A stretch of DNA of 43,832 nt. Source: Chloroflexota bacterium. Its GTDB lineage: Bacteria > Chloroflexota > Dormibacteria > Dormibacterales > Dormibacteraceae. Positions 1 through 43,832 of the stretch are shown here, one piece after another. Position numbers and translations under genes: made by a program. Below the pieces are notes generated by a model. That model saw only the letters and a list, made by a program, of their open reading frames with translations, made no database searches and was not told where the DNA came from. Location: NCBI GenBank assembly GCA_005881275.1, contig VBEF01000076.1:1-43832 (forward strand), written 5' to 3'. Positions within the stretch are counted from its first letter, which is position 1; every line of letters starts with the position of its first letter.

Positions 1-3000
1 ATTCAAGACCTTGGCTGTGGCGCCCGCGATCCCCCCGGCCAGTACATCCCGGAAGGGTCCATACGGCTCGCCGTCCTTTTCGAGAGAGCGGCCGGTCAAT
101 ACGAGCCAGCCCTTGGCCGCCGCATCGGTGGCGACCTCGGATGCCAGCCTCGACGCCCCGATGCCTGGAGTGCCGGTCAGGAAGACGAGTGAACCGCTGC
201 CCATGGCGGCGCGATCCATGACCAGGCGGATGTCGAGACGTTCCTGCGCGCGATCGACAAAACCGTCGTCAGTCGTCATCACGTGCTGCGTTTCTTTGAC
301 TTCGCCAGGCGTGACCTGATGCAGCCGCCAGCGGTCTGGGAATCCCTTGAGCTTGTAGCGGCCCCGGAAGTCGAACTTCATCTCGGAGGTGGGGCCGACG
401 AGCTGGCGGACAATTTCGGAAACGAGGATCTCTCCGCCCTTGGCCTTTCCCGCAACGCGAGCCGCGACGTTGACCGCCGCGCCGAAGATGTCGCCGGCTT
501 CTTCGACCACCTCGCCTGTGTTGAGGCCGATGCGGATCTTGAGCTTCCGTTCCGGGTTCTGCTTGCTGTATTCGGCGATCGCGCGCTGGATGTCGATCGC
601 GCATTCCACGCCGTGACGCGCCGACCCGAAGCTGATCATGAAGCCGTCGCCGAGACCTTTGATCCGGCGGCCGCTGTGCTCCGCGACGCGCTCGTCGATG
701 ATCGTCTCGTACGCCCGCATGATCTCGTGCGACGCGGTGAAGCCGCGCGTGGAAAGCAACCGTGTCGATTCCTCGACATCGGTGAACATGATCGTCACGG
801 TGCCCTCGGTCTGGCCCACCGCGAGGCTGCCGATGATCGTCTCAGCGGTCAGAGGAGCCGCTGCGTTGATGGGCTGTCCGAGGCCTTCGGCGATCTCTCG
901 CAGCAGGCCCTGTGAAGCGCGAAAGCCGGCTTCGCCCTGCGGGTACCGCACCGTCTGCAGCAGTCCCGCCTCTGCCGCGAGGCGCATCTCGCGGCCCGCG
1001 GAATCCTTGCTGATCTTGTTCTGGGATGCGTAATCGCTCGCCTTCAGCTCGGCGCCTTCGAACGCCTCGGTCAGAGGCGGTGCCAGACGGAGGCTGAGGC
1101 CCCGCCTTGTGATGATGCTTTCGATCACCGCCTGGATGCGCCGCGAGGCGCCTGCGGGACCGGGCGCGCCCTCCGTCCCGCGGACGGTGGGGAGCATGCC
1201 GCTGAATCCGTTGGAAGCAGCTGCCAGCTGGCCGAGGGCGGTCGTCGCGCGTGCCATCGCGGTTGCGGCCTCGAGCGCCTGGTGGGCGTGGAGGTCCGGC
1301 ACCTGCCCGTAGTAGGGCGGGGGCGTGGCGCCTTCGGGCAGCGGCGGGCCGGGATAAGGCTGCGCTGGATACGGCTGGGAGGGATACGTGACGGGCGCAC
1401 CCTGCGCCTGCGGAACCTCGGGGCGCTCAGCCGGCGCCGCCGCCTGGAGGTCGGCCACCGCGGCGCGAGCCGCGTCGATCAGCTTGCGCATCTCCTCCTG
1501 CATCTCAGGCGTCTGCGCCGGAGCAGCGGCCTGAGCCGACGGCGCGGGCGAGGCCGCCGCCGGGCGGTCGGAGCTGAACGGGACAACCACCACCTGCCGG
1601 ACCACGTTTTCGGTTTTGGCCTGGCCGGACATCAACGGGTCCTTGACGACGGGCATCATGCTGTCGGAGCCCGCGGGGATGAAGCGCGACTTGACCGGGT
1701 CGAACAGATCCCGGTTGACCTGGACCCCGTAGAACGCCGCCTTGTCGAGCGCAGTCGGCACGTAGCCGGTCGCGTTGTACTCCAGCCTCAGGTCGGGGCC
1801 CATGCCGAGCAGGAAGATGTCGCGCAGGATCGGTCCGTTCGAGTCATAGCCGACGACCTCGGCAATCTGCGCGACTTTCCGCCGGCCGTCCGGCATGCGG
1901 GCCTGATGGACGATGAGGTTGACCGCGGACGCGATCTGAGCTCGTACAGCCTCAAACGGTATGTCGATCGAGGCCATCATCACCATCGTCTCGAGACGAG
2001 ACAGCGCGTCCCGCGCGGAGTTGGAGTGGATGGTCGACATCGAACCGTCGTGACCGGTGTTCATCGCCTGCAGCATGTCGAGGGCCTCCGCGCCGCGGAC
2101 CTCACCGACCAGGATTCGGTCGGGGCGCATCCGGAGGCTGTTGCGGAGGAGCTGCCGGATGGTCAGCTCGCCCCTGCCCTCAACGTTGGCGGGGCGGTGC
2201 TCGAGAGCGATGACGTGCGGGTGGTCGATCTGCAGCTCGGCCGCGTCCTCGATCGTGATCACGCGCTGGTTGTGCGGGATGAACCGCGCGACCACGTTGA
2301 GCGTGGTGGTCTTACCTGAACCGGTGCCCCCGGAGACCAGGATGTTCATACGGCCCAGCACGGCGGCCTGGAGGAACTCCGCCATCGCCGGGCTCAAGCT
2401 ACCTTCGTGTTTCAGATCGTCGACGCCGAGCACCGCGTCCTTGAACTTGCGAATCGTCAGCGCCGGACCGTGGATCGCGGCGGGCCGGATGATCGCGTTG
2501 ACACGGCTGCCGTCGGGCAGTCGCGCGTCGACCATCGGGTTGAGCCCGTCGATGTGGCGCCCGGTGGTGGCCACCATGCGGCGGATCGTCTCGAGCAGCT
2601 GGTTCTCGTCCTCGAAACGGACGTCGGCCTTGGTCAGGACGCCGCGCCGCTCGATGAAGACCTGATCGGGACCGTTGACCATGATCTCGCTCACCGATCG
2701 GTCGTGGAGCAGGCTGTCCAGCGGTCCATAGCCGACCGCAGCGCGAAGGATGATGTCGGCCAGGGCCGATTTCTCCTGCGAGTTGAGGCTGATGCCGTCC
2801 TCGAGCAGGAAGCGGTCGAGGTGCGTGCGCACCGCTCGGGAGAAAGCGAGCGTGTCACCCGTCGTGAGGCCGACGTCGCGGATCATCGCGAGGCGGTCGC
2901 GAAAATCGTTGGCGAGCTTGTTGAGGTCGCGGCCCTGCCGCGCGGCTGCCTCGAGGATGTCGGAGCGGCGGCGCTGCGGTTGCCCCGGCGGTCTTGTCGT

Positions 3001-3444
3001 CGTGGTCCACATGTCGACGAACTGCATCTCGAGCAGGGACGGCGACGCGGCCACGGCGGGGATCACCCTCTGCAGCTCGGTGAGGCGGATCTTGATCGCG
3101 ATGCCCTCGCCCTCCTGCTGCACGCCCTGGTCGATGTAGGCGGCGATCCACTCGCCGTCGCGGAACCGCAGGATTGCTTTGCGCGAGGTCGACTTGTCGC
3201 CGGGATCGGCTTCGAGCGCCGAGTCGTCGAGGGAGCCGAAGACGATGTACTTGATGTCCCGGGTGGGGACCATGCGCGCGCGCTGGAAGTCACCGCTGGA
3301 ATAGAGAGGGAACCCCTCGGAGGAAATCGAACGAGCGTCCGACTCCCCTTCCTCGAGCCCACCGTCGAGGCGGTGAACCACGACCTTGACCCGCGGTGGC
3401 CGCTGATCCGGCGCCTGGAGCGTCTCCGTTATGACCTCGCTCAT
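1..3444 (-). CDS. CpaF/TadA-type secretion ATPase fused to winged helix, class III nucleotide cyclase and STAND-like ATPase (C-terminus cut by window edge)
   Basis: One open frame of 1148 codons runs from ATG 3444 to the left edge without a stop. Residues ~1-150 form a small beta-rich region, weakly like DUF6982. Residues ~160-590 are a CpaF/VirB11-type ATPase: Walker A GGTGSGKTT with K378, acidic box GEVRG with E448, His box STIHSNS with H473. A Pro/Ala-rich linker follows (~600-765), then a helix-turn-helix-like stretch (~799-845). The class III cyclase domain has FTDVEEST with metal ligand D889, GLGDGF with D933 and VNVAAR. The last visible part resembles the AAA/STAND ATPase that often follows such cyclases, but its P-loop reads GTPGIGASRL, with alanine for the catalytic lysine. 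CpaF normally powers Tad/Flp pili with TadB/TadC, which are not in this window. It is last in the STAS-led operon, 67 nt after the REC-GGDEF gene. No second gene start is needed inside the frame. An artefactual join is the main alternative. Confidence 0.85.
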   Translation of the reverse strand, partial: MSEVITETLQAPDQRPPRVKVVVHRLDGGLEEGESDARSISSEGFPLYSSGDFQRARMVPTRDIKYIVFGSLDDSALEADPGDKSTSRKAILRFRDGEWIAAYIDQGVQQEGEGIAIKIRLTELQRVIPAVAASPSLLEMQFVDMWTTTTRPPGQPQRRRSDILEAAARQGRDLNKLANDFRDRLAMIRDVGLTTGDTLAFSRAVRTHLDRFLLEDGISLNSQEKSALADIILRAAVGYGPLDSLLHDRSVSEIMVNGPDQVFIERRGVLTKADVRFEDENQLLETIRRMVATTGRHIDGLNPMVDARLPDGSRVNAIIRPAAIHGPALTIRKFKDAVLGVDDLKHEGSLSPAMAEFLQAAVLGRMNILVSGGTGSGKTTTLNVVARFIPHNQRVITIEDAAELQIDHPHVIALEHRPANVEGRGELTIRQLLRNSLRMRPDRILVGEVRGAEALDMLQAMNTGHDGSMSTIHSNSARDALSRLETMVMMASIDIPFEAVRAQIASAVNLIVHQARMPDGRRKVAQIAEVVGYDSNGPILRDIFLLGMGPDLRLEYNATGYVPTALDKAAFYGVQVNRDLFDPVKSRFIPAGSDSMMPVVKDPLMSGQAKTENVVRQVVVVPFSSDRPAAASPAPSAQAAAPAQTPEMQEEMRKLIDAARAAVADLQAAAPAERPEVPQAQGAPVTYPSQPYPAQPYPGPPLPEGATPPPYYGQVPDLHAHQALEAATAMARATTALGQLAAASNGFSGMLPTVRGTEGAPGPAGASRRIQAVIESIITRRGLSLRLAPPLTEAFEGAELKASDYASQNKISKDSAGREMRLAAEAGLLQTVRYPQGEAGFRASQGLLREIAEGLGQPINAAAPLTAETIIGSLAVGQTEGTVTIMFTDVEESTRLLSTRGFTASHEIMRAYETIIDERVAEHSGRRIKGLGDGFMISFGSARHGVECAIDIQRAIAEYSKQNPERKLKIRIGLNTGEVVEEAGDIFGAAVNVAARVAGKAKGGEILVSEIVRQLVGPTSEMKFDFRGRYKLKGFPDRWRLHQVTPGEVKETQHVMTTDDGFVDRAQERLDIRLVMDRAAMGSGSLVFLTGTPGIGASRLASEVATDAAAKGWLVLTGRSLEKDGEPYGPFRDVLAGGIAGATAKVLN

Positions 3445-3511
3445 TGCGCTGTCCCGCCGGATGCTAGCACCGGGCTACCGTCCGTCCAACTGGCAAAGGC
3501 TCCCGGTCGCA

Positions 3512-4513
3512 TCAGCTGAAACGCTCCGGCGGGCGGCGGCGGTCGAGCACCCACTTCGATCCGGGCATGCGCTTGGCCACGCCCTTGACCTCGGACGCGC
3601 GGGCGGCCACCGCGGCGGCGCTGCCGTAGCTGCCGGCTTCCGCGATCACGATGCCGATCGACACCGACACGAGTGGCGTCCGCAGCACGCTGCCGCTCCG
3701 CTCCTCGGACTCGATCCACCCGCGGTCTCGATCGATCGGGTCATAGAGGGCGGGGATCGCTTCGTCGAAACGCCTGGTGATCTCGGTGGCGATCGTCTCC
3801 GCCATGCTTGGCTCGGTCAGGACCACGAAGTCGTCGCCGCCGACGTGCCCGGCAAAGTGCTGAGGCGAGTGATCCTCTTCGAGGACCTCGAGAATGATCG
3901 TGGCGAGCGTCTTGATCACATCGTCGCCGCGCAGGAATCCGTAGTGGTCGTTGTAGCTCTTGAAAGAGTCGATGTCCGGATAGAGCACGGCGAAGCGTTG
4001 GTTTTGAGCCAGGCGCCGGCTGATCTCGCGCAGGATGTCGCTGTTGCCGCTCATGCCGGTGAGCGGGCTCAGCCCGCGCGTGGTTGTCGAGCGTGACATC
4101 ACAGCCCGCAGCCTGGCCACGAGCTCTTCGGGCACGAACGGCTTGGTCACGTAGTCGTCGGCGCCGGAGAGCAGGTGCTCGACTTTGTCTTTGAGCGAAT
4201 CGCGCACCGTCAGAAACACGACAGGGATCAGGCGGGTGCGGAAGTCCTCGCGAAGCTCGGCCATGATCTGGTCTCCTGTCGTGTCGCCGAGCATCAGGTC
4301 GAGCAGGATGATGTCTGGCCGCCACTCGACCGCGGCGTCGTGTGCCGTGGCTCCGTCGTTGACCGTCACGCACTCGATGCCGGCGCGATCGAGAACGCGC
4401 TTGACGAGCCGCAGCACCTGCTCGTCGTCGTCGACGACGAGCGCGATGTCGCGGTGGACCAACGCGGAGTGGGGCCGGTCCGTCGGCGAGCCCGCCCTTC
4501 TCGCAACTGTCAT
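3512..4513 (-). CDS. Response regulator with GGDEF-type domain (variant GGDDF)
   Basis: This 333-residue protein has an N-terminal receiver domain (~22-138) with acidic pocket VVDDD, phospho-acceptor D72 in ILLDLMLGD and K124 in VTKPF. A C-terminal GGDEF-like domain (~165-325) carries the metal-binding DIDSFK...ND motif, and its signature reads GGDDF at 225-229. GGDEF domains make cyclic di-GMP from two GTP; the usual fourth residue is Glu, so the Asp variant may be weakly active or only bind GTP. I see no clear RxxD inhibitory site. The ATG overlaps the stop of the preceding DHp gene by 4 nt (ATGA), indicating translational coupling. The neighbouring histidine-containing protein is a likely phosphodonor (inference). 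Confidence 0.9.
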   Translation of the reverse strand: MTVARRAGSPTDRPHSALVHRDIALVVDDDEQVLRLVKRVLDRAGIECVTVNDGATAHDAAVEWRPDIILLDLMLGDTTGDQIMAELREDFRTRLIPVVFLTVRDSLKDKVEHLLSGADDYVTKPFVPEELVARLRAVMSRSTTTRGLSPLTGMSGNSDILREISRRLAQNQRFAVLYPDIDSFKSYNDHYGFLRGDDVIKTLATIILEVLEEDHSPQHFAGHVGGDDFVVLTEPSMAETIATEITRRFDEAIPALYDPIDRDRGWIESEERSGSVLRTPLVSVSIGIVIAEAGSYGSAAAVAARASEVKGVAKRMPGSKWVLDRRRPPERFS

Positions 4514-4740
4514 GCCGTACTCCCCGGGCGCGGCAATTTGTCCGTGAGGAGGATGGCGCGCTCCGCGGCCGTGCGTACTTCCTGGATGTCGGCCTTGACC
4601 GCTTCCGGGTCGTTGGTCTCTTCGGCGATCAGCTCGCTGTAGTTGACGATCACCGCGAGCAGGTTGCGGAACTCGTGGATGAGCGCCCGGCCGGAATCCT
4701 CGGGCAGCCGCGCGTTCACAGCCGTTTCACCAGCCGCCAT
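4510..4740 (-). CDS. Stand-alone histidine kinase dimerisation/phosphoacceptor (DHp, HisKA-like) protein
   Basis: The 76-residue protein is essentially only a DHp helical hairpin. It shows an H-box, ALIHEFRNLLAVIVNY, with H22 as candidate phospho-acceptor and the HExxN pattern also used for phosphatase activity in HisKA kinases, followed by a second amphipathic helix. It has no ATPase domain, sensor or membrane segment. It overlaps the upstream RsbW-like ATPase gene by 25 nt and the downstream REC-GGDEF gene by 4 nt, so the three are tightly coupled. Together they look like a histidine kinase split into parts, or a phosphotransfer protein comparable in idea to Spo0B. The start is fixed by the H-box position and the overlap. 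Function is inferred from the motif and context only. Confidence 0.75.
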   Translation of the reverse strand: MAAGETAVNARLPEDSGRALIHEFRNLLAVIVNYSELIAEETNDPEAVKADIQEVRTAAERAILLTDKLPRPGSTA

Positions 4741-5135
4741 TTGTTGACCTCGCCCTCGCGTTCGTAGCCGAGCTCGTCGAGAAGTGAGCGCGCCATGGCG
4801 AGGCCGCGACCCGCTTCGCTGTCATGCGCCGGCATCTCGCGCGTGAGGTGCTCGTGGACCGGGACGCCCGAGTCGCTGAGCGACGCCTCGACCGTGACGC
4901 CATCGAAGCGAAGCGTGTAATCGACCGGTCGCTCAGTGCCCGCCGGACGGCCGTGGGTGAGGACGTTGCTTCCGATCTCGCCGAGCGCCGTTTCGAAAAA
5001 GATGAGCGAGCGATCGTCTTGGGGGCGACCGATCGCCTCCCGCAGCCGCTGGATGGATCCGTGCAGGATGTCCAATCCTTCATCAAGGCCGGTGAACGTC
5101 GCGGTGAACTCAAAGCGGCGGTGATTGGACCTCAT
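4716..5135 (-). CDS. RsbW-like anti-sigma factor/serine kinase, HATPase_c fold
   Basis: The protein (139 residues) is a GHKL ATPase domain of the RsbW/SpoIIAB type. The N-box is visible as E53, N57 and H61 in GEIGSNVLTHG, the G1 box as DSGVPV at 88-93, and the glycine-rich lid as AGRGLAMARSLL at 108-119. This family phosphorylates a STAS antagonist and in many systems sequesters a sigma factor. The STAS gene lies 3 nt upstream, and a DHp-only gene overlaps its 3' end by 25 nt. No sigma factor gene is visible, so its target may be another protein, or the domain may act on the neighbouring DHp protein. Confidence 0.88.
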   Translation of the reverse strand: MRSNHRRFEFTATFTGLDEGLDILHGSIQRLREAIGRPQDDRSLIFFETALGEIGSNVLTHGRPAGTERPVDYTLRFDGVTVEASLSDSGVPVHEHLTREMPAHDSEAGRGLAMARSLLDELGYEREGEVNKWRLVKRL

Positions 5136-5138
5136 CGG

Positions 5139-5483
5139 CTAAAAGCCGGTGAGGGCTTCCTCGACTGTTGCGTAATAAGGAAAGACCCGATCGAGGGTGG
5201 TGAGCTCCAGGACCACGCGAACCTGCTGGTTGGGGGCGGCCAGGCGAAGCTCACCGCCCTCGCTGCCGCGAATCTGCTTCAGCACCGCGATGACCGAACC
5301 CAGGCCGGTGGAATCGACGAAGCTGACTCCCTCCATGTCGATGACGACCCTCGGCGGGCTGTTTTTCACGACCTCCGAGATCGCGTCCTTGAGCGCCGGA
5401 GCCCCGGCCACGTCGAGCCGCCCGGTGGGGGCGACCACGGTGACGCCGTTCTCCGCCTGGCGGGTCTCGACTTCCAAAGCCAC
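5139..5483 (-). CDS. STAS-domain anti-sigma factor antagonist
   Basis: This 114-residue protein is a single STAS domain of normal length. The phospho-acceptor loop reads FVDSTGLGS, with S58 as the residue normally phosphorylated by an RsbW-type kinase. In partner switching the unphosphorylated form binds the kinase and frees its client, and a PP2C phosphatase resets it; both partner types are encoded next door. It is the first gene of the minus-strand signalling operon. The start is GTG 5483, with a TATGCT hexamer 9 nt upstream and no Shine-Dalgarno sequence, consistent with a leaderless or nearly leaderless mRNA. TTG two codons later is a less likely start. Confidence 0.92.
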   Translation of the reverse strand: MALEVETRQAENGVTVVAPTGRLDVAGAPALKDAISEVVKNSPPRVVIDMEGVSFVDSTGLGSVIAVLKQIRGSEGGELRLAAPNQQVRVVLELTTLDRVFPYYATVEEALTGF

Positions 5484-5492
5484 AGCCGGAAG

Positions 5493-5498
5493 AGCATA
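5493..5498 (-). promoter_or_regulatory. -10 element for the STAS operon
   Basis: TATGCT on the minus strand lies 9 nt before GTG 5483, with no ribosome-binding site between. This is the spacing seen repeatedly before starts in this window. No convincing -35 box was identified. Confidence 0.45.
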
Positions 5499-5526
5499 TG
5501 GCAGAAAGTAGGGACTTTAGCCTCTC

Positions 5527-5532
5527 TACACT
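5527..5532 (+). promoter_or_regulatory. -10 element for the REC-PP2C gene
   Basis: TACACT lies 2 nt before ATG 5535 and 8 nt before the in-frame GTG 5541. If it is the -10 box, transcription begins near the GTG and the true start is 5541. A second candidate, TAGCCT at 5518-5523, would instead allow ATG 5535 with a leader of a few nucleotides. Confidence 0.4.
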
Positions 5533-5534
5533 GC

Positions 5535-6674
5535 ATGGCCGTGGCCGGATCACCCGGAAGCGAACGTGTACTCGTCGTGGATGACGACGAGCCCCTGGCA
5601 CGCGTCATGGCGCGGATCCTGCGCAGCCGGGGTTTCGAGTGCGACGTCGCGCTGACGGGCTCCGAGGCCAGGCGCATGGTCGGGGTCAAGGACTACGCCG
5701 TGGCCCTCCTGGACGTGCGCCTACCGGACGAGTCTGGATACGGCCTGCTCGAGGAGCTGAGGGCGACCCGGCCCAACATCGCCGTGGTCATGATCTCGGG
5801 CGTCGACGACCCGGAGCTCGGCAGGGCCGCGCTCGACCACGGAGCCTTCGCCTACCACGTCAAGCCGGTCGGCGCGACACAGCTCTACCTGCTGGTCGTC
5901 AACAACCTTCAGCGCCGCAGCCTGGAGATGACCCATCGGGCCAGCCTGGACAGACTCGAGGGAATGGTCGCGGAGCGCGCCGAGCAGATGCGCCGCGCTG
6001 CGGAGCTCCAGGCGGGCATGCTGCCGCCAACACCTTATAAGGAGAACGGGTTCGAGGTCGCCGCCCATTTCACGGCGGCGCGCGAGATCAGCGGAGATTT
6101 CTACGATTGGTATCGCGCGACGGATGGCCGCCTCACCGTCACCCTGGGCGACGTCATGGGCAAGGGATTGCCCGCTTCGCTGATGATGGCCACCGCGCGA
6201 GCCGCGCTGCGCGGAGTCGCCGGCGTCGAACCGCTCGAGGCCGGCATCAAGCAGGCTGCAGCCGTGATGTCGGCGGCGCTCGAGGTCAACCACGCCTATG
6301 TGACGGTTTTCCACTGCACCTTCGACCCGCGGACCGGAGAGGTCGAGTATGTGGACGCAGGCCACGGGCACGCGCGGCTGCTGCGCGGCGCGGCGGATCA
6401 GGAGGCGCTTCCTGAGCGAAGCGCGCCTATCGGCATCTTTCCCGACACCAAGTTCCTGGTGGGCAAGGTCACGCTCGAGCCAGGCGATTCGCTGGTCGTG
6501 TTCTCGGACGGCCTGCTCGACCTCAGGCCGGACCTCGCGACCAAGGACGTGCACCTGCCCTCGGATGCCCGGCGCGCGGCGTCGGCGCAGGAGATGGTGG
6601 ACATTCTCGCCTCCGGAGCGAGAGACAAGGAGCTGTTCGACGACGTGACGGTGGTGGCGCTAAAGCGTATTTAG
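5535..6674 (+). CDS. Response regulator with PP2C-type (RsbU/SpoIIE) serine phosphatase domain
   Basis: The 379-residue protein has a receiver domain (~10-125; acidic pocket VVDDDE, phospho-acceptor D60, K110 in HVKPV). A short coiled linker follows (~128-160), then an RsbU-like PP2C domain (~175-379). Metal ligands are visible in ISGDFYDW (D188), GDVMGKG (D206), FSDGLLD and DDVTVV. Such proteins dephosphorylate STAS antagonists when the receiver is phosphorylated. It is divergent from the STAS/RsbW-like operon with about 50 nt between starts, so it is probably the phosphatase arm of that switch. The start is ambiguous: ATG 5535 is used here, but the -10 spacing favours GTG 5541, two codons later. 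Confidence 0.92.
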   Translation: MAVAGSPGSERVLVVDDDEPLARVMARILRSRGFECDVALTGSEARRMVGVKDYAVALLDVRLPDESGYGLLEELRATRPNIAVVMISGVDDPELGRAALDHGAFAYHVKPVGATQLYLLVVNNLQRRSLEMTHRASLDRLEGMVAERAEQMRRAAELQAGMLPPTPYKENGFEVAAHFTAAREISGDFYDWYRATDGRLTVTLGDVMGKGLPASLMMATARAALRGVAGVEPLEAGIKQAAAVMSAALEVNHAYVTVFHCTFDPRTGEVEYVDAGHGHARLLRGAADQEALPERSAPIGIFPDTKFLVGKVTLEPGDSLVVFSDGLLDLRPDLATKDVHLPSDARRAASAQEMVDILASGARDKELFDDVTVVALKRI

Positions 6675-6683
6675 ACGCGCTTT
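6662..6683. terminator. Possible bidirectional terminator hairpin
   Basis: AAAGCG at 6662-6667 pairs with CGCTTT at 6678-6683 across a 10-nt loop. The hairpin sits exactly where the REC-PP2C gene and the convergent histidine kinase gene end, and includes both stop codons. The stem is short and GC-poor, so this is tentative. Confidence 0.35.
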
Positions 6684-8830
6684 ACACAGCTTCTTTTGTG
6701 AGCCAGCGTTCGAGGACCGCCGCGACGACGTGCAGCTTGATCGGCTTGGTTATGTAGTCGTCCATGCCGGCGGCGAGGCATCGGTCGCGCTCGTCCGCGA
6801 CCGCGTCGGCGGTCATGGCGATGATCGGCATACGCCTGCCGCCTCGCTCGTTGTGGCGAATCTGGCGGCTCGCCTCGTAGCCGTCCATCTCTGGCATCTG
6901 GCAATCCATCAGCACAGCGTCGTAATGGCCGCGGCCGACCATCGCCGTCGCCTCCGCCCCGGTGCCCGCGACGTCGCCACGATAGCCGAGGCGCTCGATC
7001 ATTCGCAGCGCGACTTTCTGGTTCGCCGCGTTGTCGTCGACCACAAGCACGCGAGCGCCCTGACCCCGAATGACCGGCGCGCGCGCCAAGGCTTCCGCCG
7101 CGCCGTGCGAAGGCCGTTCCCCGAGCACGGTCTGCAGCACGTCGAAGAGCTGCGAGGGGCGCACCGGCTTGACCATCTCAGCGTCGACGCCCGGGATGTC
7201 CTTCTCGGATTTCCCGGCGGAGGTGAGGAGGATGACGGCGAGGCTGCGCAACGCTTCATCCGACCGCACCGCGGCGGCGACCGCAGCGCCGTCCAGCTCG
7301 GGCATCATCAGGTCGACGATCGCGACCTCGAACGGGTCCTCGCCATGCGATGCCCGACGCATCTCACGCAGTGCCTCGTGACCGCTGTCAAAGCTTCGCC
7401 CGCGCATCCCCCACGACGTGACATAGCGCTCGAGGATCGTTCGGTTGGTTCGGTTGTCGTCGATGATCGCGACGCTCAGCCCGGCAAGGGGCGCGGTGGT
7501 TTGCGGCCGCCGCACCTTCTGCGCCGCCTCGCGGAACAGCGCCGTGAACCAGAACCGGCTTCCTTTCCCCTTCTCGCTGTCGACGCCCATCTCGCCGCCC
7601 ATGAGCTCGGTGAGCATGCGGGCGATGGCGAGCCCGAGACCGGCGCCGCCGTGGCGCCGGGTGGTCGAGCTGTCGAGCTGGGAGGAGACGGCGAAGATGC
7701 GATCCCCCTCCTCGCGCGTCAAACCAACGCCGGTGTCGATGACCTCGAAGTGAACCGCCACCCCTGGGCCCTTGGCCTCCCGCTTGCCGGCGCGCACGAC
7801 AATCTCTCCCGCCTCTGTGAACTTGACCGCGTTGCCGATGAGGTTGATCAGCACCTGGCGCACCCTTCCTGGGTCTCCGATCACGGCCTCGGGCACATCG
7901 GCGGCCACATCCAGCACGAGCTCGATGCCCTTGTTGGCCGCGGCTTCGGCCGGACGTGTGGATGGTCTCCACATATTCGCGCTGCTCGGGCGTGAGCTCC
8001 GTCTCCATCAGGAGGCCCGTCATGCCGATGACACCGCTCAGCGGAGTGCGGATCTCGTGGCTCATCGTGGCCAGGAACTCGGACTTGAGGCGCGTCAGCT
8101 CCTGAAGGTCCTGGTTGCGCTGCGACAGATCGGACAGGAGCACCGACTTCTGAGCCTCGGCCATGACGGCGGCTTCTCGGTTCGCCTCGAGCTGCGTCAC
8201 GACGCGGCGCACGAGGATGCCGAACGCGACAAGGAGCAGGCCTTCGAGCAGAGCGGCGGCCGGATCGCCGGACGCGGGGTTGATCCCGGTGACGAGGATG
8301 AGGTCGGCGACCGCGAGCGCCGCACCGATCGCAAACTCGATGGTCGTGTAGTACAGAGCGAGAAAGATCAGCGGCAGGAGCACGAAGGGAAAAGCACGCA
8401 CGATGCTCAGGCCGAACTGAATCTCGAGGGCAAACGCAACTGCGAGCGCTCCGATCGGCGAGACGGCGTGGAGGTACCGTGGGATTCGCTCCCACGGAAG
8501 AAGGACGAGCGCGCCGCCGAGGATCGTGATCACGGCCGAGGCGACGACGCCGAACACCGTCCCGTCGGCCCACAGCGGGTGGAGAGCAAGCACAAAGCCG
8601 CCGACAACCGGTATCGCGGTGACGATCACGCTCTTCGCCGGCGTATCGATCTGGGCCAGCGGGATCAAGACAAGCGCGACGCCGACCGCCATCGCGCCGC
8701 TGAGCGCAAGCGAGTTGGTGACGGCCGCGAAGCCGTGGACGCTGACCAGGCCGACGATGGCGAGCCCGATGAACGGGTAGACGCGCCGGCTCAGTCCTTC
8801 TGCCTGGAGGGGAGTGCTGGGGTGGTTCAA
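6682..8830 (-). pseudogene. Hybrid sensor histidine kinase with two receiver domains, disrupted by an internal deletion and frameshift
   Basis: The first part (TTG 8830 to about 7949) encodes several hydrophobic membrane segments (~residues 17-200), a coiled linker and a HisKA H-box, [15 protein letters not shown], through ETIHTSG. The second part, in another frame (about 7947 to 6682), encodes the HATPase domain ([25 protein letters not shown]) and two receiver domains (IVDLMMPELDG and VLMDCQMPEMDG, the latter ending with DDYITKPI). The join at 7948-7951 lacks the family-conserved segment that normally contains INDILDFSKIEAG, about 40 residues. It also shifts frame. No frame here encodes that segment. 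As written, no intact kinase is made. Whether this is real decay or an assembly deletion cannot be decided from the sequence. Confidence 0.85.
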
Positions 8831-8847
8831 GCTGGCGGCCGGCCAGC

Positions 8848-8853
8848 ACTTTA
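8848..8853 (-). promoter_or_regulatory. Candidate -10 element for the hybrid kinase gene
   Basis: TAAAGT on the minus strand lies 17 nt before TTG 8830, which would give a leader of about 10 nt. No Shine-Dalgarno sequence is evident. The TTG start itself is uncertain. Confidence 0.25.
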
Positions 8854-8881
8854 AAGCAACTTCTCGTCAGTTGCCCGCCGC

Positions 8882-11410
8882 TTGGCGCAGGACGGCAGTT
8901 TGACTGCGGTTAAGACTGCTGCAGGCGCGAGGTCCGCCACTACACTTTGGCCCCTGCGCACCTTCCATCCCGCCAGGGGGGGCGAGGCTTCCGGGGAGCT
9001 GCCAGGAACCGGTCCGCTACGCCGAGGATCGACCTCGTGGACGGGGACCCTGGTACGCCGAGGCACGCCGTTTGCCGCGCTGGCGGCCGTCTTCGCGGTC
9101 CAGGCCCTGGCCAGCGCCGAGCCGGTCGTCGCCTTCCCGCTCTACCTGACCGTCGTGCTGTTGGTCTCGCTGCAGCAGGACCGGGCCGAGTCGGTGGCGG
9201 TCGCAATCGTCGCGGCCATTGCGCTGCTCATCCGGCCGCTGGCGACCGCCGGCCAGGCGGCCGATGTCGCGCCCGCGGTTCTGCTCTCCGCCGTGCTGGT
9301 CGCCGTGGCCGTCGCAATGAACGAGCTGACGAGGCACTCGCGTGAGGCCGCCGCCGCCGCGCAGCAGAGGGTGGACGACCTCGCCGCGAGCGAGCGGCGC
9401 CTGCGCGCCACCCTGGAATCCGCCGCCGTCGGGCTTGCCCTCGCCGGCCCCGATGGGACCCTGCTCGAGACAAACGAGCCGCTGGCCGTCGTGCTCGGTC
9501 GCAGCCGCGAAGCACTGCTCGGGACATCGCTCGCCGACGTCACCGCGGACAGCGATCGCGAGGCGCTCGCCGGAGGGCTGGAGCTGCTGGGCGGCGGTGA
9601 CATCGTCCGCTGGGACGCCGACATCCACGTGGTGCGGCCGGACGCATCGCTTTTGCCGGTCGGGCTGTTCATGGCGAGGCTCCCCAATCCGATCTCGGGC
9701 GATGAGTCATTGCTCGTCCAACTCGCCGATATCTCGGCCCGCACGCACGCGGATTCGCTCCGGGATTGCGTCGCCGCGGTGCGTCAGGTCGTCGTCTCCT
9801 CGGCCGGCCTTGATGGAGCGCTGCCTCAGCTTCTGAGGACGTTCTGCGGCTATCTCGGTTGGGATGTCGCGCAGTACTGGGCCGTCGATTCGGATCAGCG
9901 GGCGATGCGCGTGCACAACGCGTGGAACGCCTCGGGGGAGGCGCTGGACGGATTCTTGGACGCGAGCCGCACGGAGGCCGTCGTGCAGGGGACGGGACTT
10001 ATCGGGCGAGTGTGGCGATCCGGCGTGCTGGGCGCGGAGGAAGACCTCAACGACGTCAATGATTACGAGCGCCTTGCCGTCGCGCAGTCCGCCGGCCTTC
10101 GCTCTGTCGTTGCGTTTCCGGTGGTCGCCGGCGGCGAGGCGGTGGGCGTCATCGAGCTGGCGTCAGTCCGAGCGCGCGGGCTCCAGGACGATGAGGTGAC
10201 GATGCTGGTGACTGCGGGTGTCGAGATCGGCCAGTTCATCCGCCGCACAGAGATCGCGCAAGCGCTGAGGCGGAGCGAGGCTGATCACCGAGCGATCTAC
10301 GAACGTTCGCCGATCGGCATCGCGCGAATCAGCAGCGGCGGAGAGATCCTCGAAGCCAATCCGGCCCTCCTCCTCATGCTCGAGCACGACGAAGAGACGA
10401 TGCGCGCAAGCGCCTGGCCCGACCTGCTTCGGGCCTACGACCAAGCCGCAGCGCGCCAGCACAAGGCGCCGTTCCTCGCCGGCATCAGCGACGGCCGCAG
10501 CGTGCAGGTCCGCGCCGCGACCGGCGCCGGCAAATGGTTGTGGCTGCAGCTGACTGCGACCTCCATTCCCGATGCGTCAGGCAGGCCAGAGCACGTGCTG
10601 GTGATGATCGAGGACGTCACGGCGGTGCGCGAGACGTCTGACAAGCTGGCCGAGGCCCTCGAAGCTCAGCGCGACGCCAACGTCAACCTCGAGAAGATCG
10701 ACCGCACCAAAAGCGAGTTCCTGAGCATCGTCAGCCACGAGTTTCGCACTGCGCTGACAGGCATCCAGGGCTTCAGCGAGCTCATCCGCGACGGCGGCCT
10801 CGAGCCCGATGAGGTGCGCGCCTATGGCGGCTACATATTCAACGACGCGGAGCGAGTCAACCGGTTGATCGGCGACATGCTCGACCTGGACCGCATGGAG
10901 TCGGGTCGGATGTCCATGCGCGCGACGGACGTCGACGTCAACGACCTGCTCATGGAGGCGATCTCGCGAGCGGCGCCGTCGGCGGTCTCGGTCGAGTTCA
11001 AGTCAGACCTCGACCCACGCCTGCCCGTGGTCACCGGCGATCGGGACCGGCTGATCCAGGTCATCAGCAACCTCGTCAACAACGCGGTCAAGTACTCGCC
11101 TGAAGGCGGGACCGTCACGCTTTCGAGCCGCGTCGAGGGCCAGTTCGGCCTGGTCAGCGTCAGCGACACCGGCATCGGGATCCCTCAAGACGAGATCAGC
11201 CACGTCTTCGAGCGGTTCCGCCGCGTCCGCAGCGGCGCCGCGCAATCGATCCCCGGGACTGGCCTGGGCCTCACGATCGTTAAGCAGATCGTGGAGATGC
11301 ACGGGGGCAAGATCTGGGTGGAGAGCGCGGTCGGGCACGGTTCGTCTTTCCACTTCACCATCCCCCTGGTCGCTGAGGACGCCAAAACCCTGCAGCTCCG
11401 GCATGCCTGA
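8882..11410 (+). CDS. Membrane-anchored PAS-GAF-PAS sensor histidine kinase
   Basis: The frame gives 842 residues from TTG 8882. After a disordered N-terminus come several hydrophobic helices (~64-150), a PAS domain (~170-285), a GAF domain (~300-460), a second PAS domain (~470-590), HisKA with SIVSHEFRT and acceptor H619, and HATPase_c (NLVNNAVKY, DTGIGIP, GTGLGL). The start is uncertain: a TACACT -10 hexamer at 8941-8946 lies inside this N-terminus, and 7 nt after it is an in-frame CTG (8954), while ATG and GTG are absent until the first membrane helix. Its 3' end overlaps the receiver protein gene by 8 nt, so a cognate phosphorelay is likely. The ligand is unknown. Confidence 0.85.
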   Translation: MAQDGSLTAVKTAAGARSATTLWPLRTFHPARGGEASGELPGTGPLRRGSTSWTGTLVRRGTPFAALAAVFAVQALASAEPVVAFPLYLTVVLLVSLQQDRAESVAVAIVAAIALLIRPLATAGQAADVAPAVLLSAVLVAVAVAMNELTRHSREAAAAAQQRVDDLAASERRLRATLESAAVGLALAGPDGTLLETNEPLAVVLGRSREALLGTSLADVTADSDREALAGGLELLGGGDIVRWDADIHVVRPDASLLPVGLFMARLPNPISGDESLLVQLADISARTHADSLRDCVAAVRQVVVSSAGLDGALPQLLRTFCGYLGWDVAQYWAVDSDQRAMRVHNAWNASGEALDGFLDASRTEAVVQGTGLIGRVWRSGVLGAEEDLNDVNDYERLAVAQSAGLRSVVAFPVVAGGEAVGVIELASVRARGLQDDEVTMLVTAGVEIGQFIRRTEIAQALRRSEADHRAIYERSPIGIARISSGGEILEANPALLLMLEHDEETMRASAWPDLLRAYDQAAARQHKAPFLAGISDGRSVQVRAATGAGKWLWLQLTATSIPDASGRPEHVLVMIEDVTAVRETSDKLAEALEAQRDANVNLEKIDRTKSEFLSIVSHEFRTALTGIQGFSELIRDGGLEPDEVRAYGGYIFNDAERVNRLIGDMLDLDRMESGRMSMRATDVDVNDLLMEAISRAAPSAVSVEFKSDLDPRLPVVTGDRDRLIQVISNLVNNAVKYSPEGGTVTLSSRVEGQFGLVSVSDTGIGIPQDEISHVFERFRRVRSGAAQSIPGTGLGLTIVKQIVEMHGGKIWVESAVGHGSSFHFTIPLVAEDAKTLQLRHA
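8941..8946 (+). promoter_or_regulatory. Candidate -10 element inside the annotated 5' end of the PAS-GAF kinase gene
   Basis: TACACT, the same hexamer as before the REC-PP2C gene, lies 7 nt before in-frame CTG 8954. The position suggests a leaderless CTG start rather than TTG 8882. Confidence 0.35.
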
Positions 11411-11792
11411 GGAGATCACGGGTGATGGCGCCTTCAGGGTGTTGGTGGCGGACGACAACGAGGTTGCCCAGCGCCTCTGCAAGCGCGTGCTCGAGAAGGC
11501 GGGGTACCCGGTCTTGATCGCGGCTGACGGGCTTCAGGCGGTGGACATCGCGCTGAACCAGCGGCCGGCAATGATCCTGATGGACGTCGCCATGCCCGGC
11601 ATCGACGGGCTCGAGGCGATGCGCCGGATCAAAGCCGAGATCCCGGCCATGCCGATCGTCATCGCCAGCGCCCACTCCATGGCCAGCGACCGCGAGCGGT
11701 TTCTTGCCGCGGGCGCCGACAACGTGTTGAGCAAGCCCTTCAAGCTCTCCGACCTGATCACGATCGTGGCGCAGCTGGCGGCGGCGAGATGA
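11403..11792 (+). CDS. Single-domain response regulator (CheY-like)
   Basis: The 129-residue protein is a lone receiver domain: acidic pocket LVADDNE, phospho-acceptor D61 in ILMDVAMPGIDG, conserved Thr/Ser-region IVIASAHS and K111 in LSKPF. It has no output domain. Its start overlaps the upstream histidine kinase by 8 nt and its stop overlaps the Ser/Thr kinase start by 4 nt (ATGA). The order kinase-receiver-Ser/Thr kinase in a coupled operon suggests that it passes the signal between the two kinases, but that is inference. Confidence 0.93.
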   Translation: MPEEITGDGAFRVLVADDNEVAQRLCKRVLEKAGYPVLIAADGLQAVDIALNQRPAMILMDVAMPGIDGLEAMRRIKAEIPAMPIVIASAHSMASDRERFLAAGADNVLSKPFKLSDLITIVAQLAAAR

Positions 11793-13450
11793 AAGACCTG
11801 ACCGGGACCCGGCTGGGCCAGTACGAGATCGTCGAGCGCCTCGGCGGCGGCGGGATGGCGGTCGTCTACCGCGCGGTGCAGCAGCCTCTGGGCCGCGAGA
11901 TCGCTTTAAAGGCACTGTCGTCGGAGCTGTTCCAGGATGACGGTTTCGTCAAGCGATTCGAGACCGAGGCCAAGACGCTGGCCAAGCTCGACCATCCGAA
12001 CATCCTGCCGATCTACGACTTCGAGGTCATGGAAGGCAATGCGTTTCTGACCATGCCGCTCATCCGCGGCGGAACGCTGCGCGACGTGCTGAACCGCGGA
12101 CCCGTCGACGCGCTGACGGCCTGGCGATACCTGCGCGAGATCGGCGACGGCTTGCAGCACGCCCACGACGCGGGGATCGTGCACCGCGACCTGAAGCCCA
12201 CCAACGTCCTGATCCACACAGACGGCCGCGCGATGCTCGCGGACTTCGGCCTCGCGCGCGGAGCCGGTCAGCCCACACACCTGACGACGATCGGCCTTGC
12301 CATCGGCACGCCCGGCTACATGGCGCCCGAGCAGGTCATGGGTCACGACGTGGACAAGCGCGCGGACATCTATGCGATGGGCGTGCTGACCTTCGAGATG
12401 CTGACCGGGCGGCTTCCCTTCATCGGCTCCAACCGGATGGAAGTCGCCTACGCCACGGTGAACACGCCGATCCCGTCCGTGGTGAAGATCAACCCGAACC
12501 TTCCAGACGAGCTCGACCAGCTCCTGCAGAAGGTGCTTGCGAAAGACCCGGCGCAGCGGCCGCAAACGGTTCGGGAGCTGCTCGCGCAGATGGCACGCCT
12601 GCCTCAGCGTCGGGCGGCGCCCGCGGCTGCGGCGTCCGCTACCCCAGCCGGTGGAGTGGCGGTCCTGTCCCGACCGGCCACGACATCAAATGGGCCAGAC
12701 ACCGCCTCGATGCGCGCGATGCCATCGGCGGCGCCGCCGCCCACGATCCTCCACGGCTCGCCGCTTCCCACGCCGACGGCCGCCGGCGCGTCGACGATCC
12801 GGACGCTGGAGCTGATGGGCGTGCGGCCGGCAAGGGCGAGGGGTCGTTTCATCCTCAACTCCCACTTCAGCAACTTCGTCCATGTCGCTCGAGACGTGAC
12901 CGGCGATCGGTGGCCCGAGGTGGCTTACGCCGCAGGCCTGGTCCAGTACATCGAGCAGGACGCGCCTCATGACGACCAGCTGTCGTCGCCGGTCGAGTCG
13001 TTGAGCCGGCTCAACGAGGCGTTCGAGACGATCTACGGTCCGGAGTCCGAGGACATGATCCGCGCTTGGGCTCGGCGCGCCACGGAGCGTTGGCTCGCCG
13101 ACGGCCGGCACGGATTGGGCGGTGCTCGGCGTTTCGTGCCGGGCCGTCAGCGCAAGCTCGCCGGCGTCGTCAAGAACTTTTCCGAGGCGATGGACAACGT
13201 TCGTGGCGAGCACACGCATGCGTGGCTGCAGGTGGACGAGCACCAGTTCTGGCTCGTCAACTTCTCGAACATGTTCGCGCTGGGAAGGATCAAGACGGTG
13301 AAGTCATGCCATGTGTGGACGTCATCCATCGAGACGATCCTGCGTTGGGCGGGTCTCGCCAACGACTGGTACGTGGAAGAGGTCGAGTGCGGGTCGGTGA
13401 CGGGGACGTTCGACTGCGCCTTCGCCATCCGAGCCTCAGAAACCAGCTAA
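11789..13450 (+). CDS. Soluble Ser/Thr protein kinase with V4R-like C-terminal domain
   Basis: The 553-residue protein begins with a complete Hanks-type kinase domain (~1-270): glycine loop LGGGGMAVVY, ATP lysine K41, catalytic loop HRDLKPTN with D134, DFG Asp D152 and GTPGYMAPEQ. A low-complexity Ala/Pro/Thr linker (~275-335) leads to a globular C-terminus (~340-550). This resembles a 4-vinyl-reductase/V4R ligand-binding domain by its ending, CHVWTSSIETIL followed by VEEVECGSVTGTFDCAFAI. There is no transmembrane helix and no PASTA repeat, so it is cytoplasmic and probably senses a small ligand. The V4R match rests on pattern memory and needs a profile search. It is the last gene of the kinase-receiver operon. 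Confidence 0.88.
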   Translation: MKDLTGTRLGQYEIVERLGGGGMAVVYRAVQQPLGREIALKALSSELFQDDGFVKRFETEAKTLAKLDHPNILPIYDFEVMEGNAFLTMPLIRGGTLRDVLNRGPVDALTAWRYLREIGDGLQHAHDAGIVHRDLKPTNVLIHTDGRAMLADFGLARGAGQPTHLTTIGLAIGTPGYMAPEQVMGHDVDKRADIYAMGVLTFEMLTGRLPFIGSNRMEVAYATVNTPIPSVVKINPNLPDELDQLLQKVLAKDPAQRPQTVRELLAQMARLPQRRAAPAAAASATPAGGVAVLSRPATTSNGPDTASMRAMPSAAPPPTILHGSPLPTPTAAGASTIRTLELMGVRPARARGRFILNSHFSNFVHVARDVTGDRWPEVAYAAGLVQYIEQDAPHDDQLSSPVESLSRLNEAFETIYGPESEDMIRAWARRATERWLADGRHGLGGARRFVPGRQRKLAGVVKNFSEAMDNVRGEHTHAWLQVDEHQFWLVNFSNMFALGRIKTVKSCHVWTSSIETILRWAGLANDWYVEEVECGSVTGTFDCAFAIRASETS

Positions 13451-13463
13451 GCCTCGATAGAGG

Positions 13464-13495
13464 GAAGGCCCTCCACCGGGGGGCAGAGGACCTTC
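13464..13495 (+). terminator. Candidate terminator hairpin after the Ser/Thr kinase
   Basis: GAAGGCCCTC (13464-13473) faces GAGGACCTTC (13486-13495) with one mismatch and a 12-nt loop, 13 nt after the kinase stop. There is no T-run after it, so it may be a Rho-dependent or imperfect terminator. Confidence 0.35.
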
Positions 13496-13575
13496 AGAAA
13501 GGAGGGAGGGCAACTTACGGCTTAGCTCCCATGTTACCCCCGCCCGGCTGAGGGCGCGCGGGGATCTTTCCGCTC

Positions 13576-13581
13576 TACATT
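13576..13581 (+). promoter_or_regulatory. -10 element for the GT4 operon
   Basis: TACATT lies 6 nt before GTG 13588, with no ribosome-binding site, matching the leaderless spacing found across the window. Confidence 0.5.
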
Positions 13582-13587
13582 CATGTG

Positions 13588-14730
13588 GTGAGCCGGTTCG
13601 CGATCGACGTCACGGCATGCTGGCGGCCGCAGCGCGTGGGGATGCTGACGGTGGCGGTCGAGCTCTCGCGAGCCCTGGTTGAAGGCAGCTCCGGCGACCG
13701 GTTCATCCTCCTGTGCAGCCGCGATCGACCTGTGTCCCTTCGGGAGCTCGACTGCGAGGCCGTGTTGGCGCCCTACCGCCACGAGCTCGTGATGAAGGCG
13801 AGGTGGCTCCCGGTGGTCGAGCCGCAGCTCGAAACCGACGCCATCCTTTATCCGTACTGGCCCAGCCCACCCTTCCGGCACGCCGGAGCGCCGCCCGCGG
13901 CCATCTTCGTCCACGACCTTGCGTTCCGGATCCGCCCTCAGGAGGTGCCGTGGCAGCAGCGGATGTACTTCCGCGCCGTGCTTCCGCGGGCGCTGCGCCA
14001 GGCGGCCGCCGTCATCGTGCCCTCGGAGTCGACGCGCCGTGATCTGCTCCAGCTGTACAAGGTTCCGGGCCTCGAGCACAAGGTCGAGGTCATACCCGAA
14101 GGCGTTCCACCGGCGGTGGCCGCCGGGCCGCTGCCCGACGGCGTCGAGCCAGGATTCATCCTGGCGGTGGGCACGGTCGAGCCTCGCAAAAACTATCAGC
14201 GGCTGCTGGCCGCCTATCGCCAGCTTCGCGGGCACCGTGGCGCCCTGCCTTTCATCATCAACGGCCGCCCCGGCGTACCCCAGCTCGTGATCGCGGGTCG
14301 GGCCGGATGGGCTTATGGCGACACGCTGCAGCGGATCGCGGCCGAGCCCGGCGTCCGCTACCTGGGCCATGTGGACGAGCCGACGCTGGCCGCTCTGTAC
14401 GAATCTGCTTCTGTGCTCGCGTTCCCGAGTCTTTACGAGGGCTTCGGCCTCCCGCTGCTCGAGGCGATGACGCGAGGCGTGCCCGCCGTGGTTGGCGCTA
14501 CGGGTGCGCTGCCGGAGCTCGCGGTCGGATCGGCGATCACCGTCAACGCCGAGGACGCCGGGGCGATCGCCGGCGGCCTGGAGAGGCTGCTCGCCGACGA
14601 GGGTCTGCGCAGGAAGCTGGGCGAGGAAGGCATTCGCCGCGCGCGCAGTTACACATGGGCGAACGCCGCCGAGCGCACGCTCGACGTGCTGCGCCGCATC
14701 GGCACCACAAGAGAAAGGAAGGCCGCCTAG
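13588..14730 (+). CDS. GT4-family glycosyltransferase
   Basis: This is a two-Rossmann (GT-B) glycosyltransferase of about 380 residues and normal length. The C-terminal donor domain shows the GT4 signature: FILAVGTVEPRKNY, then an acidic motif in FPSLYEGFGLPLLEAM, equivalent to the family EX7E. Such retaining enzymes transfer a sugar from a nucleotide donor; the acceptor cannot be read from sequence. Two GTG codons are adjacent (13585, 13588); the second is chosen because it lies 6 nt after a TACATT -10 box. The stop TAG overlaps the next gene's GTG by one base, so it forms an operon with the ThuA-Gfo/Idh/MocA gene. Confidence 0.9.
   Translation: MSRFAIDVTACWRPQRVGMLTVAVELSRALVEGSSGDRFILLCSRDRPVSLRELDCEAVLAPYRHELVMKARWLPVVEPQLETDAILYPYWPSPPFRHAGAPPAAIFVHDLAFRIRPQEVPWQQRMYFRAVLPRALRQAAAVIVPSESTRRDLLQLYKVPGLEHKVEVIPEGVPPAVAAGPLPDGVEPGFILAVGTVEPRKNYQRLLAAYRQLRGHRGALPFIINGRPGVPQLVIAGRAGWAYGDTLQRIAAEPGVRYLGHVDEPTLAALYESASVLAFPSLYEGFGLPLLEAMTRGVPAVVGATGALPELAVGSAITVNAEDAGAIAGGLERLLADEGLRRKLGEEGIRRARSYTWANAAERTLDVLRRIGTTRERKAA
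14714..14722 (+). promoter_or_regulatory. Ribosome-binding site deciding the ThuA-Gfo start
   Basis: AAAGGAAGG ends 7 nt before GTG 14730. It is one of the few clear Shine-Dalgarno sequences here and fixes a start that the long upstream open frame would otherwise obscure. Confidence 0.7.
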
Positions 14731-16313
14731 TGAGGATTTCAGTCCAGGCCGTGCTCGAAAACGGAAAGCACGACTACGCCCAACTGCAGCTCGAGCAGAG
14801 ACTCTTCGATGTTGACTTCGGTTCCTTCTCGCCGTCCGGTGATCACGATGTCGTTCTGGTCGCCACAGATCAACCACTCGTTTCACGCCAGGCGTCGGCC
14901 CTGCGCAACTTCGTCCGACGGGGAGGCGGGCTGGTTCTGCTGCACAGCACGCTTGCCGCGTGGTCCTCGTCAGAGGCAATACGCGAGCTCGCGGGTTGGG
15001 TTCCGAGTGGCCCGGGTCCACTGACCGAGCTGATCGTCCGGCCTGATCCGAGGCATCCGATCACGCAGCGCATTGATGTGGAGTGGAAGGTGAGGGACGA
15101 GCTCTACCTCAGCGAAGGCCCTCCGCTCGATGCGGACGTCCTGCTGAGCACCAGCTGGCGATTCACCGAGCAGGTCGTCGCATATGAGCGCGCCTACGGC
15201 GACGGCAGGTTCGTCTACATGGGACTCGGCCATCATCCGTCGACTTATCAAGACCCGACGTTCCAGAAGGTCCTCGGCAGAATGGTCCTGCACGCGGCAG
15301 GTAGGGAGGCAGCCCCGCCGGTCGGAGTCGGCCTGATTGGTTACGGTGCGATCGGTCGCGAACACGCGGCTTCGATCGACGCGGTCAGCGGCCTGCGACT
15401 GGTATCGGTCTGCGACCTGTCGGAGGAGCGTCGCCAGACAGCCGCGCGCGAATGGCCTGTTCGCGTGCACGCCCGTCAGGAGGAGATGCTCGACGACCCG
15501 GAGGTTGGTCTCGTCGTGGTCGGCACGCCGCCAAGCACGCATCTGGATCCGGTCCTTGCGGCGCTGCACGCCGGCAAGCACGTTGTGTGTGAGAAACCAT
15601 TCGCCGTACGGGTAGCCGATGCTGATCGGATGATCGACGCCGCTACATCGCGCGATCTCGTGCTGAGCGTTTTTCAGAGCCGGCGATGGGATCCCGATTA
15701 CCTGGCGATGCGCGATGTTGTTCGATCCGGCAGCATCGGCGAACCCTTCTACATGGAGTCGTTCATCGGCGGCCACGATCATCCCTGCGACTTATGGCAC
15801 AGCCACGAGCCGATCTCGGGGGGAATGATCTATGACTGGGGATCGCACTACTTCGACTGGATCTTGCAGCTGTTTCCAGACACTGTGCGCACTGTCGCGG
15901 CCCACGCGCACAAGCGCGTGTGGCACGACGTGACCAACGCAGACCAGGTGCGCGTCGACATCACGTTTGCTGGGGGAGCGCAGGCAACGTTCCTGCAGTC
16001 GGACATCGCGGCCGCTCGCAAACCGAAGTGGTACCTGCTGGGCACAGACGGAGCAGTGATCGGCGAATGGGCACAGGAGCCTCTGCCCGCGGACTCCCCC
16101 GCCAGGGTGAGGGTATTGAGGCGGTCGGGCGAGGAGGCGCTGAATCTTCGGCGCCGCGACGAGCACGGCTTCTACCGCAGCCTCGCCGATCATCTCGCCT
16201 GGGGCGAACCGCTCGCGGTGACCGCCGAGGAGGCGCGCCGCACGGTGGCCGTCATGGAAGCAGCGACCGAATCGATCGCGCGGGGTGGCGCCCAGATCTC
16301 GGTGAACATATAG
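14730..16313 (+). CDS. ThuA-like domain fused to Gfo/Idh/MocA-family oxidoreductase
   Basis: The protein has 527 residues. Residues ~1-190 form a ThuA-like glutamine-amidotransferase-fold domain (DVVLVATDQPLVS, RRGGGLVLLHS, a conserved GHHPS near its end). From ~199 an NAD(P)-binding Rossmann fold follows, GLIGYGAIGREHA, with the Gfo/Idh/MocA signature CEKPF and the usual substrate domain, including WDWGSHY-like residues near 370. These oxidoreductases interconvert hydroxyl and keto groups on sugars or inositols; ThuA proteins act in disaccharide breakdown through 3-keto sugars. A fused enzyme for keto-sugar metabolism is plausible. The open frame extends far upstream, but the Shine-Dalgarno sequence supports GTG 14730. 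Confidence 0.88.
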   Translation: MRISVQAVLENGKHDYAQLQLEQRLFDVDFGSFSPSGDHDVVLVATDQPLVSRQASALRNFVRRGGGLVLLHSTLAAWSSSEAIRELAGWVPSGPGPLTELIVRPDPRHPITQRIDVEWKVRDELYLSEGPPLDADVLLSTSWRFTEQVVAYERAYGDGRFVYMGLGHHPSTYQDPTFQKVLGRMVLHAAGREAAPPVGVGLIGYGAIGREHAASIDAVSGLRLVSVCDLSEERRQTAAREWPVRVHARQEEMLDDPEVGLVVVGTPPSTHLDPVLAALHAGKHVVCEKPFAVRVADADRMIDAATSRDLVLSVFQSRRWDPDYLAMRDVVRSGSIGEPFYMESFIGGHDHPCDLWHSHEPISGGMIYDWGSHYFDWILQLFPDTVRTVAAHAHKRVWHDVTNADQVRVDITFAGGAQATFLQSDIAAARKPKWYLLGTDGAVIGEWAQEPLPADSPARVRVLRRSGEEALNLRRRDEHGFYRSLADHLAWGEPLAVTAEEARRTVAVMEAATESIARGGAQISVNI

Positions 16314-17203
16314 CCACCCGTCTCGGCTGGGGCGTGCTCGGGGCGGCCGACATCGCGCGCCGCGCGGTGCTCGCGGCGATCGCGGCCTCGGCCAACGGCC
16401 GCCTGGTGGCGATGGCAAGTCGCAGCCCCGAGCGCGCCGGAGCGATGCTTGCGCCTTATCCCGACGCCCGGGTCACCGAGTCGTACGAGGCGCTGCTCGC
16501 CGACCCAGAGGTGGACGTCATCTACAACCCGCTGCCCAACCACCTGCACAAGGAGTGGACGATCCGCGCGCTCGAAGCGGGCAAGCACGTGCTCTGCGAG
16601 AAGCCATTCGCGATGAACGCGATCGAGGCTGAGGAGATGGCATCGGCGGCTAAGGCGTCCGGCAAGCACGTGATGGAAGCCTTCATGTACCGGTTCCATC
16701 CCGCGATGCGAGCCTTCGTCGAGCAGCTGCGTGACCCGATCCATGTGGAGGCGACCTTCGGGTTCACGGCGAAGGATCCATCGGACATCCGGCTCCAGGC
16801 GCCTTTCGGGGGCGGTGCGCTGCTCGACGTCGGCTCCTACGCGGTCAGCGTTTCGCGCTGGATTCTCGGTGAGCCGGGTGAGATTTTCGCGCGGGCCAGG
16901 ATCGAACGGGATATCGATATGACGACCTCGGGGCTGCTCATGTTCGATGGTGACCGGACGGCATCCGTGTGGGCCAGCCTCGAATCGCCGGGAGCAGAGA
17001 ACCTCACCGTGGTCGCCGCCGGCGGCGTGCACCGCCGGGAGCGCCCCTTCACCGCCCACCGCGACCCGCAAGACCCATACCAGCTGATGGTCGAGTCGTT
17101 CGGGGACAGCGTGTTGAACGACAGGCCGGTCGCGATCCCACCGGCCGAATCGATCGCCAACATGCGGACTCTCGACCGCATTCGGGAAGCCTCTAGGTCT
17201 TGA
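16310..17203 (+). CDS. Gfo/Idh/MocA-family dehydrogenase, apparent ATA start
   Basis: The 297-residue enzyme begins almost at once with its Rossmann motif, LGWGVLGAADIARRA, and carries CEKPFAMN and the substrate-domain segment GGALLDVGSYAV. It resembles the D-xylose/glucose-fructose oxidoreductase-like branch. There is no ATG, GTG or TTG at a sensible place: the nearest in-frame GTG lies inside the first beta strand, and upstream codons belong to the previous gene's coding region. ATA 16310 overlaps the preceding stop, and GGTGA at 16301-16305 could pair with 16S rRNA at a short spacing. Either AUA is used, or a base is wrong nearby. The last gene of the GT4 operon. Confidence 0.82.
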   Translation: MATRLGWGVLGAADIARRAVLAAIAASANGRLVAMASRSPERAGAMLAPYPDARVTESYEALLADPEVDVIYNPLPNHLHKEWTIRALEAGKHVLCEKPFAMNAIEAEEMASAAKASGKHVMEAFMYRFHPAMRAFVEQLRDPIHVEATFGFTAKDPSDIRLQAPFGGGALLDVGSYAVSVSRWILGEPGEIFARARIERDIDMTTSGLLMFDGDRTASVWASLESPGAENLTVVAAGGVHRRERPFTAHRDPQDPYQLMVESFGDSVLNDRPVAIPPAESIANMRTLDRIREASRS

Positions 17204-17235
17204 TCGTCCCCGGCTAGGTTTGCGGCGCGTCGGGG

Positions 17236-18117
17236 TCAGGCAGGGTTCATGTCCGTGGTCTGCGTGCCCTTGAACGTGATCGGACCCGTCAGGCCGGGCG
17301 TCGTGGCGCCGGCCGCCATGTTGAGCGTCATCGTTGCGTCGATAGAGCCTGATGAGTGCGTCTTCACGACGCGGCGCGCGCCGGTGTCGATCCACGACGT
17401 CACGTCGGAGGTCGTCGTGCCCTTCATCGACAGGCTTTGCAGTCCGGCGCCCGCGCCCGTCGGAAGCAGACTTCCCGCCTGCCCTGCCACGGCGGACATG
17501 TCGATCGTCAGGTCCAGGTTGCTCACGATGTTCGACTGCACCACGGCGGTGCTGACGTTCTTGACCTGCTCATCGCGCAGGTATTTGTTCTTGCTCGTCA
17601 TGTGCACCGCTCCGGTGCCCATCGGGTTGGCCTGGTCGTAGTCCTTCGTCCAGGTATCGCCGGGCTTGACCGCGTGGTCGGGAAGGATCGCCGTCACCAG
17701 GCCGCCTCCGGTTCCGGAGACGCCAGGCAGGGAGCCGTTGGTGAAGGAACTTCCGTTGACGGCCACGATCCGCCCGTCCGAAGCGACCTTCATCTCGAAG
17801 TTGGTCGGCGCGCCCGTGGTCGTGGTGTTGGTCACCCCGTTGGTTGTCGTCTTGACCGAGAGGTCGCCGAGCTCGACGGTGACATCGGCGGTGCCGCTCG
17901 AGTCCACCGACTTGACGGTGATCGTCTGCTTGCCGGTCATTTCGAGGTTGAAGGGGATCGCAAATCCTTCCGCCCCGATCTTGTAGTCGAGCACGGTATG
18001 CAGCGCGTACTTGTAGGTGTCGCCGGCCTTGTACGCGAGCGAGATGGTGTGGGCCTGGGCCCCGATTGAGCCGCAGGCGGCGAAGACCAGAAAGACGAGC
18101 GCGGCGAACCGCCTCAT
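17236..18117 (-). CDS. Putative secreted lipoprotein
   Basis: The 293-residue protein has a charged start, a hydrophobic stretch and a possible lipobox ending at C15 (VFAAC). The mature part is rich in Thr, Ser and Gly, with alternating beta-strand patterns and repeated phrases such as GDTYKY and GDTWTKDY, like families whose members measure a low-complexity polymer or form beta sandwiches (DUF6263-like is a guess). I do not recognise a function. ATG 18117 lies 6 nt after TAAGCT, giving it its own promoter although glutamate synthase ends only 14 nt upstream. Confidence 0.75.
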   Translation of the reverse strand: MRRFAALVFLVFAACGSIGAQAHTISLAYKAGDTYKYALHTVLDYKIGAEGFAIPFNLEMTGKQTITVKSVDSSGTADVTVELGDLSVKTTTNGVTNTTTTGAPTNFEMKVASDGRIVAVNGSSFTNGSLPGVSGTGGGLVTAILPDHAVKPGDTWTKDYDQANPMGTGAVHMTSKNKYLRDEQVKNVSTAVVQSNIVSNLDLTIDMSAVAGQAGSLLPTGAGAGLQSLSMKGTTTSDVTSWIDTGARRVVKTHSSGSIDATMTLNMAAGATTPGLTGPITFKGTQTTDMNPA

Positions 18118-18123
18118 AGCCCC

Positions 18124-18129
18124 AGCTTA
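18124..18129 (-). promoter_or_regulatory. -10 element for the lipoprotein gene
   Basis: TAAGCT on the minus strand lies exactly 6 nt before ATG 18117, immediately after the gltB stop. The same hexamer precedes the pucR-type and DUF2079 genes. Confidence 0.5.
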
Positions 18130-18131
18130 GG

Positions 18132-21100
18132 TTATGCCGCTGTTTTCGGAACCTGTTCCGGGGCCTCTTGCGGCTCAGCCGCAGCGGGTGTCGTCGCCGC
18201 CACAGGCACGATCTGGCGGAATCGGTGGAGCGCCTCTTCCCAGCCGGCCAGCATCTCGGCCGCGACCTTGCTTCCGGTCCTGCGGTGATGCTCCTCGATC
18301 AGCGCGCGCAGCTCATGCGCATCCTCGCCCGGGACCTCGCGCGCCACAACGCTGTCCACGTTCAACTGCCTCCATTCGACGGCGTAAGCGGTGCCGCCGG
18401 TCATCCCGGCGCCGGCGTTCCAGCCGACCGGGCCCAGCGCCACCGCGACACCGCCGGTCATGTACTCACAGAAGTGATCGCCCGCGCCCTCGACCACCGC
18501 GACCGCGCCCGAGTTGCGCACGCAGAAGCGCTCGCCCACACGGCCCGCGATGAAGAGCCTGCCGCCGGTGGCGCCGTAGGCGATCGTGTTGCCGGCAAGC
18601 ACAGGCTCGGCCGCCGCGTCGTTCGCGAAGGGCTTGATCGCGATCACGCCGCCGCCCATGCCCTTGCCGACGTAGTCCTGGGCCTGGCCTTCGAGCGTGA
18701 GCTCGACATCGCGATCGAGAAACGCTCCAAAGCTCTGCCCGGCGCTGCCCCGATATTGTCGCCGCTCGCCGTGCGAGAGGTTGGCGCCCGTGGTGCGCTG
18801 CGAGTTGTCGATCTCGCCCGTGGGCGGCGCGGTCGTCGGCGCTTCCCCGTTTCGCTTCCACCGCCGGCTCCTCGGAGCGGCGACGTCGGTGGGCGCCAGC
18901 ACGTAGGAGAGGTCGAGGTGCGCCTGGGTGTCCTGCTCCAGCAGCTCGACGCGCCCGACGATCTCATCCAGCGAGCGTGCCCCCAGCTTCGCGAGGTGCT
19001 CACGCACCTCCTCGGCGATCAGGAACAGGTAGTTGACGACGTGCTCCGGCCGGCCCTCGAACTTCGCCCGCAGGTCCTCGCGCTGCGTGGCGATTCCGGT
19101 TGGGCAAGTGTTGAGGTGACACTGCCGTGCCATATCGCAGCCGAGCGCCACGAGCACACCCGTGCCGAACCCGAACTCTTCCGCACCCAGGAGAGCGGCG
19201 ACCACGATGTCGCGCCCGTTTCGCAAACCGCCGTCGGTGCGAAGGCTGACGCGGTCGCGCAGCCGGTTTGAGACCAGGACCTGCTGCGCCTCCGCCAGGC
19301 CAAGCTCCCACGGCGCGCCGGCGTTCTTGATCGATGAAAGTGGCGACGCGCCCGTCCCGCCGTCATGGCCGGAGATCAGGATGTAGTCGGCTTGCGCCTT
19401 CGCGACACCCGCGGCGATGGTGCCGACGCCGGCCTCCGAAACGAGCTTGACGCCGATACGCGCGCCCGGGTTGACGGTCTTGAGGTCATGGATGAGCTGG
19501 GCCAGGTCCTCGATCGAATAGATGTCGTGGTGCGGCGGCGGCGAGATGAGCTGCATGCCCGGCTGGGCGTGGCGCAACCGGGCGATCAGGCTCGTGACCT
19601 TCAGGCCCGGGAGCTGCCCGCCCTCGCCTGGCTTGGAGCCCTGGGCGATCTTGATCTCGAGCTCGTCCGCCCGCTTCAGGTAGCGGGGAGTGACACCGAA
19701 TCGCGCCGAGGCGACCTGCTTCACGCGATTGTCGCGGCGCACTCCGCCTGCGTCGTCGTACATGTCGGGGTCTTCGCCACCCTCGCCTGAGTTGGAGCGC
19801 GCGCCGACCTGGTTCATCGCGATGGCGAGCGCTTCGTGCGCCTCAGGGGACAGCGCGCCCAACGACATCGCGGTGCTGACAAAGCGCCTGACGATGTGTG
19901 TCGCCGATTCCACCTCGTCGAGCGGAACCGGCTGGGTACATTCCTTGATGGTCATGAGCTCGCGCAGCGACTGCGGCTCGCCCATGCTGGACAGCCGCCG
20001 CCACTCGCGGTAGGCCTCCGCGTCGCCGGTTTGCGCGGCCTTCTGCGCCGCGCGCACCGCGAGGGGGTTGTAGGCGTGGTGTTCGCCCGCCTTGCGGAAT
20101 CGCATGCGTCCGTGGTCTGGCATGGCCTCGGGTCGTGTGCGCGCCAGGCGTTCGAGGTCGGCCAGGTCCGCTCCACCGATGCGCGAGGGCACGGCCGGGA
20201 AGCAAAGCTCCATCACCTCGGCGCCGAGCCCCAGCGCCTCGAGCACCTCGGCTCCGCGATAGCTCGTCACGCAGGAGATGCCCATCTTCGCCATGACCTT
20301 GAGCAAGCCCGTCTCGAGGGCCTTGCGATAACGAGGCGCCGCCTCGTCTCCCACCGTGGCGAACGCGAGGTATGGATGTACGGCGGTGGCGCCGATCGTG
20401 ATCAGGCACGCGACGTCGTGCACGTCGACTGCGTCGCCCGCGATGGCGACGATGTCGGTCGCCATGCGCCGGCCAGTCGCCAGGAGGTGCGAGTGCACCG
20501 CTCCCACCGCGAGCGCCATGGGCACGGGAAGGCGATGCCACACGGAGCGGCGGTCGCTCAGCGCGACCACACCGGGCGCCGCGTCCGCCTCCCGGCACAA
20601 ACGAAGCAGTGCCTCGCGAAGAGACTCATCCGGCGAGTACGTCGCGTCGAGCACCGTTGCGTCTTCGAGCACGCGGGCAAGCTCGGCCGCTGCCAGGATC
20701 GGCGACTCCAGCTCGAGCAAGTGGGCATCCGTTGGCACCGCGGGGTGATGCCGGCGGAGCAGCTCGCGATCGGCGCCGCCCTCCGGCTCCAGCGATCGGT
20801 GACGCGCCCCGAGCAGCACGCGCAGCGACATGACGGCCTTCTCGCGGAGGGGGTCGATGGCTGGATTCGTGACCTGCGCGAAGCGCTGGCGCAGGTACCC
20901 GTAGACGCGCCGCGGCGTGCGGCCGAGGGCGGCGATGGGGATGTCGTCGCCCATGGAGTAGACGGGCTCGGCGCCCGATTCGCCCATCACGTCGACGACG
21001 AACTTCACGTCCTCGAAGCCCCATCCGTGCAGCGCGTGCTGACCGGCGAGATCCTCGAGCGGCTCGAGGTCGACGTGATGCCTCTCCACCGGGACGAGCG

Positions 21101-22343
21101 CACGGTCGGCGAGGAGCGCGTAGTCGTGCCGCGAGGCGGCGCGTTCTTTGGCCTGCGCGTCGCGCAGCAGCGACCCGTCGCGAGTATCGACGAGCAGCAT
21201 CTGCCCCGGGCCAAGCCGTCCGCGCTCCACGACATCTCCCGGCGCCATGGTCACGACGCCGGCCTCCGACGCGGCGGCGACGAGCCCGTCCCGGGTTCGC
21301 TGCCAGCGCAGCGGCCGCAGCCCGTTGCGGTCGAGCGCCGCACCCACCACCACGCCGTCGCTGAATGCCAGTGCGGCGGGACCGTCCCAGGGCTCGAAAC
21401 GAATCGACTGATAGCGGTAGAAGTCGCGCACCGGACCGGCCAGGTCGCCGCGCCCCTCCCACGCGTCGGGCACAAGGCTCATGAGCGCCTCGCTCACCTC
21501 CCACCCGCGCTGCACGAGGAGCTCGAGCGCGTTGTCGAGCGACGCGGAGTCCGATCCCTCGGGCCAGATTGCTCCACGCAGCTCGGGCTCCAGCTCTGCC
21601 TCGCGCGCACGCATCCAGGCCCGGTTCCCCGTCACGGTGTTGATCTCGCCGTTGTGCGCGAGCATGCGGAACGGCTGGGCCAGCCGCCAGTCCGGCATCG
21701 TGTTCGTCGAGTACCTCTGATGAAAGACGGCGAGGCGGCTCTCGCATGCTTCGTCCTGCAGGTCGAGGTAGAAGTCGGCGAGGCGCGTGCCGGCCATCAA
21801 ACCCTTGTAGACGAGCGTGCGGCTCGAGAAGGAGGGGATGTACATGCGGACGCCGTTTGACTCGGCGCTCTTTTCCGCCCGCCGGCGCGCGAGGTAAAGG
21901 CTGCGCTCCCACTCCTCAGGGTCGAGGCCCGGGTCCTCGATGAGGCCGTGCCAGATCGCGGGCATCGTCTCGCGGGCGCGCTCACCGAGCGAGTCGACGT
22001 CCAGAGGAACCGCTCGCCAGCTCACGATGCGCATCCCGAAAGACCCGATGGCCTCCTCGACGATGGATCGAGACCGATCGTCCCAGTCGAAGAGCGCAAC
22101 GACCGCGTACGCGCCGCCGAGCAATCGCGCCGGGACCTGGATCAGCAGGCCCGCCCCGTCGCCGCTCTTGCCGTCCGCGTCGAGCCCGCCGCGATGGGCG
22201 AGCCGGGCAAGCGCCCTCACCCCGAGGGCCACCGCCTCATGACCCAGCCCGGGCGTGGCAACAAAACCCATGCCGCAGGCGGCACGGCTCGTGGGGAGGT
22301 CCCCAGGCCATGCGAGGCGCGAACGAGACAGAGCTGGGGGCAC
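18132..22343 (-). CDS. gltB: Glutamate synthase large subunit
   Basis: This 1403-residue protein is slightly shorter than the usual ~1500. It has the N-terminal glutaminase whose nucleophile is C23 in AACGMGFVATPG after a short propeptide, a central domain, the FMN/2-oxoglutarate domain (GEGGEDP, GSKPGEGGQLPG, ISGHDGGTGASP), the 3Fe-4S ligands C1069, C1075 and C1080 in CDMARQCHLNTCPTG, and the C-terminal GXGXG beta-helix. It moves the glutamine amide to 2-oxoglutarate, giving two glutamates. The NADPH-oxidising small subunit gltD is not in this window, so it is encoded elsewhere or another electron donor is used. GTG 22343 gives the expected propeptide and lies 8 nt after TAGCCT. Confidence 0.97.
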   Translation of the reverse strand: MPPALSRSRLAWPGDLPTSRAACGMGFVATPGLGHEAVALGVRALARLAHRGGLDADGKSGDGAGLLIQVPARLLGGAYAVVALFDWDDRSRSIVEEAIGSFGMRIVSWRAVPLDVDSLGERARETMPAIWHGLIEDPGLDPEEWERSLYLARRRAEKSAESNGVRMYIPSFSSRTLVYKGLMAGTRLADFYLDLQDEACESRLAVFHQRYSTNTMPDWRLAQPFRMLAHNGEINTVTGNRAWMRAREAELEPELRGAIWPEGSDSASLDNALELLVQRGWEVSEALMSLVPDAWEGRGDLAGPVRDFYRYQSIRFEPWDGPAALAFSDGVVVGAALDRNGLRPLRWQRTRDGLVAAASEAGVVTMAPGDVVERGRLGPGQMLLVDTRDGSLLRDAQAKERAASRHDYALLADRALVPVERHHVDLEPLEDLAGQHALHGWGFEDVKFVVDVMGESGAEPVYSMGDDIPIAALGRTPRRVYGYLRQRFAQVTNPAIDPLREKAVMSLRVLLGARHRSLEPEGGADRELLRRHHPAVPTDAHLLELESPILAAAELARVLEDATVLDATYSPDESLREALLRLCREADAAPGVVALSDRRSVWHRLPVPMALAVGAVHSHLLATGRRMATDIVAIAGDAVDVHDVACLITIGATAVHPYLAFATVGDEAAPRYRKALETGLLKVMAKMGISCVTSYRGAEVLEALGLGAEVMELCFPAVPSRIGGADLADLERLARTRPEAMPDHGRMRFRKAGEHHAYNPLAVRAAQKAAQTGDAEAYREWRRLSSMGEPQSLRELMTIKECTQPVPLDEVESATHIVRRFVSTAMSLGALSPEAHEALAIAMNQVGARSNSGEGGEDPDMYDDAGGVRRDNRVKQVASARFGVTPRYLKRADELEIKIAQGSKPGEGGQLPGLKVTSLIARLRHAQPGMQLISPPPHHDIYSIEDLAQLIHDLKTVNPGARIGVKLVSEAGVGTIAAGVAKAQADYILISGHDGGTGASPLSSIKNAGAPWELGLAEAQQVLVSNRLRDRVSLRTDGGLRNGRDIVVAALLGAEEFGFGTGVLVALGCDMARQCHLNTCPTGIATQREDLRAKFEGRPEHVVNYLFLIAEEVREHLAKLGARSLDEIVGRVELLEQDTQAHLDLSYVLAPTDVAAPRSRRWKRNGEAPTTAPPTGEIDNSQRTTGANLSHGERRQYRGSAGQSFGAFLDRDVELTLEGQAQDYVGKGMGGGVIAIKPFANDAAAEPVLAGNTIAYGATGGRLFIAGRVGERFCVRNSGAVAVVEGAGDHFCEYMTGGVAVALGPVGWNAGAGMTGGTAYAVEWRQLNVDSVVAREVPGEDAHELRALIEEHHRRTGSKVAAEMLAGWEEALHRFRQIVPVAATTPAAAEPQEAPEQVPKTAA

Positions 22344-22351
22344 TGGGCTGA

Positions 22352-22357
22352 AGGCTA
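22352..22357 (-). promoter_or_regulatory. -10 element for gltB
   Basis: TAGCCT on the minus strand lies 8 nt before GTG 22343 with no ribosome-binding site, fitting leaderless translation of gltB. Confidence 0.5.
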
Positions 22358-22402
22358 CCGGCCGTCGCCTGGCCGGGCTAGTGCGTCGCTACCAAAAGAA
22401 AT

Positions 22403-22418
22403 CGCAAAACGTTATGCG
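22403..22418. promoter_or_regulatory. Palindromic operator candidate upstream of gltB
   Basis: The 16-bp sequence CGCAAAACGTTATGCG is palindromic except for one pair, with a central CG. It lies about 60 bp upstream of the predicted gltB start, just after the stop of the PucR-type gene. The layout resembles LacI/PurR-family operators; the regulator is not known. Confidence 0.45.
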
Positions 22419-22422
22419 GTTG

Positions 22423-24004
22423 CTACATTCCCAGAAGGGACTGAACTCGCAACGCGACCGAGAGGTTGAGCCGGGTTTCCGGGTCTTCCAGGTTCAAGCC
22501 GGTGATCTCGCGGATCCGGTCGAGGCGGTAGCGCAGCGTGTTCGGGTGCACGCGGAGCCTCTGCGCCGCGTGCTGCTGCTCGCCGGTTTCCAGGTAGGCC
22601 CGGAGCGTGGCGACCAGGGCGCTCTTGCGGGCGGCGTCGTGCTCGACGAGAGGACCGAGGTGGCGCCGGCTGTAGTCGACGAGGCGCTCGTCGCTGACGG
22701 CGGCGAGCAGCCCGGTCAACCCGAGCTCGGGCACCGCCACGACCTGCCCCCACCGCTTGAAGCGGGCCAGCGACTCCATCACAGAGGTGACCTCGCGCAG
22801 TGCGCCCTCGACGGCGCTCGGCGCCTCGATCGGGGCGCTGAACCCGACGGAGACTGTGAAGCCCGGCTTCCACTCGCTGATCGCCTGCTGGATCTGAAGC
22901 CCAAGGGCGTGGCTTTTCGCCTGGTGGTCGCCCACCTCCGTGCCGAGCGGCAGCAGCCCGACGACCTGGTCGGACCGGCCCTGGACGAGCGCGCGCTGGT
23001 AGCTGGCGCGCACGACCGCGGTGACCCGGCGCAGGAAGTCGCGCTTCAGAGCCTGGATCGCATCCTCGGAGATCTGGCGCGCGCGGTTGAAGCCGCGGAA
23101 GTCGTCGATGTCGACCAGCACCACGATGTGGCTGCCGTGGAGCGGATACCCGACGTGGCGGGCTCGGCGTTGAGCTGCGGCCTCGTCGCCATACGTCCCA
23201 TGCAGCAGGTCCTCGAGGAACTCACCCCGCACCCGTCCCTCGACCTCGGACAGCTCGCGCTCCTTCGCGATCGAGAGCGCCACCGAGGTGGGGGAAGGCC
23301 GGAACCTTGACCGGCCCGCGCTTGGCCTCGACCTCGCGCAGCGTGCGCTGGATCTGCGGGTCGAACAGGACGCGGTGCGGCGTGCCCTGGCGAAGGATCG
23401 TCTCCTTGCGGTGCGGGTCGGCGCTCCCGCCGGCGTGCGCGAGCAGGTGGAAGCTCGCGTCCTCGACCACGACGGCGCTCTCGAGCAGGTCGGCGAGCGT
23501 GCGGCAGATCTCGTTGACGCCCTTGCCGTCCAGCACGAGCTCGGTGAAGCGGCGGTGGATCTCGATCGAGCGTTTGAGCCGCCAGTGCTCCGCGTTGATG
23601 ATCCGTTCGAGCAGCGGCGCCATCAGGTCGACGAACTGGACGTCGGAGGAGATGGTGAACAGCGGCACCTTCAGCCGGTCCGCCTCGGTGATCATCTCGG
23701 GCGGAAGCCGGCGCAGGTAGGGCAGCGGGCGCACGACCAGCCCGGCGCCGCCTCCCTCCGCGATCCGCCCGACGAGGCGGATCTGGGCGTCGGGGTCGTC
23801 CTTGATCGGGAAGCCGCTCGTGAACATCAGGTCGCCGGCGCGTGGCTGGACCTCGGGCGTCTCCATGAGGCGGACCCACTCGACCTGGCGGTCCAGCCCG
23901 TCGGCGCCGGCGACGAGCTTGGCCGAAGCCAGCACCGAGCGCATGGCCTCCCGCACCGTCGGACGGGGCTGGTCGATCTCCGTCTCGAGCTTCTTGGCCG
24001 CCAT
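22423..24004 (-). pseudogene. PucR-family transcriptional regulator, disrupted by internal deletion and frameshift
   Basis: The first frame (ATG 24004 to about 23290) encodes the N-terminal PucR ligand domain (TVREAMRSVLASAKLVAG, ending ...VKVPAFPHLG). The second frame (about 23283 to 22423) encodes the remainder: ALSIAKERELSEVEGRVR, a central GGDEF-like regulator region, and the C-terminal HTH (HPNTLRYRLDRIREITG). Family members have some 35-45 residues between these parts, and neither frame contains them. So an internal piece is missing and the frame changes at about 23283-23293. PucR regulators control purine, amino acid or other nitrogen metabolism; its place directly before gltB fits a nitrogen role. 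The start at 24004 is supported by TAAGCT 7 nt upstream rather than by the longer open frame. Confidence 0.82.
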
Positions 24005-24011
24005 TAATCGA

Positions 24012-24017
24012 AGCTTA
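24012..24017 (-). promoter_or_regulatory. -10 element for the pucR-type gene
   Basis: TAAGCT on the minus strand lies 7 nt before ATG 24004, selecting this start over an upstream in-frame codon. Confidence 0.5.
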
Positions 24018-24037
24018 AGGTGTGAATGGGCGACAAG

Positions 24038-24056
24038 CAATCCCGGCTTGGGATTG
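24038..24056. promoter_or_regulatory. Perfect inverted repeat between divergent genes
   Basis: CAATCCC and GGGATTG form perfect 7-bp arms around a 5-bp centre, between the PucR-type gene and the zinc-ribbon-like gene. It is a good candidate operator for autoregulation. A hairpin in RNA is less likely, because it lies upstream of both predicted transcription starts. Confidence 0.5.
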
Positions 24057-24092
24057 TGCGGTGGTCACTAGGAGCGGTCAGGCGAGTCGGTC

Positions 24093-24098
24093 TACCGT
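24093..24098 (+). promoter_or_regulatory. -10 element for the small zinc-ribbon-like gene
   Basis: TACCGT lies 6 nt before ATG 24105; no Shine-Dalgarno sequence is present. Confidence 0.42.
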
Positions 24099-24104
24099 CT
24101 GGCC

Positions 24105-24287
24105 ATGACGTACGAAGAGGCCCCGGCCTGCGATCGGCACGAAGCGGGCGTGACGATGCGGCTGCGCACCATGCACTCCGACTCCACCCGGCCCGACGTC
24201 CTGGTCGGACTGTTCGAGTGTCCGGAGTGCGGGCACGAGCGCAGGCTTCCGATCGGCAAGGGCGAAACGGCCGAAACCGCGGCGTAA
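24105..24287 (+). CDS. Small zinc-ribbon-like protein
   Basis: This 60-residue protein carries C9 and H12 (CDRH) near the start and CPECGH at 39-44, enough for a small zinc-binding knuckle, with beta-prone sequence between. I do not recognise a named family. It has its own leaderless-type promoter, is divergent from the PucR-type gene, and is followed directly by a terminator-like hairpin. These signals and the Cys pattern make it a better candidate than random open frames, but its function is unknown. Confidence 0.6.
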   Translation: MTYEEAPACDRHEAGVTMRLRTMHSDSTRPDVLVGLFECPECGHERRLPIGKGETAETAA

Positions 24288-24312
24288 GCCCCTCCGTCCG
24301 GCCGCGCCGGAC
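24288..24312. terminator. GC-rich hairpin, copy 1 of a 25-bp dispersed element
   Basis: GTCCGGC and GCCGGAC pair around a 3-nt loop, right after the zinc-ribbon-like gene and before the convergent aconitase end. The 25-bp sequence matches 40049-40073 at 23 of 25 positions; both differences are in the loop region. It could terminate transcription in both directions. Confidence 0.55.
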
Positions 24313-24319
24313 TCAGGGT

Positions 24320-26931
24320 CTACTTCTTCGCGATCAGCTCCCTGAGGACCAGCGGCAGGATGCCGCCGTGATGGAGATAGCCGACCTCGGTTTCGTTGTC
24401 CACGCGGCACCGGGTCGAAAAGCGAGTGGCCTTGCCGTCGTCGGCGACCGCCTCGACCTCGACCAGCTGCCCCGGCTTGATCGTGTCAAGGCCGTGGATG
24501 GTGTAGCGCTCGCGACCCGTCAGGCCGAGCAGGTGCGCGTTCTCGCGGGGCACGTATTGCAGCGGCAGGATGCCCATGCCGACCAGGTTCGACCGGTGGA
24601 TGCGCTCGAAGCTCTCGGCGATCACCGCGCGCACGCCCTGCAGCAGCGGACCCTTCGCCGCCCAGTCGCGCGACGATCCCGTCCCATACTCCTTCCCCGC
24701 CAGCACGATGAGCGGCACGCCCTCCGCCTTGTAGCGCTGCGCGGCGTCGAAAATCGTGACCTCGCCGCCGTCCGGGAAGTGGCGCGTCCAGTAACCCTCG
24801 CGTGATGCGAGCGCGTTGCGCAGGCGGATGTTGCCGAACGTTCCTCGCTCCATCACCTCATGATTGCCCCGCCGCGCGCCGAAGCTGTTGAAGGCGAAGC
24901 GATCGACACCCTTCTCGATCAGGTAGCGGCCGGCCGGGCTGTCGATCGGGATCGATCCGGCGGGAGAGATGTGGTCTGTGGTTACGGAGTCGCCCACCAT
25001 CACGAGCACGCGGGCGCCATCGATATCTGTGAGCGCTTTCGGTTGGGCAGAGAAGCCGTCGAAGTATGGAGGCTCCTTCACGTAGGTCGATTCCGGATCC
25101 CACGCGAAGATCGGTCCCGTTGGCGCTTCCATCGACTTCCAGTGCTCGTCGCCTTCGAAGATGCGCGAGTACTCGCGCCTGAACATCTCCTCCTTGACGC
25201 AGCGCTGGACGACCTCGTTCACCTCGTCCTGCGACGGCCAGAGATCCGAGAGCATCACCGGTTTGCCGTCGGCGGTTTGCCCGAGCGGATCCTTGGTCAG
25301 GTCCTTGTGCACGGTCCCGGCAAGCGCGAACGCCACGACCAAGGGAGGCGACCCGAGGTAGCTCGCCTTGACGAGCGGATGGATGCGCGCCTCGAAGTTG
25401 CGGTTGCCGGACAGCACCGCGACCACGCTCAGGTCTTCCTTGCTGACCGCGGCTTCGATCTCTGGGCTCGCCAGCGGTCCCGAGTTGCCGATGCAGGTCG
25501 TGCATCCGTAGCCGACCAGAAAGAACCCGAGCTTCTCTAGCGGCTCGAGCAGGTCCGCGGTCTTCAAATAATCGGTGACGACTCGTGACCCTGGCGCAAG
25601 ACTGGTCTTGACGTAAGGCTTGACCGTCAGGCCGAGCTCCACCGCCTTCTTGGCGAGCAGGCCGGCGGCGATCATGACCGACGGGTTTGACGTGTTGGTG
25701 CAGCTCGTGATCGCGGCGATCACCACCGAGCCGTTCTCGACGGTCGCCTCCGGCTTGGCGGCGACCGCAACCGTCGCGCGGCCGTTGATGGGTCCGCCTT
25801 CCTGGGTCAGCCGCGAGATGGCCTCGGGCTCAGGCCTGGGGCCAGGCGTGAACACGGTCGTGAAGCTGCTCCATGCATCGCGCAGCGGGACGCGGTCCTG
25901 CGGCCGCTTGGGGCCGGCGAGGCTCGATTCGACCTTGCTCAGATCCAGCTCCAGCAGCTCGCTGAACTTCGGCGTTGCTGCACCGTCGACCCTGAACAGA
26001 CCCTGCTCTTTCGCGTAGCGCTCGACCAGGTCGATCTGTTCGCGGTCGCGGCCGGTGACCTGAAGGTAGCGCAGCGTCTGCTGGTCAACGGGGAACAGCG
26101 CCGAAGTCGCGCCGTACTCGGGGCACATGTTGCTCAGCGTCGCCCGGTCGGGAACCGACAGGCTGGACAGGCCGTCGCCGCAGAACTCGACGAACTTGTC
26201 TACGACGCCATGCTTGCGCAGCATCTCGGTCAGCGTCAGGACGAGGTCGGTGGCGGTCGAGCCCGCGGGCAGCGCACCTAGGAAGCGCACGCCGACGACG
26301 ATGGGAGGCGCGAGGTACGCCGGCTGGCCGAGGATCGCGGCCTCGGCTTCGATTCCTCCGGTACCCCAGCCGAGCACGCCGAGACCGTTGACCATCGTGG
26401 TGTGAGAGTCGGTGCCCATCAGGGTGTCGGGGATCGCGACTTTCTTGCCCCCGACGTCCCTTACCTGGACGACCTTCGCGAGGTGCTCGAGGTTGACCTG
26501 GTGGCAGATGCCCATGCCCGGAGGCACGAGCGAGAAGTTGTGGAACGCCTGCTGCGCCCAGCGCAGAAGCGAGTAACGCTCGCGGTTGCGCTCGATCTCC
26601 TTCTACGTCCGGCGTCCTTGCCGGCGCGCTGCATGGCGGACCGCATCGCCGCCAGGTCCACCACCGCCGGGACACCGGTGAAGTCCTGCATGAGGACGCG
26701 CGCGGGCAGGAACGGCAGCTCCGCGTCGGCGGGAGGCAGCGCGGGCCAGTGGGCCAGCACGCCGATGTTCGATTCGTCGGTGACCCCTGCCTCGGCGAGC
26801 CGGACGAGTCCTTCGAGCAGGATCTTGACGGTCATCGGCAGGCCAGACGGGTCTTCGATGCCGGCCTTGGCCAGGTCGTTGAGCGGATAAAACTCGAGGT
26901 CGCTTCCGCCGAGTCGGGCCCGCTGGATCAC
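24320..26931 (-). pseudogene. acnA: Aconitate hydratase (AcnA type), disrupted by internal deletion and frameshift
   Basis: The first frame (GTG 26931 to about 26610) encodes the AcnA N-terminus, with FYPLNDLAK, LPMTVKILLEGLVR and VLMQDFTGVPAVVDLAAMR. The second frame (26602 to 24320, 760 residues) continues with KEIERNRERYSLLRWAQQ and the rest: 4Fe-4S ligands in TSCTNTSNPS and GYGCTTCIGNSGPL, plus the swivelling C-terminal domain. About 34 residues between these parts, normally containing the NPLVPVDLVIDHS motif with an active-site Asp-His pair, are absent in all frames, and a TAG stop lies at the join (26605-26603). Aconitase isomerises citrate to isocitrate in the TCA cycle, so real loss would be costly unless another copy exists. 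Total length would otherwise be normal. Confidence 0.9.
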
Positions 26932-26938
26932 TGAGGCA

Positions 26939-26944
26939 AAGATA
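26939..26944 (-). promoter_or_regulatory. -10 element for acnA
   Basis: TATCTT on the minus strand lies 7 nt before GTG 26931, in the leaderless spacing. Confidence 0.45.
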
Positions 26945-26985
26945 CCGACTTCCTTGATCGTCCCGAACCGCCGCCGAATTCGTCC

Positions 26986-27014
26986 TTGACAGGATTCGGG
27001 CTCCCGACTAGATT
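26986..27014 (+). promoter_or_regulatory. Sigma-70-type promoter for the sugar ABC importer
   Basis: TTGACA (26986-26991) and TAGATT (27009-27014) are separated by 17 bp, an almost ideal vegetative promoter. The predicted start is near 27021, giving a leader of about 80 nt with a strong Shine-Dalgarno sequence, unlike most genes here. Confidence 0.8.
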
Positions 27015-27018
27015 CCGC

Positions 27019-27030
27019 TAAACCGATTTA
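27019..27030. promoter_or_regulatory. LacI-type operator candidate over the importer transcription start
   Basis: TAAACCGATTTA is a 12-bp palindrome with one mismatched pair and a central CG, typical of LacI-family operators. It covers the predicted +1 site, where a bound repressor would block transcription. Sugar-responsive control is inferred. Confidence 0.45.
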
Positions 27031-27083
27031 CGCCCGTTTATTAACCGCGCCCGAGCGGGGTGGCGGGGAGGATCGCGGCAGCT

Positions 27084-27090
27084 AAGGAGG
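27084..27090 (+). promoter_or_regulatory. Strong Shine-Dalgarno sequence of the binding-protein gene
   Basis: AAGGAGG lies 9 nt before ATG 27100. It is near-perfect and stands out against the leaderless genes around it, consistent with a highly expressed binding protein. Confidence 0.85.
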
Positions 27091-27099
27091 AACGACTCG

Positions 27100-28347
27100 A
27101 TGGCGTTGAATCGATGGGGTAGGTCGGTGGGCGTTGCGCTCGTCGCCATGGCGGCCATGGTGGTGGCGGCCTGCGGCGGCTCCGAAAACACCAATACGAC
27201 GACCACGGTGAATCGCAGCGGCACGATCACGGTCTGGCACGGCTACGAGGGCAGCTACCTCGACGCCAAGAAGGCCATCTACGACCAGTACACCAAGCTC
27301 TATCCGAACGTCACGATCAACCTCGTCCACAAGGTCAACCTCACCGACGCGGTGACCGCGGCGGCGGGAGCGGGCCAGGGACCGGACATCGTCGCGTGGG
27401 TGGATGACCAGATCGGGAAGTGGGTAAAGCTCGAAGCCATCAAACCCATCGACGCCTACGCGAACAAGGACTACATGAACGCGCAGTTCAGCCAGGCGGC
27501 CGTCGACGCCGCCACGTTCGAAGGCAAGACATATGGCATCCCTGAGACGGTGGAGGCGATCACCCTCCTCTACAACAAGAAGCTGATCACCACCGACCAG
27601 ATCCCGAAGACGACCGACGACCTCGTCACGTTCTCGAAGAGCTACAGCCAGAGCCACCCGGGGAGCTACGGTGTGGTCTGGAACCCGAAGGACGCGTACT
27701 TCCAGGCCCCGTGGATCTACGGCGCGGGCGGCTTCTACGTCAAGGCCGACGGCACGGTCGGGCTGAACACCACCGGCACCAAGGCTGGCTTCAACTACGT
27801 CGCCAGCTTCAAAGGCGCGATGCCCGCGGGCGTTGACTACGGGATCGCGGACACGCTCTTCAAGGAAGGAAAGGCGGCGATGATCATCAACGGCCCATGG
27901 TCGGTCGCCGACTACGGCAAGGCCGGCGTCGATTACGGCTTTGCCACCCTGCCGAAGTTCACCTCAGCCGGGAAGGCGGCGTCGCCTTTCGTCGGGGTCA
28001 AGACGCTGATGCTTGGCGCGACCTCCTCGAACCCGGCCCTGGCCGTCGATGTCATGAAGTTCTTCTCCAACCAGGCCAACCAGGCCACCATGGTCCTCGC
28101 GACCAAGGAGATCCCGGCGAACAAGCTGGCCCTGGCCGACCCCAAGGTCCAGGCCATCCCCGACATTGCCGGTTTTGGGGCTCAGGTGAAGAACGGCGTG
28201 CCGCTGCCGAACACCCCTTTCATGTCCGCCCTTTGGGACCCCGTCGCCAAGGCGCTCGAGGCGGTGTGGACAGGCAAGCAATCCGTTGACGCCGCGCTGA
28301 CAGCTGCGCAGTCCGCGGCCGAGAAAAACGTCGCCCAGCTGAAGTAA
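27100..28347 (+). CDS. Sugar ABC transporter substrate-binding lipoprotein (CUT1 type)
   Basis: The 415-residue lipoprotein has a signal peptide with lipobox VVAAC (C25) and a Thr/Asn-rich tether. The mature protein shows family-1 extracellular solute-binding features: TITVWHGYEGSY near the start, GQGPDIVAWVDDQIG, the YGIPETVEAITLLYNK segment and KAAMIINGPWSV. It binds an oligosaccharide or sugar outside the membrane for the two permeases that follow. Convergent alpha-glucan enzymes make maltodextrin-type substrates likely, but specificity cannot be read directly. It is the first gene of the importer operon, with a strong promoter, operator-like palindrome and Shine-Dalgarno sequence. Confidence 0.94.
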   Translation: MALNRWGRSVGVALVAMAAMVVAACGGSENTNTTTTVNRSGTITVWHGYEGSYLDAKKAIYDQYTKLYPNVTINLVHKVNLTDAVTAAAGAGQGPDIVAWVDDQIGKWVKLEAIKPIDAYANKDYMNAQFSQAAVDAATFEGKTYGIPETVEAITLLYNKKLITTDQIPKTTDDLVTFSKSYSQSHPGSYGVVWNPKDAYFQAPWIYGAGGFYVKADGTVGLNTTGTKAGFNYVASFKGAMPAGVDYGIADTLFKEGKAAMIINGPWSVADYGKAGVDYGFATLPKFTSAGKAASPFVGVKTLMLGATSSNPALAVDVMKFFSNQANQATMVLATKEIPANKLALADPKVQAIPDIAGFGAQVKNGVPLPNTPFMSALWDPVAKALEAVWTGKQSVDAALTAAQSAAEKNVAQLK

Positions 28348-28377
28348 GCGAATGACCGGGGGCTGCGTGCCCCGTGT

Positions 28378-28406
28378 TGGAGGGCGGCAGGCAATGCCGC
28401 CCTCCA
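28378..28406 (+). promoter_or_regulatory. Perfect 12-bp hairpin between binding-protein and permease genes
   Basis: TGGAGGGCGGCA and TGCCGCCCTCCA are perfect complements with a 5-nt loop, 30 nt after the binding-protein stop and 11 nt before the permease ATG. There is no T-run. By position it resembles mRNA-stabilising or attenuating hairpins that give more binding protein than permease. A smaller hairpin (CGGGG...CCCCG, 28357-28374) precedes it. Confidence 0.7.
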
Positions 28407-28417
28407 CCGGCTGACAC

Positions 28418-29329
28418 ATGTATCGGGTTCGAGCGGCAACGACGCTCGTGTACCTGTCCCCGATGATCATCGGGGTCGGCCTGATCAGCTTCTATCCGAT
28501 CCTCTACAACGTCTTCATCTCAGCGACGAACCAGAACCTCTACCACTTCCGCCGTTACTCGTTCATCGGCTTGACCAACTACCAGAGCCTGCTCAAGACC
28601 TTCGACGCCGACTTTTTCATCGTCCTCGGAAAGACTTTTCTTTTCGTCGCCATCTGCATTCCATTGTTTCTCGGCGTCGGGATGCTGGCGGCGCTTGCGC
28701 TCAACCATCCCGCCGTCCGCTTCAAGGCCTTCTGGCGCGTGGCGCTCATCGTGCCGTGGGCCGTCCCCAGCTACATCACGGCGCTGGTGTGGAAGTTCTT
28801 TTTCAACGGCGAGTTCGGCACGCTCAACCAGCTGTACCGGGTGGTCGCTGGCCCGCAAGCCGGCCTGCCGTGGCTGACGGATCCCAACTGGGCGTTTGCC
28901 TCCATCGTCCTGGCGAACCTATGGATGTCTTACCCGTTCTTCATGGTCGTCATCCTCGGGGCGCTGCAGAGCATCCCCAGCGAGCTCTATGAGGCGGCCG
29001 CGGTGGACGGCGCCGGCGCGTGGCGCAAGTTCTGGCGCATCACCCTCCCGCTGCTGCGCCCCGCCATCCTCCCGGCGACGGTGCTCAGCGCCATCCTCAC
29101 CTTCAACACGCTGAACACGGCTTACCTGATCACGACCGGCGGCCCGTTTGAGAGCGCGGCCAAGCCGGGCGCGACCGAGTTCGTGATGGTGTACGCATTC
29201 CGCGAGGCGTTTCAGCTGTTCAACTTCGGTTACATCGCTGCATTCGCGGTCGTGATCTTCGTGATGCTGTTCGGCGTCACGCTGGGAAGCCTCCGGTTCA
29301 GCGGCCTGGTCCGCGAGGAGGGTCGGTGA
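28418..29329 (+). CDS. Sugar ABC transporter permease (MalF/UgpA type)
   Basis: The protein (303 residues) has six or so hydrophobic segments starting at LVYLSPMIIGVGLISFYPIL. The cytoplasmic EAA loop that docks the ATPase is AAAVDGAGAWRKFWRITLPLL (about 190-210). Length fits CUT1 first permeases without the extra MalF periplasmic insert. It overlaps the next permease by 4 nt. ATG 28418 lacks a Shine-Dalgarno sequence and sits just after a strong hairpin, so translation may be limited. Confidence 0.95.
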   Translation: MYRVRAATTLVYLSPMIIGVGLISFYPILYNVFISATNQNLYHFRRYSFIGLTNYQSLLKTFDADFFIVLGKTFLFVAICIPLFLGVGMLAALALNHPAVRFKAFWRVALIVPWAVPSYITALVWKFFFNGEFGTLNQLYRVVAGPQAGLPWLTDPNWAFASIVLANLWMSYPFFMVVILGALQSIPSELYEAAAVDGAGAWRKFWRITLPLLRPAILPATVLSAILTFNTLNTAYLITTGGPFESAAKPGATEFVMVYAFREAFQLFNFGYIAAFAVVIFVMLFGVTLGSLRFSGLVREEGR

Positions 29330-30162
29330 GAATCCTCGCGCGATTTGGGGTGCCGGCCCTCCTCTACGTCTTCCTGAGCGCGATGGTGATCTTCGCGTTG
29401 TTCCCGGCTTTCTTTGTCGTCCAAGCAGCCTTCAGGCCGGGCCAGTCCCTCTACACGCTGACGTTGAGCCTGTGGCCTGACCATCCCACGCTCGACAACT
29501 TCGCCTACATCTTCACGCAGATTCCATTCCCCTCATGGCTCCGCAACAGCCTGGGCGTGTCGGTGGGCACGATGGTGGCGGGCCTCATCGGCTCGGCGAC
29601 GGGCGCGTACGCGCTGTCTCGTTTTCGTTTCGCCGGCAAGCAGATGACGTTGATATTGCTGCTCGCGATTCAGGCCTTTCCCTCCGTCCTCGCGTTGATC
29701 CCGATCTACCTGATCCTCAAGACGATCGGCCTGGTCGGATCGCCTTTCGGCCTGGTCCTCGCCTACATGTCGGTCGCGCTCGTTTTCTGCACGTGGAACT
29801 TGAAGGGCTACTTCGACACGATCCCGCGCGAGCTGGACGAGGCGGCCCTCATCGACGGGTGCTCCGTGACGCAGGCGTTCTGGCGCATCATCCTTCCCCT
29901 TTCGATCCCGGCGCTCGCGGTCACGGCGCTGCTGATGTTCCTCACCGCATGGAACGAGTGGGTGATGGCATCCGTCCTTCTGCTCGACGAGAACACGTAC
30001 ACAGTGCCGGTCGGACTGTGGGGCCTCCAGAACGACTACCGGGTGCCCTGGGGTTATTTCGCCGCGGCGTCGCTGATCGTTTCGATCCCGGTCATGGCGC
30101 TGTTCCTCGGGCTGCAGCGATACTTTCGGGCCGGATTGACCGTCGGCGGCGTGAAGGGCTGA
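29326..30162 (+). CDS. Sugar ABC transporter permease (MalG/UgpE type)
   Basis: This 278-residue second permease has about six membrane helices and the EAA loop DEAALIDGCSVTQAFWRIIL. Its GTG overlaps the upstream stop (GTGA), so the permeases are translationally coupled and form the heteromeric channel. No MsmX/UgpC-type ATPase gene is in the window; a shared ATPase elsewhere is common for CUT1 systems. The operon converges on the GH13 gene, leaving only 28 nt between stops. Confidence 0.95.
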   Translation: MRILARFGVPALLYVFLSAMVIFALFPAFFVVQAAFRPGQSLYTLTLSLWPDHPTLDNFAYIFTQIPFPSWLRNSLGVSVGTMVAGLIGSATGAYALSRFRFAGKQMTLILLLAIQAFPSVLALIPIYLILKTIGLVGSPFGLVLAYMSVALVFCTWNLKGYFDTIPRELDEAALIDGCSVTQAFWRIILPLSIPALAVTALLMFLTAWNEWVMASVLLLDENTYTVPVGLWGLQNDYRVPWGYFAAASLIVSIPVMALFLGLQRYFRAGLTVGGVKG

Positions 30163-30190
30163 TCCGAAACCCACCGGGTCGGCTCGGCCC

Positions 30191-32434
30191 CTAGTCTGGG
30201 CCCACGCCGAGTACATCATCCTGGCGAAGGCGATCGCGACCGGAGCCGTCGACGACCGTCCCGCTTAACGTTTTGACGTCGAGCGTCACGACCATCCGCT
30301 CCTCGCCCAACACGCGCTCATAAACGAGCACATCGCCGTCGGCGCCCAGCGTGCGTCTCGAGCCGCGGCGGAGCGCGGCCGACTCGCGTCGCAGACGGCC
30401 CAGCCGCTGGAAGAAGGAGAGCAAGTCCTTGTCCTGGTCGTCGCCCCACAGCATCGGCAGGCGGGCCTCCGCGTTCTCCGTCACGCCGTCGTGCCGCTGG
30501 GTCAGGCCGACCTCGGTCCCGTAATAGATGACCGGCATGCCGGGCAGCGTCATCAGCAGGGTCGCCGCCAGCTTCAGGCGCCGGGCGTCGCCGCCCGCCA
30601 TCCACAGAAAGCGGTTCATGTCGTGGTTGTCGAGCAGCGTGGCGAGGGCGAGACCTGGAAACGCGTCGTCGTGGGCGTCCAGCCAGGCAGCAAAATCCGC
30701 GAGCTTCATGCTGCCGCGCGCGAACGTGTCCCTGACGACGTGAGCGAAATCGAAATCGAAGATCGCGTCGATTCGTCCCGCGTAGCGGGCGAGCCAGGCG
30801 AATTGGCCGGTTGCCTCGGCGAGCACGAGAGCGTCGGGCTTGACCTCGCGCAGCCCTCGCCGCAGCTCGACCCAGAACGAGGGGTCCACGCCGACCGCGT
30901 GGTCGCACCGCACGCCGTCCGCCCCGTACTCGGTAACCCAGTGTCGGGCTGCGTCGACCAGGTAGTCCTGCACGCGGCGGCTGCCGGTGTCCATCTCGGG
31001 CAGGGAGATCACGTCGTAGAAGCAGCGGTAGTAATGAGGCCACTGCCAGAATCGGTAGAAGTCCGCAGCGTCGCCGCCGTGATTGATCGCGTCTCGGAAC
31101 AGGTGATGACCGCGACCCGTGTGGTTCGGCACGAAGTCGAGCAGCACGCGCATGCCCCGGGCGTGCGCCGCATCGATCAGCTGTTTCAGCGCGGACTCAC
31201 CGCCGTATCGCTCCTCGACCTGGAAGAAGTCCTCATGGTCATAGCCGTGGTGGGAGGGCGTCTTGTGGATCGGCGTCAGCCAGATCGTGTTGCAGCCAAC
31301 GCTCGCGATGTGATTCAGGTGCGCGCGCACGCCGTCGAGCGTGCCTCCGTACAGAGCGGTTGATGAACCGGGCCTCGGCAGGTCGCCGTCGGGGCGCGCG
31401 AACCGGTCGACCATCAGCTGATAGATCACCGCGTCGCGTGTCCAGTCCGGCGGGTCGGGATCCAAAGCCAAGGCGAACTCCTGGCCGCCGATGCGCGGGT
31501 CAGAGTCCGAAGCCCACAGGCTGCCTGATCCCGTTGTGACCTTGATCTTGTAGCGGCCCGCGCCGCCCGGCTCCACCGCGATCGTGGTGGGTCGCAGGTC
31601 CGGCCGCACCTCAACCTCACGACCCGGATCATGGCCGCGGGCGGTGAGGCCGCCGTGAAACGCGCCGCCGTAGAGCGCGCGAGCCCGGCGGATGCCCTGC
31701 ACATCCGCCTGATGCTCGAAAAAGAAATCCTCGCCACCGCGCACCTTTGGGATGAGGGCGTGAATGGAGATCAGGAACCTCGCATGCGTGGCGAGATCGA
31801 TGCCTTCTTCGTTGACGAAGAGATCGAGCTCCGACCGGCGCTCGAGGGCGGCGCGAATCGCACCGCTTGGAGGCTTCGGCAAGTCGAGCGGCTGCGACGC
31901 TGGACGCTCGCTCAAGGCCTCGAACCTCCCGCGCAGCTCGCTCCCGTAGGCCAATCGCAGATGCTGCTCCAGGCCCCACATCAACCTGCCGTCCATCCGG
32001 CGATTGGTCAGAGCCCACTCGAAGAATGCCTCGGCCGCGCCGCGCTCACCGCACACGTCGAGCGCGTGTGCGAGCAGGACGTCCTGTCCGTCCGGCGCGA
32101 GGAACCCGCCTGCTCGCGTCTGATGCTGCGCGATCACGAGCACGCTGCGCGCGTAGACGTCAGCGATCGCACCGCGATCCCCGAGCTCGGCGATGCGCTC
32201 CACGATTGCCGCCCTGGTGGCGCCGCCCAGCGGCGGCGGGTCGAACTCGAGCGGCCACCCGTCGCCGCGAGCGGCGACCTCGATCTCGTCCCCGATCGCG
32301 GCCACGCGCGTCTCGCTTTCGCCGGAAATGAGCCGGACCACGTTGCTGCCGCGCACGTAGGCCAGCCGTTCGTTCGGCCGCGCCACGACATAACAGAGGA
32401 CAAGGCCGTTGCCGACGGGAGCGAAGGCGCTCAT
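30191..32434 (-). CDS. GH13-family alpha-glucan hydrolase/transferase with long N-terminal extension
   Basis: The 747-residue enzyme has a GH13 (beta/alpha)8 barrel in its C-terminal part (~345-680). Motifs are DFVPNHTG, DGVRCDHAVG with nucleophile D511, LVLAEATGQ with acid/base E540, and LLDNHDMNRF with transition-state stabiliser D605. A short beta domain follows. The first ~330 residues are not barrel: a beta-rich start, a helical segment (AEAFFEWALTNRRMDGRLMW) and a beta-sandwich-like part before WTRDAVIYQLMVDRF. There is no signal peptide, so it acts in the cytoplasm on imported or stored alpha-glucans. Its start overlaps the 4-alpha-glucanotransferase stop by 4 nt. Exact specificity (amylase, maltogenic or cyclomaltodextrinase) is not readable. 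Confidence 0.93.
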   Translation of the reverse strand: MSAFAPVGNGLVLCYVVARPNERLAYVRGSNVVRLISGESETRVAAIGDEIEVAARGDGWPLEFDPPPLGGATRAAIVERIAELGDRGAIADVYARSVLVIAQHQTRAGGFLAPDGQDVLLAHALDVCGERGAAEAFFEWALTNRRMDGRLMWGLEQHLRLAYGSELRGRFEALSERPASQPLDLPKPPSGAIRAALERRSELDLFVNEEGIDLATHARFLISIHALIPKVRGGEDFFFEHQADVQGIRRARALYGGAFHGGLTARGHDPGREVEVRPDLRPTTIAVEPGGAGRYKIKVTTGSGSLWASDSDPRIGGQEFALALDPDPPDWTRDAVIYQLMVDRFARPDGDLPRPGSSTALYGGTLDGVRAHLNHIASVGCNTIWLTPIHKTPSHHGYDHEDFFQVEERYGGESALKQLIDAAHARGMRVLLDFVPNHTGRGHHLFRDAINHGGDAADFYRFWQWPHYYRCFYDVISLPEMDTGSRRVQDYLVDAARHWVTEYGADGVRCDHAVGVDPSFWVELRRGLREVKPDALVLAEATGQFAWLARYAGRIDAIFDFDFAHVVRDTFARGSMKLADFAAWLDAHDDAFPGLALATLLDNHDMNRFLWMAGGDARRLKLAATLLMTLPGMPVIYYGTEVGLTQRHDGVTENAEARLPMLWGDDQDKDLLSFFQRLGRLRRESAALRRGSRRTLGADGDVLVYERVLGEERMVVTLDVKTLSGTVVDGSGRDRLRQDDVLGVGPD

Positions 32435-34050
32435 CGTCCCGCCGCCTTCATCTCACTGGCGATCCGCGTGACCCCATCGGCGCTTTCGATGTCTTCGACG
32501 CTGACCGGCAGCGCCAGACGCCAGTTCGGGAATTGGTCGATTGTGCCCGGGACGTTCGGCCGCTCGTGCACACCAAGCGCGTCTTCCAGCTGCACGAGGA
32601 CGATTCGCGGCTTGCCCTGGGCGAGGTATCGGTAGGTGGCGATCGCCACATCGACGGCTGGAGTCTCGTCGGGTAGATGCGTCAGGTCGACAAGCTTTTG
32701 GCGCAGGTGGTGCAGCCGGTGCTCGGGCTCGCTGCGCGTCCAGATCCCCGCGATGGTCGGCAGGTCGTGTGTGCCCACCGCGGCAACCGCGTCGTGTGGC
32801 CAGCGTCCCGGCTCCGAGCCTTCGAACCAGACGAGGCGGTAGGAAAGCGAACCCTTCTGCTTGAGCTGCTTGCGCACGACCGGTTGAACAAGGCCGAGGT
32901 CCTCGCCGATCACAAACGCGCGGGCGCGGCGACTTTCGTTGGCGAGCAGGGACAGCAGCGTCGAAGCGGGATAGCGGACGTACGCACCCTGCGCTGCGTC
33001 CATACCGTCCGGAATCCAGAACAGCCGGAACAGGCCCATCACGTGGTCGAGGCGGATGCCCGCGGCGTGGCGCCCGGCGGTGCGGATCGCTTCGATGAAC
33101 GGCATCCATTGCGCCTGGCTGAGCTTCCACGGGTTGAGCGGTGGCAGGCCCCAGTCCTGTCCGTCGCGGAAGAACTCATCCGGCGGCGCGCCGACGCGCA
33201 TCCCTGGCGAGATGTAGTCCCTCCAGCGCCACGCGTCGAAACCGTCGGACGCAAATCCGACGGGGACGTCGGTGATGAGGCCGATCTCGTGAGAGGCTCG
33301 CGCGAGCTGCCGGTCGGCATGGAACTGCAGCCACTGGTGGTACGCGACGCGGTCTGGGTCGAGACGCCCGATGTCCTGCGGCCAGCTCCTCCAGGCCGGG
33401 CCGTGTATCTCGCATACCGCGTTGAACGTCGCGAAGTCGCGCAGCGCCTCGCCCTGGCGGCGCGCGAATGAAGCCAGGCCGTCGGGTTCGGGTGCGACGC
33501 GAAAGATCTTCTCGAGCGCCTTCGACTTGAGCTCGAACACCCGGTCGTAATCGATGATCCGCTCCGCGTTGAGCCGTTGCGCCGCTTCGCGCTCCGCTGA
33601 GAGATCGATGCCCTCCGCGCCCTGTACCTCTTCAACCCGCAGGTAGACGACGTTGCGGAACCGACGCGTCGATGCGTAGTACGGGGAGGGCTGATAGGGA
33701 TGCGTCGGCGTCTGCGCGCCGAGCGGGTTCAGCAGGATGAGCGACGCGCCTGCTCGTCGCGACCAGCGGCCGAAGCGGCGTAGGTCGGCGAAGTCGCCGA
33801 CGCCCCAGCTTTCGCGCGACCGCAGCGCGTAAAGCTGCACCGCCCAACCCCAGGTGCGCTCCGGCGCCGGATGGCACGGATCGTCAGCGAGCGGCGGTCG
33901 GCGAAGGCGCGGTGGGCGGTCCTTCGTCGCCCCCATGGCGGCGAGGATCGCCTGCTCGGCCTCGGGCGAGGTGCGGACGACGTCGCCCTGCCAGCCGTGA
34001 TAGGCGGGCAGGATGCCCCATCGGCGCGCCCGCTCGGATGCCTCTGTCAG
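32431..34050 (-). CDS. malQ: 4-alpha-glucanotransferase (GH77), apparent CTG start
   Basis: The GH77 barrel carries GIRLDHVMG with D335, VIGEDLG with E383 and THDLPT with D429, plus PTHPYQPSPYYAST. It transfers alpha-1,4-glucan segments between maltodextrins. An ATG at 33936 opens the longest standard frame, but the upstream in-frame sequence encodes a recognisable family N-terminus, RRWGILPAYHGWQGDVVRTS, so the protein starts earlier. Between that and an in-frame TAG (34074-34072) the only plausible start is CTG 34050, giving MTEASERARRWGIL, similar to actinobacterial MalQ N-termini. Length is then 539 residues. It sits 21 nt after the DUF1059-like gene and overlaps the GH13 gene. Confidence 0.9.
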   Translation of the reverse strand: MTEASERARRWGILPAYHGWQGDVVRTSPEAEQAILAAMGATKDRPPRLRRPPLADDPCHPAPERTWGWAVQLYALRSRESWGVGDFADLRRFGRWSRRAGASLILLNPLGAQTPTHPYQPSPYYASTRRFRNVVYLRVEEVQGAEGIDLSAEREAAQRLNAERIIDYDRVFELKSKALEKIFRVAPEPDGLASFARRQGEALRDFATFNAVCEIHGPAWRSWPQDIGRLDPDRVAYHQWLQFHADRQLARASHEIGLITDVPVGFASDGFDAWRWRDYISPGMRVGAPPDEFFRDGQDWGLPPLNPWKLSQAQWMPFIEAIRTAGRHAAGIRLDHVMGLFRLFWIPDGMDAAQGAYVRYPASTLLSLLANESRRARAFVIGEDLGLVQPVVRKQLKQKGSLSYRLVWFEGSEPGRWPHDAVAAVGTHDLPTIAGIWTRSEPEHRLHHLRQKLVDLTHLPDETPAVDVAIATYRYLAQGKPRIVLVQLEDALGVHERPNVPGTIDQFPNWRLALPVSVEDIESADGVTRIASEMKAAGR

Positions 34051-34071
34051 GCCAGCGTCTCGGTTCGGGCC

Positions 34072-34254
34072 CTACTTCTTCGCGCCATTCCGGTCGCCGG
34101 CGGTCTCGCTCACGGCGCGCCAGATCGCGCGCACCTCGTCCGGAGTGACCTGCAGCCGGTGCGCCGAGAGTCCGTGCTCGCGCACGTTTTCGACGACCTC
34201 GGACTTCGATCCACGCGTCACCCAGCCACACCGGCAGGTGACCTCCATCAACAC
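34072..34254 (-). CDS. Small DUF1059-like protein
   Basis: The 60-residue protein has the short DUF1059 pattern: a Cys-rich start (EVTCRCGWVTRG), an acidic helix (SEVVENVREHG) and SAHRLQVTPDEVRAIW. Its function is unknown in the family. GTG 34254 is chosen because TAGGCT lies 7 nt upstream; TTG 34251 and ATG 34248 are also possible. The longer open frame extending to 34671 is an antisense shadow of the aldehyde dehydrogenase. First gene of the operon leading to malQ and GH13. Confidence 0.72.
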   Translation of the reverse strand: MLMEVTCRCGWVTRGSKSEVVENVREHGLSAHRLQVTPDEVRAIWRAVSETAGDRNGAKK

Positions 34255-34261
34255 GCCGCAC

Positions 34262-34267
34262 AGCCTA
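34262..34267 (-). promoter_or_regulatory. -10 element for the DUF1059-malQ-GH13 operon
   Basis: TAGGCT on the minus strand lies 7 nt before GTG 34254. Only 18 bp separate it from the divergent aldehyde dehydrogenase -10 box. Confidence 0.5.
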
Positions 34268-34285
34268 GCGCGGTATTGGGACGCG

Positions 34286-34291
34286 TAGGAT
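34286..34291 (+). promoter_or_regulatory. -10 element for the aldehyde dehydrogenase gene
   Basis: TAGGAT lies 6 nt before ATG 34298 with no Shine-Dalgarno sequence, a typical leaderless layout. Confidence 0.55.
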
Positions 34292-34297
34292 GCTGCC

Positions 34298-35791
34298 ATG
34301 GCGATCGCCGAAGACCTGGAAATCGCCGCGTTTCTCAAGGGCCAGCCGAAAAAGCTCTTCATCGGGGGGCGTTGGGTCGAGGCCGCGAGCGGCAAGACAT
34401 TCGAGACCCTCAACCCGGCCACCGGCGAGGTGCTGGCGAAAGTCGCCGAGGGCGGAGCGGACGACATCGACCGCGCGGTGGCGGCGGCGCGCGCCTCGTT
34501 CGACCGAGGCACCTGGCGCGACCTGCCGCCCTCGGAGCGGGCCAAGGTTCTCTGGCAGGTCGGCGACATGATCGAGGAGCGGGCGACCGAGTTCGCCCAG
34601 CTCGAAACCCTCGACAACGGGATGCCGATCAACGACGCGCTGCTCTTCCACGCGCCCCTGGCCGCCGCCACGTTCCGCTACTACGCAGGATGGGTCACCA
34701 AGCTGGACGGCGCCACGCAACAGATCTCGCTGCCGGGCAACTACCTGAGCTACACGCTGCGCGAACCCATCGGGGTCGTCGGCCAGATCATCCCCTGGAA
34801 CTTTCCGCTCCTGATGGCCGCGTGGAAGATCGCGCCCGCGCTGGCCTGCGGCAACAGCGTGGTGCTCAAGCCGTCCGAAGAGACGCCACTCAGCGCGCTG
34901 TTGCTGGCCGAGCTGCTGCAGGAAGCGGAGCTGCCAGCTGGCGTCCTGAACGTCGTGCCCGGTCGAGGCGAGACGGCCGGCGCGCGATTGGCCGCGCATC
35001 CGGACGTCGACAAGATCGCATTCACGGGCTCGACCGAGGTGGGCAAGCTGATCGCCAAGGCCTCAGCGGAGAGCAACCTGAAGCGCGTCAGCCTCGAGCT
35101 CGGTGGCAAGTCGCCCAACATCGTGTTCGCCGACGCCGACCTGACGAAGGCGGTGTCGGGCGTGTTCTTCGGCATCTTCTTCAACCAGGGCCAGGTGTGC
35201 TCGGCGGGATCGCGGCTGTTCGTGCAAGAAAAGGTGTACGACCAGGCGTTGGACCAGCTGGTCCAGACCGTGAAGGAAGCGCGCATCGGACCAGGCATCG
35301 ACCCGGTGACGCAGATGGGACCGCTCGTCTCGAAGACACAGATGGAGCGCGTGCTCGGTTACATCCGAACCGGCAGCCAGGAAGGCGCGCGGCTCCTGGC
35401 GGGCGGCCACAGGCCCGGCGGCCTCGACTCCGGCTACTTCGTGGAACCGACCGTGTTCGCCGATGTCGACGGCAAGATGCGTATCGCGCGCGAGGAGATC
35501 TTCGGGCCGGTGGTCGCCGCGATCCCGTTCAGCGACGAGGACGACCTGGTCGCGAAGGCGAACAGCACGATCTACGGATTGGTGGCCGGTGTCTGGACGG
35601 AGAACGTGAGCCGCGCCCATCGCGTGGCGCATGCGCTCAAGGCGGGCACCGTTTATGTGAACTGCTACCACATCGTCGACGCGGTCACGCCATGGGGAGG
35701 CTACAAGCAAAGCGGATGGGGGCGTGAGCTAGGCCCTTACGCGCTCGACCTCTACACGGAGCTCAAGAACGTCATCGTCGACATCAGCTGA
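34298..35791 (+). CDS. NAD(P)-dependent aldehyde dehydrogenase
   Basis: The 497-residue enzyme is a full-length ALDH superfamily member. It shows the cofactor-binding segment GQIIPWNFPLL, VVLKPSE, the Rossmann motif FTGSTEVGK, general base E267 in LELGGKSPN and catalytic nucleophile C301 in NQGQVCSAGS. EIFGPVV near 410 is also conserved. It oxidises an aldehyde to the acid. The sequence is like betaine-aldehyde/phenylacetaldehyde-type dehydrogenases, but the substrate is not determinable. It is divergent from the DUF1059-malQ operon and appears monocistronic. Confidence 0.95.
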   Translation: MAIAEDLEIAAFLKGQPKKLFIGGRWVEAASGKTFETLNPATGEVLAKVAEGGADDIDRAVAAARASFDRGTWRDLPPSERAKVLWQVGDMIEERATEFAQLETLDNGMPINDALLFHAPLAAATFRYYAGWVTKLDGATQQISLPGNYLSYTLREPIGVVGQIIPWNFPLLMAAWKIAPALACGNSVVLKPSEETPLSALLLAELLQEAELPAGVLNVVPGRGETAGARLAAHPDVDKIAFTGSTEVGKLIAKASAESNLKRVSLELGGKSPNIVFADADLTKAVSGVFFGIFFNQGQVCSAGSRLFVQEKVYDQALDQLVQTVKEARIGPGIDPVTQMGPLVSKTQMERVLGYIRTGSQEGARLLAGGHRPGGLDSGYFVEPTVFADVDGKMRIAREEIFGPVVAAIPFSDEDDLVAKANSTIYGLVAGVWTENVSRAHRVAHALKAGTVYVNCYHIVDAVTPWGGYKQSGWGRELGPYALDLYTELKNVIVDIS

Positions 35792-35837
35792 GCCCGACAA
35801 TCGCCTTCACGGCCTGTCCAACGCGCTACCCGCGGCG

Positions 35838-35843
35838 TACCCT
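35838..35843 (+). promoter_or_regulatory. -10 element for the M23-like peptidase gene
   Basis: TACCCT lies 9 nt before TTG 35853, within 50 nt of the aldehyde dehydrogenase stop. Confidence 0.35.
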
Positions 35844-35852
35844 GACCCTGGT

Positions 35853-36503
35853 TTGCTTTGCGGGGCCCTCTGTCTCGTGACCATGTTGTCGGTCGCCGTG
35901 CAACCACCCGGCGCGAGTGGCTCGCCGCCGCCTCCCCCAGCCGCGGCGCCGGCCGCGGCCGATGTCTTCCAGTACCCGCTTCCCACATGGTCGCCGCACT
36001 GCCTCGGCTTTGGAAGCCAGTGGCGGTACTGCAACGGCGTGCCGCTGCGAGCTTGCCCATCGGGCGCGGTGTGGCTGCATACCGGGGCGGACGTGCAGAC
36101 GGGCATCCAGCCTGTGGTGGCCGCCGGTGACGGCGTCATCGTCGGGTATCAGACCGACCCGACGTTTCGCGGGGGCGTCCTGATTCGGCATCAAACCAGC
36201 GCGGGTGTCGTCATCACGCAGTACTGGCACGTCTGGCTGCGCTCCGGGTTCGGCGTCGGCACGCCGGTCAAGAGAGGTCAGGCGTTCGCCGACGTCGCGG
36301 ACATGGGCAGCCGCACGCATCTGCATTTCGCGGTCTTCAACGGCGACTTCGAGTCGCACGCGTGGAACGGCGCCCTGCCACCATCGTCGTGTTCTGGGTA
36401 TCCGGCGTTTCCCTACCGCTTCGTCGACCCGACCGCGTTCATCCAGGCGCACCAGCATCAGCCTCCGGTCCACTTCGCGCGCGGCGTCCGTTTGGAGGGT
36501 TAG
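35853..36503 (+). CDS. Secreted M23/LytM-like peptidase
   Basis: The 216-residue protein has an N-terminal hydrophobic signal sequence, a Pro/Ala-rich spacer (SPPPPPAAAPAAA), then a LytM-like beta domain. Visible zinc-site motifs are HTGADV (His and Asp ligands), VVAAGDGVIV and THLHFAVF with the HxH pair. M23 enzymes cut peptide bridges in peptidoglycan; without the polar residues checked structurally, a non-enzymatic LytM regulator is possible. Cysteines before the domain could pair outside the cell. The start is TTG 35853; ATG ten codons later would shorten the signal peptide. Confidence 0.8.
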   Translation: MLCGALCLVTMLSVAVQPPGASGSPPPPPAAAPAAADVFQYPLPTWSPHCLGFGSQWRYCNGVPLRACPSGAVWLHTGADVQTGIQPVVAAGDGVIVGYQTDPTFRGGVLIRHQTSAGVVITQYWHVWLRSGFGVGTPVKRGQAFADVADMGSRTHLHFAVFNGDFESHAWNGALPPSSCSGYPAFPYRFVDPTAFIQAHQHQPPVHFARGVRLEG

Positions 36504-36513
36504 CGATTATTCG

Positions 36514-40014
<3,501 letters not shown>

Positions 40015-40026
40015 AGGTAACCGTTA

Positions 40027-40032
40027 AGGGTA
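40027..40032 (-). promoter_or_regulatory. Candidate -10 element for metH
   Basis: TACCCT on the minus strand lies 12 nt before ATG 40014. The implied leader is about 5 nt. Confidence 0.35.
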
Positions 40033-40048
40033 CGACCTGGCCCCTCCG

Positions 40049-40073
40049 GCCCCTCCGTCCGGCTTCGCCGGAC
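40049..40073. terminator. GC-rich hairpin, copy 2 of a 25-bp dispersed element
   Basis: GTCCGGC (40057-40063) and GCCGGAC (40067-40073) pair around TTC. The 25-bp sequence matches 24288-24312 at 23 of 25 positions. It lies between the DUF2079 stop and the metH start. A second hairpin, CCCCAC-TGC-GTGGGG, follows at 40078-40092, so this short region probably ends the DUF2079 transcript. Confidence 0.55.
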
Positions 40074-40115
40074 ACGTCCCCACTGCGTGGGGAGGAGTTA
40101 TCTACTGATAACGCA

Positions 40116-41573
40116 CTAGTCCCCGACCGGGCTCCAGATCTGGAACCGGCCGTCGTCGTAGAGCAGCCGGCGTCCGCCGGCGGCGAGCCCATCGAGGGCC
40201 TGCTGGCGCTTGGCCTTGCTCGTGGTGGCGCCCAGGAACGTGTTCTGATCGATCACGACGTAGCTCGATCCGTCGAGCATGTCCGGGAAGTCGTTGATCG
40301 TGTGCCGGTTGGCGAGCCAGACGGTCAAACCGGCGTCGGCGTTCACCGGCGCATCCGAGGGGATCACCGTCGTCGCAGCCTGGAGCTGCGCGACTGAGTT
40401 GGGTCTGTCGTACAGGCTCTCGTCGGCGTACAGGGCGGGAGGAAAGCGTCCGGTTCCCCAGCCCAGCAGCAGCGCCGGCAGAACGACCGCGAGCGCCAGC
40501 GCGGGCTTGAAGGACCGTCTGCGGAGGAGCTCCCTCGCGCCAAGGCCACCGGCCACGATGAGCGGAAACATGAGGAGAAGGACGTAGTGCAGGTGCAGGT
40601 CGTTCTGCGGGTTGTGGCCGCTCAGCGCGTTGGCGAGGTAGGGCGGGACCGCCAGGAGCAACCACCGCGGCGCCAGCAGCGGCAGCGCGAACATCGACGC
40701 GACGATCGCGGCCAGCATCGCGAGCGCATCAGGTCGCCCAAGCTCCTGCGCGACAGCGAGGGGTGAGACCGGCATGTTGGGGTCGAGGCCGACGAGCCAG
40801 CGGTAGGAAACGAAGTCCGTGTAGCCGAAGTGGTGAAAGTGCTGCTGCACGATGCCCGTCGCGATGAGGAACCACGCGCCCGCCAGATAGAGGATGAAGC
40901 GCCAATGTCTCTTGATCTCCGGCGCGCCATGGACCCGCATCACAATGGAGAGCACTCCAACCGTGTAGACCTGATCCTCCTTGCAGGTCAGAGTGAGGAC
41001 GCACAGGGCCCACATGGCGACCCTGTGGCCGCGAATCCCCGCCCACGCCGCAAGCAATGCGAACGCGAGCGCAAAGTTCTCGGGGTGGAAGAAATCGCGC
41101 GCCGCCTCCTGTGTGGCGGCCCAGAAAGGTATGGGCGCCGCAAGGGCCACGGCAAGCCACGGCGACTCGGCGCGACCGGCCGGCAGGATGGCGCGGAAAA
41201 AGAGATAGGCAGCCGGTGCGGCGGCTGCAAGTCCGGCCGACGCGAAGATGAGCAGCACGGTCGGGCTGGGCCAAAACTTTTCGATCGCGGCCAGCAACAC
41301 AAAGATGGGCTCGAGGTGGATGCCGAGAAAGTCACCGCGGGCAAAGCTCGTATAAAACCCATGGCCCTGCGCGATGTTCCAGATGACCTGCTGGTCATAG
41401 GCCAGGTCCCAGGCCTCGCCGGTCATGCCGTACGCGCGCTGGAGCATCTCGCGCAGCATCCACGTGAATCCGATCGCCGCGGTCAGCATGGGCACCGCGG
41501 CGAACATCCACCAAGCCTCGCCCCTCGCCTGCTCGCGTTCTGCAACGCCAATTCGAGCGGCTCCGACGGTCAT
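40116..41573 (-). CDS. DUF2079-family multi-pass membrane protein
   Basis: The 485-residue protein has a short cytoplasmic start and about ten hydrophobic helices, ending in a soluble C-terminal part (~380-485). The DUF2079 signature is visible: YDQQVIWNIAQGHGFYTSF followed by FLGIHLEPIFVLLA. Related membrane proteins resemble polyprenyl-phosphate-sugar-dependent glycosyltransferases (GT-C fold), so a sugar-transfer role is possible but unproven. It is divergent from a GT2 enzyme of the dolichyl-phosphate-mannose-synthase type, which could supply the lipid-linked sugar; this link is inferred. Confidence 0.85.
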   Translation of the reverse strand: MTVGAARIGVAEREQARGEAWWMFAAVPMLTAAIGFTWMLREMLQRAYGMTGEAWDLAYDQQVIWNIAQGHGFYTSFARGDFLGIHLEPIFVLLAAIEKFWPSPTVLLIFASAGLAAAAPAAYLFFRAILPAGRAESPWLAVALAAPIPFWAATQEAARDFFHPENFALAFALLAAWAGIRGHRVAMWALCVLTLTCKEDQVYTVGVLSIVMRVHGAPEIKRHWRFILYLAGAWFLIATGIVQQHFHHFGYTDFVSYRWLVGLDPNMPVSPLAVAQELGRPDALAMLAAIVASMFALPLLAPRWLLLAVPPYLANALSGHNPQNDLHLHYVLLLMFPLIVAGGLGARELLRRRSFKPALALAVVLPALLLGWGTGRFPPALYADESLYDRPNSVAQLQAATTVIPSDAPVNADAGLTVWLANRHTINDFPDMLDGSSYVVIDQNTFLGATTSKAKRQQALDGLAAGGRRLLYDDGRFQIWSPVGD

Positions 41574-41582
41574 CGGAGGGGG

Positions 41583-41588
41583 AGCTTA
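41583..41588 (-). promoter_or_regulatory. -10 element for the DUF2079 gene
   Basis: TAAGCT on the minus strand lies 9 nt before ATG 41573, only 6 bp from the divergent -10 box at 41595-41600. Confidence 0.45.
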
Positions 41589-41594
41589 TCAAGG

Positions 41595-41600
41595 CATAAT
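41595..41600 (+). promoter_or_regulatory. -10 element for the GT2 gene
   Basis: CATAAT lies 7 nt before ATG 41608 and no Shine-Dalgarno sequence is present, consistent with leaderless initiation. Confidence 0.5.
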
Positions 41601-41607
41601 CCGCGGC

Positions 41608-42615
41608 ATGGCCCGCCAGGCCCCCACGGATACGCCGCACGTCTCGGTGGTCGTGCTCGTTTACGACGAGGTCGACAGCGTGGAGCCGCTGCATCGCGAG
41701 CTGATGGGGGTGCTTGCGGCCCTGGGCACCTCGTTCGAGGTGCTTTACATCGACGACGGAAGCCGTGACGGCACTACGGAGAAGTTGGGTCAGACCGCAT
41801 CTCGTGACGCACGGGTCCGAGTCGTGAGCTTTCGCCGCAACTTCGGCCAGACGGCCGCAGTGCAGGCGGGGATCGATCACAGCCGTGGCGCGGTGCTCCT
41901 CTTCCTTGACGGCGACATGCAGAACGACCCGCACGATATACCGCACCTCCTGCAGAAGATCGACGAGGGCTATGACGTGGTCAGCGGCTGGCGCCGGGAC
42001 AGGCGTGACGATGCGAGTCGTGTGATCCCTTCGAAGATCGCCAACTGGGTCATCGCGCGCGTCACGGGCGTCCAGCTGAGCGACTTCGGCTGCACGCTGA
42101 AGGCGTATCGCCGCGAGGTCATCCACGACGTGAAGCTCTCCGGCGAGATGCATCGCTTCATCCCCGTGTTCGCCGCGATGATCGGTGCGCGGATCACCGA
42201 GCTGCCGGTCAACCACCGCCCTCGGACCTACGGCAAGTCGAAGCACTCGTTCACCCGCGCGTCACGGGTCATGCTCGACCTGGTCACGGTCAAGCTGCTG
42301 GGCAGCCATTCGACCCAGCCCCTGTACCTCTTTGGGTTTGCCGCCTTCGCGATGTGGGCGGTCGCGCTCGTCCTCGCCGCGATCGTGATCCTGCAGAAGG
42401 TGATGCCTCCGTACGTGTACGCGCACAACAACCCGCTGCTTCTGCTGTCCGTCGTCCTGGCCATCGTCGGGGTTCAGTTCATCCTGATCGGCCTCTCCAT
42501 CCGCATGTACCAGGAGTCGCAGTCGAAACCGACGTACGTGGTGCGCGAGATCCTCGAGAAGACACCCCACAGGCAGCCCGCGACGAACGGGAGACCCGCC
42601 GTCCGGACCAGGTGA
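41608..42615 (+). CDS. GT2 glycosyltransferase, polyprenyl-phosphate mannose/glucose synthase type
   Basis: The 335-residue enzyme has an N-terminal GT-A domain: VSVVVLVYDEVDSV, EVLYIDDGSRDGT with the nucleotide-binding Asp residues, and FLDGDMQNDP with the DxD-like motif. The GCTLKAYRREV segment and two C-terminal membrane helices (~240-310) follow, as in DPM1/GtrB-like enzymes. These load a sugar from a nucleotide donor onto a polyprenyl phosphate at the membrane. The true start is ATG 41608, not the longer upstream frame that runs through the divergent gene. It likely pairs with the divergent DUF2079 protein. Confidence 0.92.
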   Translation: MARQAPTDTPHVSVVVLVYDEVDSVEPLHRELMGVLAALGTSFEVLYIDDGSRDGTTEKLGQTASRDARVRVVSFRRNFGQTAAVQAGIDHSRGAVLLFLDGDMQNDPHDIPHLLQKIDEGYDVVSGWRRDRRDDASRVIPSKIANWVIARVTGVQLSDFGCTLKAYRREVIHDVKLSGEMHRFIPVFAAMIGARITELPVNHRPRTYGKSKHSFTRASRVMLDLVTVKLLGSHSTQPLYLFGFAAFAMWAVALVLAAIVILQKVMPPYVYAHNNPLLLLSVVLAIVGVQFILIGLSIRMYQESQSKPTYVVREILEKTPHRQPATNGRPAVRTR

Positions 42616-42625
42616 CCGTGCCGAG

Positions 42626-43832
42626 CTAGACGGCGCCTTCGAAGACGATGCGGCCCTCGGGCGTGCGCTTGACGTGGCGCACGCCTGGCACCAGGACGAT
42701 GAGGATGCAGGGCACGACCATGATGAGCGCGGCCGCGATCAGCGTGGTGCGGATTCCGATGTGATCCGCCACCGGGCCTGTGACCGCGAATCCGAGCGGC
42801 ATGGAGATGATCGAGACCAGCCAGTCGAAGGACGTCGCGCGGGCCAGGAGATCGGAGGGGAGCAGCTGCGGGATCGTCGAGAACCAGATCTCGTTCAGGA
42901 ACATGAACCCGGCCTCGCCGATGACGCACGCGGCCATGATCACGATCGTTGGTTCGGGAACAGCCGTGGCGAGAAGCTGCAGCGCGGTCAGCGTCAGCGC
43001 AAGGTTGCCGATGATGAGCGGCCGCCGCGGCATGACGCGGAGCGCGATGAGTCCGCCGACGATCGATCCGACGCCCATCGAAGCGGCGATGAAGCCCCAC
43101 GCTCTTGCGCCGCCGAGGTGGTCGCGAGCCACGATCGGCCCGGCGACCATGAACGCGGCGAAGGCGAAGTTCCACATCGCGTGCGCGCCGAGGTTGAGGA
43201 GGTACCACCTCCGCACGGCCACGGCGCGGATGCCGTCGACGAGGTCGGTCCAGAAATTCTTGCGCTCGATCCCTGTCAGTGGCGGAACCGTCATCACGGC
43301 GAGGGATATGGTGCTGACCGCGAAGGTGGCTGCGTCGATGACGAAGGACCACGCCGGCCCGACGGTCGCGACGAGCACGCCGGAGATCGCGGGCCCGATG
43401 ACCCAGGTCGCGCTGCGAGAGAGTCCCATGAGGGCGTTCGCCTGCAGCAGTTTTTCCGGGTTGACGGTCTGCGGGGTGAGGGCGGTCGAGGCGGGTTGGA
43501 AGAAGCCCCCGGCGAAGCTGAACACCGCGGATGTGAGGACGAGGTGCCACAGGTGGGCGGTGTGGGTCAGGAGGAGGACGGCGACCGCGGCCTGGACGAG
43601 GCCGCGGATGATGTCGGAGGCGAGCATGACGCGCTGGCGGGGGAGGCGGTCGGCCCACACGCCGCCGATCGGGAGGGAGATGACGCGGGCGACGGTGGAG
43701 GTCGCGAGGACGAGGCCGAGGGCGCTGGCGGAGTGGGCGACGGTCAGGGTCGCGAAGGCGAGGGCGACGGGGACGAGGGCGTCGCCGATGGCGGAGATTC
43801 CCTGGCCCATCCAGAGCAGGCGGAAGTTGGTT
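42626..43832 (-). CDS. MFS transporter, N-terminus cut by window edge
   Basis: At least 402 residues of an MFS permease with about twelve hydrophobic segments. The frame is open to the right edge, where it reads TNFRLLWMGQGISAIGDALV, the family's usual first-helix start, so probably only a few residues are missing; Met at 43810 is internal. The intracellular loop motif WADRLPRQRVM fits the MFS_3 group (EntS-like exporters). The substrate is unknown. It converges on the GT2 gene with 10 nt between stops. Confidence 0.92.
   Translation of the reverse strand, partial: TNFRLLWMGQGISAIGDALVPVALAFATLTVAHSASALGLVLATSTVARVISLPIGGVWADRLPRQRVMLASDIIRGLVQAAVAVLLLTHTAHLWHLVLTSAVFSFAGGFFQPASTALTPQTVNPEKLLQANALMGLSRSATWVIGPAISGVLVATVGPAWSFVIDAATFAVSTISLAVMTVPPLTGIERKNFWTDLVDGIRAVAVRRWYLLNLGAHAMWNFAFAAFMVAGPIVARDHLGGARAWGFIAASMGVGSIVGGLIALRVMPRRPLIIGNLALTLTALQLLATAVPEPTIVIMAACVIGEAGFMFLNEIWFSTIPQLLPSDLLARATSFDWLVSIISMPLGFAVTGPVADHIGIRTTLIAAALIMVVPCILIVLVPGVRHVKRTPEGRIVFEGAV

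Follow-up and report, generated by a model that had tools for sequence, protein, structure and literature searches.

A CpaF-type Tad motor fused to a class III nucleotide cyclase and a STAND-like module in an uncultured family of soil bacteria

The window analysed here is a stretch of 43,832 nucleotides beginning at base 1 of contig C23 (VBEF01000076.1) of a metagenome-assembled genome (MAG) of 2.94 Mb in 127 contigs. On its minus strand, positions 1–3444 form a single open frame of 1148 codons, with an ATG at 3444, that runs off window base 1, and since this is also the first base of the contig, the C-terminus of the encoded protein is cut off; full-length relatives have about 1,600 residues (Table 1). 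An earlier note on this DNA had described one frame of this length joining a secretion-type CpaF ATPase, a winged helix, a nucleotide cyclase and a STAND-like ATPase. The frame is as described, although the contig end truncates a longer protein, and the residue numbers given for K378 (Walker A), E448, H473, D889 and D933 are all correct. Pfam matches in the window protein were T2SSE (227 bits), Guanylate_cyc (81 bits) and AAA_16 (48 bits).

Table 1. Parts of the fusion gene and its upstream neighbours in the window
Feature	Position	Strand	Remarks
CpaF-wHTH-cyclase-STAND fusion CDS	1..3444	-	Residues 1-1148; ~450 C-terminal residues lie past the contig end
N-terminal beta domain	3055..3405	-	Residues 14-130; resembles DUF6982 weakly; the model shows a pair of small SH3/Sm-like barrels
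CpaF/TadA motor (NTD + ATPase)	1720..2808	-	Residues 213-575; Walker A K378, Asp box E399/D400, Walker B E448, His box H473
Pro/Ala-rich linker	1141..1464	-	Residues 661-768; least conserved part, dN/dS 0.19-0.30
Winged helix domain	835..1140	-	Residues 769-870; ancestral to the fusion
Class III nucleotide cyclase	331..813	-	Residues 878-1038; D889, D933 metal; K929, D985 ATP-specifying; N992, R996 transition state
AAA_16/STAND-like module (start)	1..261	-	Residues 1062-1148; Pfam AAA_16
Degenerate Walker A, GTPGIGAS	151..174	-	Residues 1091-1098; Lys replaced
REC-GGDEF protein	3512..4513	-	Motif GGDDF; directly upstream of the fusion
HisKA-like phospho-acceptor protein	4510..4740	-	76 aa; E=2.5e-5, just under the curated cut-off
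RsbW/SpoIIAB-like kinase (HATPase_c_2)	4716..5135	-	77% identical to the scored L046 protein
STAS anti-sigma-antagonist-like protein	5139..5483	-	89% identical to the scored L046 STAS protein
REC-SpoIIE phosphatase	5529..6674	+	Divergent; start approximate

The N-terminal beta domain matches DUF6982 at E=0.09 in the window protein and at E=5e-11 in a related CpaF. AF2 gives a pLDDT of ~80–90 across it, and a fold search of the PDB with this model returned no significant match, only Tudor/Sm-like matches at low TM. Among solved structures the closest relative of the motor is Caulobacter crescentus CpaF (9e24), matched by phmmer at E=2e-99 over the NTD and ATPase, with the next family at 3e-45. 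TIGR03819 (TadA family conjugal transfer-associated ATPase) is still the best NCBIfam match, but its score of 329.6 bits lies below the cut-off of 373.15; we therefore file the motor as CpaF-type, on sequence and synteny, and not as a TIGR03819 equivalog. The CpaF motifs had been called intact, and Walker A, the Asp box, the Walker B Glu and the His box are indeed invariant in 21 sequences. The Pro-rich linker and HTH-like stretch that had been placed between motor and cyclase are likewise present, the latter as a winged helix modelled by AF2 as helix-helix-helix-strand-strand with a pLDDT of ~85. Unfused orthologues in sister genera end in a domain that shares 36–41% identity with it.

The cyclase domain aligns with the adenylyl cyclase Ma1120, its nearest relative of solved structure, with K929 and D985 opposite Ma1120 K101 and D157, the pair that specifies ATP (PMC4215837). 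All six cyclase residues listed in Table 1 are invariant among the sequences compared, including the two metal-site aspartates already singled out in the earlier note. That note left the product as cAMP or cGMP; because the ATP-specifying Lys/Asp pair is present, cAMP is predicted and cGMP is not expected. Besides this pair, the catalytic core and the metal Asp pair are shared with Mycobacterium avium Ma1120 (4wp3), which differs in not being a motor fusion and in having Ala at the Asn position (PMC4215837), where the fusion has the canonical Asn. AF2 gave a weak model for the C-terminal half (mean pLDDT 64, pTM 0.37). A fold search with it found Ma1120 and the STAND/AAA+ proteins CED-4, Apaf-1 and MalT at low global TM, as would follow from a multi-domain, low-confidence model. 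The source genome also encodes other cyclases, which are possible alternative suppliers of cAMP.

The STAND module, of MalT-like type, is only begun in the window; in a full-length relative, AAA_16 scores 98 bits, against 32.6, and a helical C-terminus lies beyond it. The earlier description of a STAND-like ATPase stands for the AAA_16 region and for its Walker B, retained as a LLIVLDDLQWAD-type motif with an invariant Asp, and fails for the Walker A. The latter reads GTPGIGASRL in the window copy, and its Lys is absent in 21/21 and 23/23 sequences, which have A, T, M, V or G instead. An active STAND ATPase was rejected because this Lys is missing from every relative, and the domain is predicted to be deficient in nucleotide binding or hydrolysis. 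Free cyclase-AAA_16-TPR proteins, which we take to resemble animal soluble adenylyl cyclase, are encoded in the same genome (e.g. L071:6559-9543) and share with the fusion the order of cyclase, AAA_16 and helical repeats. They differ in keeping an intact Walker A (GEAGIGKSR), and the fusion, which lacks the Lys, is 27–32% identical to them. The L071:6559-9543 gene (contig C52), which encodes a zinc ribbon ahead of the cyclase, AAA_16 and TPR parts, is convergent to a different Tad locus (CpaF, TadG, TadE and TadB/TadC) and is a second case in the source genome of a cyclase gene associated with Tad genes. At least five more CpaF-type ATPases are encoded there (C2, C29, two on C52, and C125), so that several Tad systems coexist.

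The contig end removes any Tad neighbours from the window, and these were read from the loci of relatives. Downstream of the fusion, contig permitting, relatives encode TadG, TadE (on the opposite strand), RcpC, TadB and usually TadC. Upstream, genes for STAS, RsbW-like, mini-HisKA and REC-GGDEF proteins on the same strand and a divergent REC-SpoIIE gene precede the fusion in all 19 loci with enough flank, and REC-GGDEF was found in 20/20 fused loci with enough flank. Given the Tad genes on one side and the cassette on the other, the fusion is the Tad motor gene of this locus, which lies behind a signalling cassette. The GGDDF motif of the conserved upstream REC-GGDEF protein is an unusual form of the GGDEF active-site motif.

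To gather relatives, 60 related genomes were searched and 35 loci retrieved. These included 18 closed single frames in 18 genomes, of ~1,476–1,848 aa depending on the start chosen and mostly near 1,600, at 74–88% identity; contig-truncated copies were also found. When contigs of GTDB r220 were scanned with a wHTH-cyclase profile, 26 named species-level genomes were recovered, and in 24 of them CpaF and cyclase lay in one open frame. Of the two exceptions, one is on a contig that begins within the linker and the other carries a frameshift in its CpaF part; in the frameshifted gene at L062:6924-10878 (G031; L098), the shift lies near residue 430 of CpaF and the CpaF-cyclase joint is in frame. 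All 26 carriers are MAGs from soil and belong to a single family, under the titles Chloroflexi bacterium, Ca. Dormiibacterota or Ca. Dormibacteraeota, and the next five profile matches are cyclases of 37–47% identity without CpaF in the same frame. The fused frame occurs in all seven genera that possess the module. None was found outside the family in samples of the phylum, a coverage in which a distant independent fusion could be missed.

Compared with five congeners, dN/dS was 0.015–0.027 in the CpaF motor, 0.03–0.07 in the winged helix, 0.05–0.065 in the cyclase and 0.12–0.20 in AAA_16; with the linker included, every part lies well below 1, indicating purifying selection. The closed and shared frames in relatives, together with these ratios in each domain, show that the fusion has been kept by selection as one protein, and they rule out a chance or misassembled ORF. 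Relatives that encode the two halves as separate genes, the other arrangement considered, were not found: relatives have either the fusion or a shorter CpaF whose last domain is the winged helix. The fusion is thus confirmed as a genuine, conserved gene.

The unfused form occurs in sister genera g6, g10 and g13 as an orthologous CpaF near TadE/TadG/RcpC(/TadB/TadC) where flanks are available. In g6 and g10 it visibly stops after the same winged helix, and the g13 copy is masked (N) there. The signalling cassette is absent upstream of these wHTH-only loci, again where flanks are available, and genes judged by sequence to be 6-phosphogluconate-dehydrogenase-like or DEAD-helicase-like occur in its place. 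Genera g5, g8, g12 and g14 had neither a fused nor a wHTH-only CpaF at the thresholds used. In the tree, the fused sequences form one clade (support 99/97), sister to wHTH-only CpaF. As the sister-genus CpaF lacks both the cyclase and the cassette, and the fused sequences are a single clade, the two appear to have been gained together and once; the simplest reading is a single gain, within the family, of cyclase-STAND and cassette onto an older CpaF-wHTH protein.

The fusion resembles C. crescentus CpaF/TadA (PDB 8rjf, 9e24) in its NTD and ATPase, in all catalytic motifs (E ~1e-99) and in its Tad locus context. A 2025 survey of 292 CpaF orthologues distinguished three classes by N-terminal differences only, namely no extension, a disordered region or an FHA domain (PMC12019362). 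The fusion differs from these in having a DUF6982-like N-terminal domain and, at the C-terminus, the wHTH, cyclase and STAND parts. The earlier note knew of no described family with this order, and the architecture is indeed absent from that survey; nor did we find a CpaF-adenylyl cyclase fusion described in the literature searched. CpaF-cyclase is a new domain architecture, well supported as a gene, and extends the CpaF classes by one defined at the C-terminus. In function, its nearest parallel is the Pil-Chp/CyaB system of Pseudomonas aeruginosa, in which type IV pilus activity is tied to an adenylyl cyclase and raises cAMP (PMC11656802). There, however, PilJ, ChpA and PilG lead to a separate cyclase and the motors are the type IVa PilB/PilT, whereas the fusion cyclase is covalently joined to a Tad motor. 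In known systems, the steps between motor and cyclase by which pilus movement or obstruction becomes a second messenger are numerous or unclear. The natural covalent motor-cyclase fusion is strong evolutionary evidence of a functional link: pilus movement and cell signalling look physically linked through one protein of 1,600 residues, in which the motor for extending and retracting adhesive Tad pili is joined to an intact enzyme predicted to produce cAMP. The fusion also suggests that cAMP signalling operates in a lineage of uncultured soil bacteria.

Any cAMP made could be sensed within the cell by cyclic-nucleotide-binding proteins, several of which are encoded in genomes of the family. The candidate reader is a ~425 aa MinD/TadZ-like protein that combines a cNMP domain, with the canonical phosphate-binding motif FGEMALISEETRTASVRA, and a MinD/ParA-type ATPase; with this motif, it is present in nearly all fused genomes. 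Its gene lies apart from the fused locus as an orphan, with HesB/ErpA-like and groEL genes as neighbours, and paralogues 33–46% identical to it adjoin CpaF in other Tad loci, where TadZ/CpaE would be expected. Two such cNMP-ParA proteins, in the source genome's other two Tad loci, were rejected as receivers: in the better of the two the phosphate-binding Arg is missing (NRSQQASV), and the second matches cNMP_binding weakly. For these reasons, the orphan paralogue alone is proposed. All ten genera of the family that have either a CpaF-wHTH or a fused CpaF possess its orthologue, as does g8; it was not found in g5, g12, g14 or the other families sampled. Since sister genera without the fused cyclase also have it, the protein predates the fusion and is not specific to it. 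The gene for this protein (L104:1357-2634; L139-L168) is conserved across the family, and the protein is called TadZ-like from the synteny of its paralogues.

We give about an even chance to the reading in which a Tad motor has a built-in cAMP synthase that reports motor state, with the STAND part as a scaffold and the cNMP-MinD/TadZ-like ATPase as reader. Class III cyclases work as dimers. If the fusion forms a hexamer like C. crescentus CpaF, each motor would bear six cyclase domains, or three pairs, and with six tethered, dimer-forming cyclases per ring, cAMP output may be tied to assembly of the ring and possibly to its state. The CpaF ring is a C2 hexamer that expands and rotates, its subunits moving strongly through the ATP cycle (PMC12019362, PMC11300603). 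We infer coupling of the cyclase to motor state: ring assembly, or the subunit movements of the ATPase cycle, would decide the pairing of neighbouring cyclases across the flexible linker, and cAMP produced at the base of the pilus would report whether the motor is assembled or what it is doing (extending, retracting or stalling). The STAND part, without normal nucleotide binding, could act as a scaffold or as an input lid for the SpoIIE/RsbW/STAS and HisKA/REC-GGDEF proteins, and the cAMP could be read by the cyclic-nucleotide-binding proteins of the cell, the TadZ-like ATPase being the best candidate.

A point against coupling is that the 110-residue linker could decouple ring state from the cyclase. 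It bears on a possible, if rather unlikely, alternative in which the fusion merely fixes the place and copy number of the cyclase, and the STAND part and cassette, not the motor cycle, set its activity. The length and fast evolution of the linker agree with this, as do the joint origin of cassette and cyclase-STAND module and the existence of the cyclase-STAND-helical layout in free proteins of the same genome, but the winged helix, with the linker and cyclase on either side, comes close to the cyclase in conservation, which suggests that it has a structural role beside the motor. More specific than the motor-state readout, and a doubtful step beyond it, would be a mechanosensory unit in which the ring gates its own cyclases and load or retraction is converted to cAMP, read by the TadZ-like ATPase, with the c-di-GMP/partner-switch cassette in the same locus. 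Signalling could also run in the opposite direction, the C-terminal half sensing or regulating, and nucleotide binding or cAMP there gating the CpaF ring so that signalling controls the pilus. The input-type proteins of the upstream cassette would suit this, c-di-GMP promotes Tad pilus retraction in Caulobacter (PMC6581867) and known CpaF variants add regulatory N-terminal parts (PMC12019362); yet Pfam detected no cyclic-nucleotide-binding domain in the window copy or in a full-length relative, and we consider this direction unlikely. A dead cyclase, retained structurally for dimerization or binding, would fit beside an already degenerate STAND module, but with six catalytic residues invariant in seven genera and a dN/dS of 0.05–0.07, it is highly improbable. 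An assembly or binning artefact uniting two genes, conceivable with genomes that are without exception MAGs and with a window that begins at a contig end, is already refuted by independent genomes: the same joint recurs, at 73–90% identity, in 24 of the 26 named genomes, which were binned separately and come from several sites and projects.

Farther along the window, a PucR-type regulator is split over two overlapping minus-strand frames (22423-23283 and 23222-24040), one holding the PucR N-terminal domain and the other GGDEF_2 and HTH_30, which points to a frameshift or an assembly error.
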